From the NCBI RefSeq assembly GCF_024178165.1, contig NZ_JAMZIE010000001.1, forward strand, positions 124,001 through 188,000: DNA of 64,000 nucleotides, in the 5' to 3' direction. Made by a program: the position numbers and the translations under genes. The stretch comes from Halohasta salina. Its GTDB lineage: Archaea > Halobacteriota > Halobacteria > Halobacteriales > Haloferacaceae. The notes beneath the pieces are model-generated. The model saw only the letters and a program-made list of their open reading frames with translations, made no database searches and was not told the origin of the DNA. Below, piece after piece: positions 1 to 64,000 of this stretch (the stretch's first letter is position 1; each line of letters opens with the position of its first letter).

Positions 1-1
1 C

Positions 2-772
2 ACCGCCTTCTCCCAGAACCTCACTGCCGGGTCGACGCTGACAATGGTCATGCCGGACGGCGAGGAGCGCGAGGTCACCGTCACCGGTGTCGTCACCGGC
101 ACCCGCGGCGAACTCCCGGTCGGCCAGTTCGCCCGCCAGCCCCGGATCTTCGCCCCAGTCGACCCCTTCTACGAATCCGTCGTCGAGAGCCCCTCGGCGG
201 GCGTCCGCCAGCGGGCCTACCCACAGGTGACTGTCGTCGCCGATCCGCGACGGATTCCCGATACCAAAGCCGACATCGAGGCCTTCCTCGCCGAGTCGGA
301 CGCCCGGCAACTATCGGCCTCTGACACCGAACTCGTCGCCCGCTCGGGCAGCGACTTCGTCGACTCGATCAGCGACGTGATCGAACAGATCACCCGTTTC
401 GTCACCGGGATCGGCGTCATCTCGCTGGTGGTCGGAGCCATCGGCATCGCCAACGTGATGTTGGTCAGCGTCACCGAACGGACCCGCGAGATTGGGATCA
501 TGAAGGCTGTCGGCGCGCGCAACCGTGACGTGATGGGGGTGTTCCTCATCGAGGCCGGCCTGCTCGGTACACTCGGGTCGGTGCTAGGGGTCCCGCTGGG
601 CCTGCTGGTCGGCTATGGAGCGACCCGGTATGCCGACGTCGGCTTTGCACTTGCGCTGGACTGGATGGCGCTGGCGGTCGTCGTCGGCATCCTCGTCGGC
701 GTCGTCGCCGGCCTCTACCCGGCGTGGCGCGCCGCCCGCGTCGACCCGATCGACGCCCTGCGCCACGAGTAG
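2..772 (+). CDS. MacB-type ABC transporter permease, C-terminal part (gene starts before the window)
   Basis: This is the last 256 residues of an ABC transporter permease of the MacB/FtsX family; the reading frame is open from base 2, so the true start lies upstream. The first ~95 residues fit the extracytoplasmic MacB periplasmic-core-like domain. The rest is the FtsX domain with three membrane segments: one after the linker DVIEQITRF, one around EAGLLGTLGSVLG, and one just before the C-terminal YPAWRAARVDPIDALRHE. The loop TREIGIMKAVGARNRDV after the first helix is typical of the family. Such permeases pair with an ATPase to move lipoproteins, peptides or drugs across or out of the membrane. 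It converges on the surface-protein gene with a 4-base gap. The substrate cannot be told; export of the neighbouring surface proteins is only a guess. Confidence 0.9.
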   Translation, partial: TAFSQNLTAGSTLTMVMPDGEEREVTVTGVVTGTRGELPVGQFARQPRIFAPVDPFYESVVESPSAGVRQRAYPQVTVVADPRRIPDTKADIEAFLAESDARQLSASDTELVARSGSDFVDSISDVIEQITRFVTGIGVISLVVGAIGIANVMLVSVTERTREIGIMKAVGARNRDVMGVFLIEAGLLGTLGSVLGVPLGLLVGYGATRYADVGFALALDWMALAVVVGILVGVVAGLYPAWRAARVDPIDALRHE

Positions 773-776
773 CCGT

Positions 777-3700
777 CTACGTCCACTGGCCCAGCACGTG
801 CATCGCCCCGGTCACTGCGGCGGCGACCGCGACGTCACGGCTCCGGAGGCCGACCATGCCGAGCAGTCCCGACCCTTCGGAGTCGTCGTCACCGTCGTCT
901 TCCTCCGGCGGGCTCGACTGGGTGGCGTTGCCATCGGTGGTCGTGACCTCCGTGTCCTCGGATTCGGTCACGGTGAGCGTGCCGGTCCGTTCGTCGTCGT
1001 CGGTGCTGACGGTGTAGCTGTACTCGCCGGGCGAGAGGACGACGAACTCCTCGGAGAGGTCAAGTGTCGTCTCCTCGCCGCTGTAGAGGACGGTCGTCTG
1101 CTCGCGGACCGTCTCGCCGTTGACCGTGAAGTTGACGTTCTGGCGGTCGGCGATGTCGCCGGTGTTGTTGATCGTCGCGGCGATATCGCCGAGATTTTGG
1201 CCGCGTTCGACCTCGACCGATTCGGGGAACGACGTGATCTCGAAGGTCGCCGGGTTGTCGAGGTCGTCGACGACTCGGACCCCACGTTTGTCGATCAGTC
1301 GGTCGTCGATCAGCCGGCCCTGTGAGTAGAACTCGACTTCGACCCGCTCGCCGGGTTCGAAGTCGGAGAAGTCTTCGGTGATCTCGAAGGTACGGTCCTC
1401 GCTGATCTCGATGTCCTCGATCGTGACCACCTTTGGCACCGGCCGGTTGCTCGCTACCAACTGCATCTCGGCCTGCGAGCCCGGCGCGATGTTCGTCTCA
1501 CCCGAAATGAGACCGTCCTCCTCGGCGGGGACGATCAGTTCGTCTTCGAGGGTGGTCTCGCCGTAGTCGATGTATGGCTCCTCGAAGGTGAACGAGTCGT
1601 TGGCGCTCACCGTGGTGTCGCTATCGCCGAAGTACGGGAAGTGTTCGACCCCGTCGTCGGGGCTAACGGCCGGGCTGAACGGTTTGGGCTGCTCGCCGTT
1701 GATGAGCGAGTACTCCTGATACTCGTAGCGTTCGCCCGCCGGTGACTCGTAGGCGATCTCGAAGGTCAGTTCGTCGCCGTCGGTCGGTCGGCCGTCGAAC
1801 GCCTCGCTGTCACGGGTGTCGACGATGACGTAGAAGCCGCCGATCTGTGGATCCGTCCCGATCGGATCGGTGCCGTTCCACTGGTCGGCGGTGTCGTCCG
1901 GGAGGACATAGAGGTCGCTGCTGTCGACGCCCGCAAACTGGAGCCTCGCGCCCGGTCGGTTCGGCGCGGCGAGTTGGCTGTCGGCCAACTCGATGTGGAC
2001 TCCTTCGTGATCTCTGAGGAGGGCGTCGACGTCGTCGTTCGGGATTCCGCCGGGGTCGTCGCCGTCGTCGGTGACCGCCGGGTTGGTGGCTGCCACGTCC
2101 TTCATGAGCGCGCCGTACATCCCGACCGACTGGACCTCGATAAGGATCCGGTCGCCTTCGGCGATGGTGTCGGTTTCGGTCGCCGAATCCAAGAGAGATC
2201 CGATGTCGTCGACGCCGGCGGGCTCGTCGGCGTCCTCGAACTGGTCGACGCGGTCGGCGGACGCGGGCGGGAGCGTGTAGGTTGTCACATTACGGATTTC
2301 GGGCGGCTGCAACACGAGGTTCGACCGGCCGACGGGCTGGCGGAAGTCGGGAATGTTGTCGTCGCGCTCGATCACCGTCCCGCTTCCGCCGGCGACCAGT
2401 CGGTAGCGACCGGCCTGCAGCGGGCTTCCCCGAGACGATAGCCCCACGTGGTCGCGGAACTCCGCGAGGTTCCCGGCGATCTGGTTGCCTCTTTCGTCTT
2501 GGAAGGAGACGTCGCTGAACACGCCCTGTGGGGCGTTTGCGGCCCCGTTGTCGTGGGCGTAGCTCGTCACCTCGCCGTCGACTGGGATGTATGCCTGCTC
2601 GGAGGGCACGTCGGTCCCGACCAGCCGCGTGTTGATCACGAACGTCGCGTCGCCGTCGATGTGGAGCACATCGAGGTAGTTCTGGAGGTTCCCTTCGTTT
2701 ACTTCTCGGTCACCGCCGAAGAGGAGGTACGCCTCGTCGAGGTCACCGGTCGAGACGTCGATCACGACGAAATCGCCAGCCGGCGTCTGGTAGCGTTCCT
2801 CGGTGAACTCGACCTGCTCGGAGTCGAAGACGTTCGACACGCTAACCGACTGGCTTGCGCTCTCGTTGAGTGCGCTAACCGAGAGGGTGTACTGTCCGTC
2901 GTTTATCTCGCCTTTCTCCGGGACAGTGAACGTCACCTCGTCGCTATAATCGCTGTCGAAGCCGGTGTCAAACGTCTGTGAGGGCGCAAATCCGTCCGAA
3001 GGCCCCGACGCACTGAATTCGACGGTGTCGTACACTTTCTCACTGAAAGAAAACTTCACGGTCACTTCATTCCCGGACTGCACGGAATTTGGCGTCACGC
3101 TGTCGATACTGATGTCGACCGGCGTATCTCGTTCGATGGAGATTTCTTCTTGTTTCGACTTGCCTTGCTCGATTTCAGTCGTGAGACTGTTAGATTTGTA
3201 ATCCGGATGGGAGACCGTTACAGTATGCGTACCGAACGGGAGATTCTCGCTATATTGGCCGTTCTCTCCGGTCGTAGTTTGGTCCTGGTCGACGCCCTCC
3301 ACTTCGACATCAATATTGTTTAGCTGATTTCCGTTGGTATCCGTTACTGTGAGCTGGAAATTCTCATTGTCTTGAACTAGACTCAGGTCGTTGTCAGTAT
3401 TTGGTTGGGTCGAACCGTCGACCGGAACCGAAATTGAACCTTCCTCGAAATTCTCCGCATCGGCCGTCACTGTCCGTGTCGCTCCGTTCTCGTTCCCCGG
3501 TACGTCGGTGATTTGGTAGTCACCATCGCTGTCGGTCGTCGTGCTGAGTGACCCCCAGATGCTTGAGTCAGTACCGTCGACCGACACGTCCGCACCCGAA
3601 ATAGCGTCATCGTTCTCGTTCGTAACCGTCCCTTCGATCGTCGTGAGGATCGCATCCAGATCGATATCTTCGGTTACAGTTTTGCCCGCATCCACGGTGA

Positions 3701-4310
3701 CGCTCCGGTCTGCCGTTTCGAAGCCGTCCCGACTAACTGTGAGATCGACGCTACCGTTTGGAACATCGATCTCGTAGCTCCCGTCGCTGTCTGTGGTCGT
3801 CTCCGTCTCCAATCCGTCAGCACCGCTTTCGATGAGATTCTGATCGATCGACTCGTCGTGTTCGACGGTGATGGTCACACCTTCGATTTCGTCACCGACC
3901 TGACTCTGTGTGGAGTTGATCGTCCCCGTAATCGTCCCCGTTTTTCGCACCAGTTCGAAGTCCTCCGTTACTGGTGAGTTGGTCGTCGACACGGCGACTG
4001 ACGTACTCTCGGTCTCGTAGTCCGGGTGAACTACCTCTACAGTCTGGGTCTCGTACGGCACATCGGTGAGTTCGTACTCGCCGTTCGAGTCGGTCGTTGT
4101 TTTGAGATGTGTTCCGTGGTCTGTGATATTGACCGCCGCACCCTCGATCGCATCGCCAGCCTCGTTGGTCACCGTGCCAGTGAGATTGCCGCTCGCTTCT
4201 GCGCCATGGCTGGCGACAGCGCTCCCGGTTACGAGCACGGTAGCCAATACTATCACCAAAAGCGCAAAAACGACAGTACGGCGATAGCCTCGGAAAACTC
4301 TGAGTCTCAT
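777..4310 (-). CDS. Large cell-surface protein, BGTF/major-surface-glycoprotein type, with N-terminal carboxypeptidase-regulatory-like repeats
   Basis: A secreted, probably surface-layer-associated protein of 1,177 residues. I chose the ATG at 4310 because a TATA-containing promoter block lies 46 bases upstream and a signal peptide starts there (basic MRLRVFRGYRR, then a hydrophobic stretch ending near ASHGAEASG). Residues ~40-480 hold about four beta-sandwich repeats of the carboxypeptidase-regulatory-like type (GTVTNEAGDAIEGA, GTVTNENDDAISGA and similar). Residues ~490-1177 are closely similar to the upstream paralog at 4438-7710 and match the haloarchaeal BGTF surface domain (YLDVLHIDGDATFVINTRL, TYTLPPASADRVDQ). 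An acidic Thr/Ser/Asp/Glu linker precedes a C-terminal hydrophobic helix ending in VLGQWT. There is no PGF-CTERM motif. The N-terminal part (about 2950-4310) is visibly AT-richer than the rest, which suggests a recombined N-terminus. The surface location is well supported; the exact function is unknown. Confidence 0.82.
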   Translation of the reverse strand: MRLRVFRGYRRTVVFALLVIVLATVLVTGSAVASHGAEASGNLTGTVTNEAGDAIEGAAVNITDHGTHLKTTTDSNGEYELTDVPYETQTVEVVHPDYETESTSVAVSTTNSPVTEDFELVRKTGTITGTINSTQSQVGDEIEGVTITVEHDESIDQNLIESGADGLETETTTDSDGSYEIDVPNGSVDLTVSRDGFETADRSVTVDAGKTVTEDIDLDAILTTIEGTVTNENDDAISGADVSVDGTDSSIWGSLSTTTDSDGDYQITDVPGNENGATRTVTADAENFEEGSISVPVDGSTQPNTDNDLSLVQDNENFQLTVTDTNGNQLNNIDVEVEGVDQDQTTTGENGQYSENLPFGTHTVTVSHPDYKSNSLTTEIEQGKSKQEEISIERDTPVDISIDSVTPNSVQSGNEVTVKFSFSEKVYDTVEFSASGPSDGFAPSQTFDTGFDSDYSDEVTFTVPEKGEINDGQYTLSVSALNESASQSVSVSNVFDSEQVEFTEERYQTPAGDFVVIDVSTGDLDEAYLLFGGDREVNEGNLQNYLDVLHIDGDATFVINTRLVGTDVPSEQAYIPVDGEVTSYAHDNGAANAPQGVFSDVSFQDERGNQIAGNLAEFRDHVGLSSRGSPLQAGRYRLVAGGSGTVIERDDNIPDFRQPVGRSNLVLQPPEIRNVTTYTLPPASADRVDQFEDADEPAGVDDIGSLLDSATETDTIAEGDRILIEVQSVGMYGALMKDVAATNPAVTDDGDDPGGIPNDDVDALLRDHEGVHIELADSQLAAPNRPGARLQFAGVDSSDLYVLPDDTADQWNGTDPIGTDPQIGGFYVIVDTRDSEAFDGRPTDGDELTFEIAYESPAGERYEYQEYSLINGEQPKPFSPAVSPDDGVEHFPYFGDSDTTVSANDSFTFEEPYIDYGETTLEDELIVPAEEDGLISGETNIAPGSQAEMQLVASNRPVPKVVTIEDIEISEDRTFEITEDFSDFEPGERVEVEFYSQGRLIDDRLIDKRGVRVVDDLDNPATFEITSFPESVEVERGQNLGDIAATINNTGDIADRQNVNFTVNGETVREQTTVLYSGEETTLDLSEEFVVLSPGEYSYTVSTDDDERTGTLTVTESEDTEVTTTDGNATQSSPPEEDDGDDDSEGSGLLGMVGLRSRDVAVAAAVTGAMHVLGQWT

Positions 4311-4355
4311 GATTACGGAGGGGTACTCGATAGTCACCGTATTTCCCGACCATAG

Positions 4356-4393
4356 GTATTTAATCCTCTTCCTGAAATTCTCATTTTGTATAA
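4356..4393 (-). promoter_or_regulatory. Shared promoter block of the tandem surface-protein genes, copy 1
   Basis: On the minus strand this reads TTATACA, 3 bases, TGAGAATT, 12 bases, then the TATA-like TTAAATAC, 46-53 bases before the ATG at 4310. The same three words with the same spacing occur before the paralog (7758-7795). TTAAATAC is probably the TATA box. The two upstream words are likely BRE or activator sites, which is inference from their conservation. Confidence 0.65.
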
Positions 4394-4437
4394 CCAGTGT
4401 GTCACCTCCGTCGACACACGCCGCCGTGGACAATCGA

Positions 4438-7400
4438 TCAGGCCCACTGACCAAGGACGTACGTCCCGGCGGTGACCAACGCCGCAGCCGCGACGTCGCG
4501 GCCCCGGAGGCCGACCATCCCGAACAGTCCGGTCCCCTCGCCGTCGCTGCCGTCCTCTTCGGGCGGCGTCGACTGCGTCGCCCCGCCGTCGTCAGCCGTG
4601 ATCCCCGCGTCCCCGCCATCGGTGACGGTGAGGGTGCCGGTCCGCCGAGCGTCGTCGGTGCTGACGGTGTAGCGGTACTCGCCGGCCGGAAGGACGACGA
4701 ACTCCTCGGCGAGGGCCAGCGTCGTCGACTCGCCGCTGTCGAGGACCGTCGACTGCTCGCGGACCGTCTCGCCGTCGACGCTGAACGCGACACGCTGGCG
4801 GTCGGCGAACTCGCCGGTGTTGGTGACCGTCGCGGCGATATCTCCGAGTCGTTCGCCGCGGTCGACGCTGACCGATTCGGGGACGCCGCCGATCTCGAAG
4901 CGGGCCGGATCGTCGAGATCCTCGACGACGCGGACGCTCCGGCTGTCGAGCAGTCGGTTCTCGCCGGTCCGCTCCGCCGAGTAGAACGCGGCCTCAACGT
5001 CCTCGCCGGGCTCGAACGCCGAGAACTCCCCGGTCGCCTCGAAGGAGCGATCCGGGCCGATCTCGACGTCCTCGATCGTGACCGTCGACTCCCCGTCGGC
5101 CGCAGCCAACCGGAGTTCGGCCGTCGAGCCGGGGGCGATGGTGGTCTCGCCGGTGATGACGCCGTCGGCCTCGGCGGGGACGAGCAGCTCGCCGTCGAGG
5201 GTGGTTTCGTCGTATGCGACGCCGGGCTCAGTGACGACGAACGAGTCGGTGACGCTCACCGTCGCCGTGGCGGTGCTGGCGTACGGGAACTGTTCGGTCC
5301 CGTCGGCTGCGGGACTGAACGGAGCGGGCTGGTCGCCGTCGACCAGCGAGGCGTCGGGATAGGCGTAGCGGTCGCCGGCCGACGACTCGTAGCTGACCTC
5401 GACGGTCAGTTCGTCGCCGGGGGTCGGCCGGCCGTTGAACGCCTCGTTGTCGCGGGTGTCGACGACGAGGTACAGTCCGCCGATCCGTGGCTCGGTGCCG
5501 ACTGCGTCGCTGCCGGGCCACTGGTCGGCCGAATCGTCCGGCAGCACGTAGAGATCGTTGCTGTCGACGCCCCCAAAGCGGAGCTCCGAGGAACCACCGC
5601 CCGACGCCGAGGTTCCCGTCAGTTCGAGACGGACACCCTCGCGGCGGTCGAGCAGCGTCGCGACGTCGCCCGCCGGAATCGCTCCCGATCCGTCGCTGTC
5701 GGCGGCGACCGCCGGGTTGGTGGCCGCGGTATCGGCCATCAGCGCGCCGTAGATCCCGGTCGACTGGATCTCGATGAGGAGTCGATCGCCCTCGGCGACG
5801 GTGTCGGTCTCGGTCGCTCGCGCGAGTAGCGGCCCGATGTCGTCGACGCCGACGGCGTCGCCGGCGGACTGGTCGAGGCGGTCGGCCGCCGCGGGCGGGA
5901 GCGTGTAGGTCCGCACGGCACCGAGCTCCGGCGGCGTGAGCGCGAGATTAGCGCGGGCGATGGGATGGCGGACGCCGGCAGTCCCGTCCCCGCCGAGTAC
6001 CGCGCCGCTGCCGGCGGCGACCAGCCGGTACTCGCCGGGCTGGAGCGGCCGCTCCAGTGCGGTGTGTCCCTGTTCGTCCCTGAATGCAGCGAGGGTGTCG
6101 GCGCGTTCGGTCCCGTCCTCGTTCCGGAACGAGAGGCCATCGAACGCCCCCTGCGGTTCGCTGTCGGCCCCGATCGAGTGGGCGTAGCTTGTCACCTCGC
6201 CGTCGACCGGGATGTAGACGTCCGTCGAGGGACGGTCCGTGCCGACGAGCCGCGTATTGACGACGAACGTTGCGTCGCCGGAGACGTGCAACACGTCGAG
6301 ATAGCGCCCTGCGGCGTCGCCACCATCGGTGGGGCCGGCAACGAGGACGTACAGTTCCTCGCGGTCGCCCGCCGAGACGTCGACTTCGACGAAGTCGCCG
6401 GCCGGCGTCTCGTAGCGCTCCCGGCTGAAGCCGACGTCGTCGGCCGCTCGCAGGGGTTCGGCCTCGAAGGCGTTTGCGCGGCTGGTCGACTCGCTCCGGC
6501 CCGAATCGTCTTCGGCGGTGAGTTCGACGTCGTACTGGCCCGCGACGAGTTCGTCCCGGCCGGGGAGTCGAACGGTCGTCGTTCGCTCGGTGCCCGGATC
6601 GACCGCACGCGACACGAGGGGCTCGCCGTTCGGATCGGTCACGGTCAGCGAGGCCGCGTCGACGGCCGGCCCGGCGGCGGTGTAGGTCACCGTCACGACC
6701 CCGTCGTTCCGAACGACCGCCGGGGTGACCGCCTCGATAGCCGGCCCCTCGTCGATGGCCGCCCGCGAGACCTGCGTCGTGTCGGTGGTCGCCCCGGTTT
6801 CGACTGCGGCCTCGACGGCGAACGACTTGCTGCCGGTGTCGTAGCTGAACGTCTCGGTGAGCGTCTCGTTTGGCTGGGCGGTGACCGACCGCGTCGTGAC
6901 CGTCTCCCCGTCGACCGAGAACGTCACGTCCTCGATCCCCTCGATTTCCCCCTCGTTTTCGACTGTTGCGACGAGTTCGAACCCGGTCTCGTCGGTGGTC
7001 GTCTCGGTGATGGTCACGTCGAAGGCGGCCGATTCGAGGACCCGGAGCGATCGGTCGGCGCTCCCGTTGGCCGTCGAGAGGCTGTAGGTGTACGTTCCGG
7101 GATCGGTCGGAGCGGTCACGTCGAAGGTGACGTCCGTCGACTCGGCGCCATCGAGAGTGACCGATTCCGTATCGATGTTGCCGGAGACGTCGGTAAAGAC
7201 GAGCTCTTGGGTGCCGACGGCGGTCCCGATGTTCCTGACCTCGCCGGTGACCGTTACGGGATCGCCGCCGGCGACCGCATCCCGGCTCAGGTCCAGCTCA
7301 CGCACCTCGAACTCCGTCCATTCGACGGTTGTCGACGCCGAGTCGCTGTCGTCCTCGCTGCGAACGGTCGGCGTGATCGTTCGTGTCGGGCGACCGGGCA

Positions 7401-7710
7401 CGTCGCTCCAGACGAACGTGTCGGTCACCGATTGGCCCCCACCCAACACCTGACTTTTGCTCTGCAGGACGGTCCCATCGCCGTCCTCCAGCCGAAGCTC
7501 CTGTGTCGTGGTGTCGGTGCCGGTGTTTCTGATCTCGGCCTCGATTTCGAGGTCGCCGTTCTCGTCGACGGTGTCGGGGACGTCGGTGATCTCGACCTCG
7601 AACCCTCCGTCGGCGGCGACGGTCCCGGTCGCGGCGACGAGACCCACCAGTACCAACAGCAGGGAGAGCGCTGCGATACGACCGGTGTGGTCGACGACTG
7701 ACTGTCTCAT
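4438..7710 (-). CDS. Large cell-surface protein, BGTF/major-surface-glycoprotein type, with N-terminal CARDB-like repeats
   Basis: Tandem paralog of the gene at 777-4310, 1,090 residues, transcribed in the same direction and lying upstream of it. It begins with a signal peptide (helix AALSLLLVLVGLVAATGTVA). Residues ~35-420 contain several CARDB-like beta-sandwiches (ITDVPDTVDENGDLEIEAEI, NTGTDTTTQELRL, FEVRELDLSRDAVAGGDPV). From ~420 it aligns closely with its neighbour: ERYETPAGDFVEVDVSAGD, LDVLHVSGDATFVVNTRL, TYTLPPAAADRLDQ, IEIQSTGIYGALM. It ends in an acidic linker, GLFGMVGLRGRDVA and a hydrophobic helix closing with VLGQWA. The two proteins share the C-terminal ~650-700 residues but have different N-terminal domain families. 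It has its own promoter block, so the pair need not be an operon. It is likely an envelope glycoprotein; the ligand or partner is not known. Confidence 0.85.
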   Translation of the reverse strand: MRQSVVDHTGRIAALSLLLVLVGLVAATGTVAADGGFEVEITDVPDTVDENGDLEIEAEIRNTGTDTTTQELRLEDGDGTVLQSKSQVLGGGQSVTDTFVWSDVPGRPTRTITPTVRSEDDSDSASTTVEWTEFEVRELDLSRDAVAGGDPVTVTGEVRNIGTAVGTQELVFTDVSGNIDTESVTLDGAESTDVTFDVTAPTDPGTYTYSLSTANGSADRSLRVLESAAFDVTITETTTDETGFELVATVENEGEIEGIEDVTFSVDGETVTTRSVTAQPNETLTETFSYDTGSKSFAVEAAVETGATTDTTQVSRAAIDEGPAIEAVTPAVVRNDGVVTVTYTAAGPAVDAASLTVTDPNGEPLVSRAVDPGTERTTTVRLPGRDELVAGQYDVELTAEDDSGRSESTSRANAFEAEPLRAADDVGFSRERYETPAGDFVEVDVSAGDREELYVLVAGPTDGGDAAGRYLDVLHVSGDATFVVNTRLVGTDRPSTDVYIPVDGEVTSYAHSIGADSEPQGAFDGLSFRNEDGTERADTLAAFRDEQGHTALERPLQPGEYRLVAAGSGAVLGGDGTAGVRHPIARANLALTPPELGAVRTYTLPPAAADRLDQSAGDAVGVDDIGPLLARATETDTVAEGDRLLIEIQSTGIYGALMADTAATNPAVAADSDGSGAIPAGDVATLLDRREGVRLELTGTSASGGGSSELRFGGVDSNDLYVLPDDSADQWPGSDAVGTEPRIGGLYLVVDTRDNEAFNGRPTPGDELTVEVSYESSAGDRYAYPDASLVDGDQPAPFSPAADGTEQFPYASTATATVSVTDSFVVTEPGVAYDETTLDGELLVPAEADGVITGETTIAPGSTAELRLAAADGESTVTIEDVEIGPDRSFEATGEFSAFEPGEDVEAAFYSAERTGENRLLDSRSVRVVEDLDDPARFEIGGVPESVSVDRGERLGDIAATVTNTGEFADRQRVAFSVDGETVREQSTVLDSGESTTLALAEEFVVLPAGEYRYTVSTDDARRTGTLTVTDGGDAGITADDGGATQSTPPEEDGSDGEGTGLFGMVGLRGRDVAAAALVTAGTYVLGQWA

Positions 7711-7757
7711 GCGACCGGACGGGATCGGATACAGAATGGCGGCAGTCGGGTACGAAC

Positions 7758-7795
7758 GTATTTAATTCTCCTGACGTAATTCTCAGAGTGTATAA
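7758..7795 (-). promoter_or_regulatory. Shared promoter block of the tandem surface-protein genes, copy 2
   Basis: Minus-strand TTATACA, 3 bases, TGAGAATT, 12 bases, TTAAATAC, with the TATA-like word 48-55 bases before the ATG at 7710. Word sequence and spacing equal those at 4356-4393, while the bases between the words differ. Confidence 0.65.
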
Positions 7796-7877
7796 TCCGT
7801 GCGGCTGTTGCTGGGGCCAGCGGGCCGACTGGATGCAAGGCTTGATGTAGGAACCTTTCAATAGGCCAGCAAGGAGT

Positions 7878-8276
7878 ATGCCGGAGTGTACGAACTGTGG
7901 GTCCCCGGTCGAGGAGTCGGACAACTTCTGTTCGAACTGCGGGGAACCACAAAACGAGCAGGCGCGGAACAAACTCGATCGGATGATCGACAAGCAGGCC
8001 GAAAAGCGGGCCAGCTCCGGGTCGACGGGGATGGACGACCGTGAGGAGTTGATCGCGCGCGTGAGCTACGCCCTCGGATTCCTGTTCGTCGTCGCCGGCG
8101 TCTCAGTTCTTCCGAACCCCGGCGGCGTACCGGTGTTGCTCGGCGGTATCCTGCTGTTCCCGCCGGTCCGGCTGCTGTCGGCGCGGGCCTTCGGCTCGCC
8201 GCTCAAAGTCGAGGCGAACGCGGCGATCGCTGCCATTTTGGCCCTGATCGGGGCGGCGGTCTACGTTTTGCTATAG
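7878..8276 (+). CDS. Zinc-ribbon membrane protein
   Basis: A 132-residue protein starting with a double-CxxC zinc ribbon (CTNCGSPVEESDNFCSNCG, residues 4-22), a charged linker (residues ~25-55) and two or three hydrophobic segments (YALGFLFVVAGVSVLP, GGVPVLLGGILLFPPVRLL, and a C-terminal AAIAAILALIGAAVYVLL). The zinc ribbon is therefore tethered to the membrane, probably on the cytoplasmic side. Proteins of this layout are common and mostly uncharacterised. It ends one base before the stop of the convergent surface protein at 8277. No specific role can be given. Confidence 0.8.
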   Translation: MPECTNCGSPVEESDNFCSNCGEPQNEQARNKLDRMIDKQAEKRASSGSTGMDDREELIARVSYALGFLFVVAGVSVLPNPGGVPVLLGGILLFPPVRLLSARAFGSPLKVEANAAIAAILALIGAAVYVLL

Positions 8277-9545
8277 CTACCGCCGCCGCCAGATGAGAAC
8301 GGTCCCCAACGAGAGCAGCGTCATCACGAGCCCGATCAGCGCCTGCGGATACAACAGCCCGAGCAACGTCTCGACGAGTCCATCGCCGCTCTCGTCGCTC
8401 GACTCGTCCTCGGGCTCGGGGTTCGGGTCGATGACGGTGACGGTCCCCTCGACGCGATCGCCGTCGGTCCGTGCCACGTAGCCGACCTCACCCGGCTCCT
8501 CGGGAGCGGCCACGGTGGCCGACACCGTGGTCTCCGCGCCGCCGTCGAGCGTCGTCCCGACCGTCGACGAAGCCTCACCGAGCTCGAAGGTTATCTCGTC
8601 GGTCTCGGTCGTCGACCACTCGTTTCTGATCGTCGCCGACAGCCTCACGTCGTCACCGGGACTGACGCTGTCGGTGACTTCGAGCTGTGTGATGCTGAAG
8701 GGCCCCGATTCGTCCGCGTTGCTCGGCGGCTCGATGCTCCGGATGACCCCTGTGTCTGTCACCTCGACGGTGATCGCCTCGGGGAACCGGTCGATCCGGC
8801 TGAAATCCGTCTCCAGACCGCCGTTGCCGAACCCGCGGAGGACGATCGTCCCCTCGTCCTCGTAGGTGTCGTACATCCGGTAGCGCTTTTCGAACGGCTT
8901 GCGGTCACCGAACGGCTCGTTGGCCGCGCGAAGCTGTCGGCTGCCCATGAAAACCTGCTCTAACTGCCCGTAGGAGAGACTTGGGCTGGTGATGTTGACG
9001 TTGTACCGAACCCGGTTGGATTCCATCACTAGCTCGCGGTCGGACTGGACCGTCCCGGCGCGACCGCCCTCCCATCCCACTTCGAGGGTCTGGCGCTGGA
9101 TCTCGAAGGCGCTCGCGTTGCCCGCCGCGACCGTCAGATCGACGACGCCATCGGCGAACTCGACGGCGGTGTTCCGCTGGGTCGGAAGGGTCAACACGTA
9201 GGTTCCCTCCAGATCACCGGTCTCCAGTTCCATCCCCTCGGCGTCGTACTCGATCTCTCGGACGAGCGAGCCCAACTCGCCGTCGTCGGGGTCGTACTCC
9301 CGTATCGAGAGACTTGTCGTGTTGAGTCGCTCGTCGGGGTCGGTGAGGCCGAGCGTCTGACCCTGCCAGTAGACTCCTCCGGAGTCGAGGTGATCGTCAG
9401 CCTCGATTTCCTCGTTGCTGTCGTGGGCGTACAGCACCTCTGGCTCGCCTGCATCGGCGGTTGCGGCGCTCGCCGCTCCCGATCCGACAACGAGCAGCAC
9501 CGCGAGGACCCCCACCGCAACCGACAGCCGCGCGTACCCAGTCAT
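8277..9545 (-). CDS. Secreted surface protein with BGTF-like N-domain and C-terminal membrane anchor
   Basis: 422 residues. A signal peptide (GVLAVLLVVGSGAASA) is followed by a domain starting VLYAHDSNEEI..GGVYWQGQTLGL, which resembles the first domain of haloarchaeal surface glycoproteins. A region of unrecognised fold comes next (residues ~150-270), then a CARDB-like beta-sandwich (ITQLEVTDSVSPGDDVRLSATI, residues ~285-370), an acidic PEPEDESSDESGDG linker, and a C-terminal transmembrane helix ending in the stop-transfer WRRR. The anchor is an ordinary positively charged one, unlike the uncharged tails of the two larger surface proteins nearby. It is probably displayed outside the cell and anchored in the membrane. 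Function unknown. Confidence 0.8.
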   Translation of the reverse strand: MTGYARLSVAVGVLAVLLVVGSGAASAATADAGEPEVLYAHDSNEEIEADDHLDSGGVYWQGQTLGLTDPDERLNTTSLSIREYDPDDGELGSLVREIEYDAEGMELETGDLEGTYVLTLPTQRNTAVEFADGVVDLTVAAGNASAFEIQRQTLEVGWEGGRAGTVQSDRELVMESNRVRYNVNITSPSLSYGQLEQVFMGSRQLRAANEPFGDRKPFEKRYRMYDTYEDEGTIVLRGFGNGGLETDFSRIDRFPEAITVEVTDTGVIRSIEPPSNADESGPFSITQLEVTDSVSPGDDVRLSATIRNEWSTTETDEITFELGEASSTVGTTLDGGAETTVSATVAAPEEPGEVGYVARTDGDRVEGTVTVIDPNPEPEDESSDESGDGLVETLLGLLYPQALIGLVMTLLSLGTVLIWRRR

Positions 9546-9790
9546 CGGTCACCGACCGTGGCTGACGGCGACTGGCCTGGAAACGCGGTTCGGAATGTGG
9601 GCGTGATACATATCATCTGGTTTTGACACAGATGCATGTATATCCATCGCCGACCCCGTCGACAGCCACAGTACCCGGATTCCGGTCCCGTAGGCGGTGC
9701 CTACCAGCCGGTACCGCGTGGCTACTCCGGCGGCTGTTCCGTCCCGGTGTGATCGCCCGACGGCTGACTCGTGTTCCGTGCGTAGTCGGG

Positions 9791-9798
9791 GATTAATA
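9791..9798 (+). promoter_or_regulatory. TATA-like box of the DUF429 gene
   Basis: GATTAATA centred 28 bases before the ATG at 9823, the distance expected for a leaderless haloarchaeal transcript. It supports that ATG over the upstream in-frame start at 9697. Confidence 0.55.
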
Positions 9799-9822
9799 CG
9801 TTCGCCTCCCCAACAGATACCG

Positions 9823-10578
9823 ATGAGCACGTACGTCGGTGTCGACTGGGCGTCGAGCGGGTGGTTCGCGGTCGCGCTCTCGGCGGACGGCGACGCCGAG
9901 ATGGGACTCTACCCGTCGATCTTCAACCTCTGGTACCACCACGACGACGCCGACCGGATCCTCGTCGACATCCCGATCGGGCTGCGGTCGGGGGGCAAAC
10001 GCGCCTGTGACGTCGAAGCCAGACGGCTCCTCGGCGGGAGCCGGGGGAGTAGCGTCTTCTATACGCCGACGCGGGAGGCCGTCGCCGCCGAGACGATTAT
10101 CGAGGCCAAACGGGCCCAGGAAGGGCTCGATTTCAGCGTCCAAAACCAGGCGTGGGCGCTGGTCCCCCGGATCAGGGAGGTCGACGAGTTCCTGACCATG
10201 TTCGCCGACGATCTCGCCGATACCGAGGTCAGGGAGACCCATCCGGAGGTGTGTTTCACGGCGCTCAACGGCGGCGAGCCGATGGTCCACGACAAACAGA
10301 CCGCCGCGGGCCGCGACGAGCGGCTCGATGTCCTCTCGACGGCGCTGCCGACGGCCCGCCGGCTCTACGAGGAGGCCGTCGAGACGTTCACCGAACCCGA
10401 ATGGGCACCGGTTATCGGCAAGAGCGGGCGCGACGACATCATCGACGCGCTGGTCGCGGCGCTGACCGCCCGGGAGTGCGGCTCGTCGCCCCCGCGGCTG
10501 CCGGCCGACACCGACCCCGAGGTCGACGCCGTCCACGACCGAGAGATCGAGATCGTCCACTGGCCCGCACTAGACTGA
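9823..10578 (+). CDS. DUF429 family protein (predicted RNase H-fold nuclease)
   Basis: 251 residues. The start at 9823 is chosen because the protein begins STYVGVDWASSGWFAVAL, the conserved DUF429 opening strand with its acidic residue, and because a TATA-like box sits 28 bases upstream. Other family features are ILVDIPIGLRSGGKRACDVEARRLLG, the VRETHPEVCFTALNGG block near residue 140 and a C-terminal DDIIDALVAALTARE helix. The family is predicted by fold to be RNase H-like with acidic metal-binding residues; its biological substrate is not established. It stands alone, with 119 bases before the truncated MFS gene. Confidence 0.87.
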   Translation: MSTYVGVDWASSGWFAVALSADGDAEMGLYPSIFNLWYHHDDADRILVDIPIGLRSGGKRACDVEARRLLGGSRGSSVFYTPTREAVAAETIIEAKRAQEGLDFSVQNQAWALVPRIREVDEFLTMFADDLADTEVRETHPEVCFTALNGGEPMVHDKQTAAGRDERLDVLSTALPTARRLYEEAVETFTEPEWAPVIGKSGRDDIIDALVAALTARECGSSPPRLPADTDPEVDAVHDREIEIVHWPALD

Positions 10579-10697
10579 CAGGCGTCGCGGCCTCGGTACT
10601 CACCCCAGCGGGTACTGTCCGGCCGACCGGTCGGATTCCCGTTCCGTCTCGGTAATCCGGTCCACGCTATTTGAGAGTCGACGTGGTAGCCCGCTGT

Positions 10698-11741
10698 ATG
10701 CCCGCGGACGGATCGCCTCCGGTGGGGAGTCCCCATCTCTCGACGGTGCGGACGGGGGTCCGACACTGGGCCCCAGCCATCGCCGTGAGTCTGACGACGT
10801 TCCTCATCGTCGTCAACGCCTCTCTGATGAACGTGGCCATCCCCACGATGGTCGACGAGTTCGAGACCACTGTCACCGTGATTCAGGGGGCGGTCGCCCT
10901 CTACTCGCTGGTGATCGCCGCGCTGGTCCTTCCGGCCGGGACGCTGCCGTCGCGACGCAGTAGCCGGCGTGTGATGGCCGTCGCACTGGTCGTCTACGCC
11001 GCCGGGACAGTGGTGGCAGCGATCAGTTGGAACACGGCGGTCCTCTATCTGGGGTGGGCGTTCATCGAGGGGGCGGCCGCGGCCGTGTTGTTTCCGCTGA
11101 CGTACACCGTGTTGACGGTCAGCTACGCGGACGACGACCGGGCGACGGCGTTCGGCCTGCTGGCTGCCATTAGTGGGCTTGGGTCGACGCTCGGCCCGAT
11201 CATCGGCGGCGCACTCACCACCTACGCGAGTTGGCGGTGGGGGTTCGCACTCCAGCTTGTTGGTGTGGCAGTGATCCTCTACTTCGTCCGGTACGTAACT
11301 CCCGATCCGCTGTCGGACACTGATAATTCGCTGGACAAAGGTGGAACCGTGCTGTCGGTCGTCGGGTCGACCTCGCTCGTCACTGGCTTCCTACTGAGCG
11401 GGAAGTACGGGTGGCTCATCGAACGGCGGGCGTTTTTCATCGGCGAGACGCAGTTCAATCCGTTTGGAACGTCGCCAGCGATCTGGTTGCTCGGGGTTGG
11501 CCTCCTCGTGTTTGCGGCATTCATTCAGTACGAGCGCAGGCTGGAACGCGCCGGGGGGTCGCCGCTGGTGCCACTAGGTGTGCTAACGAACCGGCCGTTC
11601 GTCGCTGGCGTGATCGTCTACAACCTTCGCTCGATCATCTCGGCTGGCTTCTTTTTTATGTACGTGTTTATCCCGAAGATGCGACAGCTGGCACAGCGTG
11701 AGCTCGTGAGATCATCTCGTTATTTTGGGCGACTCGCTTGA
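10698..11741 (+). pseudogene. MFS drug-type transporter, truncated at the 3' end by an IS66-family element
   Basis: The first ~325 residues are a major facilitator of the 14-helix DHA2 (EmrB/QacA) type: AIAVSLTTFLIVVNASLMNVAIPTMVDEF is the family's first helix, and GAVALYSLVIAALVLPAGTLPSRRSSRR carries helix 2 and the A-loop. Nine or ten helices are present up to FFFMYVFIP near base 11,675. The frame then runs into the reverse complement of the transposase C-terminus and stops at 11741. Family members have ~450-600 residues, so the last third is missing, and I find no remnant of it beyond the insertion element. The start at 10698 is preferred because a TATA-like CTATTTGAG lies at 10668-10676. 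A functional transporter is unlikely. Confidence 0.82.
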
Positions 11742-13065
11742 GTTCGTCGTAAGGATTGCGTCCCTGCTGGCGCCACGTCGCCAGCAGGGACAGCAACGTT
11801 TCATGAACGAACATACCGCGGTCGTTGCGGAGCGTGCCGATGATTTTCCGAAGGACGACTGGTTCACGAAGTGCATTCTCTGCGGCATTGTTTGTCGGTG
11901 AGATCTCTGGCTCACCGATGAAGGTGAGCCAGTGATCGATCCCGCCTTTGATCTTTCCGAGTAGTGTTGCCACTGGTTCGTTTGCTACTGATCGCTCAAC
12001 GAGCGATCTGAGCCCAGCCTGGCTTGATCGGTGCATCTGTGCTCGCTCACGAGTACTCGGGTCGGTCTCCAGCCAGGCCTGGAGACCGACATACATCTGC
12101 CTGAGTTTCCGATAAATCGGCTCTGCGTCCTCGTGATTCTCAGCTGCGTCTTCAGCTTCTCGGAGAATGTGTGCCCAGCACCGTTGAAGACTACTGCTGA
12201 ACGCTGGATACGCTGTCCAGCCATCACAGACGACTGTTCCCGCGAAGTCCTCACCGAGGACTTCAGCGGGAACATCACTCCCACGGCTCTCCCTGACAGC
12301 ATACAGCGTGTGTTGGTCCGTTCTGAATGTCCAGATCCACGCCTGTTCACCGTCGCGTTTGACGCCTGTTTCGTCAACGTGAACTACCTCAGCATCTTGG
12401 ATCTGCTGGCGAATTTGCTCGTACTCGGAGCGACCGGCGCGCGCAGCGCGCTCGGTCGCGTGCCACGCCGACGCGCTTGATAACTCCAATCCATGGAGTT
12501 GCTCGAAACGATCAGCAATCTTCCGATAGGGAAGACGGTAGTCGTACCGAGTCAAAGCTGCCTGGGCGATGACGTTCACCCCGAACTGCCCCTCATCGGG
12601 GCAGTCGGGGTGAGAAGCGACAGTCTCGGAGCCACAAGAGTGGCACTCGTAGTGGTGACGGTTGTACTGTGTGACCTCCGGAGGTTGTGGATCCGGGAGT
12701 TCCTCGACGAGTCGGGGGCTGACGCCCGCCGACTCGTCGAACGTTTCGCCACACTCAGGACAGCAGTCACAGGTAACCTCAATTTCTTGATCTGGATCAG
12801 GTGCGGACCGCCACTCCGGATCATGTCCTGGTTTTCGCCCCGGCGTGCCGCCATCTGTACGTGGTTGTTCGTCGTCCTCGTCACCGCTGGACGAGGACGA
12901 CTCTTCATCACCCGATTGATCCTTGCTCGGTGGTGTATGCGGTCCCTCGTACCAGCGAAGTTTGGCTCTTAGGCGTTTGTTCTCCTCACGGAGTTTCTTG
13001 TTTTCTTCCTCAAGCGCGACTAGACGCTCAAGAATCTCTTCCTTGGTAGGCTCCGAAGAGGTCAT
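11668..13065 (-). CDS. IS66-family transposase
   Basis: 465 residues starting at MTSSEPTKEEILERLVAL. The order of domains is that of IS66 transposases: an N-terminal coiled coil (EEENKKLREENKRLRAKL), an acidic serine linker, a zinc-binding region (CDCCPECG, then YECHSCG), and a DDE core. Catalytic residues are visible at VVHVDETGVKRDG, VVCDGWTAYPAF and TNNAAENALREP, so the enzyme looks intact. An earlier in-frame ATG at 13104 lies inside a perfect hairpin and is less likely. The last residues (RAHAVPAVASSG) may be coded by flanking host DNA, because the frame overlaps the truncated MFS gene by 74 bases. Confidence 0.93.
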   Translation of the reverse strand: MTSSEPTKEEILERLVALEEENKKLREENKRLRAKLRWYEGPHTPPSKDQSGDEESSSSSGDEDDEQPRTDGGTPGRKPGHDPEWRSAPDPDQEIEVTCDCCPECGETFDESAGVSPRLVEELPDPQPPEVTQYNRHHYECHSCGSETVASHPDCPDEGQFGVNVIAQAALTRYDYRLPYRKIADRFEQLHGLELSSASAWHATERAARAGRSEYEQIRQQIQDAEVVHVDETGVKRDGEQAWIWTFRTDQHTLYAVRESRGSDVPAEVLGEDFAGTVVCDGWTAYPAFSSSLQRCWAHILREAEDAAENHEDAEPIYRKLRQMYVGLQAWLETDPSTRERAQMHRSSQAGLRSLVERSVANEPVATLLGKIKGGIDHWLTFIGEPEISPTNNAAENALREPVVLRKIIGTLRNDRGMFVHETLLSLLATWRQQGRNPYDELKRVAQNNEMISRAHAVPAVASSG

Positions 13066-13108
13066 CGACAGGCGAGACGGGATGGTCTCCTGGCCGGAGA
13101 CCATCCCT
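11680..13108 (-). mobile_element. IS66-family insertion sequence (ends not resolved)
   Basis: The element is defined by its transposase gene. I could not find a convincing terminal inverted-repeat pair or an 8-bp target duplication, so both ends are approximate. The left end must lie near 11,675-11,705, where MFS similarity stops. The right end lies near the hairpin at 13079-13107 or shortly after it. Only the transposase frame is seen; the accessory TnpA/TnpB genes of some bacterial IS66 elements are absent. Confidence 0.6.
13079..13107. repeat. Perfect 12-bp inverted repeat upstream of the transposase
   Basis: GGGATGGTCTCC, a 5-base loop TGGCC, then its exact complement, ending 14 bases before the transposase ATG (13065). 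It may be a subterminal IS structure, or a hairpin that blocks read-through transcription into the transposase. Confidence 0.85.
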
Positions 13109-13627
13109 CAGAAGGGTGTTCACTCGCCTGATGCATCGATATACAGCACCTATCAGGCCACCCTTACGAGAGACTGGCGGAATCGATCTCGGGGTAAACA
13201 CGTACCAGCAGATGACACTTTTCTTGACGCAGATGGAAAGAAGGTAGCCCCGATTCATATCAGAATTCCTGCTGACCAGATGTCATGGTTCACCTCAATT
13301 ATTGACGAGGATGATGACTCAATTGTGTATCCTCTGGTGGTGAGGGATGAGAAGATTGAATTCACATTTTTCCCTGAAAGAGACTCTGAGAACTGGGTTC
13401 ATGGCGAACTGGCAGTGCATTCAGCGGAAGGACCAGATGTTAAGCAACACTATCCAAAGTACCTTGGAATGATTTTTGAAAAACTGAACGGAGATGTCGA
13501 ACTCTATACCGACCCAGAAGAAGGCCTTCTTGCAATAGTGAATCGGGAAAAAATGGGGAGCACCCTTCGATACGTCATACCATCTGTGGACATCGATATT
13601 GATGACAGTCCCCTCAAATGGGTCTGA
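13082..13627 (+). pseudogene. AT-rich gene fragment, 5' end probably lost at the IS junction
   Basis: An open frame ending at 13627 whose last ~155 residues look like a real protein (QATLTRDWRNRSRGKHVPAD, IRIPADQMSWFTSIIDEDD, HYPKYLGMIFEKLNGDVELY). Its base composition is clearly AT-richer than its neighbours. The only ATG before that part, at 13082, lies inside the IS-associated hairpin, so a native start is doubtful. I do not recognise the family. It could be a 5'-truncated gene or one that gained a start from the IS end. Confidence 0.5.
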
Positions 13628-13764
13628 ACAGCGTATTTCGTTCTATCTCAAGACAATGCGCGTCTCTGCGGTTCCTCGTTCGTTCCGATGTATCCCTCGG
13701 GGCGTCCTGCTGCTCCCGCGTCTCACGCGAGTCTCTTCGGTCTACGATGAGAGACAGTCGTTCG

Positions 13765-14034
13765 TTACTCGGATTCGTCGGATTCGAGGTCTTCAGCATC
13801 GACTTCGCCATCGAGATACTGCTCTCCGGTTTCCGTGATTCGATAGACGCCATTGCCGAGATGCTGGAGCATCCCGTAGTCCGTCAGTCTTCGACAGCGT
13901 TCCCCGATGTACTGCCGACTGAAACGCACATCACCGCTGTCGGCCATGCCTTTCGGCGTGTCTGTCTCGACCTCTGATAGACGTTCGAGGATACGCTCGT
14001 CGCAGATAGTCATCCAACGAGCGGAGTATCGCAT
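13765..14034 (-). CDS. PhiH1-repressor-like winged-helix regulator
   Basis: 89 residues. The opening MRYSARWMTICDERILERLSE with the W-M-T...D-R-I-L-E pattern, the helix-turn-helix SRQYIGERCRRLTDYGMLQHLG (residues ~39-60) and the wing GNGVYRITETGEQYLDGE match the small haloarchaeal regulators related to the repressor of phage phiH1. An internal ATG at 14013 is possible, but the longer start keeps the conserved N-terminal tryptophan. A 13-bp palindrome lies 7 bases upstream. Regulators of this type often sit in proviral or accessory DNA, which fits the surroundings. Confidence 0.8.
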   Translation of the reverse strand: MRYSARWMTICDERILERLSEVETDTPKGMADSGDVRFSRQYIGERCRRLTDYGMLQHLGNGVYRITETGEQYLDGEVDAEDLESDESE

Positions 14035-14040
14035 AGAAGA

Positions 14041-14053
14041 TATCGCAGCGATA
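14041..14053. promoter_or_regulatory. Candidate operator upstream of the PhiH1-like repressor
   Basis: TATCGC-A-GCGATA, a perfect 6-bp inverted repeat with a one-base centre, 7 bases upstream of the repressor's start. The half-site TATCGC recurs across the start codon (about 14027-14032). Autoregulation is inferred, not shown. Confidence 0.4.
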
Positions 14054-14085
14054 GTGCGAAACTTACGTCGGAGAAATGAAATAAC

Positions 14086-14098
14086 GACTAAAGTAGTC
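14086..14098. promoter_or_regulatory. Second palindrome in the divergent intergenic region
   Basis: GACTA-AAG-TAGTC lies between the PhiH1-like repressor and the divergent gene at 14162, in an AT-rich stretch that should carry both promoters. It could be a regulator site; there is no direct evidence. Confidence 0.3.
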
Positions 14099-14161
14099 TA
14101 TCTCGACTTGAGTAAGCTATAACTTCTTACTGCTCGGAGGGTTGTGCAAGGACTCTCCCGT

Positions 14162-14704
14162 ATGACTCTCTCCCAGCAGTTACTCGAAGAGCAGGAAGTC
14201 GCCTACGAGGCGGAGGAAGACCAGTACGCAGAGGAAATGGAACGTCTCGAAACGCTACCGAAAGCGTTCGAAGAGGGGACATGGACATGGGACGATTTGG
14301 AATGGATTGTACGATGGAAAATGACCAGCTCACCGTTCGTCGGGAAGGTTCTCGACGATTTCAACTCGAACGACGAGACGTTTGTCACCTCGCAAATCGA
14401 GAAAACGGTCGCTGCCTCTTCGCCGGGAGAGAAACTAGCGCACTTAACCGAAATAAGCGGTGTAGCCGAACGGATGGGGTCTGCGTTCCTCTTGTTCATC
14501 AATCCCGACCGCTTCACCGTTCTCGACTGGAAAGCATGGGGTGTGCTACATGAGAACGGATACTTGCCCGACGAAATGCCCGATGACCCGACTGTCGAGG
14601 ATTATTTGCTATATCTTGGTGCGTGTTGGGCGATAGCGAACGAATACGACGTGAGTCTCCGCACGCTCGATATGGCACTGTGGGCACTCGGAGGTGACGA
14701 GTAA
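14162..14704 (+). CDS. Uncharacterised protein, possibly distantly HhH-GPD-like
   Basis: 180 residues from the ATG at 14162; an in-frame start 18 bases upstream is possible. I do not recognise the family with confidence. The N-terminus is a charged helix (EEQEVAYEAEEDQYAEEMERLETL) followed by a Trp-rich segment (TWTWDDLEWIVRWK). The middle reads EISGVAERMGSAFLLFINPDRFTVLDWKAWGVL. Its small-residue turn followed by ...VLDWKAWG resembles the helix-hairpin-helix plus acidic-residue region of HhH-GPD DNA glycosylases, though the match is weak. No membrane segment is seen. It is divergent from the PhiH1-like repressor and 45 bases before the next gene. Confidence 0.6.
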   Translation: MTLSQQLLEEQEVAYEAEEDQYAEEMERLETLPKAFEEGTWTWDDLEWIVRWKMTSSPFVGKVLDDFNSNDETFVTSQIEKTVAASSPGEKLAHLTEISGVAERMGSAFLLFINPDRFTVLDWKAWGVLHENGYLPDEMPDDPTVEDYLLYLGACWAIANEYDVSLRTLDMALWALGGDE

Positions 14705-14717
14705 AGCATCGCTGGCG

Positions 14718-14725
14718 ATTAAATA
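14718..14725 (+). promoter_or_regulatory. TATA-like box for the gene at 14750
   Basis: ATTAAATA centred 28 bases before the ATG at 14750, which suggests a leaderless transcript separate from the upstream gene. Confidence 0.5.
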
Positions 14726-14749
14726 CTGTCAGGAGAAATACTACACCGT

Positions 14750-15193
14750 ATGGACGACTCCGAACGGCCTGAGCGGCCCGCCCCCGACGCTGATGCCGCT
14801 GAGATAGCGGAGTGGATGGAGGAGGATTTCGGGTGGGCCGTTGCTGAGGGAGCCGCGAACGCTGGTGATGAAGACGAGCACGAGGTCGTCGGGGTCGAGA
14901 TACTCAATCACCAGCGCGGTGAGGTTGTCGGGACGATAGACACGAATGGGAATCTCGACACGGAGAGCGAGGCGCTCAGAAACGTCTCGCAGGAGTATCT
15001 TGAGGAGGGCGTCCCCGTACTCGTCCCCACGACCTACGAGAACGAGGACGGTGAGACGGTTCACGCCAACGCCGAAGTGATGGTCGAACCGGGAACCACG
15101 GGATTCGTTCGAGCATTCGTTGACGAACTCCCGAGTCCGTTCGACTGTGACCCGGAGGCACTGACAGACCTGCCGGTTCACGACGAAGAGTAA
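14750..15193 (+). CDS. Uncharacterised acidic protein
   Basis: 147 residues, strongly acidic, with no signal peptide or membrane segment. The centre (HEVVGVEILNHQRGEVVGTI, PVLVPTTYENEDGETVHANA) looks like a small beta-rich domain and the N-terminus (DAAEIAEWMEEDFGWAVAEG) is helical. I do not recognise the family. It has its own TATA-like box and lies at the end of the accessory stretch that contains the IS element and the phage-type repressor. Confidence 0.6.
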   Translation: MDDSERPERPAPDADAAEIAEWMEEDFGWAVAEGAANAGDEDEHEVVGVEILNHQRGEVVGTIDTNGNLDTESEALRNVSQEYLEEGVPVLVPTTYENEDGETVHANAEVMVEPGTTGFVRAFVDELPSPFDCDPEALTDLPVHDEE

Positions 15194-15387
15194 CGGAACA
15201 GCGACTTCTCGGCATACGCTATTCCGGAAATCAGGACTCGTGGCAATCAGAATCTCCCGTTTTCAGAGCAACCACGACTCTCCGACTAGTTCGTCGTCTC
15301 GTCAAGAGATACGCGTCTGGCGACAAAAATAACGCTTCCAGTACTCACCAACTTATCCCATCCTATTTGTATCAGAGGATTCAAAAA

Positions 15388-17565
15388 ATGGAACCAATGA
15401 GACAATGGTCCCGTCGTGAGTTCATTCAGTTCGTGACGGTTGGGACCACAGCGGGAATCGCAGGCTGCAACGCTCTTCCGGGATCCGATCCGACTCAAAA
15501 GGAATCGCGCACTCCCGGGGAAGGCGGACAACCCGGAGGAGACGCGGGGGAAGGCGTGCCAGTCTCGGGGAACGTTGTTGGAATCTCTGGGAGCGCGATT
15601 TCGGACGCGACGATAGACGTGATCGTGCCGAAGAAGGGCGTTGTGGATAGCACGACGACCGACCAACAGGGTCGCTTCGAGGTCGGGGAGCCGAGTGCCC
15701 CAGTCTGGGTGCGCGCTACCGCCTCGGGGTATGTTCAACGTACCGTCGCTACTGCGCCGGGTGCGACCCGGCGTATCGCACTCACCCCGCGTGACGGGAC
15801 AGTATCACTCACGTTCGGCGGCGACGTGATGTTCGGTCGTCGGTTCTACCAAGATGACGACCCGCTCGAACCACATTTGCAGATCCAACCGGACGAGCGG
15901 AGTGCTTCACACGATACGATTCTACAGTACGTCTCGCCGCTCTTCGGGGATGCCGACATCACGTCGATAAATCTTGAAACGCCACTCACGACGACGGCTT
16001 GGCGCCACCCGTCGAAGCTGTACTCGTTCGTCTCACATCCTGACGCCGCAGCAGCGATGTCGAGGGCCGGTATCGACTACGCCGCGCTCGGGAACAACCA
16101 CACGTTAGACGCACTACCTCCGGGACTGGACGACACGTTTCAGGCGCTTTCGGATGCCGGAGTCAAAAACTCCGGTGCCGGGGAGTCGAGCACGGCGGCG
16201 TGGGAGCCGACCTACTTCGACGTACAGGGGCTCACTGTCGGCATGCTTTCCTGTACCACCGTGACGGGCGATCAGTACGACATCGACTGGTCGGCAGAGG
16301 ATGGTCAGTCAGAAACCTACACGGTCGGGGAGGAGAGCGCTGAGGGAACCCCCGACAGCGAGACGCTGACGTTCTCGGGAAGTGTTGGGGTCGCAGCAGC
16401 GACAGAGCCACAACTGTCGGAACACGTTGCACAAACCACGTCGAACGCTGATCTGACCGTCGTTCAGATCCACGGCGGTAATGAGTATCAACCGAAGCCG
16501 ACGGAACAGATAGAACAACTGACGGAGTCGGCTATTTCGGCTGGTGCGGACGTCGTCGTCAACCATCACCCACACGTCACCGGTGGAGTCGAACGTCGAG
16601 ACGGCGCACTGGTCGCTTGGACGCTCGGTAACCTCGTCTTCGATCAAGAACTCTGGTCGACGTTTCCGTCTTATCTACTGACTGTCCATGCCACGAGAGA
16701 TGGAGTCATTAGGGCGTACGTCGATCCACTCCTGATCGAGGGGTACGTTCCGAAGGGGGTCGTCGGGAAACCCAAAACGTGGCAGTTACGGAACACTGCT
16801 GCGCTGTCGTCCGATGAATTCTCGCTCGATGAGCGAACGCTCGAATACGTCGACGGCAAAGATAGTACGACTCAGACCGTTACCCGCACACTGAACGGTG
16901 AGGGAACGATTTTCGAACGGAAGTCCGGCTGGATCGACAGGGTCCTCGACGGCCAGTCGTCGGTAGAACTTGGCCGCGATTTGCTACCGACTGGCACGTT
17001 CGACAATTCGGATATAGACGGTGAGCGTTACGAAGGGCCTTTGTGGCGATTTAGCCGTGGAGAGGAGTCTAACGGACCGGGATTCGGGCACGGAGACAGC
17101 GGTGGCATTCAACTGACTCGGAGAGCCGACAACACGCAGCGAAGGATCCTGACCACGGCCGCGCGTGTACCGCTCGCAGGGCCGACAACGCTGCTCGGGC
17201 AGTATCGGCACGAGTCGGACACCCGACTGGAACTGCTCGTACGATGGTACGAATCGACCAGTGGTTCCGAGCTCGATTCGGTGTCGATCGACCTCGGGCA
17301 GACTACCGGGTGGGAACGTCTCAAGCAGCCACTGGAAACACCAGCCACGGCCAACTACGTTCGGATCTACTTCCGCCTGTACCCGCCCGACGGCGGCGAC
17401 GAGAGTGTCGCCCGGCTCGACGACATCCGATTGGTCGAGTGGTCCGACACCGACGGTGACGGAGGAAAATCATACGACCACCTCCGAGTGCAAGACACGG
17501 TAACTATCCAGTTCGGGACGACCGCCACATCAGGAGATAATGTCTCGTGGTCAGAACTCAACTGA
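15388..17565 (+). CDS. CapA-family (poly-gamma-glutamate synthesis type) Tat lipoprotein with C-terminal beta-sandwich
   Basis: 725 residues. A Tat signal with lipobox (WSRREFIQF, then TTAGIAGCNA) places it outside the membrane, lipid-anchored. Residues ~45-130 resemble a carboxypeptidase-regulatory-like domain (GNVVGISGSAISDATIDVIV). Residues ~140-460 are the CapA metallophosphatase-like domain: FGGDVMFGRRF, SINLETPL, LGNNHTLD, IHGGNEY and NHHPHVTGGVE carry the expected metal ligands. The last ~180 residues form a carbohydrate-binding-like beta-sandwich (LPTGTFDNSD, WYESTSGSELDSVSIDLG, ARLDDIRLVEW). I start at the ATG at 15388, which has GAGG 9 bases upstream; 15397 is also possible. CapA proteins act in capsule or polyglutamate formation, but no CapB/CapC gene is near, so its role here is open. 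Confidence 0.85.
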   Translation: MEPMRQWSRREFIQFVTVGTTAGIAGCNALPGSDPTQKESRTPGEGGQPGGDAGEGVPVSGNVVGISGSAISDATIDVIVPKKGVVDSTTTDQQGRFEVGEPSAPVWVRATASGYVQRTVATAPGATRRIALTPRDGTVSLTFGGDVMFGRRFYQDDDPLEPHLQIQPDERSASHDTILQYVSPLFGDADITSINLETPLTTTAWRHPSKLYSFVSHPDAAAAMSRAGIDYAALGNNHTLDALPPGLDDTFQALSDAGVKNSGAGESSTAAWEPTYFDVQGLTVGMLSCTTVTGDQYDIDWSAEDGQSETYTVGEESAEGTPDSETLTFSGSVGVAAATEPQLSEHVAQTTSNADLTVVQIHGGNEYQPKPTEQIEQLTESAISAGADVVVNHHPHVTGGVERRDGALVAWTLGNLVFDQELWSTFPSYLLTVHATRDGVIRAYVDPLLIEGYVPKGVVGKPKTWQLRNTAALSSDEFSLDERTLEYVDGKDSTTQTVTRTLNGEGTIFERKSGWIDRVLDGQSSVELGRDLLPTGTFDNSDIDGERYEGPLWRFSRGEESNGPGFGHGDSGGIQLTRRADNTQRRILTTAARVPLAGPTTLLGQYRHESDTRLELLVRWYESTSGSELDSVSIDLGQTTGWERLKQPLETPATANYVRIYFRLYPPDGGDESVARLDDIRLVEWSDTDGDGGKSYDHLRVQDTVTIQFGTTATSGDNVSWSELN

Positions 17566-17907
17566 ACGGCGTGGTGCAGTCGTCTGGGCCATAGCGGATA
17601 ATGGGTTGTTGATCACTGACCGAGACTCGTACGTGCTGACTTAGAGTCCACTCTATTCGACCTCCATCAACAATTAATCTGTCTCAGAGGGTAGCAGACG
17701 CGATTCTCTGACGCTCGTTCACTTCTCCGCGCAAATGTATGGATAGAAAGCTGGCCTCGGCACTCATAGGGCTCGTCACCGACAGGAGCCACCCCGTCTC
17801 GGAGCGGTGCGTTCGTCATCGGCCAGTCGACCCAACGCCCAACACCCAAAAGACGGTTTCCATCGGGTCGACTGACTCTTTTTAAGTAGTCCCTCTATAA
17901 CAAAACC
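17566..17907. other. Intergenic region without a recognised gene
   Basis: 342 bases between the CapA gene and the thioesterase gene. I see no credible short gene or known RNA. The only identifiable signal is the TATA-like box near its right end. Confidence 0.6.
17880..17888 (+). promoter_or_regulatory. TATA-like box of the thioesterase gene
   Basis: TTTTAAGTA about 25 bases before the ATG at 17908, consistent with leaderless transcription. Confidence 0.55.
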
Positions 17908-18348
17908 ATGCCAACTGTCGAGGAGACCTTCATCGAGAACCGCCACCGCGTCCAGCCGAACCACACCAACAACTACGAGACGGCCCACGGGGGGATCGTC
18001 ATGAAGTGGATGGACGAGGTCGGCGCGATGGCGGCGATGCGCTTTGCGGGCGAGACCTGCGTCACTGCCAGCATCGACCAGATGGATTTCCGTCGACCGA
18101 TCCCGCAGGGCGATACCGCCTTCATCCGGGCCTACGTCTTCGACCACGGCCGCACCAGCATCAAGGTCCGGCTGCGGGCGTTTCGCGAGCAACCCCGCTC
18201 CGGCGAGCACACCCTCACCACCGAGAGCGTCTTCGTCTTCGTCGCCATCGGTGACGACGGCGAGCCGACCGCGGTGCCCGAACTCACCGTCGAGTCCGAC
18301 CGTGATGCGGAACTCCGGGATGCGGCCCGCCAGTGGGTCGACGAGTAG
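17908..18348 (+). CDS. Acyl-CoA thioesterase, hotdog fold
   Basis: 146 residues, the usual length for a single-hotdog acyl-CoA thioesterase of the YciA/BFIT kind. The pattern PNHTNNYETAHGGIVMKWMDEVGAMAAMRFAG is the family's hotdog helix with the conserved N-x(n)-HGG-x(4)-D; SIDQMDFRRPIPQGDTAFIRAYV and SIKVRLRAFREQ are the following strands. Such enzymes cleave acyl-CoA to free acid and CoA in the cytoplasm. It stands alone with its own promoter, next to the RNA polymerase operon. Confidence 0.9.
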   Translation: MPTVEETFIENRHRVQPNHTNNYETAHGGIVMKWMDEVGAMAAMRFAGETCVTASIDQMDFRRPIPQGDTAFIRAYVFDHGRTSIKVRLRAFREQPRSGEHTLTTESVFVFVAIGDDGEPTAVPELTVESDRDAELRDAARQWVDE

Positions 18349-18441
18349 CCGGCCCAAAGGCATATACTGGCCGACAGCCTGTGGTGTACTATCACGCCCT
18401 CCAGCGGTTGATGAGCCGCTGGTGCGGGCGGAGTTGGCAAC

Positions 18442-18450
18442 TGTTAAATG
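18442..18450 (+). promoter_or_regulatory. Probable TATA box of the RNA polymerase operon
   Basis: TGTTAAATG about 72 bases before rpoH, which would give a leader of roughly 45 bases. It is the only good TATA-like word in the 170-base gap. Confidence 0.45.
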
Positions 18451-18518
18451 GCTCGGTCTAGTAACTCGCTGTAGTATCTCGTGACAGTAGCTTCTCCCCA
18501 CCGACGGATACCCCACCC

Positions 18519-18746
18519 ATGGTAGACGCAAGCCAACACGAACTCGTACCTGACCACGTCCTGCTGGAGGACTCCGAGATCGACTCGGTCCTCGAGGAGT
18601 ACGGTCTCAGCCGCACCGATCTGCCGAAAATCAAACGCAACGATCCGGCGCTTCCCGACGACGCGACACCGGGCGACGTCATCAAGATCGTTCGGGACTC
18701 CCGGACAACCGACACTGCGACCTCATACCGACTGGTGATCGAATGA
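18519..18746 (+). CDS. rpoH: DNA-directed RNA polymerase subunit H
   Basis: 75 residues, the size of archaeal RpoH (the counterpart of the C-terminal domain of eukaryotic Rpb5). [23 protein letters not shown] and [27 protein letters not shown] are the conserved core. It is the first gene of the operon and overlaps rpoB2 by 4 bases (ATGA), so the two are translationally coupled. Confidence 0.97.
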
Positions 18747-20311
18747 ACCGGCAAGACAGACGGACGATATCCAAGGAGTACTTCTCGGACGAACGGCTCG
18801 CCGAACACCACTTCCGGTCGTTCAACGCGTTCCTCGACCGGGGGATGCAGCAGGTCGTCGACGAAAAGGAAACGATCGACACCGACATCGGCGACAAGGA
18901 GGGCCAAGAGCCCGTCTATGTCGAACTCGGTGATGTTCGTATTCTCACGCCGCGTGTGCGCGAGGCCGACGGCTCCGAAGAACTCCTGTATCCGCAGGAG
19001 GCCCGCCTCCGGAACATCACCTACGCCGCGCCGGTGTTCATGGAGATGTCGATCATTCGCGGCGGAGAAGACGAGCCAGAACAGGTCGTCGACTCCACCG
19101 AGACGAAGGTCGGCCGGATGCCGATCATGGTCGGCTCCCAGAACTGCAACATTCAGGGCTTCTCGGATCAAGAGCTCATTGAAATCGGCGAAGACCCCGT
19201 CGACCCCGGCGGCTACTTCATCGTCAACGGCTCCGAACGCGTCCTGATGACCAGCGAGGACCTCGCGCCGAACAAGATCCTCGCCGAGAACGACACCAAG
19301 TACGGCGACGACATCCAGGTCGCCAAAACCTTCAGCCAGCGCCGCGGCTACCGCGCACTCGTGCTGTGTGAGCGGAACCGCGAAGGACTGCTGGAAGTCA
19401 GCTTCCCGTCGGTCTCGGGCAGCGTCGACTTCGTCACGCTCGTCCGCGCGCTTGGGCTCGAATCCGACGAGGAGATCGTCCACCGCGTCTCCGAGGATCC
19501 GGAGATCGTGAAGTTCATGCTGGAGAATCTGGAGGAAGCCTCCGTGCAGACGACCGAGGAGGCCATCGAGACCCTCGGTCAGCGGGTCGCCTCCGGTCAG
19601 GGCAAAAACTACCAGCTCAAGCGAGCGAATTACGTCATCGACCGCTACCTGCTGCCACACCTCCACGAGGACGGCGTCGACGAGGAGGAGGTCCGGATCA
19701 ACAAGGCCTACTACCTCTGTCGGATGGCCGAGGCTTGTTTCGAACTCGCCCTCGAACGGCGCGAGCCCGACGACAAGGACCACTACGCCAACAAGCGGCT
19801 GAAGGTCAGCGGCGACCTGATGACCGACCTGTTCCGGACCGCGCTGAACAAACTCTCGCGGGACGTGAAATACCAGCTCGAACGCGCCAACATGCGGAAC
19901 CGGGATCTCTCGGTCAGCACGGTCGTCCGATCCGATGTCCTGACCGAGCGGCTCGAACACCCGATCGCGACCGGGAACTGGGTCGGTGGCCGCTCCGGCG
20001 TGAGCCAGTTGGTCGACCGAACTGACTACATGGGCGTTCTCTCCCACCTGCGTCGGCTCCGCTCGCCGCTGTCCCGCTCCCAGCCCCACTTCGAGGCGCG
20101 GGACCTCCACGCCACCCAGTGGGGTCGGATCTGTCCCTCCGAGACGCCGGAGGGGCCGAACTGTGGCCTGGTGAAGAACTTCGCCCAAGCGATGGAGCTG
20201 AGTCAGGACATCGAGGACGAACAGCGACTGAAACGAGAGCTGTCGTCGATGGGAGTCGAGGGGATCCCCGGCATCGACAGTATCGAACGAACAACCCCTG
20301 CGGACGATTAA
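18743..20311 (+). CDS. rpoB2: DNA-directed RNA polymerase subunit B''
   Basis: 522 residues forming the N-terminal half of the beta/Rpb2-like subunit, which in many euryarchaea is split in two. Family landmarks are [20 protein letters not shown] at the N-terminus, [34 protein letters not shown] and the C-terminal [27 protein letters not shown], the conserved fork/rifampicin-region block. It overlaps rpoH by 4 bases and ends one base before rpoB1. It assembles with B' to form one side of the catalytic cleft. Confidence 0.98.
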
Positions 20312-20312
20312 C

Positions 20313-22139
20313 ATGGCTCAGGCACGAGAAGCGAAAGTATACGTCAACGGGAGTCTGGTGGGCACCCACCCGGACCCAGCACAGCTTGCCGAACAGATCC
20401 GAGAGGCCCGCCGCCGTGGCGACGTCAGCGAGATGGTCAACGTCTCGGTCCGCGACCGGACCCAAGAGGTCATCATCAACGCCGACGCCGGCCGGGCCCG
20501 TCGACCGCTGATCGTCGTCGAGGACGGCGAGCCGCTGCTCGGTGACGAGGAGATCGACGCCGTCGAGAACGGCGACCTCGAGTTCGAGGATCTGGTCGAC
20601 CGCGGCTACGTCGAGTTCATCGACGCCGAGGAGGAAGAGGACGTCCTCATCGCGGTCGACGAAGACGACCTCTCCGAAAAGCACACCCACCTCGAAATCG
20701 ACCCGTCGCTGATCTTCGGGATCGGTGCGGGGATGATTCCGTATCCGGAACACAACGCCAGCCCCCGGATTACGATGGGCGCGGGGATGATGAAACAGTC
20801 CCTCGGGCTGCCATCCGCCAACTACCGGATCCGGCCCGACACCCGCCAACACCTGCTGCACTACCCGCAGCTGTCGATGGTCAAGACCCAGACCACCGAA
20901 CAGATCAACTACGACGACCGGCCGGCAGCCCAGAACTTCGTCGTCGCCGTGATGAGCTACGAGGGGTTCAACATCGAGGACGCCCTCGTCATGAATCAGG
21001 GCTCGGTCGACCGCGCGCTGATGCGGTCGCACTTCTTCCGGACCTACGAGGGCGAGGAACGACGCTACCCCGGTGGTCAGGAGGACCACTTCGAGATTCC
21101 GAGTCAGGACGTTCGCGGCGCACGCGGGGAAGACGCCTACACGCACCTCGACGAGGACGGCCTCGTCAACCCCGAGACCGTCGTCGACGAGAACTCGGTG
21201 CTACTCGGCAAGACGAGCCCGCCGCGGTTCCTCGAAGAACCCGACGACATGGGTGGCCTCTCGCCCCAGAAGCGGCGTGAGACCTCGGTGACGATGCGCT
21301 CGGGCGAAGACGGCGTCGTCGACACCGTCACGCTGATGGAGGGCGAAGACGGCTCGAAGCTCTCGAAGGTCAAGGTTCGGGACGAACGGATCCCCGAGTT
21401 GGGGGACAAGTTCGCCTCCCGGCACGGCCAGAAGGGTGTCGTGGGCCACCTCGCACCACAGGAGGACATGCCGTTCACCGAGGAAGGACTTGTTCCTGAC
21501 CTCGTGTTGAATCCCCACGCCCTCCCATCACGGATGACCGTGGGTCACGTGCTGGAGATGCTCGGCGGGAAAGTCGGCGCGCTGGAAGGCCGGCGCGTCG
21601 ACGGGACGCCGTTCCTCGGCGAGGACGAGGAGGAACTCCGCGGCGCGCTGGAGGACCACGGCTTCAAATCCTCCGGCAAGGAGGTCATGTACTCCGGCGT
21701 CACCGGCGAGAAGATCGACGCCGAGATCTTCGTCGGGACGATCTTCTACCACAAACTGTACCACATGGTCTCGAACAAACTGCACGCCCGCTCCCGTGGG
21801 CCCGTGCAGGTGCTCACTCGCCAGCCGACCGAGGGGCGTGCCCGCGAGGGTGGCCTCCGTGTCGGCGAGATGGAGCGGGACACCATCATCGGCCACGGGG
21901 CGGCGATGGTGCTCAACGAACGCCTGCTGGATTCCTCGGACAAGGAGACCGTCTACGTTTCGGCGGACACCGGGATGATCGCCATCGAGGACCGCGAGCA
22001 GCGCCGGGTGTACGATCCGGCGACCGGCAGCGAGGACAACATCCACGAACTGGAGATCAGCTACGCGTTCAAGCTCCTGCTTGACGAACTGATGGCGCTC
22101 GGCATTCGCCCGACGCTCGAACTGGAGGACGCAGTCTAA
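20313..22139 (+). CDS. rpoB1: DNA-directed RNA polymerase subunit B'
   Basis: 608 residues, the C-terminal half of the Rpb2-like subunit. [20 protein letters not shown] and [21 protein letters not shown] are the nucleotide-binding and catalytic core regions; [20 protein letters not shown] and [19 protein letters not shown] form the C-terminal clamp contact. The block [26 protein letters not shown] (about residues 545-575) sits where most archaea and eukaryotes have a four-cysteine zinc ribbon, and no cysteine remains there. The stop codon overlaps the start of rpoA1 by one base. Confidence 0.98.
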
Positions 22140-25057
22140 TGTCAATGCAAACACCCAAACAGCTCGGCGGGATCCGCTTCGGCCTGATGGATCCCGAGAC
22201 GTACCGCGACCTGTCGGCCACGAAAGTGATCACGGCCGATACCTACGACGACGACGGCTACCCGATCGACATGGGGCTGATGGACCCCCGACTCGGCGTG
22301 ATCGACCCCGGTCTCGAATGTCGGACCTGTGGCCAGCACTCCGGCTCCTGTCCCGGCCACTTCGGCCACATCGAACTCGCCGCGCCGGTGATCCACGTCG
22401 GCTTCACGACGCTGATGCGCCGACTCCTGCGGTCGACCTGTCGGGAGTGTGGGCGGCTGACGCTCGACGAGATGCAGATGGAGGAGTACCGCGATCAACA
22501 GGAGCGGGCCGACGAACTCGGTAAGGACCCCGATACGGTGCTGAAGGCGGCGGTCCGGGAGGCCCGCAAGGCCGGGACCTGCCCCCACTGTGGGGAGCCA
22601 CAGGCCGATATCAAACACGAGAAGCCGACGACCTACTACGAGGTCGAGAACGTCCTCGCATCGGAGTACTCGGAGGTCATCGCCTCGGCGATGCAGCCCG
22701 ACGCCGACGACGAGGAGGACGAAGGGATCAGTCCCTCGGAGTTGGCCGACCAGACCGGCATCTCCTTGGAGCGGATCAACCAGATCCTCGGCGGCGAGTT
22801 CCGCCCGCTCGACGAGGACCGCCGGGCCTTAGAGAAGGCCCTCGACGTCGACCTCACCGAGGAGGACATGAACAAGCTGATGCCCTCGGATATCCGCGAC
22901 TGGTTCGAGGACATCCCGGATTCGGATATCGAAGTGCTGGGGATCGACGCCGAGAACTCCCGGCCCGAATGGATGATCATGACCGTGCTGCCGGTGCCGC
23001 CGGTCACGGCCCGCCCGTCGATCACGCTCGACAACGGCCAGCGTTCCGAGGACGACCTCACACACAAACTGGTCGACATCATCCGGATCAACCAGCGGTT
23101 CATGGAGAACCGCGAGGCCGGTGCGCCCCAACTCATCATCGAGGACCTCTGGGAACTGCTGCAGTACCACGTCACCACGTTCGTCGACAACGAGATCTCG
23201 GGGACGCCGCCGGCCCGCCACCGCTCGGGTCGACCGCTCAAGACGTTGAGCCAGCGACTCAAGGGCAAGGAGGGACGCTTCCGCGGCTCCCTATCGGGGA
23301 AACGCGTTAATTTCTCGGCACGGACCGTCATCAGTCCGGACCCGACACTCTCGCTCAACGAGGTCGGGATCCCCGACCGCGTGGCCAGCGAGATGACGAT
23401 CACGATCAACGTCACCGAGCGCAACACCGAGGAGGCCCGCCAGTACGTCGCCAACGGCCCCGAACAGCATCCGGGTGCCAACTACGTCAAACGGCCCGAC
23501 GGTCGACGACTGAAGGTCACACCCAAAAACTGCGAGGAGCTCGCCACGAAGATCGAGGCCGGCTGGGAAGTCAACCGCCATCTGGTCGACGGCGACATCG
23601 TGATCTTCAACCGCCAGCCGTCGCTCCACCGGATGTCGATTATGGCCCACGAGGTCGTCGTGATGCCGTACAAGACCTTCCGGCTCAACACGGTCGTCTG
23701 TCCGCCGTACAACGCCGACTTCGACGGCGACGAGATGAACCTCCACGCCCTCCAGACCGAGGAGGCCCGCGCGGAGGCGCGTGTGCTGATGCGCGTCCAA
23801 GAACAGATCCTCTCGCCGCGCTTCGGCGAGAACATCATCGGCGCGATCCAGGACCACATCTCGGGGACCTATCTGCTGACCAACGACAACCCCGACTTCA
23901 CCGAGACGCAGGCGCTGGACCTGCTGCGGGCGACCCGCGTCGACGAGTTGCCCGACCCCGACGGCGAGAACGAAACCGGCCCCTACTGGACCGGCCGGAC
24001 CGTCTTCTCGCTGCTGTTGCCGGACGGACTGAACCTCGAGTTCACCTCCTCGACCGGCGGCGACGTGGTCATCGAGGACGGCAACCTCATCGAGGGGACG
24101 ATCGACGAGGACGCCGTCGGTGCGTTCGGCGGCGAGATCGTCGACACCATCGTCAAACAGTACTCCGAGACCCGCGCCCGCGTGTTCATCAACGAAGTCG
24201 CTGCCCTCGCCATGCGGGCGATCATGCACTTCGGGTTCTCGATCGGGATCGACGACGAGTCGATTCCGCCGGTGGCCGACGAGCAGGTCGACGAGGCGAT
24301 CGATAGCGCCTACGACCGCATCGAGGAACTCATCGACACCTACGAGAACGGCGACCTCGAATCGCTGCCCGGCCGCACCGTGGACGAAACGCTGGAGATG
24401 AAGATCATGCAGACGCTCGGCAAGGCCCGGGACTCCGCGGGTGAGATCGCCGACGACCACTTCAGCGACGACAACCCGGCGGTCGTGATGGCCCGGTCCG
24501 GCGCGCGTGGCTCGATGCTGAACCTCACCCAGATGGCCGGCTGTGTCGGCCAGCAGGCAGTCCGCGGCGAGCGGATTAACCGTGGCTACGAGGACCGAAC
24601 CCTCGCTCACTACGAGGAGAACGATCTGTCGGCCGAGGCCCACGGCTTCGTCGAGAACTCCTACCGCAGCGGCCTCACGCCGCGGGAGTTCTTCTTCCAC
24701 GCGATGGGTGGCCGTGAGGGGCTAGTCGATACGGCAGTCCGGACCTCGAAATCCGGCTACCTCCAGCGCCGGCTGATCAACGCCCTGTCCGAACTCGAAG
24801 TCCAGTACGACGGCACCGTCCGGGACACCTCGGATACGGTCGTCCAGTTCGAGTTCGGCGAGGACGGCACCTCGCCGGTGCGTGTCTCCTCCGACGACGA
24901 CTTCGACGTCGACGTCGAGGGGATCACCGACCGCGTACTGGAAGCCGAGTTCGACGACGCAGCCGACAAGGAGGCGTTCATCGGCCGGCGGGAGCCGCCG
25001 ACGAACCTCTCGGAGCATACCGAGCCGCGGTTCGAGGAGGTGGAGTCGGATGACTGA
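22139..25057 (+). CDS. rpoA1: DNA-directed RNA polymerase subunit A'
   Basis: 972 residues, the large N-terminal part of the Rpb1-like subunit. It has the N-terminal zinc site ([21 protein letters not shown]), a second CxxC pair (TCPHCGEPQ), the lid/rudder region, [17 protein letters not shown], and the catalytic metal-binding loop [12 protein letters not shown] (about residues 520-530). The bridge-helix/trigger-loop region is near the end ([23 protein letters not shown]). No intein is present. It overlaps rpoA2 by 8 bases. Confidence 0.98.
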
Positions 25058-26258
25058 TTACAGCCACGTCACCGACGATATCGAAGCCATCGTCGAGGAC
25101 ACCGAACTGCCTCGGCGGCTCAAGGATCGCGTCTACGATACCATCGAGGATCGCGAGGGCGTGACGACCGAACAGGCCGACGAGATCGCCCGCGCGGTCG
25201 AATCCCAGTACGTCGACACCCGCGTCGATCCGCTGGAACCGGTCGGGACGGTCTCCGCGCAGTCGATCGGGGAACCCGGCACCCAGATGACGATGAACAC
25301 GTTCCACTACGCGGGGGTCGCCGAGATCGACGTCACCCAAGGGCTGCCCCGGCTCATCGAGCTGGTCGACGCCCGAAAGACGCCGGATACGCCGATGATG
25401 ACGGTGTATCTCGAAGACGAGTACGCCGAGGACCGCGAGAAGGCCCACGAGGTCGTCTGGGCGCTCGAAGCAACCAAGATCCTCGCGCTCGGCGATGTCT
25501 CGACGAACGTCGCCGACATGCTGGTGCGGATCGATCTCAACGAGGAGACGCTGCTGGAACGCTGGCCGACCGTCGACTCCGCCGAGTTGGTGGCCCAGGA
25601 GATCGCCGAGACGATCGACGACAAACTCGGCGTCTCGACCCGTCAGCAGGGGATGGCTATCGAGTTCGGCCCGAACGAGCCGAGCTATCGGGAGCTGCTC
25701 CAGTTGGTCGAGCAGCTTCGGGATATCGTATTCAAAGGGATCGAGGAGATCAGCCGCGTCGTCATCCGGAAGGAAGAGACCGACGCCGGCGAGGAGTTCG
25801 TCCTCTACACCGAGGGTTCTGCCTTCGGCGACGTGCTCGACATTGAGGGCGTCGACGCAACCCGGTCGACCTGTAACAACATCCACGAGATCCGTGAGGA
25901 ACTCGGGATCGAGGCCGCCCGCGAGGCGATCATCAACGAGACGGTCGACACGCTCCGCGAGCAGGGGCTCGACGACGTGAACATCCGCCACCTCATGTTG
26001 GTGGCCGACATCATGACCAACGAGGGAACGATCGAGTCGATCGGTCGACACGGCATCTCGGGCTCGAAGGATTCGGTGCTCGCCCGGGCGGCCTTCGAGG
26101 TGACGGTCAACCACCTGCTGGATGCGGCGATCCACGGCCAGAGCGACGACCTCGACGGCATCATCGAGAACGTCATCGCCGGCAAACCGATCGCGCTGGG
26201 GACCGGCGACGTGAAACTGCGGATGGGCTCGATCGACAGCACACCCGCCGACGACTAG
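25050..26258 (+). CDS. rpoA2: DNA-directed RNA polymerase subunit A''
   Basis: 402 residues, the C-terminal part of the Rpb1-like subunit. The start [10 protein letters not shown] at 25050 overlaps the end of rpoA1 and gives the usual length. [30 protein letters not shown] is the trigger-loop region; [17 protein letters not shown] and the C-terminal [21 protein letters not shown] are typical. It is followed directly by nusA, one base later. Confidence 0.98.
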
Positions 26259-26259
26259 C

Positions 26260-26679
26260 ATGAAAGTCACGCTCTCCGACGAGGCACGGCGGTACATCGG
26301 GCTGTTCGACGAGGAGACTGGCGTCAGCCCGACCGACTGTCTCGTCGAGAGCGAGCGGGTCGTCTTCCTCATTCCCGCCGGCGAGATGGCCGACGCGATC
26401 GGCCCCGACGGCCGGACGGTCCGACGGGTCGAAGAGAAGATCGGCCGCTCGGTCGACCTCGTCGAGGACGCCGAGACGCCCGAAGCGTTCGTCGCAAACG
26501 CGCTGGCCCCCGCCGTGGTCCGCGGGGTGACGATCTCCGAACAGGGCGACCGCGTCGCCTACGTCGAGGTCGTCGAGGCCGACCGTGGCGTCGCGATCGG
26601 CGCTGGCGGCCAGCATATCGAGACGGCCCGGCGGCTGGCCCGCCGACAACACGATATCGACGACATTCAACTGACCTGA
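26260..26679 (+). CDS. nusA: NusA-like transcription factor (KH domains)
   Basis: 139 residues, the short archaeal NusA form with two KH domains and without the bacterial N-terminal and S1 domains. VFLIPAGEMADAIGPDGRTVRRVEEKIGR is the first KH motif and GVAIGAGGQHIETARRLARR the second. It binds RNA and is thought to act with RNA polymerase. It is the last gene before a 204-base gap and is probably co-transcribed with the rpo genes. Confidence 0.95.
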   Translation: MKVTLSDEARRYIGLFDEETGVSPTDCLVESERVVFLIPAGEMADAIGPDGRTVRRVEEKIGRSVDLVEDAETPEAFVANALAPAVVRGVTISEQGDRVAYVEVVEADRGVAIGAGGQHIETARRLARRQHDIDDIQLT

Positions 26680-26850
26680 ACCCGTCGGTGCCCCAACACG
26701 CGTCGTGTGTCGTCGACACGCCCTAAGCGCCGTTCGGTCCGTTTCGCCTCCTGTCGATCGGTCTCTCCGACGAGTGGGAAACTCCCTCAGATTCGATTAG
26801 CGACCCCTAAGGAGCGATCTCCGTGGGTTTCGCCGGCGGCAAAGAGGGAC

Positions 26851-26860
26851 GCTTAAGTAG
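26851..26860 (+). promoter_or_regulatory. TATA-like box before rps12
   Basis: GCTTAAGTAG about 28 bases before the ATG at 26884, so rps12-rps7 can be transcribed apart from the rpo operon. A GAGGGGG run just before the ATG could serve as a Shine-Dalgarno site when transcription comes from upstream. Confidence 0.55.
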
Positions 26861-26883
26861 CCGCGTCCGAAACGAGGGGGTAC

Positions 26884-27312
26884 ATGGCTAACGGCAAATA
26901 CGCCGCCCGGAAGCTCAACAAGGACCGGCAGAAGCGACGCTGGTCCGACTCCGAGTACGCTCGACGCGAGCGCGGGCTCAAAAAGAAGTCCGACCCCCTC
27001 GAAGGCGCACCGCAGGGCCGCGGGATCGTCCTCGAGAAGGTCGGCATCGAAGCAAAGCAGCCGAACTCCGCGATCCGGAAATGTGTCCGGGTCCAGCTGA
27101 TCAAGAACGGTAAACAGGTCACCGCCTTCTGTCCCGGTGACGGCGCGATCTCCTTTATCGACGAACACGACGAGGTCACGATCGCGGGGATCGGTGGCGC
27201 GAAGGGTCGTGCGATGGGCGACCTTTCGGGTGTCAACTACAAAGTCGAGAAGGTAAACGGCGTCTCGATGATCGAACTCGTTCGCGGTAACGCCGAGAAA
27301 CCGGTGCGATAA
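26884..27312 (+). CDS. rps12: Small ribosomal subunit protein uS12
   Basis: 142 residues, the usual archaeal S12 length. [19 protein letters not shown] opens the protein and [20 protein letters not shown] (residues ~58-77) is the signature decoding-centre loop. It overlaps rps7 by one base. Confidence 0.98.
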
Positions 27313-27968
27313 TGTCCGAGAGCGAATCCGACGCCCCCGAGGAAGAAGCGGTCGACGCCGAAGCAGCGGAAGCCGAAACCGAAGCCGACGAGGCCGAGGA
27401 GTCGGCCGTCGAGGGCGCACAGCTGTTCGGCGTCTGGTCGGTCGACGACATCGAGTACGACGACCCCAGTACCCGGCGCTACCTCAACGTGACGCCGATC
27501 GCCCACACGATGGGTCGACACGCCTCGAAACAGTTCGAGAAAAGCGAGATCTCGATCGTCGAGCGGCTGATCAACCGCCTGATGCAGACCGAGGAGAACA
27601 CCGGCAAGAAACAGCGCGCGACCAACATCGTCCGCGACGCCTTCGAGCAGGTCCACGACCGCACGGAGGAAAACCCGGTGCAGGTGCTCGTCACCGCCGT
27701 CGAGAACGCCGCCCCGCGTGAGGAGACCGTCCGCCTCAAGTACGGCGGGATCTCGGTGCCGAAGGCCGTCGACGTCGCCCCGCAGCGACGGGTCGACGAG
27801 GCCCTCAAATTCCTCGCCGAAGGCACGAAAAACGCCAGCTACAAGTCGAAAACGAGTGCCGCCGAGGCGCTCGCCCAGCAGCTTACCGGCGCGGCCGACT
27901 ACGACGTCGGCACCTACGCGATCAACCAGAAGGAAGAACGCGAACGCGTCGCCGCCGCCGCCCGCTAA
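27312..27968 (+). CDS. rps7: Small ribosomal subunit protein uS7
   Basis: 218 residues. A long acidic, alanine-rich N-terminal extension (first ~40 residues) precedes the conserved body (HASKQFEKSEISIVERLINR, ENPVQVLVTAVENAAPREET, VPKAVDVAPQRRVDEALKFL). It binds the 3' domain of 16S rRNA. In many archaea fusA follows directly, whereas here it lies about 30 kb away. Confidence 0.97.
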   Translation: MSESESDAPEEEAVDAEAAEAETEADEAEESAVEGAQLFGVWSVDDIEYDDPSTRRYLNVTPIAHTMGRHASKQFEKSEISIVERLINRLMQTEENTGKKQRATNIVRDAFEQVHDRTEENPVQVLVTAVENAAPREETVRLKYGGISVPKAVDVAPQRRVDEALKFLAEGTKNASYKSKTSAAEALAQQLTGAADYDVGTYAINQKEERERVAAAAR

Positions 27969-27978
27969 CCGGACGCCG

Positions 27979-27992
27979 ATTTTCCGTTTTAT
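27979..27992 (+). terminator. T-rich stretch after rps7, possible terminator
   Basis: GATTTTCCGTTTTAT directly follows the rps7 stop. Archaeal termination often needs only such T-runs. It also lies just before the promoter of the small gene at 28042. Confidence 0.35.
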
Positions 27993-28041
27993 CGACCCTG
28001 CAATCCCCGAAAGCTATAGGTTCGGAGTCCGATGTTTGAGT

Positions 28042-28218
28042 ATGGGCTGCCTCAAACACCTCACTAACGGTATCGTCTCGCTCCTCATCAGCGTCGGCAT
28101 CACGGTCGCGTTCGCCGAGGAGGGCGAGGAGTACAGCCTCACGGATGTCGCCCTCTCGGTCGCGATCGCGGCGTTCTTTTCGGGACTGTTCACTAGCTAC
28201 TTCGCCGCCGACTCCTGA
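28042..28218 (+). CDS. Small membrane protein, 58 residues
   Basis: A short gene starting MGCLKHLTNGIVSLLISVGITVAF and ending GLFTSYFAADS. Two hydrophobic segments are separated by an acidic EEGEEYSLTD loop, which implies a two-helix membrane protein. A TATA-like GCTATAG at 28013-28019 lies 26 bases before the ATG. It overlaps the end of the convergent PAS-domain gene by 22 bases. I do not recognise a family. Confidence 0.6.
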   Translation: MGCLKHLTNGIVSLLISVGITVAFAEEGEEYSLTDVALSVAIAAFFSGLFTSYFAADS

Positions 28219-28763
28219 TCGTCGGCGTCGACCGACGCTCCAAGGCGACCGGACTGCCGGAGCCCTGCGGCGAACCGGCGGACCCGGTCGGCCGAGGCGG
28301 CGGTCACCCGCGTCGTCGGCCGCTCGGCGAGGTCGGCCACACGGTCGACGACCGCTTCGAGGGCCGCCTCCCGATCGCCGGTGACAGGCGTGTAGACCGC
28401 GAGCCCACGATCGGGCCCGGTCGGGACCCCACAGTAACAGAGGGTCCGTTCGCCGCCGGTGGTGGTCCGGTCGACGAAGGCGACGGTGTGTTGCCCGGCC
28501 GCCGTCCGGCGGTCGAATCGCTCGGCTTCGGTCTGTCTGTCGACGGGGACGATCAACTCGTTGAGCGGCAGCCCAAGCACACGCTTCATGTCCGGGCTGA
28601 ACAGATCCCGAAAGGCGTGGTTGGCGTCGGTGACGATCGGTTCGGCGTCGTCCTGCGAGCGGCTGTCTTCGTCCCGACCGACGAGTTCGAAGGCGACGAT
28701 CGCGTCGTCGACCTCATGGAGCGCGCGTTCGAACCGGTGTGTCGACGGGCGATCGGTGCTCAC
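28197..28763 (-). CDS. PAS-domain protein
   Basis: 188 residues. Residues ~10-130 fit a PAS domain (DDAIVAFELVGRD, PIVTDANHAFRDLFSPDMKRVLGLPLNELIV, TLCYCGVPTGPDRGLAVYTPV). No kinase or output domain follows; the last ~55 residues are a basic/alanine-rich helix and an acidic tail. It is a sensor-like protein of unknown partner, perhaps a stand-alone signal or redox sensor. The start at 28763 is well upstream of the PAS core. Confidence 0.7.
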   Translation of the reverse strand: MSTDRPSTHRFERALHEVDDAIVAFELVGRDEDSRSQDDAEPIVTDANHAFRDLFSPDMKRVLGLPLNELIVPVDRQTEAERFDRRTAAGQHTVAFVDRTTTGGERTLCYCGVPTGPDRGLAVYTPVTGDREAALEAVVDRVADLAERPTTRVTAASADRVRRFAAGLRQSGRLGASVDADDQESAAK

Positions 28764-28831
28764 AGCGTATTGCCCTCCCGTCGGCGCGTGACGTGGTCGC
28801 AGATAATCGTAGTCATTGTTGTCGGATCATA

Positions 28832-28855
28832 ACTCGCCAACGAGTAAAAGCTTTT
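28832..28855 (-). promoter_or_regulatory. Candidate promoter and operator of the PAS gene
   Basis: An A/T palindrome (AAAAGCTTTT, 28846-28855) that could act as a TATA box on the minus strand is followed downstream by the inverted repeat ACTCG-4-CGAGT (28832-28845). A site between the TATA box and the start would fit a repressor. This would give a leader of ~60 bases to the ATG at 28763. Confidence 0.35.
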
Positions 28856-28942
28856 ATTCACGAACGTTCAGCGAGTTTGTTGGCCTTTTGTACATCTTTA
28901 GCCGACGATTTTCGACGTTCGACGATGGCTATCGGCGCGGGT

Positions 28943-30403
28943 TCAGAGGGCGTTTTCCAGCGCCGACGCCACCGACCGGGCCTTCTCGGCGAGGGGTTCG
29001 GGCACGTCACCCGCCTCGACCGCGGCATCGAGTTCGTCGTCGTCGACCCGCTCTACCGTCCCGTCGGCGTGTTTGAGCACGTCGACGTGGAGGTCGACGT
29101 AGCGCACGGACTGGGGGAAACACTCGACGGGGGTACAGACGTTGACGTAAGTTCCCTTGACCGTCCCCTCGTTGTCGCGGTAGACGGTCGGATACCACCA
29201 TCGGCCCTCGCGGAACGTCGTCGTGGCGGTGTCGCCGTGCTCGCGGTCGACGCCGAGGCCGTCGTACGTGCCGCCGCCCGACAGCGAACGGCGCACCGTG
29301 AGACTCTCGGCGTCGCGGTCGGTGACCGTCCCCGAGCCCAAACTGATACAGTGACCCGCCGGTTTGCCGTGGGCGATTTCGACGTCATCGCCCTCCGCCG
29401 GCCCGAAGGTGTCGGCGACCGTCTCGAAGGGGAACGCGCCGTCGGGCGCACAGAGCGCTTCGACGAAGTCGACGCCCGCACTCGCATCCGAGGAGCCCGC
29501 TTTGATCCGGTGGTGGCCCGGCATCGTCGTCGTCACCGCTCTGCGGATCTCGTCGAGCCCAAATCTGGATTCGCGGCCGAACCAGATCCACGCCCCCGCG
29601 GCCGGGGCCGCGAGTTCGTCGGGCGCGTCGCCGGCGGCCGCGAGTCCGCCGTCGAGCCCGCCGGTCCCGAGGCTCGCGGTCAGGTCGGCGGCCCGGTCGG
29701 CGGTCCGATCGAGGGCGGCTTCGAGGGCATCCATCGAGGCCTCCGTGGCGGCGTGGGTCCATCGGATCCGCCAGCCGTCGGGGGCTTCGACGCCCAGTAG
29801 GTCCGTCATCCCGACGAGTTCGCGGGCCGCCGATTCGTCGCGGGTGTCGACGGTCGGCTCACCGTCGCCGGGGACGAGCGTCACCAGTCCACCGGCGACC
29901 TCGATCGTGGTGTCGACCAGCGGCCGGTCGTCGGTCCACGGCGCGGCCGCCTCCTCGACCTGCACCCGGACCGAATCGCCAGTCTCGACATGGCCGTCGA
30001 CTCGCCGGAAGGGGAGATACCCCTCGCAGTCCCCGAGGTCGACGACCGCACCGCGGCCCGTGGTGTCAGTGACCTGCCCGTCGAACACCGCCCCTACGGG
30101 CGCGGGGTCGGCCCACCGGAGGGCGTCGATCCCCACGTCGCCGACGAGTTCGGCGGCGGCGTCGACCGCCGCCGGCGCGCCGTGGACGCCGACGCCCTGC
30201 CTGTCGGCGGTCGTCTCGATCGCCACGTCGTGGGCGTCCGTGCCGAACGCCTCGTCGAACCGACGCTCGATCGGACCGGACGCCTGGACAACCTGCCAGC
30301 CGGCATCGAGACATCGCTGTGTGAGCGCGGTGGTGTAGATGCCTCGGATCCGGACCCGGTGGGGGGAATCCGACGTGTCGGCGTCGGTCGACTCGTCGCT
30401 CAT
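28943..30403 (-). CDS. FAU-1-type RNA-binding protein / RNase E/G-like, DUF402 domain
   Basis: 486 residues matching archaeal AU-1/FAU-1 proteins. An N-terminal domain is followed by an S1-like beta-barrel (residues ~104-150, GAVFDGQVTDTTGRGAVVDLG) and an RNase E/G-like central region (GHHRIKAGSSDASAGVDFVEAL). The C-terminal DUF402 domain (residues ~390-460, RWWYPTVYRDNEGTVKG, SVRYVDLHVDVLKHADGTVE) completes it. The Pyrococcus homologue binds AU-rich RNA and has been reported to cleave RNA. It acts in the cytoplasm, probably in rRNA processing or RNA turnover. The next gene is divergent, with 192 bases between. Confidence 0.88.
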   Translation of the reverse strand: MSDESTDADTSDSPHRVRIRGIYTTALTQRCLDAGWQVVQASGPIERRFDEAFGTDAHDVAIETTADRQGVGVHGAPAAVDAAAELVGDVGIDALRWADPAPVGAVFDGQVTDTTGRGAVVDLGDCEGYLPFRRVDGHVETGDSVRVQVEEAAAPWTDDRPLVDTTIEVAGGLVTLVPGDGEPTVDTRDESAARELVGMTDLLGVEAPDGWRIRWTHAATEASMDALEAALDRTADRAADLTASLGTGGLDGGLAAAGDAPDELAAPAAGAWIWFGRESRFGLDEIRRAVTTTMPGHHRIKAGSSDASAGVDFVEALCAPDGAFPFETVADTFGPAEGDDVEIAHGKPAGHCISLGSGTVTDRDAESLTVRRSLSGGGTYDGLGVDREHGDTATTTFREGRWWYPTVYRDNEGTVKGTYVNVCTPVECFPQSVRYVDLHVDVLKHADGTVERVDDDELDAAVEAGDVPEPLAEKARSVASALENAL

Positions 30404-30595
30404 CGATAGCTCTCTCCTCGCGCGGTCGTCGTCGTTCGGGACGGCCCGGGGGTCTCGGTGGGGCCGTCGCGTGGGACTGTGGCCGCTCGCAGCGCGAACA
30501 TGGCGGCGGTTCGACCCCGGCGGATTTGAAAGGTCCGTTCGGCCGCGGGCTACCGCATCGAGAAGACCTTAGTTCCGGGCGGCCGAAGGACGGCT

Positions 30596-31588
30596 ATGCG
30601 CGACCGGCAGGATCCAGTCGAGGCAGCCGACGACGGCAGCCGGGACCTCTACGACGTGGCGACTTGGGAGGAACGAACCTCGGTCGACGGCGCGGCGGTC
30701 GCCCTCTACTGGCTGTTGACTCGGACGGCCAAGTGGGTCGTCGTCCTGCTCGCGTTGGGCATCCTCGTCGGTATCGGCGGCCTCACAGCGATCAGCGAGC
30801 CGGCCGTCGGGCTGCTGACGGTGCTGTCGGTGATCCCGGCGCTGGCGCTGGCGGCCTACGTCTACCGGTCGGACGTGACCTCCGGCGAGCCGCTGTCGCT
30901 GCTGGTGGCGACGTTCATCCTCTCGATCCTGTTTGCGACGTTCGCGGCCATCGTCAACAGCTACGCCCGCGAGCTGTTCGCGCCGCTCGGCGGGCTCGGA
31001 CTCGTCTTGTTTTACTTCCTGATCGTCGGCCCCGGCGAGGAGGCAGTGAAACTGCTGGCGGTGCGGCTGTATGCCTACACCGACGCCCGGTTCGACTCGG
31101 TCGTCGACGGCGCGGTCTACGGTGCGATCTCCGGGCTCGGCTTTGCGACCATCGAGAACTCGCTGTATATCGTCACTCAACTCGAAGAGGCCGGCGAACT
31201 CGCCGAACTCAGCCTCGGCCTCGGAGCCATCCTCGCGGGCGGCGACATCACAGCGGTGCGCGCGCTCGCCGGGCCGGGCCACGTCATCTACTCGGCGGTC
31301 GCCGGCTACTACCTCGGATTAGCCAAATTCAACGCCGATAACAGGGGCCCCATTATCGTTAAGGGGCTCCTACTGGCGGCGGTCATCCACGCGACCTACA
31401 ACTCGACGGTCGGACTGGGCTCGTTTGCCATCGCCTCGGCGTTCGGACTCCCGCCGCTGGCGGCGTTTTTCGTCTTCGTCATCGTCTTCGACGGGGTTTT
31501 CGGACTCTTCTTGCTCCGGAAGATCTGGCACTACCGCTCGATGTATCGCGCCGTCGGGGCGAGCGAGCGGCCGAACACCGGTTGGTAG
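30596..31588 (+). CDS. PrsW-family intramembrane metalloprotease
   Basis: 330 residues with about eight membrane helices. The catalytic motifs of the PrsW/CAAX-like family are present: GPGEEAVKLLAVR (EExxK, residues ~146-156), AGPGHVIYSAVAGYYLGLAK (His near 229) and VIHATYNSTVGLG (His near 264). The bacterial PrsW enzyme cleaves an anti-sigma factor in the membrane; the archaeal substrate is unknown. It converges with sepF, 6 bases apart. Confidence 0.88.
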   Translation: MRDRQDPVEAADDGSRDLYDVATWEERTSVDGAAVALYWLLTRTAKWVVVLLALGILVGIGGLTAISEPAVGLLTVLSVIPALALAAYVYRSDVTSGEPLSLLVATFILSILFATFAAIVNSYARELFAPLGGLGLVLFYFLIVGPGEEAVKLLAVRLYAYTDARFDSVVDGAVYGAISGLGFATIENSLYIVTQLEEAGELAELSLGLGAILAGGDITAVRALAGPGHVIYSAVAGYYLGLAKFNADNRGPIIVKGLLLAAVIHATYNSTVGLGSFAIASAFGLPPLAAFFVFVIVFDGVFGLFLLRKIWHYRSMYRAVGASERPNTGW

Positions 31589-31594
31589 CTGCGG

Positions 31595-31945
31595 TTACAG
31601 CTTCTCGCGGGAGATCGAGATCCCGGTCGGCGTGATGATGAGCTGGTCGTCGCCCTTCTGGACGATGTCGCCGTTTACCTCCTCAGCGACCTGCCGGAGT
31701 TCGTCGATGATCTGCTCGACGGTGCGGTCCTGCGTGCTGTGGCGGGTGATATCGGCGATGACGAGATCCCCGTCGTAGACGGTGTCCTTGATCGGAATCA
31801 CGTCCTGACGGCCGGCGATTTCGGCGATGCGAACGGAGGGCCCAGCGCCGCCGGTGGCAGTTTCGAAGCTGTCGAGGTCGAGTTCGACGTAGTCCTCGGC
31901 GTTCCGCTGGTCGCTGCCGCCGAGAATCTTACTCATGATACCCAT
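31595..31945 (-). CDS. sepF: Cell-division protein SepF
   Basis: 116 residues. A short N-terminal membrane-targeting stretch (MGIMSKILGG) is followed by the SepF/DUF552 core (VRIAEIAGRQDVIPIKDTVY, GDLVIADITRHSTQDRTVEQ, GDIVQKGDDQLIITPTGISI). In haloarchaea and other archaea SepF anchors FtsZ to the membrane. The start at 31945 keeps the amphipathic N-terminus; 31936 is a shorter option. Confidence 0.93.
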   Translation of the reverse strand: MGIMSKILGGSDQRNAEDYVELDLDSFETATGGAGPSVRIAEIAGRQDVIPIKDTVYDGDLVIADITRHSTQDRTVEQIIDELRQVAEEVNGDIVQKGDDQLIITPTGISISREKL

Positions 31946-32045
31946 ACCCTCTATGGGCGCGGGTTACCCATTAGTTCTTACGTCAGACGCCCCGCGTCGG
32001 CGGCGACTCCCAAAGTGGCTTCACCACAGGCATAGAGGGGTCCGT

Positions 32046-32744
32046 ATGACCCTCAGTCTGTGTGTCCGCGAACCCTACCGGACCGACGACGGTCGACAGT
32101 TCCGGTTCGGCGTGGCGGTCACGACCCGGCTGCCGGGGGTCGGCGCGATCTGTCCGTTCGTCTCCGAACACGGTGCGGTGGCGGTCCAGAGCCACGCCAG
32201 CGACTGGCTCGGCGACCGAACGCTGGCCTATCTCGCCGACGGCCTCGCGGTCGACGACGCGGTCGACGCCCTGTTGGCGGCCGACGACAATCGCCGCAAC
32301 CGGCAGATCCACGGCGTCGACGCCGACGGGAGCGTCGCCGTCACCGGCAGCGGTTGCGTCGAGTTCGCGGGCCACCGCGAGGCCGGCCAGTTCACCGCCG
32401 CCGGCAACCTGCTGGCCAGCGAGGACGTGCTTGCGGCGACCGCGAGGAGCTACGAGACGACGGCCTTCGGCGACCTGCCGCTGGCCGAGCGGCTGATCGA
32501 CGCGCTGGCGGCGGGCGTCGAAGCCGGCGGTGACCGACGCGATTCGCTGACCGTGGGGAGTGCCGCCGTCCGGGTGGTCGACACCGCGGAGCCGACCCCC
32601 CGGACGTTCTACAACGACCTGCGCGTCGACGCCAGCGAGACGCCGGTCGCGGATCTACGGACGACCTACGAGGCGGCGCTGCTGGGATACGAACAGAGTC
32701 GCGAAGCCTACGCCGACGAGGTCGGCGACGTCTCGCCGGAATAA
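32046..32744 (+). CDS. DUF1028 family protein
   Basis: 232 residues. TTRLPGVGAICPFVSEHGAVAVQSHAS is the typical beginning of this family, which is predicted to have an Ntn-hydrolase fold; RNRQIHGVDADGSVAVTGSGC and GQFTAAGNLLASEDVLAATA continue it. The reaction and substrate are not known. I start at the ATG at 32046, which puts the family core close to the N-terminus, as expected. Confidence 0.87.
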   Translation: MTLSLCVREPYRTDDGRQFRFGVAVTTRLPGVGAICPFVSEHGAVAVQSHASDWLGDRTLAYLADGLAVDDAVDALLAADDNRRNRQIHGVDADGSVAVTGSGCVEFAGHREAGQFTAAGNLLASEDVLAATARSYETTAFGDLPLAERLIDALAAGVEAGGDRRDSLTVGSAAVRVVDTAEPTPRTFYNDLRVDASETPVADLRTTYEAALLGYEQSREAYADEVGDVSPE

Positions 32745-32745
32745 C

Positions 32746-33225
32746 TCAGACCGAAAACGTGTAGAGATCGTCGCCGACGTGGTGGATCGACTCGACGACC
32801 TTGTCCGAGTCGCCGACCATGTCATCGCCGTCGGTCAGCGCACGGCCGATCGCCAACACTTTGCCGTGGGTCTCCTCGGCGATAGCGACCAGATCACCGG
32901 GCGCGATGTCGGCGTCAGCCTCGACGATGCCGGGCCGCATCACGTCCGCGCCGTTGGAGACGAACTCGACGGCGCCGGCGTCGACGGTGACGACCGACTC
33001 GGTCGGCGGGAAGGCGTTTGCGCCCTGGACGGTGAGAAACGGTTCGTCGTCGAGTTCGGCGACCAACTGCTCACTGTCGACGAGGACGACGTCGAAGGGC
33101 GTGTCGCTCAACTCGACGAGTTCGAAACTGTCGCCGGTGACCTCGGCTCCGAACGCCTCGTCGAGGGACGCTTGGAGCGAGGAGATGGCGTCGCTCCGGA
33201 GGTGGTGTCTGGATTTGACCTGCAT
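32746..33225 (-). CDS. PUA-domain RNA-binding protein
   Basis: 160 residues from MQVKSRHHLRSD at 33225; an upstream in-frame start at 33309 would add a tail that does not look coding. The N-terminus (KSRHHLRSDAISSLQASLDE) and the C-terminal PUA domain (SNGADVMRPGIVEADADIAPGDLVAIAEE, residues ~85-150) match archaeal relatives of MCT-1/Tma20. Eukaryotic members bind the small ribosomal subunit and help initiation or recycling; a translation role here is inferred from the family. Its stop lies 1 base after the convergent DUF1028 stop. Confidence 0.88.
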   Translation of the reverse strand: MQVKSRHHLRSDAISSLQASLDEAFGAEVTGDSFELVELSDTPFDVVLVDSEQLVAELDDEPFLTVQGANAFPPTESVVTVDAGAVEFVSNGADVMRPGIVEADADIAPGDLVAIAEETHGKVLAIGRALTDGDDMVGDSDKVVESIHHVGDDLYTFSV

Positions 33226-33362
33226 ACCAGTGGGTGGCCGTCCCACCGAATAAATCGACCGTTCCGCGCCGACCGGCGGTCGTGTCGACGCCGAAACGTC
33301 GTCGTACACCCGTCAGACGGGGAGGAACAAACGATAAGTGGGTTCGAACGAAAGGGAGTGGT

Positions 33363-33662
33363 ATGTGGCGCGCCCGGAGCAATCAGGGTCGGACGACGGT
33401 GAGCTGTACCGCCTGTGGTGAGTCGGTCCCGCGTTCGGAGGCGCGTGAGTACGACAAGGAGGGCAACCGATGGGAGCGACACGACAAGGAGTTCGAGCAC
33501 TTCTGTAAGGACTGTTTCCGGGAACTGTGCCACCAGCCGCGCGGCGACCTTGAAGCGACCCTGACCGAGATCGAAGCCGCGGGGCTCTCGCAGGCCGAGT
33601 TCCTCGACCGGTATCTGGCCGCCGTCGACCCCGAGCGGTCGACCGATCACCACGAATCCTGA
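33363..33662 (+). CDS. Small zinc-finger protein
   Basis: 99 residues with two CxxC pairs (VSCTACGESV near residue 16, HFCKDCFRELC near residue 49) that would bind one zinc ion, and an alpha-helical C-terminus. A TATA-like CGATAAGTG at about 33332-33340, 28 bases before the ATG, supports this start. No function is recognised; it could bind nucleic acid or protein. Confidence 0.75.
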   Translation: MWRARSNQGRTTVSCTACGESVPRSEAREYDKEGNRWERHDKEFEHFCKDCFRELCHQPRGDLEATLTEIEAAGLSQAEFLDRYLAAVDPERSTDHHES

Positions 33663-33716
33663 CCGCAACGTCCCGCCCCCGACACGTCTTTCTATCCGAC
33701 CCCCATTGAGGGAGGT

Positions 33717-35048
33717 ATGTCAGATGAGCAGGCCCAAGCCGGCACGGCCGAGGGCCAAGGGCCGGTCCGGATCACCGAATCGATCGCCGATCAGTTGGCC
33801 GACAAACGGGAGGAACTGTTCGAGGAGTTCGAGATCCGCGACGCGTTCCCAAGTGACGTACTCGTGGAGGCCCGCAAGCGAACCGAGGACGTCTACGACG
33901 AGATCGAGGCCGAACTCGACGACCGGCGGGACCTCCGCGAGTTGACGACGTGGACGACCGATCCCGCAGACGCCCAGGACTTCGACGACGCGATCAGTAT
34001 CGACGAGGACGACGAACACTACACCCTGTGGGTCCACATCGCCGACGTCAGCCACTACGTCCACCCCGGCTCGGAGATGTGGGCCGAGGCGCTCGAACGC
34101 TGTAACACCGTCTATCTCCCCGCCTACACGGTTCATATGCTCCCGCCAGTCCTTGCAGAGACGGTCTGTTCGCTCGTCCCCAACGAGGACCGATTGGCCC
34201 ACACCGTCGAGATGACGATCGACCGGGAGACGCTGTCGTTCGAGGAGGTCGACATCTACAAATCCGTCATCCACAGCGACGAGCGGATGACCTACACGCA
34301 GGCCGAAGATCGGATCGACGAGGAGGGAGCCCCGCTTCACGAGGAGTGTGCGCTCGTCTTCGAGTTGGCCGAACAGCTCCACGAACAGCGGAAGGAGGAC
34401 GGCTCGCTCGTGTTGAACCCGGCGCGTGATCGCGCCCACACCATCGTCGAGGAGTGTATGCTGAAGGCGAACAAGGCCGTCACCCACGAGCTGATGTGGG
34501 GCCGCGGCGTCGAGGCGATGTACCGCGTCCACCCACAGCCGACGCCCGATCAGTGGAACGACGCGCTCCGTGAGATCCAAGAGATGGAGGGCGTCTCGAT
34601 TCCCGGCAGCTCGTGGGACGACCCGCGGAAGGCCGTCAACGCGGCCCTCGAAGAGTCGCCCGGCCGCCAACTCAACAAGATCCAGCGGGCGGTGCTGAAG
34701 GTGATGCCACGCGCAAAATACATGAACGACCCCTTCGGCGGCCACCACGCGCTGAACTTCGATATCTACGGCCACTTCACGAGCCCGATCCGGCGGCTCT
34801 CGGATCTGATCAACCACTGGATCGTCCACGAGAACGACGTCCCCGAGAACCTCGTCGAACTCTGTGACAAGGCCTCCGACAAGCAGAAGGACGGCGAAAC
34901 CGCCGAGCGGCTGTACAAGCAGTACATGAACGAGATCCATCTCGACCCCCACGCGATCAACAACCGTGGGCTGGAGGTGCTCTCCGACGAGGAGATCGCC
35001 GCGTTGGACGACGAGGAGAAAGAACGCGTCCACGGCGTCGACGCCTAA
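33717..35048 (+). CDS. RNB-domain (RNase II/R family) ribonuclease
   Basis: 443 residues, the short haloarchaeal RNB protein without S1 or cold-shock domains. The catalytic block DPADAQDFDDAISID (residues ~82-96) has the conserved aspartates, followed by YTLWVHIADVSHYV and SLVLNPARDRAHTIVEECMLKANKAV. FGGHHALNFDIYGHFTSPIRRLSDLINHW is the conserved C-terminal substrate/active-site block. It is probably a 3'-5' exoribonuclease in RNA turnover. A GGAGG at 33711-33715 and a TATA-like word at about 33688-33696 both precede the ATG. Confidence 0.93.
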   Translation: MSDEQAQAGTAEGQGPVRITESIADQLADKREELFEEFEIRDAFPSDVLVEARKRTEDVYDEIEAELDDRRDLRELTTWTTDPADAQDFDDAISIDEDDEHYTLWVHIADVSHYVHPGSEMWAEALERCNTVYLPAYTVHMLPPVLAETVCSLVPNEDRLAHTVEMTIDRETLSFEEVDIYKSVIHSDERMTYTQAEDRIDEEGAPLHEECALVFELAEQLHEQRKEDGSLVLNPARDRAHTIVEECMLKANKAVTHELMWGRGVEAMYRVHPQPTPDQWNDALREIQEMEGVSIPGSSWDDPRKAVNAALEESPGRQLNKIQRAVLKVMPRAKYMNDPFGGHHALNFDIYGHFTSPIRRLSDLINHWIVHENDVPENLVELCDKASDKQKDGETAERLYKQYMNEIHLDPHAINNRGLEVLSDEEIAALDDEEKERVHGVDA

Positions 35049-35110
35049 CCGATCGGGACTGTCGGCCTGAAGGCCACAATCGGTAGGCGGCCTCTCGTCG
35101 TCGACGCCGT

Positions 35111-35242
35111 ATGGTCAGACTCAGTACGCTCGGCTTTCTGCTCGGGATCGTCCTGTTGTTCGTCCCACTGCCCCCGTTTGCGATACTCGCATCGCTCGTC
35201 GTCCTGTTCGTCTCGGTGGTCCTCCGGTTGCTGGGCAGCTAA
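35111..35242 (+). CDS. Very small membrane protein, 43 residues
   Basis: A short frame starting MVRLSTLGFLLGIVLLFVPLP and ending VVLRLLGS. Almost the whole product is hydrophobic, with two short helices joined by a PLPPF turn. It sits alone between the RNB gene and the phosphate transporter. No TATA box is obvious, so expression is uncertain. Confidence 0.5.
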   Translation: MVRLSTLGFLLGIVLLFVPLPPFAILASLVVLFVSVVLRLLGS

Positions 35243-35292
35243 CGGCTCGGCACGACCGCGGGGTCGACGGTAGTCCGTGTCGACCGACCGTC

Positions 35293-36543
35293 TCAGAGAA
35301 CAACGAGGAACAGCGGATACGACCCAACGACCGATAGCGTCGGTGTCAGCACCCACATCGAGACGATCCGGGTGACCGCTGTCGGATCGAACAGGCTCCG
35401 GCGGTCGAGTTCCGCCGGTCCCTCCTCGCCGATATCCGGAATCTCGGGCACGTCGGCGGCGGACTGCTCGGCGGGAGCCTCGCCACGCGCCAGATCGCCG
35501 ACAGTCGGGCTCGTCGGGACGCCCTCGGTTCGGGAGGCCACCAGCGCACCGGTCGAGACGTCCAACTCGGGTTGGGTGTCGGGAGTGGGCGTCGCGAGTT
35601 CGGAGACGGTGACCGCGCGGCTCGCGCGGCCCCAGCCCAATCCGATAATACAGCAGGTCGTGCTCACCGCGAGGCTGGCAGGGATTCCCAAGACGGAGAG
35701 GACGGTGATGATCGTGCCGCCGATGATGGAGACGATCAGCGAGGCCAAAATCGGGAGTTCTGTGATGTCGTCGCCGACCGTTTCGAGCGTTCGCCGGGCG
35801 ATGGTAAACCCGCCGAGCCCGAAGGCGAAGACCGCCAGCAGGACGCCCTGGTCGACTGTCAGCGGCCCCTGCTGGCCGACCAGCGGGGCGACCGCGTTGG
35901 CGGCGTTGGAGGCCCCCGCCGAAAACGCCATGTAGCAGGCGATGACCAGCACCATCGCCGAGCCGACGATATCGGTCGCGGAGGCGTTGCCGTTGACCGT
36001 CAGCCGCGGGAGCCTCCCGGAGCGATCCAACTGGAACAGCGGGGCGTCGAACTGGGTGAACGCGACGCGGCGGTCGAGATACGGGTAGACGTAGCGACCG
36101 ATCAGCGCCCCGCTACCGAAGCCGACCAACGGGGCGACGATCCACGCCGAGAGGATCGTAAACATGAGCGCCTCGTTGAGCGTCCCGGTGGCCAGCCCGA
36201 GACCGACGATCGCACCGACCGCCGTCATCGAGGTCGACGCTGGGACGCCGTAGAGGTTCGAAACAAGCAGCGAGAGGCCCGTGAAAAAGAGGACGCCGAC
36301 GCTGGCGACCGGCGTGAACTGCGCGGCGGGGACGATACTGCTGCTCATCGTGTCGATGACGTTGCGGCCGACCGTCCACGCGCCGACGAACCCGAAGGCC
36401 GTGAACAGCCCTGCAGCGGTCGTTTTGCGCACGAGCCGGCTGCCGACTGCGGGGCCGAAGGCTACGCCCGTCGACGAGCCACCGATATTGAACCCGACGA
36501 ACACGGCGACGAGGATGCCAGCGATTGCGAGCAGTGACAACAT
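35293..36543 (-). CDS. PiT-family inorganic phosphate transporter
   Basis: 416 residues with about ten membrane helices and the two inverted PiT signatures: GFNIGGSSTGVAFGPAVG near the N-terminus and AFSAGASNAANAVAPLVG in the second half. NLYGVPASTSMTAVGAIVGLG is also typical. A hydrophilic loop of ~60 acidic residues precedes the last helix. Such proteins import phosphate coupled to a cation. The minus-strand TATA-like CTTATATC near 36566-36574, 27 bases before the ATG, suggests leaderless transcription. Confidence 0.93.
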   Translation of the reverse strand: MLSLLAIAGILVAVFVGFNIGGSSTGVAFGPAVGSRLVRKTTAAGLFTAFGFVGAWTVGRNVIDTMSSSIVPAAQFTPVASVGVLFFTGLSLLVSNLYGVPASTSMTAVGAIVGLGLATGTLNEALMFTILSAWIVAPLVGFGSGALIGRYVYPYLDRRVAFTQFDAPLFQLDRSGRLPRLTVNGNASATDIVGSAMVLVIACYMAFSAGASNAANAVAPLVGQQGPLTVDQGVLLAVFAFGLGGFTIARRTLETVGDDITELPILASLIVSIIGGTIITVLSVLGIPASLAVSTTCCIIGLGWGRASRAVTVSELATPTPDTQPELDVSTGALVASRTEGVPTSPTVGDLARGEAPAEQSAADVPEIPDIGEEGPAELDRRSLFDPTAVTRIVSMWVLTPTLSVVGSYPLFLVVL

Positions 36544-36907
36544 CTGTCTAACCGTATTGAGTTCTGATATAAGTGGGCTACGGAACGCGGGAACAATCCA
36601 TCCGTAGGCTAGTTCCGACGTTACAGTGTCGAGACCGGTAGTATCGAATGTTTAATCAGGTAGGACTATCTACATCAGCGATAAGATACCTCGAACCGGC
36701 GTCCGTGTCGACAACAGGTGGGACTGTCACGGCTCGACCGGTCGATTCACTATGTATCGTTCCCCTCCCGTCTGGGGCCTATCCGGCGGTCGTCCCCGCC
36801 GGCACCCCCCGGCAATACGGGCAGTCATCGGTCGGCATAGCCGCCGGTCCGTCGACGTACGCCCGAGCGGACAACGGCCGGCCCGCCGTCTACAGAGGTG
36901 AAACGCG
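36544..36907. other. Intergenic region between the phosphate transporter and the giant surface-protein gene
   Basis: 364 bases. It holds the PiT promoter at its left end and an AT-rich patch (about 36640-36700, with TGTTTAATC) that may be the promoter of the giant gene, giving a long leader. A GAGGTG Shine-Dalgarno-like site lies 7 bases before that gene's ATG. No gene is seen. Confidence 0.5.
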
Positions 36908-39900
36908 ATGGCGGCCGTACCGGACCCCACGGCTCGACTCGTGGTTGCGGTCTGTCTCTTCGTAGCCGGGACCGCCGGCGTGGCCGTGGTCGACGATGCG
37001 GTGGGGGTGGTCTCGGCGCAGAATGGCGAGGAGGTCGACGAAGTAAATATTATCAGTATCGATCCGAATCGGTCAAGCCCCGGTGAAGATATAGTAATTA
37101 GCGTAGAATTTCTCAATGATAGCGAACCTGTCGAAGGTGTAGAGGAAGATGCTACGATTTATAGAGATAGTGAGGAAGTTCAAAGAATAAGTGGTACAAG
37201 CGACAACACAGGAGTAGCTACATACAATTATACTCCAACTGGAGATGATGTTGGTAGTACTACAGAGGTATATGTGATATCTGGCGGAAATGCTGTTGAC
37301 AAAGAGTTCTATGTTGAATTCAGTATAGAGAACATTCACAATGGGACAATTGAACCCGACCCTGTCGACCCCGGCAACGAGACCAACATTTCAGCACGTG
37401 GTTTCAATGAAATCGACGAGCCGTTTGTTGGCAATTCTGAAGTCATATTCGAGATAAATAACGGAAATGGGAATCTAACTGAAACAACTGTAACCAGTAA
37501 CGACGACGGTTGGGTCAACACCACCTATGAGGCGGTCGACACCGACGCTGGCCGAACAGTCACAGTCGACATTACCGCCAACGAGACCGACGCCAACACG
37601 ACGATCCCGATCAACGTCACCGCCAACACCGCCGGCTTCGACAACGTCACCGCGGAGCCACAGGACCCCACAGCCGACGGGAACGTCAGTTTCACCGCGC
37701 GAGTCCTTGACGAAGCCAACAACCCGCTCAACGACACGACCGTCGACTTCGGGACCAACGGAACCGGCGGGTTCATCCGCGAGAACGCCACAAGCAACGC
37801 GACGGGGTACGTGAACACGACCTACGTCCCCGACCGGGCGGACAACGATTCGGCGGTCAGACTGACACTTGCGCCCGGAACCAACGCCGAGACGAACGAA
37901 ACGGTCACGTTCGCGCCGCTGTCGATCGTCGACTTCGCCGACGAATCGGCCAGCCCTGAGACGGTCGACCCCGGCGAGAACACCACCGTGACCGCGGAGG
38001 CCCGCGACGAGTTCAACGCGTCGCTGGCGAACCGGACGGTCGACATCAACGCCGCCGGTGCGGGCAACCTGAGCACCACACAGGTCGACACCGACAGCGA
38101 GGGGAACATCACCGTCAACTATGAAGCCGCGCCCGGCGATGCGGGCAGCGACGTGGAGATCACCATCGCGGCCAACGAGACCAACGCCGAGACGAACGTG
38201 ACCGTCGCGGTCGGCGCCAACGCCGACGCGATCCGAAACGTCTCGGCCGACTCGCCGACCCCCGACCCCGGAGAGGCGGTGAACGTCACCGCCGAGGTCT
38301 TCGACGAGGCCGGGAATCTACTGGACAACGCGAGCGTGACGTTTAACGCCACCATCGACGGCGACGTCGACGCCGGGGAGTTCAGTTCCGAGAACGCAAC
38401 CAGCGGCGGAAACGGCGTGGTCAACACGACGTTCACGCCGAACGGCTCGGCGGCCAACCGGACGGTGACGATCAACGTGAGCGCCGACGGCACGGACGTG
38501 TTCAACACGACCACGCTGAACGTGACCGCCAACGCCGACCGTATCGACGCGTCGGTCGACCCCTCGGAGATCGACCCCGGCAACGAGACGACCGTCAGCG
38601 CGCAAGTGTTCGACGAGTCCGGCAGCCCGCTGCCGGAGGCGAACATCAGCATCGAGGCCAGCGGCGGCGAGGGAGAACTCAACGAAACGAATCTGAACAC
38701 GACCGACGAGGGATGGGCCAACACGAGCTACACGGCCGCCGGCGACGACGCGGGAACCGACGTGCAGATCGACGTGACGGCCGACGATGCCGACGCGGCG
38801 GCGAACGCGACCGTCACCGTCACCGCCAATCCCGATCGGTTCACCAACGAAACCGTCGACCCCGAGCGGCCCGAACCGAACGAGTCGACCAACGTGTCCG
38901 TCCGGGTCCGCGATGAGTCGGGCTCGCTGTTGAACGGGACCGGGATCGAACTCAACGTCACCACCGGAAACAACAGTCTCGAAGCCGTGCCGACCGAGAG
39001 CGACAACCGCGGCTGGATCAACGCCACCTACACGCCGACCGGCGACGACGCCGACACCGAGGTCGCCATCGAGGTGACCGCCAACGAGACCAGCGCCAAC
39101 CGGACGATCACGTTCAACGTCTCGGGGCGCGCCGCCGCCGAGTTCAACCAAACGGTCGCCGACCCGCCGGAGGTCGACCCGCTCAACACTACCAACCGAA
39201 ACAACAAAACGACCGTCGGCGTGCTGGTGTTCGATCAGGTCGGCGACCGGCTCAACGGCTCGGAGATCGACTTCGAGGTGACCAACGGGACGGGCAGTCT
39301 CAACACGAGTTCGACAAACAGCAGTGACGGCTGGGCGAACGTGACCTACACGGCCAACCGTAGCGACGCCGGCTCGACGGTCGACATCGAGGCCAACGCC
39401 ACCGGCCGGAACGTCACCGAGACGATTGAGGTCGACGTCACCGCCAATGCTGACGAGATCACGGCTCTCAGGGCGACCCCCGGCGACGAGCCCAACGAGA
39501 CGGTGTCGATCAACGCGACCGTCCGCGACGAAAACAGCACCGAGCTCGATGGGGCGATAATAAACATCACCACCAACGGATCCGGAACCATCGAGGATGG
39601 AAACGTCACGAGCGAAAACGGCCTCGTCAATACGACCTACACGCCGGATCGAGACGACGCCAACCGGACGCTGAACGTGACGTTTGCCGCCGTCAATACG
39701 AGTGTCGAAAACGAGACGACCGTCGACATCCCGCCGCTGGCAGCGGCAAAAATCAACGAGACGAGCCTGTCGGTCACCGAAGTCGACCCCGGCAACACCA
39801 CCGAGATCAACGCGACGGTCCGGGACCAGTTCGGCCAGTCGCTCAACGGGTCGGACGTAACGTTCACTAGCACATACAACGGGACGTTCTCGGGGATGCA

Positions 39901-42900
39901 AAACACGAGCGACGCCGACGGGCTCGTCAACGCCACCTACACCGCCGACGATTCGGACGCCGGCCGGACCGACACCATCTACATCAACGCCAGCGCCGAC
40001 GATCGGAACGCCTCGGCCAGCGTCGACGTCGAGGTGACCGCGAACCCCACCAACTTCACCGATCGGACGGTCGACCCCGAGGAACCCGAACCAAACGAGT
40101 CGACGACGGTGGCCCTCCGGGTCCGCGACGAGTCCGGCAGTCCCCTTCCGGATGCAGGCGTCGAGTTCTCCACCACCGGCGACGGCGACCTCAATCGGAC
40201 CGGCTTCAACGCCACCAACGCCGGCTGGGTCAACGTCTCCTACACCCCCAACGGCTCGGACGCCAACGACTCGGTCGACATCGAGGTGACCGCCAACACG
40301 ACCGATGCCAACGAAACGGTCACGTTCAACGTCTCCGAACTCGCCGCCGCGGAGTTCAACCAGACGGTCGCCGACCCACCCGAAGTCGACCCGATCAACG
40401 CGACCTATCGCGACAACGAGACAACCGTCGGCGTGCAGGTGCTCGATCAGGTCGGCGAGACGCTCAACGACACCGAGATCGAGTTCATCGTGACTGCCGG
40501 CGCGGGCGACCTCAACACGAGTTCGATCAACAGTAGCAGCGATGGGTGGGCGAACGTGACCTACAGCGCCACCCGCAGCGCCACCAACTCGACGGTCGAC
40601 ATCGAGGCCAACGCGACCGGCCGGAACGTCACCGAGACGATCCAAGTCGAGGTTACTGCCAATGCGGACGAAATCACCAAGCTGAACGCGGTTCCCGGTG
40701 ACGAACCCAACGAGACGGTCGGGATCAACGCGACCGTCCTCGACGAGGACGGGAACGAACTCAACGCGTCGACGGTGAACGTCACCGCGCTCAACGGCTC
40801 CGGAACCGTCACGAACACGACCGTCACGAGCAACGCCGACGGCCTGATCGAAACCGAGTACACCCCGAACCGAAGCAACGCCAGCGAAACCATTGGACTG
40901 GAATTCAACGCGACCGACACCAACACCACGAACACGACGACCTTCGAGATCCCGCTGCTGGCCGCAACCACGATCAACGAGACGAGTCTCTCGGTCGCGG
41001 ATGTCGACCCCGGCAACACGACCGAAATCAACGCGACCGTCCGGGATCAGTTCGGCCAGCCGCTCGACGGATCGACGGTGAACTTCACCAGCACCCGCAA
41101 CGGGACGTTCAACCGCGACCAGAACACGAGCGTCGACGGCGGGCTCGTCAACGTCACCTACACGGCGGTCGATGCGGACGCCAACACGACCGACACCGTC
41201 TACATCAACGCCAGTGCCGACGATCGGGACGCCTTTGCCGTCGTCGAGATCAACGTGACGGCCAACCCAACCAATATCACCGACGCGACGGCGACGAACT
41301 TGGCCCCCGAACCAAACGAGTCGACGACGATCACGGCAACCGTCCGCGACGAGTCGAACGACCCGCTGCCGGAGGCCAACGTCAGCTTCGAGACCAACGG
41401 CAGCACCGACTTCGAGGCGGTTTCGAACACGACCGACGGGGCGGGAAGCGTCAGCGCGGACTACACCCCGGCAAGCAACGATTCCGACACGACGGTCGAC
41501 CTCGGGATCGTCGCCGAAGCCAATCGGAGCGTACTGGCGAACGTGACCCTCGATGTCGGCCCGCTGGCGGCCAGCGGGTTCGCAAACGGGACCGCCGAGC
41601 CGAGCGAGATCGACCCCGTCGACACCGGCGATCGGCGCAACGAGACCAACGTCTCGGTGCAGGTGCTCGACCAGTTCGGCGACCCGCTCAACGAGTCGGA
41701 CGTGAGTTTCAGCGACGACGGCGAGGGCAACGTCACGGCCAGCGGGGACACGAGCAACGCCACCGGCTGGGTGACCACGAACTACACGGCCGCCCGCGGG
41801 GACGCCAATTCGACGGTGAACGTCACGGTCAACGCCACCGACCGCGAGGTCGAGACGAACGTCTCAATCACCGTGAGCCAGAACCCCGACCGCTTCGAGG
41901 GGGCCACCGCAACCCCCGACCCGGTCGACCCCGGCAACACGACGACGATCAGCGCCGAGGTCGTCGACGAGTCGAACACCTCGATCGCCGACGAAGCGGT
42001 CGAATTCAACGTGACCGCCGGTAACGGGACGTTCATCGGCGGCGGGACCACGACGACAAACACCAGCAACGAAACGGGATTCGTCGAGGCGGTCTACGAA
42101 CCGAACCGGACCGATGCCGACACGAACGTCACGATCGGGCTCAACGCGACCGCAACCAACACCACCACGAACGTGACCGTCGAGATCGGGTCGCTGCTGC
42201 CCGAGCGGATCACCAACGGAACGGCCAGCCCCACACGGATCGACCCCGTCGACACCGGCGACCGGGCCAACGTGACCAACCTCTCGGCGCAGATCCTCGA
42301 CCAGTTCGACGAGCCGCTGCCCGGCGCGAACGTGACGTTCAGCGACGACGGCGATGGGAATCTCACGGTCAACCGGTCGACGAGCAACGAGACGGGGTGG
42401 GTCAACGCGACGTATGCGGCCAACCGCAGCGATGCCGGCACGAACGTCACGGTCGACATCGAGGCCAACACGACCAACTCCACGGGCCAGAACGCGACGG
42501 CGAGCATCGAGATCAACGTCACCGCCAACCCCGACCGCTTTGAGGCGATCAACGCCACCCCGCCGGCGGACCCCTCGGATCCGATCGAGATCAACGCGAC
42601 GGTCCTCGACGAGTCCGGAGACGAATACGACGGAGCGACGATCGACTTCACCCGCGTTGTGGGGAACGGAACGTTCGACGGAAGCATAGAGACGAGCGAC
42701 GAGAGCGACACCGACGGCTTCGTGACGGCCGACTACGAGCCGAACCGGACCGACGCCAACCGGACCGTCGAGGTCGAACTCAACGCGACCGCAACAGAGC
42801 TGACACGGACAGTCACGATCGACGTCAGCGCGCTGTCGCCGGCCGGCTTCGACAACGAAACCGTCACACTCGAGGCTGTCGACCCCGGCAACGAGACGAC

Positions 42901-45900
42901 GCTCTCGGCGCGGGTGCTCGACGAGTTCAACGAGACGTTCGTCGGCAACGAAACCGGCGGCGACGCAGCGGGCGCGGACGTGACCTTCGGGACCGACGGC
43001 AACGGCACGCTCTCGCCGCCGACGAACACGAGCAACGAGACGGGGTGGGTGACCACGACCTATGAGGCCGCCGACGCCGACGCCGGCATCGAGATTGTGG
43101 CCAACATCACGGCCAACGCGACCGGCGTCGAGACCGAAATCCCGTTCAACGTGACGGCCAACCCGACGACCTTCACCAACCGGACGGTCGACCCCGAGCC
43201 GCCCGAGCCCAACGAGTCGACGACGGTCGCCCTCCGGGTCCGCGACGAGTCCGAGGACCCACTCGGCGACGTCGGCGTCGCATTCAACGTCAGCGACGGC
43301 GAGGGCGATCTCAACCGGACCGGGTTCAACGCCACCGACGCGGGCTGGGCCAACGTTTCCTACACCCCGAGCGGCGAGGACGCCAACAAGTCGGTGACGA
43401 TCAATGTGACCGCCAACGCGACCACCGCCAACGAGACGGTCACGTTCGACGTCAGCGAGCGCGCCGCCGAAGAGTTCAACCGAACCGTTGCCGATCCCGC
43501 CGAGGTCGACCCTCTCAACACCACCTACCGCGACAACGAGACGACCGTCGGCGTGCTGGTACTCGATCAGGTCGGCGACCGACTCAACGACTCCGAGATC
43601 GAGTTTACCGTGACAAACGGCACGGGCGATCTCAACACGAGTTCGACAAACAGTAGTGACGACGGCTGGGCGAACGTGACCTACACGGCCAACAGCAGCG
43701 ACGCCGGCTCGACGGTCGAAATCGAGGCCGACGCCGTCAACCGGAGTGTCAATGCGACGATTGAGGTGAACGTCACTGCTAACGCCGACCGGATCACCGA
43801 TCTGAACGCCAATCCCGGTGGCGAACCCAACGAGACGGTCGAAATCAACGCAACCGTGCTCGACGAATCCGGGGACGAACTCGACGGGGCGATCATAAAC
43901 ATCACCGCGCTCAACGGGTCGACCAACGTCACCGACGGGACTGTCAGGAGCGACGACGGACTCATCGAGACGACCTACGAGCCGGTCTACGACGACGCCA
44001 ACCGGACCATCGAACTACAGTTCAACGCGACCGACACCACCGCCACGAACACGACCACCTTCGATGTCCCGCCGCTGGCGGCGACCAAAATCAACGAGAC
44101 GAACCTCACGGTTACGGAAGTCGACCCCGGCAACACGACACAGGTCAACGCGACGGTCCGCGACCAGTTCGGCCAGCCGCTCAACGAGTCGGACGTAACG
44201 TTCACCAGCCAGCGCAGCGGGACCTTCTCGGCGGTCCAGAACACGAGCGACGACGACGGCCTCGTCAACGCCACCTACACGGCTGCCGACGTTGACGCCA
44301 ACACCACCGACACGATCTACATCAACGCGACCGGCCGCGAAGCGTTCGCCACCGTCGCGGTCGAAGTGACTGCCAACCCGGCGAACTTCACCGAGCCGAC
44401 GATCATCCCCGAGCAGCCCGAGCCTAACGAGTCGACCAATATCGCCCTCCAAGTGCTCGACGAGTCCGACGACCCGCTGCCGGACGCCGGCGTCGAACTC
44501 ACGAGGGGCTCGGCCAACGGCACGCTCAACGACACCGGCCTCACCAGCACCGACGACGGCTGGCTTAACACCACCTTCACGCCGAACGGGTCGGACGCCG
44601 ACACCGAGGTCCGGCTCAACGTGACCGCAAACGAGACCGACGCCAACACGACGGTCGCGTTCAACGTCAGTGAACGCGCCGCCGAGTCGTTCGTCGACGT
44701 TTCGGCAGCCTCACCCGAGATCGATCCCGTCGACGACGAGAACCGAACCAACACGACGAACATCAGCGCTCGCGTGCTTGATCAGGTCGGCGACCGACTG
44801 GAGGGGGCGAACGTCACGTTCTCGACGGACTCCGAGAACGGCACGCTGACCGACGTCGAAAACGAGAGCGACGAGAACGGCTGGGTCAACGCGACCTACG
44901 TGGCCAACCGCAGCGACGCCAACACAACGGTGACGGTTACCATCGACGCCACCGACCGCAGCGCCGAGACGAACGTCTCGATCACCGTCACTGCCAACGC
45001 CGACCGGATCTCCGACCTGAACGCAGTCCCCGACGAGCAGCCGAACGAGACGGTCGACATCAACGCGACCGTCCTCGACGAATCGGGGACCGAACTCGAC
45101 GGGGCGGAAATAACCATCACCGCACTCAACGGATCTGGGAATGTCACGAACGCGACCGTCGAAAGCGACGGTGATGGCCTCGTCGAAACCAAGTACGATC
45201 CGGTCCGCGAGGACGCCAACGAGACCATCGAACTGGCATTCAACGCGACCAACACCACCGCCACGAACACGACCACCTTCGACGTGCCGCCGCTGGCGGC
45301 GACGACGATCAACGAGACGACTCTCACGGTCGGCGCGGTCGACCCCGGCAACACGACCGAAATCAACGCGACGGTCTACGACCAGTTCGACCAGCCGCTC
45401 AACGGGTCGACAGTAAACTTCTCCAGCACTCGCAACGCGACGTTCTCGGGAGTCCAGAACACGAGCGTCGACGGTGGCCTCGTCAACGCCACCTACACTG
45501 CCAACGATTCGGACGCCAACACGACCGACACCATCTACATCAACGCGACTGACCGCGAGGTGGTCGCCACCGTCGACGTCGAAGTGACGGCCAACCCGGC
45601 GAACTTCACTGAGGCGACGATCACTCCCGAGGTTCCCGAGCCCAACGAGTCGACCGATATCGCCCTGCAGGTCCTCGACGAGTCCGATACCCCACTCGGA
45701 AACGCCAGCGTCGCACTCACGAAGGCCTCGGCCAACGGGACGCTCGACGATACCGGCCTTACCAGCACCGACGACGGCTGGCTCAACACCTCCTACACCC
45801 CGAACGGCTCGGATGCCGACACCGAAGTTCGGATTGACGTCACCGCCAACGAGACTGACGCCAACAGGACGGTCGCGTTCACCGTCGGTGAGCGGGCCGC

Positions 45901-48900
45901 AGACACAATCAACGCCTCGGCGGCCCCCGAGGCGATCGACCCCGTAAACACCGGCAACCGGACCAACACGACGAACATCAGCGCCCGCGTGTTCGATCAG
46001 GTCGGCGAGCCACTACAGGGGGCGAACGTCAGCTTCACCACCGACTCCGAGAATGGCACGCTGACCGACGTCGACGACGAGAGCGACTCCGACGGCTGGG
46101 TCAACGCCACCTTCCAAGCGGCCCGTAGTGACACCAACGAGACCGTCATGGTCACCATCAACGCCACCGACCGGAGCGTCGAGGCGACTCAGAACGTCAC
46201 TGTCACTGCCAACGCCGACGCGATCGTGAACGCGACCGCCGACCCGGCGACGGTCGACGCCGGCACGCGGTCGATCATCAACGCCACCGTTCTCGACGAA
46301 GACGCGAACGAACTTGAGGGTGCAAACGTGACCTTCGACTCCGACGGCAACACGTCGGTCGACCCGATCGTGAACACGAGTCTCGCCAACGGGACGGTCA
46401 AGGCCGCGTACACGCCCGACGACGAGGATGCCAACGGGACCGTCACCATCACGATCGAGGCCAACCGAACCGGCGCGAACGCGACCGCAACCCTCTCGGT
46501 CAACCGCTTGGATGCCGACACGATCCGCGACGCGAGCGGCGAGCCGTCGACGGTCGCTCCCGGTAACACGTCGACGATCACCGCAACGGTCTACGACTCG
46601 CTGGACCAGACGATCGAAGGCGAGAACGTCAGCTTCAGCGATGACGGCAATGGAACCGTCGAGTCGATTGCCAACACCAGTGGAGACAACGGCACGGTCG
46701 AAGCCAGATACACGGCCACGAGGGACGACGCCGGCGGAAACGTCACGATTGACATTAACGCCACCGAAACCGGCGCGAACACGACCGTCGAGGTCGCGGT
46801 CGACGAGTTGGCCATCGAATCGTTCGGCAACCGGTCGACGGACTCTGATGAGATCGATCCGCTCAACAGCGTCGGCACGCTGGATAACGAAACGAATCTC
46901 AGTGCTCGCGTGTTCGATCAGGTCGGTGAGCCACTGGATGATGCGAACGTCACGTTCAACGTCACACAGGGCAACGGCACACTTGGTAATGAGACCGTAA
47001 CGAGCGATGATGGGTGGATCAACACGACCTACCGAGCCGACCGAAATGATGCTAACACGACCGTCGTAGTGTCGCTCAACGCGACCGGCAGCGACGCCGA
47101 GACGAACCTGACAGTCAATGTAACGGCTAACCCGTATGATCTTAAGGGTATAAACGGAATCCCCGACGAGGCAGATCCGGGAGACGAGATCAATATCTCG
47201 CTGACTGTTGTTGATGAGGCAGACAATCCATATTCAGGACAAGATGTCGAATTCGGAAATTTTGAAGATTCAACTGTTTATCCGGGTGAAGACACTAGTG
47301 GAACAGATGGGAATATATCAACAAAAATTAGTATAGTCCCGGAAGATATAGATACTGGCGTCAGGTTCATTATTGACCCTGCTACTGAAGATATAGACTC
47401 AGTCGTGAAATTGATTGAGGTTACTGAAAATGCCGACAATATTACGAATATAAACGTCATCCCAACACCCGTCGACCCCAACGAGACAGCGACCATCTCT
47501 GCGACGGTACTGAACGAAAACAACACGAAAATGACTGGTGCAAACATCTCGTTCGAACCATACGGCGAAGGAAACGTCACCCCGTCAACAGACAATAGCA
47601 GCGACGGGAACGTCTCAACGACCTACGACCCGGCCCGTGCCGACGCCGACAGCAATGTGACGGTCACGATCAACGCGACCGACACCGACGCCGAACGGAA
47701 CGCGACCGTTCAGGTCGACGATCTCAAACCGGTGGCGATCGCCGACGCGGGTACGACGCCGGCGCGGGTCGAGCCGAACGAGACGGCAACGATCAACGCG
47801 ACTGTCGAGGATCAGTTCGGCGAACCGCTCCCCGGAGAGGCAGTCACTTTCGAGACGAACGCGACGGGCACGCTGACGGTCGACAACGCCACGAGCGGCT
47901 CCAACGGCACGGTCGACGCGACGTTCCGGCCGACCGCCGCCGAAAACGCGACGATCACGATTGCTGCCAATCGGACCAACGCGTCGACGAACACGACGCT
48001 ACGGGTGTTGGATCTCGAACCGACGACGTTCACCGACGTCGATGCAACGCCCGCCGAGATCACCGCAGGTAACCGAACGAACCTGAGTGCGCGAGTGCGC
48101 GATCAGCTCGGCGATCCGTTCGACGGCGGTACTGTGAGCGTCGACACCGACTGGAACGGCACGCTCGGCAACGACACTGTGACGAGCGACGACGGTTGGG
48201 TCAACACGACCTACAGGGCCAATGAGTCGGACGTCAACCGAACGGTCACCGTGACCTTCGAGGCGGACAACGGGACTGCCAATACATCAGTCGGGTTCTT
48301 CGTCCGGCCGACGCCGCAGGGCTTCGAGAACGTCAGCGTCGACCCGCCGGAGATCCAGCCCAACGAGACGGCGCGGGTCAGCGCTGACGTGGTCGACGAG
48401 CGCAACGAATCGCTGGACGGTGTGGACGTCACGTTCCGAACCGACGGGAACGGGACGGTCGCCCCATCGACCAACACCAGCCAGTCGGGAGCAGTGTCGA
48501 CGACCTACGAGCCGGCCCGAGAGGACGCCGACAGCAACGTGACGGTGACGGTGATCGCCAACGAAACCGGCGTTGAGACGAACGCGACGGTGCAGGTATC
48601 GAAGCTTCTGCCGACGCGCTTCGACAACGGGACTGCCGCGCCCGGCGAGATCGTCGCGGGCAACCAAACGAACCTGAGCGCGCAGGTCCGCGACCAACTC
48701 GACGAGCCGTTGCCGGGCCGGAACGTGACCGTCGAGACCGACGGAAACGGCACGCTCGGCGCGACAAACGTGACCAGCGGGGACGACGGCCTCGTCAACA
48801 CGACCTATAGGGCCAACGAGTCGGACGTCCGCCAAACCGTCGGCGTGACCTTCGAATCGGTCAACGGCAGCGCCAACACGACGGTCGAGTTCGACGTTCG

Positions 48901-50521
48901 GCCGACACCACAGGGGTTCGAAAACGTGACGACCACGCCGTCGACGATCGGGCCTAATGAGACAACAACGGTCAGCGCCGATGTGGTCGACGAGCACAAC
49001 GAGTCGCTGGCCGATACCGAGGTGCGCTTCGAGAGCGGAAACGGCACATTGACGCCGTCGACCGACACCAGCGACGCGACCGGTTCCGTTGCGGCGAGTT
49101 ACGGACCGGCGCGAGTCGACGCTGATAGCAACGTGACGATCACGGCCGTCGCTACCGAGACCGGCATCGAAGCGAACACGACCGTCGAGGTGACTGCACT
49201 CGAACCGGTTGCGATCACCGACGTTGGCCTCGATCCGAACTCGATTGATCCGGGCGACAACGTGACTGTCTCGGCGACGGTCCGCGATCAGGTCGACGTC
49301 GGCTTCGAGGGGGCCACCGTCGAGTTCAGCCACGGCGGCAACGGAACGCTCTCGGCAGCAAACGATACCAGCGACGCCAGTGGTGGGGTCACGACGGTCT
49401 ACCAGTCGACCGAGGCGGATGCCGACTCCACGGTCGGCCTCGAACTTGCAGTTCCTGACGGTCCACATCGAAACGTGTCGCTCCCGGTCGGCTCGCTCCC
49501 ACAACCGGAGCCCGATAGCAGTGGCTCTAGTGACTCGACGACACGGATCATTGTCGACGGGGGCGACGACTCGGACGACGTCAACGAAGACGAGCCGGTC
49601 GACGTCCGCGAGACGGCTACGTCGATCGTCGTCGAGAACCCCCCAAGTGGCGAGCCAGTCGACCTCAACAAGGAGACGACCGGGCTGTCGTCGCTCTCGC
49701 GGACCGAGAACCTCTCGCTGGAGTCGGTGTCGATGACCGTCGACGAGTCGGCATCCTACCGGCTTGATTCGGCCAGCTACGAGTACGGCCGGATCCGGAC
49801 CACGAGGGATGGGGAGACCGAGACGGACACCCGGTCCGAGACGGTCGCCGACTTCGAGCGGTCGACCCAGCGGCTCCCGATCGGCTACCTCGAAGTGGAC
49901 GCGACCGCTGCCGACGAGTCGCTGTCGCAGGTCGACTTCGAATTCCGGGTGGCCAAATCCTACCTCGACAACCGGGCGACCGAATCCGACGAACTCGCCC
50001 TCTACCGACGCAACGAGTCGGGGTGGAACGCCCTCGAAACCCGCCAGCTCAGGGACAACGAGACCCACTACTGGTTCGAAAGCGAGTCGCCGGGGCTGTC
50101 GGTGTTCCCGATCGGCTCCGACCGGCGGCCCGTCGAGATCACCGAGCGGTCGGTGACCGCTGAGAAGGTCGCCCCCGGCGATGCTGTCGGCGCGACCGTC
50201 ACCCTCGACAACGAGGGGTTGCTGGATAACACGACGACCCTCCGGCTCACCGCCAACGGGCAGGTCGTCGACACCCGGTCGGTGACGGTGCCGGCCGGGG
50301 AGTCGGTGACGACCGACCTCGCATTCACCCCCGAGACCGAAGGCGAGTACGAGCTCGCGGTCGGCGGCTCGACGGTCGGTACAGTGACCGTCGAGGCCGG
50401 GCCGGGCGTCGGCGTCATCGAACCGCTCGGGACGTCATTCCCCGGCGTCGACAGCGGCTGGCTGTGGGCGGCTATCGTCGGTGCCGTCCTCCTGATTACC
50501 GCGGCGGTTCGGCGGTGGTAG
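36908..50521 (+). CDS. Giant surface protein of 4,537 residues with about 41 invasin-like Ig repeats and a C-terminal membrane anchor
   Basis: A secreted adhesin- or mucin-like protein. A signal peptide (LVVAVCLFVAGTAGVAVV) is followed by about 41 repeats of 85-105 residues that look like bacterial Ig-like (Big_1/invasin) domains. Each runs roughly PxxVDPGNxTxIxAxVxDExG, L..A.V.F, G.G.L, TSxxDGWVNxTYT, DA...V.I.VTAN. They are extremely rich in Asn-X-Ser/Thr sequons, so heavy N-glycosylation is likely. The only cysteine I see is in the signal peptide. After the last repeat (about base 49,500) come an Asp-rich linker, a PGF-pre-PGF-type domain (RLPIGYLEVDATAADESLSQ, THYWFESESPGLSVFPIG), a CARDB-like domain (VTAEKVAPGDAVGATVTL) and a final helix ending AAVRRW, without a PGF motif. 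The start at 36908 has GAGGTG 7 bases upstream. Four-domain cassettes repeat at ~1,215 bp. Two AT-rich stretches (37,040-37,500 and 47,130-47,460) stand out. Adhesion or cell-coat roles are inferred. Confidence 0.88.
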   Translation: MAAVPDPTARLVVAVCLFVAGTAGVAVVDDAVGVVSAQNGEEVDEVNIISIDPNRSSPGEDIVISVEFLNDSEPVEGVEEDATIYRDSEEVQRISGTSDNTGVATYNYTPTGDDVGSTTEVYVISGGNAVDKEFYVEFSIENIHNGTIEPDPVDPGNETNISARGFNEIDEPFVGNSEVIFEINNGNGNLTETTVTSNDDGWVNTTYEAVDTDAGRTVTVDITANETDANTTIPINVTANTAGFDNVTAEPQDPTADGNVSFTARVLDEANNPLNDTTVDFGTNGTGGFIRENATSNATGYVNTTYVPDRADNDSAVRLTLAPGTNAETNETVTFAPLSIVDFADESASPETVDPGENTTVTAEARDEFNASLANRTVDINAAGAGNLSTTQVDTDSEGNITVNYEAAPGDAGSDVEITIAANETNAETNVTVAVGANADAIRNVSADSPTPDPGEAVNVTAEVFDEAGNLLDNASVTFNATIDGDVDAGEFSSENATSGGNGVVNTTFTPNGSAANRTVTINVSADGTDVFNTTTLNVTANADRIDASVDPSEIDPGNETTVSAQVFDESGSPLPEANISIEASGGEGELNETNLNTTDEGWANTSYTAAGDDAGTDVQIDVTADDADAAANATVTVTANPDRFTNETVDPERPEPNESTNVSVRVRDESGSLLNGTGIELNVTTGNNSLEAVPTESDNRGWINATYTPTGDDADTEVAIEVTANETSANRTITFNVSGRAAAEFNQTVADPPEVDPLNTTNRNNKTTVGVLVFDQVGDRLNGSEIDFEVTNGTGSLNTSSTNSSDGWANVTYTANRSDAGSTVDIEANATGRNVTETIEVDVTANADEITALRATPGDEPNETVSINATVRDENSTELDGAIINITTNGSGTIEDGNVTSENGLVNTTYTPDRDDANRTLNVTFAAVNTSVENETTVDIPPLAAAKINETSLSVTEVDPGNTTEINATVRDQFGQSLNGSDVTFTSTYNGTFSGMQNTSDADGLVNATYTADDSDAGRTDTIYINASADDRNASASVDVEVTANPTNFTDRTVDPEEPEPNESTTVALRVRDESGSPLPDAGVEFSTTGDGDLNRTGFNATNAGWVNVSYTPNGSDANDSVDIEVTANTTDANETVTFNVSELAAAEFNQTVADPPEVDPINATYRDNETTVGVQVLDQVGETLNDTEIEFIVTAGAGDLNTSSINSSSDGWANVTYSATRSATNSTVDIEANATGRNVTETIQVEVTANADEITKLNAVPGDEPNETVGINATVLDEDGNELNASTVNVTALNGSGTVTNTTVTSNADGLIETEYTPNRSNASETIGLEFNATDTNTTNTTTFEIPLLAATTINETSLSVADVDPGNTTEINATVRDQFGQPLDGSTVNFTSTRNGTFNRDQNTSVDGGLVNVTYTAVDADANTTDTVYINASADDRDAFAVVEINVTANPTNITDATATNLAPEPNESTTITATVRDESNDPLPEANVSFETNGSTDFEAVSNTTDGAGSVSADYTPASNDSDTTVDLGIVAEANRSVLANVTLDVGPLAASGFANGTAEPSEIDPVDTGDRRNETNVSVQVLDQFGDPLNESDVSFSDDGEGNVTASGDTSNATGWVTTNYTAARGDANSTVNVTVNATDREVETNVSITVSQNPDRFEGATATPDPVDPGNTTTISAEVVDESNTSIADEAVEFNVTAGNGTFIGGGTTTTNTSNETGFVEAVYEPNRTDADTNVTIGLNATATNTTTNVTVEIGSLLPERITNGTASPTRIDPVDTGDRANVTNLSAQILDQFDEPLPGANVTFSDDGDGNLTVNRSTSNETGWVNATYAANRSDAGTNVTVDIEANTTNSTGQNATASIEINVTANPDRFEAINATPPADPSDPIEINATVLDESGDEYDGATIDFTRVVGNGTFDGSIETSDESDTDGFVTADYEPNRTDANRTVEVELNATATELTRTVTIDVSALSPAGFDNETVTLEAVDPGNETTLSARVLDEFNETFVGNETGGDAAGADVTFGTDGNGTLSPPTNTSNETGWVTTTYEAADADAGIEIVANITANATGVETEIPFNVTANPTTFTNRTVDPEPPEPNESTTVALRVRDESEDPLGDVGVAFNVSDGEGDLNRTGFNATDAGWANVSYTPSGEDANKSVTINVTANATTANETVTFDVSERAAEEFNRTVADPAEVDPLNTTYRDNETTVGVLVLDQVGDRLNDSEIEFTVTNGTGDLNTSSTNSSDDGWANVTYTANSSDAGSTVEIEADAVNRSVNATIEVNVTANADRITDLNANPGGEPNETVEINATVLDESGDELDGAIINITALNGSTNVTDGTVRSDDGLIETTYEPVYDDANRTIELQFNATDTTATNTTTFDVPPLAATKINETNLTVTEVDPGNTTQVNATVRDQFGQPLNESDVTFTSQRSGTFSAVQNTSDDDGLVNATYTAADVDANTTDTIYINATGREAFATVAVEVTANPANFTEPTIIPEQPEPNESTNIALQVLDESDDPLPDAGVELTRGSANGTLNDTGLTSTDDGWLNTTFTPNGSDADTEVRLNVTANETDANTTVAFNVSERAAESFVDVSAASPEIDPVDDENRTNTTNISARVLDQVGDRLEGANVTFSTDSENGTLTDVENESDENGWVNATYVANRSDANTTVTVTIDATDRSAETNVSITVTANADRISDLNAVPDEQPNETVDINATVLDESGTELDGAEITITALNGSGNVTNATVESDGDGLVETKYDPVREDANETIELAFNATNTTATNTTTFDVPPLAATTINETTLTVGAVDPGNTTEINATVYDQFDQPLNGSTVNFSSTRNATFSGVQNTSVDGGLVNATYTANDSDANTTDTIYINATDREVVATVDVEVTANPANFTEATITPEVPEPNESTDIALQVLDESDTPLGNASVALTKASANGTLDDTGLTSTDDGWLNTSYTPNGSDADTEVRIDVTANETDANRTVAFTVGERAADTINASAAPEAIDPVNTGNRTNTTNISARVFDQVGEPLQGANVSFTTDSENGTLTDVDDESDSDGWVNATFQAARSDTNETVMVTINATDRSVEATQNVTVTANADAIVNATADPATVDAGTRSIINATVLDEDANELEGANVTFDSDGNTSVDPIVNTSLANGTVKAAYTPDDEDANGTVTITIEANRTGANATATLSVNRLDADTIRDASGEPSTVAPGNTSTITATVYDSLDQTIEGENVSFSDDGNGTVESIANTSGDNGTVEARYTATRDDAGGNVTIDINATETGANTTVEVAVDELAIESFGNRSTDSDEIDPLNSVGTLDNETNLSARVFDQVGEPLDDANVTFNVTQGNGTLGNETVTSDDGWINTTYRADRNDANTTVVVSLNATGSDAETNLTVNVTANPYDLKGINGIPDEADPGDEINISLTVVDEADNPYSGQDVEFGNFEDSTVYPGEDTSGTDGNISTKISIVPEDIDTGVRFIIDPATEDIDSVVKLIEVTENADNITNINVIPTPVDPNETATISATVLNENNTKMTGANISFEPYGEGNVTPSTDNSSDGNVSTTYDPARADADSNVTVTINATDTDAERNATVQVDDLKPVAIADAGTTPARVEPNETATINATVEDQFGEPLPGEAVTFETNATGTLTVDNATSGSNGTVDATFRPTAAENATITIAANRTNASTNTTLRVLDLEPTTFTDVDATPAEITAGNRTNLSARVRDQLGDPFDGGTVSVDTDWNGTLGNDTVTSDDGWVNTTYRANESDVNRTVTVTFEADNGTANTSVGFFVRPTPQGFENVSVDPPEIQPNETARVSADVVDERNESLDGVDVTFRTDGNGTVAPSTNTSQSGAVSTTYEPAREDADSNVTVTVIANETGVETNATVQVSKLLPTRFDNGTAAPGEIVAGNQTNLSAQVRDQLDEPLPGRNVTVETDGNGTLGATNVTSGDDGLVNTTYRANESDVRQTVGVTFESVNGSANTTVEFDVRPTPQGFENVTTTPSTIGPNETTTVSADVVDEHNESLADTEVRFESGNGTLTPSTDTSDATGSVAASYGPARVDADSNVTITAVATETGIEANTTVEVTALEPVAITDVGLDPNSIDPGDNVTVSATVRDQVDVGFEGATVEFSHGGNGTLSAANDTSDASGGVTTVYQSTEADADSTVGLELAVPDGPHRNVSLPVGSLPQPEPDSSGSSDSTTRIIVDGGDDSDDVNEDEPVDVRETATSIVVENPPSGEPVDLNKETTGLSSLSRTENLSLESVSMTVDESASYRLDSASYEYGRIRTTRDGETETDTRSETVADFERSTQRLPIGYLEVDATAADESLSQVDFEFRVAKSYLDNRATESDELALYRRNESGWNALETRQLRDNETHYWFESESPGLSVFPIGSDRRPVEITERSVTAEKVAPGDAVGATVTLDNEGLLDNTTTLRLTANGQVVDTRSVTVPAGESVTTDLAFTPETEGEYELAVGGSTVGTVTVEAGPGVGVIEPLGTSFPGVDSGWLWAAIVGAVLLITAAVRRW
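38834..40048 (+). repeat. Four-domain cassette 1 of the giant surface-protein gene
   Basis: Encodes four successive Ig-like domains with distinct opening signatures: PEPNEST, then VDPLN..NKTTVGV, then DEPNETVSINATV, then VDPGNTTEINATVRDQFGQ. The length is 1,215 bp (405 residues), and cassette 2 follows directly. Confidence 0.8.
40049..41269 (+). repeat. Four-domain cassette 2 of the giant surface-protein gene
   Basis: Same order of the four domain types as cassette 1, 1,221 bp. A further PEPNEST-type domain starts right after it (41270), but the series is then broken by differently ordered domains up to 43165. Confidence 0.8.
43166..44380 (+). repeat. Four-domain cassette 3 of the giant surface-protein gene
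   Basis: PEPNEST, VDPLN..DNETTVGV, GEPNETVEINATV and VDPGNTTQVNATVRDQFGQ domains in the same order, 1,215 bp, as in cassettes 1 and 2. Confidence 0.8.
44381..45598 (+). repeat. Four-domain cassette 4 of the giant surface-protein gene
   Basis: Same order, 1,218 bp; the second domain is the VDPVDDENR..NTTNIS variant. Another PEPNEST domain follows at 45599, after which the order changes again. Confidence 0.8.
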
Positions 50522-50777
50522 CAGCACGTCGGTCCCGACTCGGCAGAAGATGGGATCGTCCCGGATCCGGCGAGATCACCATCTTATACATGGGCTCGTT
50601 GTGCAACTGGGACCTCTGGATCGGACGGAAATCGATGCGTACGTCGACCGCTGTCGGCAACTCGTCGACTCCTCGCCACAGATGGCGTTGGGACTCCTAC
50701 GAGCGAACACAGTGAGCGAGGGAGAGAGTACGGCGAGGCCACTGAGCGAGTTCGAGCAAACCGAGAACGAAGTGAAG

Positions 50778-50849
50778 TGGACTCGCTGGGATTTGAACCC
50801 AGGGCCTCTTCCTTGCGAAGGAAGCGATCTACCGCTGATCTACGAGCCC
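50778..50849 (-). tRNA. tRNA-Ala (anticodon CGC)
   Basis: Read on the minus strand, it folds as a full cloverleaf. The acceptor stem is GGGCTCG/CGAGTCC (one G-U pair) and the D arm is GATC/GATC. The anticodon stem is CTTCC/GGAAG with loop TTCGCAA (anticodon CGC), and the T arm CTGGG/CCCAG has loop TTCAAAT. The discriminator base is A. CCA is not encoded and there is no intron. Confidence 0.95.
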
Positions 50850-50895
50850 GCATCCGAACAGAGCCGAGCGCTGTACTTGTATGTTCTGTTTCGAT

Positions 50896-51465
50896 TTACG
50901 TGTCCAACAACCCGACCGCGCCTGCCAGCAACCCGAGCAACAGCCCGGTGAAGTGGGCCACCAGCGCGACGCCCGGTCGACCAGTCGCTATTGTAACCAC
51001 CAGCGCCGCCAGCGCGAACAGCGCGAACTGCGCCCGCGGCGGAAGCCGGATGCGATCCAGCAGCGTCGACGCCACGACGTTCCCCGCCAGCAGGTAGCCG
51101 ATCAGGCCGAATACCGCCCCGCTCGCGCCGAGGACTGCCGTGCCGGGCCCGAGCAGGCCCGTAGAGACCACCTGTGTGATCCCCGCGAGCGCGCCCACCG
51201 TGAGGAAAAACAGGTGGAACCGCCAGCGCGTCGTCCGGCGTTCGACCAGCAGCCCGGCCAGCAGCAGCGCGAGGCTGTTCGACAGCAGATGGGGGATCGA
51301 CCCGTGGGCATACACGCTCGTCACGATCGTCCACGGGTCGGCGGTGATCGGCGGCGCGAGCACGAACAGCCCGAGGAGGCCGACGAGACTGGCGACGCCT
51401 TGGAGCGCGAAGACGACCACGAAGAGCAGGAGGGTTTCCACCGTCGGGCTTCGTGCGGAGGCCAT
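50896..51465 (-). CDS. Rhomboid-family intramembrane serine protease
   Basis: 189 residues, the compact six-helix rhomboid form. HGSIPHLLSNSLALLLAG carries the oxyanion-region histidine and asparagine. GASGAVFGLIGYLLAG has the GxSG catalytic serine (near residue 114) and VAHFTGLLLGLLAG the catalytic histidine near the C-terminus. It cleaves membrane-protein substrates within the bilayer; the substrate is unknown. A palindromic TATA-like word at 51484-51494 lies 19-29 bases upstream. Confidence 0.92.
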   Translation of the reverse strand: MASARSPTVETLLLFVVVFALQGVASLVGLLGLFVLAPPITADPWTIVTSVYAHGSIPHLLSNSLALLLAGLLVERRTTRWRFHLFFLTVGALAGITQVVSTGLLGPGTAVLGASGAVFGLIGYLLAGNVVASTLLDRIRLPPRAQFALFALAALVVTIATGRPGVALVAHFTGLLLGLLAGAVGLLDT

Positions 51466-51483
51466 ACGTAGGGTTGGTCGACC

Positions 51484-51494
51484 AGCTTAAAAAG
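51484..51494. promoter_or_regulatory. Palindromic TATA-like word, possibly bidirectional
   Basis: GCTTAAAAAGC is almost its own complement. Leftward it is correctly placed for leaderless rhomboid transcription (ATG first base at 51465). Rightward it would start transcription near 51,515, running into the structured repeats. Confidence 0.45.
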
Positions 51495-51545
51495 CAATAT
51501 TATGGTTTCGAGGGTGGTGCGTTGTGCGGCTCCTCGAACGTGAAC

Positions 51546-51665
51546 AACCAGAAAGCCCCGACTGGCTCCAGTCGAGGGCCTCGCTGCGCTCCTCAGCCGC
51601 TACGCGGCTTCCGGTGCTTACTTCGGCCGTCTTCCCGGAGCCAGTCGCCCCTTTCAGTCCCACCC
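51546..51665 (+). repeat. Structured 120-bp repeat, left copy
   Basis: Opens AACCAGAAAGCCCC and closes GCCCCTTTCAGTCCCACCC. Inside are an outer stem CGACTGGCTCC (51559-51569) / GGAGCCAGTCG (51637-51647) and an inner hairpin AGCCGC-TAC-GCGGCT. The right copy is the same element inverted, with different but still complementary stem sequences. The overlapping open frames look like non-coding by-products of the high GC. Confidence 0.8.
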
Positions 51666-51689
51666 ACAGCCGGTGGATCAGCCGCCATC

Positions 51690-51809
51690 GGGTGGGACTG
51701 AAAGGGGCCGCTCTCTCGACGAACCCCGGCGACGTAAGCACTGGAGGCCGCGAAGCGGCCGAAGCGCGCAACGAGCCGCGGGAGTCGAGAGAGCGGGGGC
51801 TTTCTGGTT
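51690..51809 (-). repeat. Structured 120-bp repeat, right (inverted) copy
   Basis: On the minus strand it opens AACCAGAAAGCCCC and closes GGCCCCTTTCAGTCCCACCC, with outer stem CGCTCTCTCGAC (51709-51720) / GTCGAGAGAGCG (51784-51795) and inner hairpin GGCCGC-TTC-GCGGCC. It is exactly as long as the left copy, with a 24-bp spacer (51666-51689) between them. Confidence 0.8.
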
Positions 51810-51996
51810 CTTTGCAGTCGACACGCTCACTGCCTCAATACTGGATTGACCCTCTCCAGTCGACACGTATTCGTCGTACACACCAGCAGCTCACCGGGAT
51901 AAAACAAATGAAAAGTCTAGAGGCGCGGGACGCCTTAGCGCCGCGGTGGGTTCGGTCGCAGGTCGACGAACGAGCCGCGACCGCTCGGTGCGGAGA

Positions 51997-52305
51997 TCAG
52001 TCTTCGAGGACGATCTCGATGCTCACGTCGTTCGGCACCTGGACACGCATGAGCTGGCGGAGCGCGCGTTCGTCGGCATCCAGATCGATGAGCCGTTTGT
52101 GGACGCGCATCTCCCAGTGCTCCCACGTCGCGGTCCCTTCGCCGTCAGGGGATTTCCGCGAGGGGACTTCCAGCGTCTTGGTCGGCAGCGGAATCGGCCC
52201 GCTGAGCGTGACCCCGGTCTTCTCGGCGATCTCTCGAACGTCGTCGCAGATGTTGTCGAGGTCCTCGGGGTGGGTACCAGCGAGGCGGACGCGTGCTTGC
52301 TGCAT
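51997..52305 (-). CDS. rps10: Small ribosomal subunit protein uS10
   Basis: 102 residues, the normal archaeal S10. [21 protein letters not shown] opens it, [22 protein letters not shown] is the loop region and [20 protein letters not shown] the C-terminal core. Its ATG directly follows the tuf stop (TAAATG), so the two genes are co-transcribed, with tuf first. Confidence 0.97.
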
Positions 52306-53571
52306 TTATCGCTCGTTGACTTCGAGCACTTTGCCGGCCGCGATGGTCTGACCCATGTCACGGACGGCGAAGCTACCGAGCTCGGAGATCTCGCCCGAGG
52401 GCTCGATGCTGAGCGGTTTCTGCGGGCGCACGGTCACGATGGCGGCGTCGCCCGATTTGATGAAGTCGGGATCCTCTTCGGCGACCTCGCCGGTCGAGGG
52501 GTCGAGCTTCTGATCGATCGACTCGATCGTACAGGCGACCTGTGCCGTGTGGGCGTGGAAGACCGGCGTGTAGCCGGCGGTGATCACGCTGGGGTGCTGC
52601 ATGACGACGAGCTGGGCCTGGAAGGTCTCGGCGACCTTCGGCGGGTCGTCGGCCGGACCACAGACGTCACCACGACGGATGTCGTCCTTGCCGATGCCAC
52701 GAACGTTGAACCCGACGTTGTCACCGGGGCCGGCGCTCGGGACTTCCTCGTGGTGCATCTCGACGGTCTTGACCTCGCCGCCGACGTCCGAGGGCTGGAA
52801 GGAGACGTTGTTACCCGGTTCGAGCGTCCCGGTTTCGATACGTCCGACCGGGACCGTACCGATACCCGAAATCGTGTAGACGTCTTGGATCGGGAGTCGG
52901 AGCGGCGCGTCCGTCGGCGGCTCGACTTCCGGCAGGTCGTTGAGCGACTCCAGCAGGGTGTTGCCGTCGTACCAACCCGTGTTGTCGGACTCCTCGGCGA
53001 TGTTGTCGCCTTCGAAGGCCGAGATCGGGATGAATTCGGCGTCGTCCGTGTTGAAGCGGACCTGCTTGAGGAGCTGGGTGACCTCCTCGCGGACTTCGTT
53101 GTAGCTCGACTCCTCGTAGTCGACGAGGTCCATCTTGTTGATGCCGATGATGAGCTCGTTGATACCGAGCGTGCGGGCGAGGAAGACGTGCTCGCGGGTC
53201 TGGGGTGCGACACCGTCGTCTGCCGCGACGACGAGGACCGCGTTGTCAGCCTGCGAGGCACCCGTGATCATGTTCTTGACGAAGTCACGGTGGCCCGGAC
53301 AGTCGACGATAGTGAAGTAGTACTCGTCGGTGTCGAACTCTTGGTGGGCGATGTCGATGGTGACACCACGCTCTCGCTCCTCGGCGAGGTTATCCATGAC
53401 GTAGGCGAACTCGAATCCACCCTTGCCCTTCTCCTCGGCCTCTTCTTTGTGCTGTTCGATTACGTGCTCGGGGACCGATCCTGTCTCGTACAGGAGCCGT
53501 CCGACGAGCGTGCTTTTGCCGTGGTCGACGTGGCCGATGATGGCCAAGTTCTGGTGCGGTTTCTCACTCAT
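52306..53571 (-). CDS. tuf: Translation elongation factor EF-1alpha (EF-Tu family)
   Basis: 421 residues from [20 protein letters not shown] at 53571; longer frames upstream are not coding. It has the G1 loop GHVDHGKST, switch [19 protein letters not shown] (GINKMDLVD), the SAFEGDN region, and domains 2-3 ([33 protein letters not shown]). It carries aminoacyl-tRNA to the ribosome using GTP. It is the first gene of a pair with rps10. Confidence 0.97.
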
Positions 53572-53742
53572 GGTAAGTAACGCGCTAAGGCGCTCTGTGG
53601 GGAGTCTTTTGACTGATTCCCGTAAAACCATTTCGATACGTCGCCCGGGGGACACCCGCGCCGTCTTGCGGTTTGTGGGAGCAAGTGACACACACGACGC
53701 CCGTATCCGACAGCCGCCTGCCAACCGGCAGCGACGGACTCA

Positions 53743-53750
53743 TTTTTAAC
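53743..53750 (+). promoter_or_regulatory. TATA-like box of the membrane-tethered HTH gene
   Basis: TTTTTAAC centred 27 bases before the ATG at 53774, which fixes that ATG as the likely leaderless start over the in-frame ATG at 53756. Confidence 0.6.
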
Positions 53751-53773
53751 CCTCGGTGAATGTACACCGTGTA

Positions 53774-55006
53774 ATGAACGCCGGCTATCGCCGTCTCCTC
53801 GTGGTCTGTCTCGTCGTCGCCCTCGCAGTCGGCGGCGGCCTCTCGCTTCTGGTCGGGCCGGTCGGCGGCCAGTCCGGGGCGCTGTTCCAGCAGGAGGCGA
53901 TCGACGCCGACGAGGTTCGGATCTCGGTCGACGTCCGCGAAAACGGGTCGGCGGCCTGGCGAATCGAGTTCTGGCGCGTCCTCGACGACGCCGAGAGCCG
54001 GGCGGCCTTCGAGTCGCTGCGGAGCGACATCCGGGAGGACCCCGACAGCTACACCCGGGAGTTCGCCGGCCGGATCGACACCACCGTCGGCGCGGCGAGC
54101 AACGCGACCGGCCGCGAGATGACTGCCGACGGCTTCACCGTCGAGACCGACCGCCAGTCGCTGGCCCGGGAGTACGGCGTCGTCCGCTACGGCTTCGAGT
54201 GGGACGGGTTCGCCGCCGTCGAGGGCGAGACGCTGGCGGCCGGCGACGCCATCGAGGGGATCTATCTCGACGACCGGACGCGGCTGCTGATCAGCTGGCC
54301 CGCGGGGTACGAGCTCCAGTCGGTCGCCCCCGAGCCCGACGACAGACGCGAGACTGCCGTCCTCTGGCAGGGCACGCGCACCGAGTTCATCTCGGGGGAG
54401 CCGCGGGTGATCGTCACCCCGGCAGGGACGGGCGTCGGTGCCGGGACGGTCGCCGCCGGCCTGGCAGCCCTCGCCGTCGTTGCGGGGCTGGCCGGCTGGC
54501 TCCTCCGTCGACGGTCCAACGGGGGCCCCGGAGCGGGCCACCCCGGCGTGTCGACTGACGATACCACCGAGAGTCCGACCGTCGACGCCACCACGGATTC
54601 GACCACTGGGGAGGGGACGGCCACCACCCCAACCGGAGCGGAAACCAGCGAGGGAGCGGAAACCAGCGAGGGAGCGGAAACCAGCGAGGGAGCGGAAGCC
54701 AACGAGGAAAGAGCGACCGGAGCCGACAGTGACGCAGCCGGCGACGGGCCGGTCGACGACGAGTCGTCGGCAGCCGAGGTCGACGCGGAGCTGTTGAGCA
54801 ACGAAGAGCAGGTGATGCGGCTCCTGGAGGCCAACGGCGGGCGGATGAAACAGCAGACGGTCGTCGAGGAACTCGGCTGGACCGACGCCAAGACGAGCAA
54901 GGTCGTCAGCGGGATGCGCGAGGCGGGAACCATCGAGTCGTTCCGGATCGGCCGCGAAAACGTTCTCACGACCCCCGAGGACGATCCACGGGAGCCGAGC
55001 CCATGA
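53774..55006 (+). CDS. Membrane-anchored protein with extracytoplasmic domain and cytoplasmic winged-helix domain
   Basis: 410 residues. A signal or anchor (LLVVCLVVALAVGGGLSLLV) is followed by an external beta-rich domain (residues ~40-205, DEVRISVDVRENGSAAWRIEFW, EYGVVRYGFEWDGFAAVEG). One membrane helix (GTVAAGLAALAVVAGLAGWLLRRR, ~215-240) and a long Thr/Glu-rich linker come next. The C-terminal winged helix (residues ~340-400) reads NEEQVMRLLEANGGRMKQQT, VVEELGWTDAKTSKVVSGMR. The HTH should lie in the cytoplasm, so it may pass an outside signal to DNA, possibly after proteolysis. Three 18-bp tandem repeats encode AETSEG in the linker. This layout occurs in haloarchaeal regulators; its target is unknown. 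Confidence 0.82.
   Translation: MNAGYRRLLVVCLVVALAVGGGLSLLVGPVGGQSGALFQQEAIDADEVRISVDVRENGSAAWRIEFWRVLDDAESRAAFESLRSDIREDPDSYTREFAGRIDTTVGAASNATGREMTADGFTVETDRQSLAREYGVVRYGFEWDGFAAVEGETLAAGDAIEGIYLDDRTRLLISWPAGYELQSVAPEPDDRRETAVLWQGTRTEFISGEPRVIVTPAGTGVGAGTVAAGLAALAVVAGLAGWLLRRRSNGGPGAGHPGVSTDDTTESPTVDATTDSTTGEGTATTPTGAETSEGAETSEGAETSEGAEANEERATGADSDAAGDGPVDDESSAAEVDAELLSNEEQVMRLLEANGGRMKQQTVVEELGWTDAKTSKVVSGMREAGTIESFRIGRENVLTTPEDDPREPSP
54635..54698 (+). repeat. 18-bp tandem repeat, 3.5 copies, in a coding linker
   Basis: GGAGCGGAAACCAGCGAG is repeated three times exactly plus a partial copy, and encodes a GAETSE series in the linker of the membrane-tethered HTH protein. Confidence 0.95.
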
Positions 55007-55127
55007 TCCGGCTGCGCTCGACGCCACAACCGCACGACAGCGGCGGGTTCGAAACTGGCGTTAAACGAACGCAACTCGGCGACAACACCGAGAGTGTATA
55101 TCAGTACAGATGACATACACGGATCCA

Positions 55128-56066
55128 ATGAGTCGACTCGGGACACTACTGCTCACGATTGCCCTCGTCAGCGGACTGGTAGCGGTACCGCTCGGCGTGT
55201 CGGCGACAGTCACCGACAGCGGCGGAGCCAACGCGACCGACCAGGTCGCTCCGGGTGCGCGTCTCGCCGGCGTCGTCGGGGTGCAAGAGGCCGCGGTCGG
55301 CGGCGACCTCTCGGAGCGACGGTACGCAGTACGGCTGGACAACGCCGACACCGACGCCGAGCGGGCCGCCATCGTCGCCGAGCGCCGCACCGAGATCGAG
55401 GGTCGGCTCGTCGACCACCGGGCCGAACTCGCCGAGCTACGGGCCGCCCGCGAGGCGGGCAACATCAGCGAGGGTCGCTACCGGGCACAGGTAGCGACGC
55501 TCGCCGCCGAGACGGCGGCCACCGAACGCGCTGCCGAACGGGCTAACGAGACGGCGGGCCAACTCCCCAGGGCGGTCCTCGCCGAACAGGGCGTCAGCAC
55601 CGACGACCTCGACGCACTCCGGGCTGAGGCGAGGGAGCTCAACGGACCGGAGACGGCCGCCATCGCCCGTGAGATCGGCGGGCCGAACGTCACCACCCCC
55701 GGGGCCGGCCGGGCTGGGGGGCCACCCGAGGAGTCCCCCACCCGCGGGCCGGGAGCTATGCCCGGTGAGGGCGAGACACGCGTCGACGAACGCCCCACGG
55801 ACGACCGCTCCGCCGACCGGGGCAAATCAGCGGAGCCGCCCGGCACCGACCGACCGAGTGACGACCGGGGTACCGATGGGACGGATGGGCGCGACGGGAG
55901 CACCGAGTCGGAAAACGGGCCTAACGGGACGACCGTCCAGGGGGACGGATCCGGTGTAGGGACCGACCGGGGCGGCTCCGACGGAGCGAGCGAGCAGGCT
56001 CCCGACACCGAGCGTGGTCCCGACACCGAGCGTGGTCCCGACACTTACCGGCAGCCGCCACAGTAG
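55128..56066 (+). CDS. Secreted coiled-coil protein with long disordered tail
   Basis: 312 residues. The ATG at 55128 is chosen because TGTATATC (55095-55102) lies 29 bases upstream and a signal peptide starts there (LGTLLLTIALVSGLVAV). Residues ~60-160 form a helical, charged coiled-coil region (DAERAAIVAERRTEIEGRLV, HRAELAELRAAREAGNISEG, AAETAATERAAERANETAG). The last ~120 residues are a low-complexity Pro/Gly/Asp/Arg tail ending in an 18-bp tandem repeat. There is no C-terminal anchor. Similar proteins are found beside the membrane-tethered HTH gene type in haloarchaea, but I cannot name a function. Confidence 0.75.
   Translation: MSRLGTLLLTIALVSGLVAVPLGVSATVTDSGGANATDQVAPGARLAGVVGVQEAAVGGDLSERRYAVRLDNADTDAERAAIVAERRTEIEGRLVDHRAELAELRAAREAGNISEGRYRAQVATLAAETAATERAAERANETAGQLPRAVLAEQGVSTDDLDALRAEARELNGPETAAIAREIGGPNVTTPGAGRAGGPPEESPTRGPGAMPGEGETRVDERPTDDRSADRGKSAEPPGTDRPSDDRGTDGTDGRDGSTESENGPNGTTVQGDGSGVGTDRGGSDGASEQAPDTERGPDTERGPDTYRQPPQ
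56001..56044 (+). repeat. 18-bp tandem repeat at the 3' end of the coiled-coil protein gene
   Basis: CCCGACACCGAGCGTGGT occurs twice exactly, followed by a partial copy, encoding PDTERG repeats. Confidence 0.95.
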
Positions 56067-56202
56067 ACTCCGACCTCCCGGTGGTCGGGCTCGTCACTCT
56101 CCTCCGTCCGTCCACCCACCGTAGCCAGTGGCTCCCCATTCGACGCTAGCTCCTGCAAGAACGGTACGCCCGACAGCGACCGCCACTGGGCGTCGCTGCC
56201 GC

Positions 56203-57162
56203 CTACTCGACCAGTCGACTCACGTCCGACAGCACCGCCGTCGCCGTCTCCGGACCGCCCGCCCCGCGGCCGCTGATATTCAGTCGGCCGGCGTGGGTGG
56301 TCTCCAGTTGGACGATATTCAGCGTTCCTGTGACCGACAGCGGGCCGTCGGCCGGGACGAGCCGCGGGGCGACGCTGACGCCCTCGGGCGTCGACTCGCC
56401 GATCAGCCGGATCGTCCGGCCGTCCTCGGCGGCGAGATCGAGTGCCGTCCCCGGGATATCGGTGATGCCGTCGACGGCGGCATCGTCGAGGGTGAACTCT
56501 TGGTCGCCGTCGGCCAAGACGTTCGAGAGGATGACGAACTTGAGGGCGGCGTCGATCCCCTCGACATCGAAGGTGGGGTCGGCCTCGGCGACGCCGAGAT
56601 CCTGGGCTTCCGCCAGCACGTGTTCGTAGTCGAGTCCCTCGGCGGCCATCCGCGAGAGGATGAAATTAGCGGTGCCGTTGAGGACGCCGCGGGCGGCGGT
56701 GATGTGGTTCGCGCCGAAGTCCTCGATGGTCGACAGAATCGGGATCGCGCCGCCGACGGTTGCCTCGAACCGGATCTCCCCCTCGCTGTCGGCTTCGAGC
56801 TCCCGAAGCTCGCCGTAGCGCTCGGCGACCGGTCCCTTGTTGGCGAGGACGACGTGTTTGTCGCGGTCGAGGCCCTGTTTGACGTGGGAGAAGCCGGGTT
56901 CGGCATCGCCCAGCGTTGTCGGGGTGGCCTCGACCAACACGTCGTATGGCCCCTCGATCGCGTCCGCCGGGTCGGCGTCGCCGACGACGCCCGCGTCGGC
57001 TTTGCGGTCGAGGACCGCTTCGGTGTCGACGCCGTCGGGGTCGACGACCGCCGACGAGGAGTCGGCGACTGCGGTGACGGTGTGGCCGTACTCGGCGGCG
57101 AGTTCGACCACCGAGCGGCCGACCGCGCCAGCGCCCAGAACCGCGAGGCGAGCGCCACTCAT
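56203..57162 (-). CDS. hom: Homoserine dehydrogenase
   Basis: 319 residues. VLGAGAVGRSVVELAAEYG is the NAD(P)-binding loop, HVVLANKGPVAE carries the conserved lysine, and FEATVGGAIPILSTI, GVLNGTANFILSRM and EADPTFDVEGIDAALKF form the catalytic domain. There is no C-terminal ACT domain; instead a separate ACT protein gene lies directly upstream and overlaps by 4 bases. It reduces aspartate semialdehyde to homoserine for threonine and methionine synthesis. Confidence 0.95.
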   Translation of the reverse strand: MSGARLAVLGAGAVGRSVVELAAEYGHTVTAVADSSSAVVDPDGVDTEAVLDRKADAGVVGDADPADAIEGPYDVLVEATPTTLGDAEPGFSHVKQGLDRDKHVVLANKGPVAERYGELRELEADSEGEIRFEATVGGAIPILSTIEDFGANHITAARGVLNGTANFILSRMAAEGLDYEHVLAEAQDLGVAEADPTFDVEGIDAALKFVILSNVLADGDQEFTLDDAAVDGITDIPGTALDLAAEDGRTIRLIGESTPEGVSVAPRLVPADGPLSVTGTLNIVQLETTHAGRLNISGRGAGGPETATAVLSDVSRLVE

Positions 57163-57689
57163 TGGCTCGCCTCCGTGAGCGGTTCGACGACCTGTAGCTC
57201 CTTGTCGGCGGCGATCTCCCGGAGCTTATCTAGCGCCTTGCCGTTGGTTCCCGACCGGGTTTTGAGCCGGAGGCGGGCGCTGGAGGTGTCGTCGCTGCCG
57301 CGTGGTGCCGACAGCGAGAGATCGGTCAGCGAGGCGTCCGCACAGGACTCGACCTGCCGGAGGGTGTCCGAGAGGTCGGTGTCGACCAGATGGCCGACGA
57401 GGATGACGACCAGCTCCTCGTCGTAGCGCTCGGAGCCGGCCTGAATGACATTGACGCCGGCCTCCCGGAGCGACTCGACGATGGTCTCGAAGCGCGCGGG
57501 CGCACACGAGAGGTCGACCTCGACGGGGATGTGGCCCCGCGGGGTGAGGTTGCCACGTTCGTGGTAGATCGACAGCAGGTTGCCGCCGGCCTCCGCGATC
57601 GGCTGTAGGGCCCCGAGCAGTTCGCCGGGCTCGTCGACGAGTTCCAGCCGGACGGTGTAGGTCTGGACCTCGCCGCCGGTGTCGCTCAC
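57159..57689 (-). CDS. ACT-domain amino-acid-binding regulatory protein
   Basis: 176 residues from a GTG start at 57689, chosen because GGAGGTG lies 6-12 bases upstream and the product then starts SDTGGEVQTYTVRLELVDEP; an ATG at 57734 would add 15 unlikely residues. The N-terminal half is an ACT domain (VRLELVDEPGELLGALQPIA, GGNLLSIYHERGNLTPRGHI) and the second half is probably another (EELVVILVGHLVDTDLSDTL). It overlaps hom by 4 bases (ATGA), so it likely senses an amino acid such as threonine and controls homoserine dehydrogenase. That link is inferred from context. Confidence 0.88.
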   Translation of the reverse strand: MSDTGGEVQTYTVRLELVDEPGELLGALQPIAEAGGNLLSIYHERGNLTPRGHIPVEVDLSCAPARFETIVESLREAGVNVIQAGSERYDEELVVILVGHLVDTDLSDTLRQVESCADASLTDLSLSAPRGSDDTSSARLRLKTRSGTNGKALDKLREIAADKELQVVEPLTEASQ

Positions 57690-57854
57690 AGCCCCACCTC
57701 CGCGGGAGGCCGTGTTGTCTCCGACAGACAGCAACTGCTCCGTCGTTCGATGCTGATCCGTCGGACCGCGACTGCCGTTTTCGTCCGCATATACATCGAG
57801 GCTGTTTTTTCAGCAGGTATAAGAGTTCATCGAAGCCGTGGCTCCCAACGCGGA

Positions 57855-57867
57855 GAAAATAAAATCG
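57855..57867 (-). terminator. T-rich terminator candidate after EF-2
   Basis: On the minus strand CGATTTTATTTTC lies 17-29 bases after the fusA stop, typical of archaeal T-rich termination. Confidence 0.45.
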
Positions 57868-57883
57868 GGAGAAGGGGGCCGCC

Positions 57884-60070
57884 TTAGATGTAGTCGACGC
57901 TCGGCGGCAGTTCGAGCTTCATTCCCTTGCGCTCTCGGATCTCCATGATCTGCTCGGTCTGGAGGTTGTCGACGAGCACGCGGAAGCCGGCGTTCTCGGT
58001 GTTCCACGAGGCACGACCCTCGGTTGCCGAGCGGATGTCCGAGGAGAAGCCGATCATCTCTTCGACGGGCGCGATACCCTCGATCACCATGAGGTCACCC
58101 TCCTGGTACATGTCGTCGACGCGGCCGCGTCGACCCTGAATCTCGCCGGAGGCGTTGCCCATGTACTCCGAGGGGACGTCGATCCGGACGTCCTGGATCG
58201 GTTCGAGCAGTCGGACCTCGGCGTCGATCAGCGAGCGGTGGATCGCATCACGGGTCGCGGGGATGACCTGAGCGGGCCCGCGGTGGATGGTGTCCTCGTG
58301 GAGCTTGGCGTCGTGGAGTCGGAACAGCGCACCCTGGACGGGCTCAGCGGCGAGCGGGCCGTCTTCGAGGGCGTCTTCGAGCCCCTCGATCACGAGCTCC
58401 ATCGTCTCGTTGAGGTGCTGGATCCCCTTCGTCTCGTCGAGCAGGATGTTCGTCTTGAACATGTGCTCGACGTTCTGGGAGTCGTCTTTGTCCATGCCGG
58501 CCTCCTGCAGCGCCTCACGGCGCTCCAGTTCGGGCATGTCCATCGACGCCTCACCGAGCTTGATCGCGTCGACGATGTCCTGGCTGAGGGGTTCGGCGGT
58601 GATGTAGAACTTGTTGTGGTTGTTCGGCGAGACGCCCTCGACCTCGCGGGATTTCTCCTGTGGCTGCTCTCGGAAGACGACGATCGGTTCGCCGGTGTGG
58701 ACGTCGATCCCCTGGTTGTCACGGATCCGGTGGGTGATGACTTCGAGGTGGAGCTCGCCCTGCCCGCTGATCAGGTGTTCGCCGGTGTCCTCGTTGATTT
58801 CGACGCGGATGGTCGGGTCTTCCTTGGCGACCTGCTGGAGCGTCTTGATGAGCTTCGGCAGGTCGTCCATCGTCTTCGCCTCGACGGATTTCGTGATGAC
58901 CGGCTCGGAGATGTGCTCGATCGACTCGAACGGCGTCATCTCGATCGACGAGACCGTCGAGCCGGCGATCGCGTCCTTCAGGCCGGTGACCGCGGCGATG
59001 TTGCCGGCGGGTACCTTCTCGACTTCCTCGCGTTCGCCACCCATGAAGATCCCGACCGACTGGATGCGGTTCTTGCCGGCGGTCCCGGAGACGTAGAGTT
59101 CCTGGCCCTTCTCGATCGTCCCGGAGAACAGGCGTCCGGTAGCGATCTCGCCGGCGTGGGGGTCCATCGAGATGTCGGTCGACATGAAGACGACCTCGCC
59201 GTCCTCGTCGACGAGACGCATGCTTTCGGCGACCTCCGACTCGTCGTCGCCACGCCACACCGTCGGGATACGACGGGGCTGGGCGTCGACGGGGTTCGGG
59301 AAGTGCTCGGCGACCATATCGAGGACGACATCCGACAGCGGCGTCCGTTCCTGGAGCTCGTCGCGGCCTTCCTCGCCGCTGCGTTCGAGCTCCATGATGT
59401 CGCCGAAGTCGATGCCGGTCCGCTGCATCGACGGCATCGAGACGCCCCACTTGTAGAGGGCCGACCCGAAGCCGACGGTGCCGTCTTCGACCGAGACGGT
59501 CCAGTCGTAGTCCTTCTCCTCGGTCATCCCGCGGATCAGGTCGTTGACGTCGCTGATGACATCGAGGAGTCGCTTCTGCATCTCCTCGGGTCCTTCCTGC
59601 AGCTCGTTGATGAGACGGTCGACCTTGTTGATGAACAGTGCCGGTTTGACACCCTCGCGGAGTGCCTGTCGGAGCACGGTCTCGGTCTGTGGCATTGCGC
59701 CTTCGACCGCGTCGACAACCACGAGCGCGCCGTCGACGGCGCGCATCGCGCGTGTCACGTCGCCACCGAAGTCGACGTGGCCCGGCGTATCGATGAGGTT
59801 GATGAGGTGGTTGGTGTCCTCGTACTCGTGGGTCATCGAAACGTTTGCCGCGTCGATGGTGATGCCGCGTTCCTGTTCGTCTTCCTTGGTGTCCATCGCG
59901 AGCTGCTGGCCGGCGGTCTCGTTGGAGATCATGCCTGCCCCAGCAAGGAGGTTGTCCGAGAGCGTCGTCTTCCCGTGGTCGACGTGGGCGGCGATGGCGA
60001 TGTTCCGGATGTTCTCCGGCTTGTCCATCAACCGCTCACATTCTTGGACGATCTGTTTTCGTCGGCCCAT
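57884..60070 (-). CDS. fusA: Translation elongation factor EF-2
   Basis: 728 residues from [15 protein letters not shown] at 60070. GTPase motifs [32 protein letters not shown] and [10 protein letters not shown] are present. Domain IV carries [20 protein letters not shown], whose histidine is the site expected to become diphthamide. It drives ribosomal translocation. It lies ~30 kb from rps7, with which it is often clustered in archaea. Confidence 0.98.
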
Positions 60071-60189
60071 TATACAGGGTGCTACCGGCAGGAGGGTCAA
60101 AAGGGTAGTGTTTCGGTCCCACCGATTCCATCGGCTCCGACCGCAGCACGCCGGAATCCCGAGGGCTCGGTATGGAACCGTCTGTCACA

Positions 60190-60678
60190 CTACTCGATGG
60201 CGTCTTCGGTCGAGACCGCGGCTTCGAGATCCTCGATCGTCGTCGGGCCGGCGTTGGAGACGATCATGGTGTCGTAGGAGCGGTCGGCCGACACCGATGC
60301 GCCGACACTGATCGAACTGGCGATCCGGCCGGCGTTCTCGCTGCCGACGAAGACGATGCTCGCCCCGCGGTCCCGCGCGAAGTTGCGGATCCGGGTGGCG
60401 ATCGTCCCCGCAGGGGCGTGGCGGCCGACCGAGATGTGGTGGAACGTCGCCTCGGGGGCGATCTCGTCGACCATCGCCCGGATGGCCGAAACGACGGCCT
60501 CGCCGTCGAAGGGGTCGTCGGGACCGAGCCACCCCCGATCGCGGGCGTAGGTGGCGTTGTTCCGCGGGACGACTGAGACTACCTCGACCGACTGATCCAA
60601 CACGGTGTCGAACTGGGCCGCCCGGACGAGGGCGGTCTTCGACAGTTCGCTTCCATCGAAGGGGACGACGAGACTCAT
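60190..60678 (-). CDS. Universal stress protein (UspA family)
   Basis: 162 residues. MSLVVPFDGSELSKTALVRA is the first UspA strand and helix. The C-terminal nucleotide-binding-like G-x(2)-G-type motif is altered (IVFVGSENAGRIASSISVGA, SYDTMIVSNAG), so ATP binding is uncertain. The minus-strand TATA-like AATTTATGAT near 60701-60710 is 28 bases upstream. Exact role unknown. Confidence 0.87.
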   Translation of the reverse strand: MSLVVPFDGSELSKTALVRAAQFDTVLDQSVEVVSVVPRNNATYARDRGWLGPDDPFDGEAVVSAIRAMVDEIAPEATFHHISVGRHAPAGTIATRIRNFARDRGASIVFVGSENAGRIASSISVGASVSADRSYDTMIVSNAGPTTIEDLEAAVSTEDAIE

Positions 60679-60765
60679 TGTCGGTCAAGGGACGTGTAGA
60701 ATCATAAATTACCGCGCTCGCTGCCGGTCGCTCGCGCCCGTCGACGCGTGGTCGCTGGCTGCCAG

Positions 60766-61257
60766 CTACTCGGCGTCGGACTCGGCGTCCTCGTAGCCGC
60801 CGAGGAAGCCGTGGTACGGACAGACGTACTCGTCGCGGACCAGCGTCTCGTCGACGACGGTCAACCCCAGCGAGTCGAGGTCTTCAGTGATCCGGTTGAG
60901 GTCGTCGTGGTCGGTGCCGATGGCGTTGACGTAGACGTTGCGCTCGCCGGTCATCACCTCCCGGACGGCGGTCACGCCGTGGATCTCGCGGGCCCGATCG
61001 GCCAGCGTGTCCCGATCGGGGATCGGCGCGGTACAGATGATCTTGGTGTAGAGCGGATACCCCGCCCGCTCGTAGTCGATATCGAGGTGGTAGCCCCGGA
61101 CGATCCCCCGGTCTTCCAGTTCGGTGAGCCGCGTCCGCACCGTACTCGCCGAGAGATCGAGCCGGTCGGCGATGTCGCTGGAGGAGGTCCGCCGGGCGTC
61201 TTGCTGGAGATAATACAGAATCCCCCTGTCGACGTCGTCCAACTCGCCGTCTTTCAT
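60766..61257 (-). CDS. Lrp/AsnC-family transcription regulator
   Basis: 163 residues from MKDGELDDVDRGILYYLQQD at 61257. Residues ~5-60 are the AsnC-type winged helix (DARRTSSSDIADRLDLSAST, VRTRLTELEDRGIVRGYHLD). The rest is the RAM/effector domain (DYERAGYPLYTKIICTAPIP, GVTAVREVMTGERNVYVNAI). The C-terminus (CPYHGFLGGYEDAESDAE) is acidic. It is divergent from the APC-UspA transporter across 231 bases that hold a TTGAC-5-GTCAA palindrome, so control of that gene and itself is likely. Confidence 0.92.
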   Translation of the reverse strand: MKDGELDDVDRGILYYLQQDARRTSSSDIADRLDLSASTVRTRLTELEDRGIVRGYHLDIDYERAGYPLYTKIICTAPIPDRDTLADRAREIHGVTAVREVMTGERNVYVNAIGTDHDDLNRITEDLDSLGLTVVDETLVRDEYVCPYHGFLGGYEDAESDAE

Positions 61258-61418
61258 CAGTACCGTCGACTGGCTGCCGGTCCCGTATAGCTTTGGCTGT
61301 GCCGCCACCGCTGATCGCCACCGCCGACCGCCACCACCAGTCGCCCCCGCCGGTCGACGCCCGCAAGGCCGACTAACCGACCTAATATAATCAATAGTCT
61401 ATATATGAGGGCCATATT

Positions 61419-61433
61419 TTGACAGGTCGTCAA
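61419..61433. promoter_or_regulatory. Palindrome between the Lrp-type regulator and the APC transporter
   Basis: TTGAC-AGGTC-GTCAA, a 5-bp inverted repeat with 5-base centre in the AT-rich divergent intergenic region. It is a candidate Lrp/AsnC operator. Confidence 0.45.
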
Positions 61434-61488
61434 TTCAGTCGGCCGTTTTATGTTGTTCCGTCATATAGATGTCGACAACACGCACTGC

Positions 61489-63663
61489 ATGAAGGAACTC
61501 GAACGCGACCTCGGGCTGCCGTCGGTGCTTGCGATCAGTATCGGGGCGATGATCGGCAGCGGCATCTTCATTCTACCGGCGCTGGCGCTGGAAATCGCCG
61601 GGCCGGCGGTGATCCTCGCGTATCTGCTGGCCGGGCTGTTGGTGGTGCCGGCGGCGCTGTCGAAATCGGAGATGGCGACCGCGATGCCGGAGGCCGGCGG
61701 CACCTACATCTACATCGAGCGGGGGATGGGCCCGCTGTTGGGGACGATCGCCGGCGTTGGCACGTGGTTCTCGCTTTCGTTCAAGGGAGCGCTCGCGCTC
61801 GTCGGCGGCGTTCCCTACCTGCTGTTGTTGTTCGATCTCCCCCTGAAGCCGGTCGCGTTGGGGCTCGCGGCGCTACTCATCTTGGTGAACGTCTTCGGGG
61901 CCAAACAGACCGGTCGACTCCAGTTAGTGATCGTCGTCGTCATGCTGGCGGCGCTGGGCTGGTTCGCCGCCGGCAGCGCCCCCAGTGTGCAGTCGACCAA
62001 CTACGCGAACTTCTTCGCCGACGGCGTCGGCGGCCTCCTGGCGGCGACGGGCCTCGTGTTCGTCTCGTATGCGGGCGTGACGAAGGTCGCCAGCGTCGCC
62101 GAGGAGGTCGAGGATCCGGGCCGGAACATTCCGCTGGGGATTCTCGGCTCGCTGGCGTTCACAACCGTCCTCTACGTCGCGGTCGTCACCGTGCTGGTCG
62201 GGGTCACCGATCCGGGGAGCGTCGCCGGTTCGCTGACGCCGGTGGCGGTCGCCGCCGAGCAGACCCTCGGGCGGGCGGGTGTCATCGCGGTCATCCTCGC
62301 GGCGATCCTCGCGCTGGTGTCGACCGCTAACGCAGGCATCCTCTCGTCGTCGCGGTACCCGTTTGCGATGAGCCGCGACCAGCTCGCCCCGCCGTCGTTG
62401 TCGACGGTCAGCGAGCGGTTCGGGACACCCGTTGCCTCGATCACGCTGACAGGAGCCGTCCTCTTGGTGTTGATCGCGTTCGTGCCGATCCTCGATATCG
62501 CCAAGCTGGCGAGTGCGTTCCAGATCCTCGTCTTCGGGCTGATCAACGTCGCGTTGATCGCGTTCCGCGAGGGGTCGATGGAGTACGAGCCGGAGTTCAC
62601 CTCGCCGCTGTATCCGTGGATGCAGATCTTCGGCGCGATCACCGGCCTGCTGTTGCTCACACAGATGGGGACGGTCGCGCTGATCGGCGCGGTCGCCATC
62701 ACGGTCGGGAGTGTCATCTGGTACCTCCTTTACGTGCGGCCGCGAGTCAGCCGCGAGGGGGCCGCAAGCGATGCGATCCGTCGACAGGTCGGTGAAGAGG
62801 CCCTCTCGGACGTCGCCGCGCCCGTCGACGGGACCGACGAAATCCTCGTCGCCCTGACCAAAGACGTCGACGAGGCCCGCGAGCGGGCGCTGATCGAACT
62901 CGCCGCCGATACCGTCCGACAGGACAACGGCCGGGTGGTCGTCGTCCGCTTCGAGGAGATCCCCGATCAGGCTCCCCTGACCGAGGCGGCGACGATCCAA
63001 TCGGCGACCGACCGCTCGTTCGAAACGCGGGTCGAAGCCCTCGCCGACGACTGTGGGGTCGACATCGAGGCCGACGAGATCGTGAGCCACGACACCAAAC
63101 ACGCCATCGTCAACCTCGCCGACGACCGTGGTGTCGACACGATCGTCGCCGAACACGAACCGCTCCGGCTCCGCTCGCGGATCGTCGGCGACCCCATCGA
63201 CTGGGTCGTCCGCCACGCCCCCTGTGACGTGCTGTTGGTCGACAATCTCGGCTACGACGCTCCCCGGCGGGTCGTCCTCTCGGGAGACGGCGGCCCCTAC
63301 GTCCCGCTGGCGGTGAGCGTCGGCGAGGCGGTCGCCGCCGCCAACGACGGGGCGATCTCGCTGTGGTATCCCACCGACGGTGAGCGAACCGACCAGTACG
63401 AGCAGACGATGGCGGAGTACGAGGCCGAACTCGGCGAGCTGTTGTCGGTGGCGGTGGCTGCCGAACCGCTCCGCACCGACGGCGGCGACCACGCCCTGCC
63501 GGAACTGTTGGTCCGCCGCGGCCCCGACCATCGCCTGCGGACGGCGCTGTTCGACGACCGGCCGACGCTGCCGAGCCCCGGCTGTACGACCGTCACCGTC
63601 TACCCCCACGAATCGCGCCGCCCGCCGCTGTTCCGCCGACTGCTCGAACGGATCGTCTTCTAG
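61489..63663 (+). CDS. APC-superfamily amino-acid permease fused to UspA domains
   Basis: 724 residues. Residues 1-~415 are a 12-helix APC permease: LPSVLAISIGAMIGSGIFILPALALEIAG is the family's first helix with the GSGIF motif, and EEVEDPGRNIPLGILGSL and SSRYPFAMSRDQLAPP are conserved loops. Residues ~430-570 form one UspA domain (DEILVALTKDVDEARERALI, TIVAEHEPLRLRSRIVGDPI, CDVLLVDNLGY), and ~580-724 a second, less conserved one. The cytoplasmic UspA part probably regulates transport. The ATG at 61489 has CATATAG 24 bases upstream; an earlier start at 61450 is less likely. Confidence 0.92.
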   Translation: MKELERDLGLPSVLAISIGAMIGSGIFILPALALEIAGPAVILAYLLAGLLVVPAALSKSEMATAMPEAGGTYIYIERGMGPLLGTIAGVGTWFSLSFKGALALVGGVPYLLLLFDLPLKPVALGLAALLILVNVFGAKQTGRLQLVIVVVMLAALGWFAAGSAPSVQSTNYANFFADGVGGLLAATGLVFVSYAGVTKVASVAEEVEDPGRNIPLGILGSLAFTTVLYVAVVTVLVGVTDPGSVAGSLTPVAVAAEQTLGRAGVIAVILAAILALVSTANAGILSSSRYPFAMSRDQLAPPSLSTVSERFGTPVASITLTGAVLLVLIAFVPILDIAKLASAFQILVFGLINVALIAFREGSMEYEPEFTSPLYPWMQIFGAITGLLLLTQMGTVALIGAVAITVGSVIWYLLYVRPRVSREGAASDAIRRQVGEEALSDVAAPVDGTDEILVALTKDVDEARERALIELAADTVRQDNGRVVVVRFEEIPDQAPLTEAATIQSATDRSFETRVEALADDCGVDIEADEIVSHDTKHAIVNLADDRGVDTIVAEHEPLRLRSRIVGDPIDWVVRHAPCDVLLVDNLGYDAPRRVVLSGDGGPYVPLAVSVGEAVAAANDGAISLWYPTDGERTDQYEQTMAEYEAELGELLSVAVAAEPLRTDGGDHALPELLVRRGPDHRLRTALFDDRPTLPSPGCTTVTVYPHESRRPPLFRRLLERIVF

Positions 63664-63678
63664 GGGCGCGAAACACCC

Positions 63679-63685
63679 ATATAGC
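63679..63685 (+). promoter_or_regulatory. TATA-like box of the gene at 63710
   Basis: CATATAG centred 28 bases before the ATG at 63710, favouring it over the in-frame ATG at 63695. Confidence 0.5.
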
Positions 63686-63709
63686 GCTCGCCCCATGATA
63701 CAGTCACAC

Positions 63710-64000
63710 ATGGATCTGCGAGTAAAGGGGACCGTCGCTCCGGACCCGTTTCTGAGTGCGGCCGCGCTGCTGGAAACCGAGTATACACTCTCGCGGCCGG
63801 TCGACGTCCAGATCCGGGAGAACCCCGACGAGCGGACGTGGGCGGCCCACTACGAGGACCGCCACGTCCTCAACATCTCCCGACAGGCCGCCACCAGCGT
63901 GATGGCCCGCGAACTCGCCCTGCATGAGTTCGCCCACATGGCTCGCTACGAACAGCGGCATGCCTCCCACCGCCAGTCGACCGAGGAGGCGCTCTTTCTC
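63710..64000 (+). CDS. Putative zinc-metalloprotease-like protein, partial (runs off the window)
   Basis: 97 residues are visible, starting MDLRVKGTVAPDPFLSAAAL, and the frame is open at the window edge. The stretch VMARELALHEFAHMARYEQR contains HEFAH, an HExxH zinc-binding motif, in a helix, as in minigluzincin-like proteins. The upstream part (SRPVDVQIRENPDERTWAAH) is likely the edge strand before the active-site helix. It looks like a DUF5781-type haloarchaeal protein, but the family call is tentative. Whether it is an active protease cannot be judged without the missing C-terminus. Confidence 0.7.
   Translation, partial: MDLRVKGTVAPDPFLSAAALLETEYTLSRPVDVQIRENPDERTWAAHYEDRHVLNISRQAATSVMARELALHEFAHMARYEQRHASHRQSTEEALFL

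Follow-up and report, generated by a model that had tools for sequence, protein, structure and literature searches.

What is the pair of inverted, hairpin-forming copies that lies between two host genes in the window (the whole stretch of 64,000 nucleotides analysed here), and why have its stem bases changed together? A preliminary description proposed that a folded form, of RNA or single-stranded DNA, is selected, and offered a structured RNA family, a transposon-like element moved by an outside transposase, or a paired regulatory device as alternatives. This interpretation is partly supported. The first two alternatives are not exclusive, as the evidence describes a mobile element that carries a structured module. 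The results below give good support to two statements: the element is mobile, non-autonomous and specific to haloarchaea, and the hairpin inside it is under constraint to fold on one of its strands.

Anatomy of the pair

The pair is intergenic, between a rhomboid-like gene (50896-51465, minus strand) and a uS10-type ORF (51997-52305, minus strand), both named by reading their translations, and no plausible gene was found inside it. It consists of 120-bp copies at 51546-51665 and at 51690-51809, in opposite orientations on either side of a 24-bp spacer. This matches the first description base for base, and the ends quoted for both copies are exact as well. The stems were also read correctly: the outer stem is GACTGGCTCC/GGAGCCAGTC in one copy and CGCTCTCTCGAC/GTCGAGAGAGCG in the other, and the inner hairpin is AGCCGC/GCGGCT in one and GGCCGC/GCGGCC in the other. 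The features, with each module read head-first, are:

51513-51530, plus strand: probable eroded left terminal inverted repeat, GGTGGTGCGTTGTGCGGC, by resemblance only
51546-51665, minus strand: hairpin module copy A, with its head GGGTGGGACTGAAAGGGGC at 51665-51647 and its tail GGGGCTTTCTGGTT at 51559-51546
51551-51555, minus strand: CTTTC as read on that strand, the tail side of helix 1 in copy A, pairing with GAAAG at 51655-51651
51560-51569, minus strand: outer stem of copy A, pairing with 51637-51646
51666-51689, no strand: 24-bp spacer between the two heads
51690-51809, plus strand: hairpin module copy B, with its head at 51690-51708 and its tail at 51796-51809
51700-51704, plus strand: GAAAG, the head side of helix 1 in copy B, pairing with CTTTC at 51800-51804
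51709-51720, plus strand: outer stem of copy B, CGCTCTCTCGAC, pairing with GTCGAGAGAGCG at 51784-51795
51834-51844, minus strand: CTCAATACTGG as read on the plus strand, probably the right terminal inverted repeat in eroded form; a weak assignment, by position and partial match

Copies A and B align without gaps over 120 columns, and their differences are concentrated in the paired stems. Read from the head, the order of the unit is GGGTGGGACT, GAAAG, GGGC, the outer stem, an inner stem with a conserved internal loop and a terminal hairpin, the returning stem, GGGG, CTTTC and TGGTT. The preliminary description needs amending in one respect, the extent of the element: the 120-bp copies stand, and the whole element is larger, with the pair lying inside terminal-repeat remnants at about 51513 and about 51844. 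The left remnant can be compared with GGTGGTGTTTAGGTGGC, found at an equal distance from the tail in a copy from the same genus (G002:C1:659381). No target duplication is recognisable on the flanks of the window pair.

Several other features of the window were recorded. Downstream of the pair, at 51822-51870, are short repeats (GCAGTCGACACG / CCAGTCGACACG) that G002 and G003, from the same genus, also have, differently spaced. One ORF (36908-50521, plus strand), 4537 aa long, consists of many repeated units rich in Asn, Thr and Asp and is predicted to be a giant surface protein, with N-terminal signal-like and C-terminal membrane anchor-like segments. Rfam matches in the window are to the C/D box RNA sR-tMet and a tRNA, at 17753-17824 and 50778-50849 (both minus strand).

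A family found throughout the haloarchaea

We built a covariance model, R1, from a 40-sequence alignment (A1) drawn from 102 diverse copies of the module. It describes a haloarchaea-wide family of about 114 nt, with matches in 123 of the 145 haloarchaeal genomes sampled and in 50 of 58 genera; R1 E-values are rough, being based on a short calibration. The window copies score 130.6 bits (copy A; G000:C11:175551-175664, window 51551-51664) and 131.6 bits (copy B; G000:C11:175691-175804, window 51691-51804), both being members of the training set. The resemblance of the two copies is thus not due to chance, and the further haloarchaeal copies for which a search had been suggested are plentiful. 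Many genomes have at least 25 R1 copies, and three congeneric genomes have 94, 58 and 39, so that the maximum is at least 94. The window's own genome has two further copies, more divergent than the window pair. Because module copies are mutually related, some of the counts in this study are not independent.

R1 had no match in 101 genomes from other classes of the phylum, and an exact-match search with the head among GTDB species genomes returned at least 120 loci, nearly all haloarchaeal among the matches listed. Phage records and viral contigs held no module copies. In Rfam 15, searched at gathering and at permissive thresholds, no family reached its gathering score, and the weak matches to miRNA models were at chance level.

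Other genomes also have modules paired head to head across a short spacer like that of the window pair; single modules are common too and have the same ends as the pairs. By crude gene calls based on a simple composition rule, 230 of 239 copies lie outside genes. The four orientation classes of the neighbouring genes are equally frequent (32/30/29/26), which indicates that placement is orientation-neutral.

Covariation and the folded strand

The claim that stem bases changed with pairing kept proved real, and the signal is very strong. Using alignment A1 and a structure read by hand, we found changes on both sides at 24 of 34 pairs (261 such cells), and the covariation score was 0.509, compared with 0.150 for shuffled alignments (none of 500 reached 0.509) and at most 0.07 when the structure was slid along the alignment. 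Covariation extends to helix 1, formed by head and tail with the entire hairpin between them: in a pattern search that left both outer positions free, GA..TC occurred 144 times, CA..TG 92 times (in one genus) and GG..CC 5 times, with 5 exceptions. The unpaired bases GGGTGGGACT, GAmGYAAG and GCAGCGA are invariant in all haloarchaeal families. We compared the internal loops by eye with kink-turns and bulge-helix-bulge motifs, and neither fits. The motif ACTGAAAG bears what we take to be a resemblance to CRISPR 5' handles. In many copies (L025, L038, L104, L107 and others) other palindromic repeats (GTTCGAAAG…CTTTCGTGATGACGAGAGAGC…GCTCTCTCGAAC) are nested in the terminal part of the hairpin, stretching it to 150-320 bp and leaving head, tail and outer stem untouched.

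Mismatches in the outer stem bear on which strand is constrained. A constraint on the duplex, or on either strand alike, predicts equal numbers of G·T and A·C mismatches, because each is the complement of the other. We extracted outer stems by anchoring on head and tail, with no alignment and no RNA scoring. On the head-first strand, G·T outnumbered A·C by 47 to 11 in the first set and by 64 to 14 in a larger set of 162 non-redundant copies (p about 1e-8). Substitutions in the 200-nt flanks of orthologous copies have no strand bias (C/T 501, A/G 516), so the excess does not come from mutation bias. From the G·T excess and the unbiased flanks it follows that the strand that reads GGGTGGGACTGAAAGGGG…GGGGCTTTC is the one constrained to fold single-stranded, in support of the proposal that a folded single-strand form is selected. 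The module thus has what is generally expected of a structured RNA: covariation above shuffled and slid controls, and tolerance of G·U on one strand with little tolerance of A·C.

Terminal repeats, target duplications and the link to IS6

The ends of the element resemble those of IS6-family insertion sequences. Ends matching a 16-base IS6-like sequence at 11 or more positions were found in 32 of 139 tail flanks and in none of 139 control stretches, mostly about 23 or about 36 nt beyond the tail. About a quarter of copies therefore keep terminal repeats, and three quarters have no recognisable IS6 end. Among the 28 elements with two ends, 10 are flanked by 8-bp duplications agreeing at 6 or more of the 8 positions, against 0.65 expected from shuffling (maximum 4 in 2000 shuffles), and in several more the duplication matches after a one-base register shift. 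Elements are about 200-220 bp long with one module and about 330-370 bp with a head-to-head pair; a few owe a greater length to nested insertions.

Autonomous elements of about 697-701 bp with the same ends (GGCGGTGTTCAGATAAG…CTTATCTGAACACTACC) and 8-bp duplications encode an IS6-family transposase (NF033587, E 6.5e-59). Published IS6 elements make 8-bp duplications and have GG tips, and ISfinder holds two IS6-family MITEs, of 227 and 336 bp (PMC7986276); MITEBth2 and MITEHarch3 have been named as IS6-family MITEs, and it has been argued that the archaeal IS6 members deserve a separate family (PMC6807381). The module-bearing family has the properties of an IS6-family MITE, namely matching ends, the 8-bp duplication and no internal transposase gene, which fits the suggestion of a transposon-like element moved by an outside transposase.

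Two results qualify the link. None of 30 autonomous IS6 loci had a module inside the element, and two had a module only in the flanks of about 1.5 kb. For the IS6 subfamily tested, the expected correlation between the number of its elements and module copy number is absent (rho 0.10, p 0.35), with 11 genomes having at least 12 modules and no IS6 of that subfamily. Since copy number does not track IS6 number, another transposase may act, or the amplification may be old. We also considered whether the two pairs in the window's own genome at G000:C11:335497 and 337014, 1.4 kb apart with tails inward, form a composite transposon, and rejected this, since ordinary host genes lie between them.

Presence, loss and change at fixed sites

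Presence and absence can be followed at a fixed site in the genus g51. Two species have the pair at this site. In six others the intergenic sequence is about 60 bp long and lacks the pair, and in a further five other sequence, of 160-260 bp or more, takes its place. At the window site neither same-genus genome is cleanly empty: G002 keeps heads, tails and spacer, with both hairpins deleted, and G003 keeps one tail. Since both have remnants, the window insertion predates the split between G002 and G003. The hairpins are dispensable at this site.

In three genomes of the genus g14 we identified 25 orthologous copies with both flanks aligned; three of these comparisons share members. Eight of the 25 have kept head and tail unchanged while the whole hairpin between them was exchanged for another, a pattern resembling gene conversion from one copy to another. 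The 17 copies free of such swaps contain 12 double changes in the outer stem, every one from one Watson-Crick pair to another, compared with an expectation of 1.9 if the 40 substitutions were independent (maximum 7 in 5000 permutations). One-sided changes in the same copies comprise 12 to G·U, 3 to A·C and 1 other. The double changes support selection at each site and are not conclusive, because of the shared members and because some double changes could stem from conversion by similar copies.

Other rearrangements were seen at individual loci. At L098, L114, L120, L112, L082, L064 and L042 the head is fused directly to the tail (GGGTGGGACTGAAAGGGGCCGGGGGCTTTC) and the hairpin is missing; these fusions are probably palindrome deletions between flanking GGGGC repeats. 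A second high-copy intergenic repeat, palindromic and about 260 bp long (CCACTTGCGACCGCA…GGCTGGGGAGG…GCGGTTGCGGTCGCAAGTGG), was found at L173:250-520, L186, L193, L201 and L208 in the genus g3 and at the L240 site in the genus g14. Where a module stands alone, this repeat often lies immediately before its head, in what looks like the place of the left module.

A mobile element carrying a folded module

Our preferred reading, to which we assign a probability of about 0.6, is that the window pair represents an old and no longer mobile insertion of a MITE that occurs throughout the haloarchaea, with ends of the IS6-family type and here two head-to-head modules of about 114 nt, that an IS6-type transposase moved it in trans, and that the module acts as a read-through RNA serving the element. 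The ends and duplications suggest that such a transposase would act in trans on the element ends. The hairpin would work as RNA in transcripts reading through from neighbouring genes; no promoter was seen by eye upstream of the heads. With the modules inverted, a transcript from either side would contain one head-first copy, which could fold. Its role would lie in the service of the element: it might bind a host protein, for instance, or limit read-through so that insertions are tolerated. Service to the element rather than regulation of one particular neighbour gene is the most probable role, because neighbour orientation is random and the hairpins have been lost in relatives. A paired regulatory device, as suggested earlier, is hard to reconcile with those observations and with the frequency of single modules.

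On present data we favour RNA over single-stranded DNA by roughly 2 to 1, because the fold has several helices with conserved internal loops and because of the G·U pattern. The strongest competitor, which we judge unlikely, is that the folded strand is DNA: a hairpin of REPIN-like or IS200/IS605-like kind, recognised by an HUH transposase or another hairpin-binding enzyme, with the head-to-head pair as the mobile unit, as it is for REPINs in bacteria. Strand-specific tolerance of G·T would be expected of a functional single-stranded DNA hairpin too, since G·T is the best-tolerated mismatch there as well. The topology and short spacer resemble REPINs (PMC3116915), haloarchaea are rich in the IS605-related palindromic elements called PATEs (PMC3119063), copy number does not follow IS6, and at fixed sites the complete hairpin can be swapped while head and tail stay. 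Against this, terminal inverted repeats and 8-bp duplications occur in the less eroded copies, and both are absent from IS605-type elements and PATEs (PMC3119063). Common single modules carry the same ends as pairs, there is no GTAG or CGTC tag, and an unsystematic look met no linked HUH gene.

Pairing might instead be kept without selection, by template-switch correction of palindromes and gene conversion among the copies of an old MITE. The swaps in 8 of 25 orthologous pairs show that exchange between copies is common, and the hairpin losses at the window site, together with the many head-tail fusions, show that no copy is indispensable. We nevertheless consider this improbable: palindrome correction gives no reason for one strand to show more G·T than A·C (64:14), would not keep the unpaired bases invariant across all haloarchaeal families, and would not make the head and tail bases of helix 1 covary in whole genera. 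Strong covariation and conserved loops are also typical of a functional RNA that stays in place, such as a host non-coding RNA gene or a cis-regulatory RNA of the rhomboid gene or uS10 (a terminator, insulator or leader). To this we give almost no credence, because genomes have anywhere between no copies and 94 or more, congeners differ in whether a site is occupied, neighbour orientation is random and the window site has decayed in sister species; as a fixed gene, a stationary host RNA is largely refuted.

Returning to the reading as a MITE with a read-through RNA, a broader and more tentative version, to which we would give somewhat less than even odds, is that the modules form an undescribed class of structured RNA present in most haloarchaea, which miniature IS6-type transposons spread as their cargo and which reaches roughly a hundred copies in a genome. 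The head-to-head pair would guarantee one folded copy per read-through transcript, and hairpins would be exchanged between sites as cassettes with pairing kept. As a speculation, a G-quadruplex could form in addition from the runs of G in head and tail (GGGNGGG…GGGG…GGGG), a structure favoured by the molar KCl of haloarchaeal cells.

Comparison with known systems

Several known systems resemble the element in part. Like the IS6-family MITEs such as MITEHarch3, it has no transposase gene, IS6-type ends and 8-bp duplications, and its two length classes are close to their 227 and 336 bp (PMC7986276). In the papers searched, these MITEs are not described as having a covarying hairpin module, strand-specific folding or a haloarchaea-wide family, and the comparison with MITEHarch3 is by description only. 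REPINs and the REP/BIME repeats with their RAYT transposases (PMC3116915, PMC3733652) are likewise dispersed intergenic hairpins, often head to head with a short spacer and with pairing kept. REP palindromes, however, are 20-40 bp long, while the module is about 114 nt with several helices and conserved internal loops; it begins with the head GGGTGGGACTGAAAGGGGC in place of a GTAG or CGTC tag, and, unlike in REPINs, terminal repeats and duplications lie outside the hairpins. The PATEs and small mobile repeats (SMRs) of Haloquadratum are also transposase-free, palindromic, high-copy and mobile, and SMR-A is about 110 bp long (PMC3119063). PATEs have neither terminal inverted repeats nor duplications, whereas less eroded copies of our element have both; SMRs make no duplications and target PATE palindromes, a distinction drawn by description only (PMC3119063). 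With Rfam 15 families the module shares a covarying multi-helix fold and conserved unpaired bases, yet none reaches its gathering score. In the papers searched on haloarchaeal MITEs, REPs and structured RNAs we found carriers of known kinds and not the covarying hairpin module, and queries with the conserved motifs returned no haloarchaeal paper.

MITEs are usually regarded as passive DNA, two ends with filler between. In this element the filler is more constrained than the ends, its multi-helix fold being kept across the haloarchaea, through compensatory changes shared by whole genera, and on one strand only. If the fold acts as RNA, a large family would have been missed by Rfam and a minimal transposon would carry a functional RNA; if it acts as single-stranded DNA, an element whose ends are of the DDE type would carry a hairpin-recognition system. 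In both cases, fixed sites that swap entire hairpins offer a measurable instance of concerted evolution in polyploid archaea, and model species exist in which the element can be tested. The preliminary description did not recognise a known family, which holds for Rfam and does not hold for the carrier: the MITE is of a known kind, that of the IS6-family MITEs (PMC7986276, PMC6807381), and it is the conserved strand-specific fold within it that appears to be undescribed.
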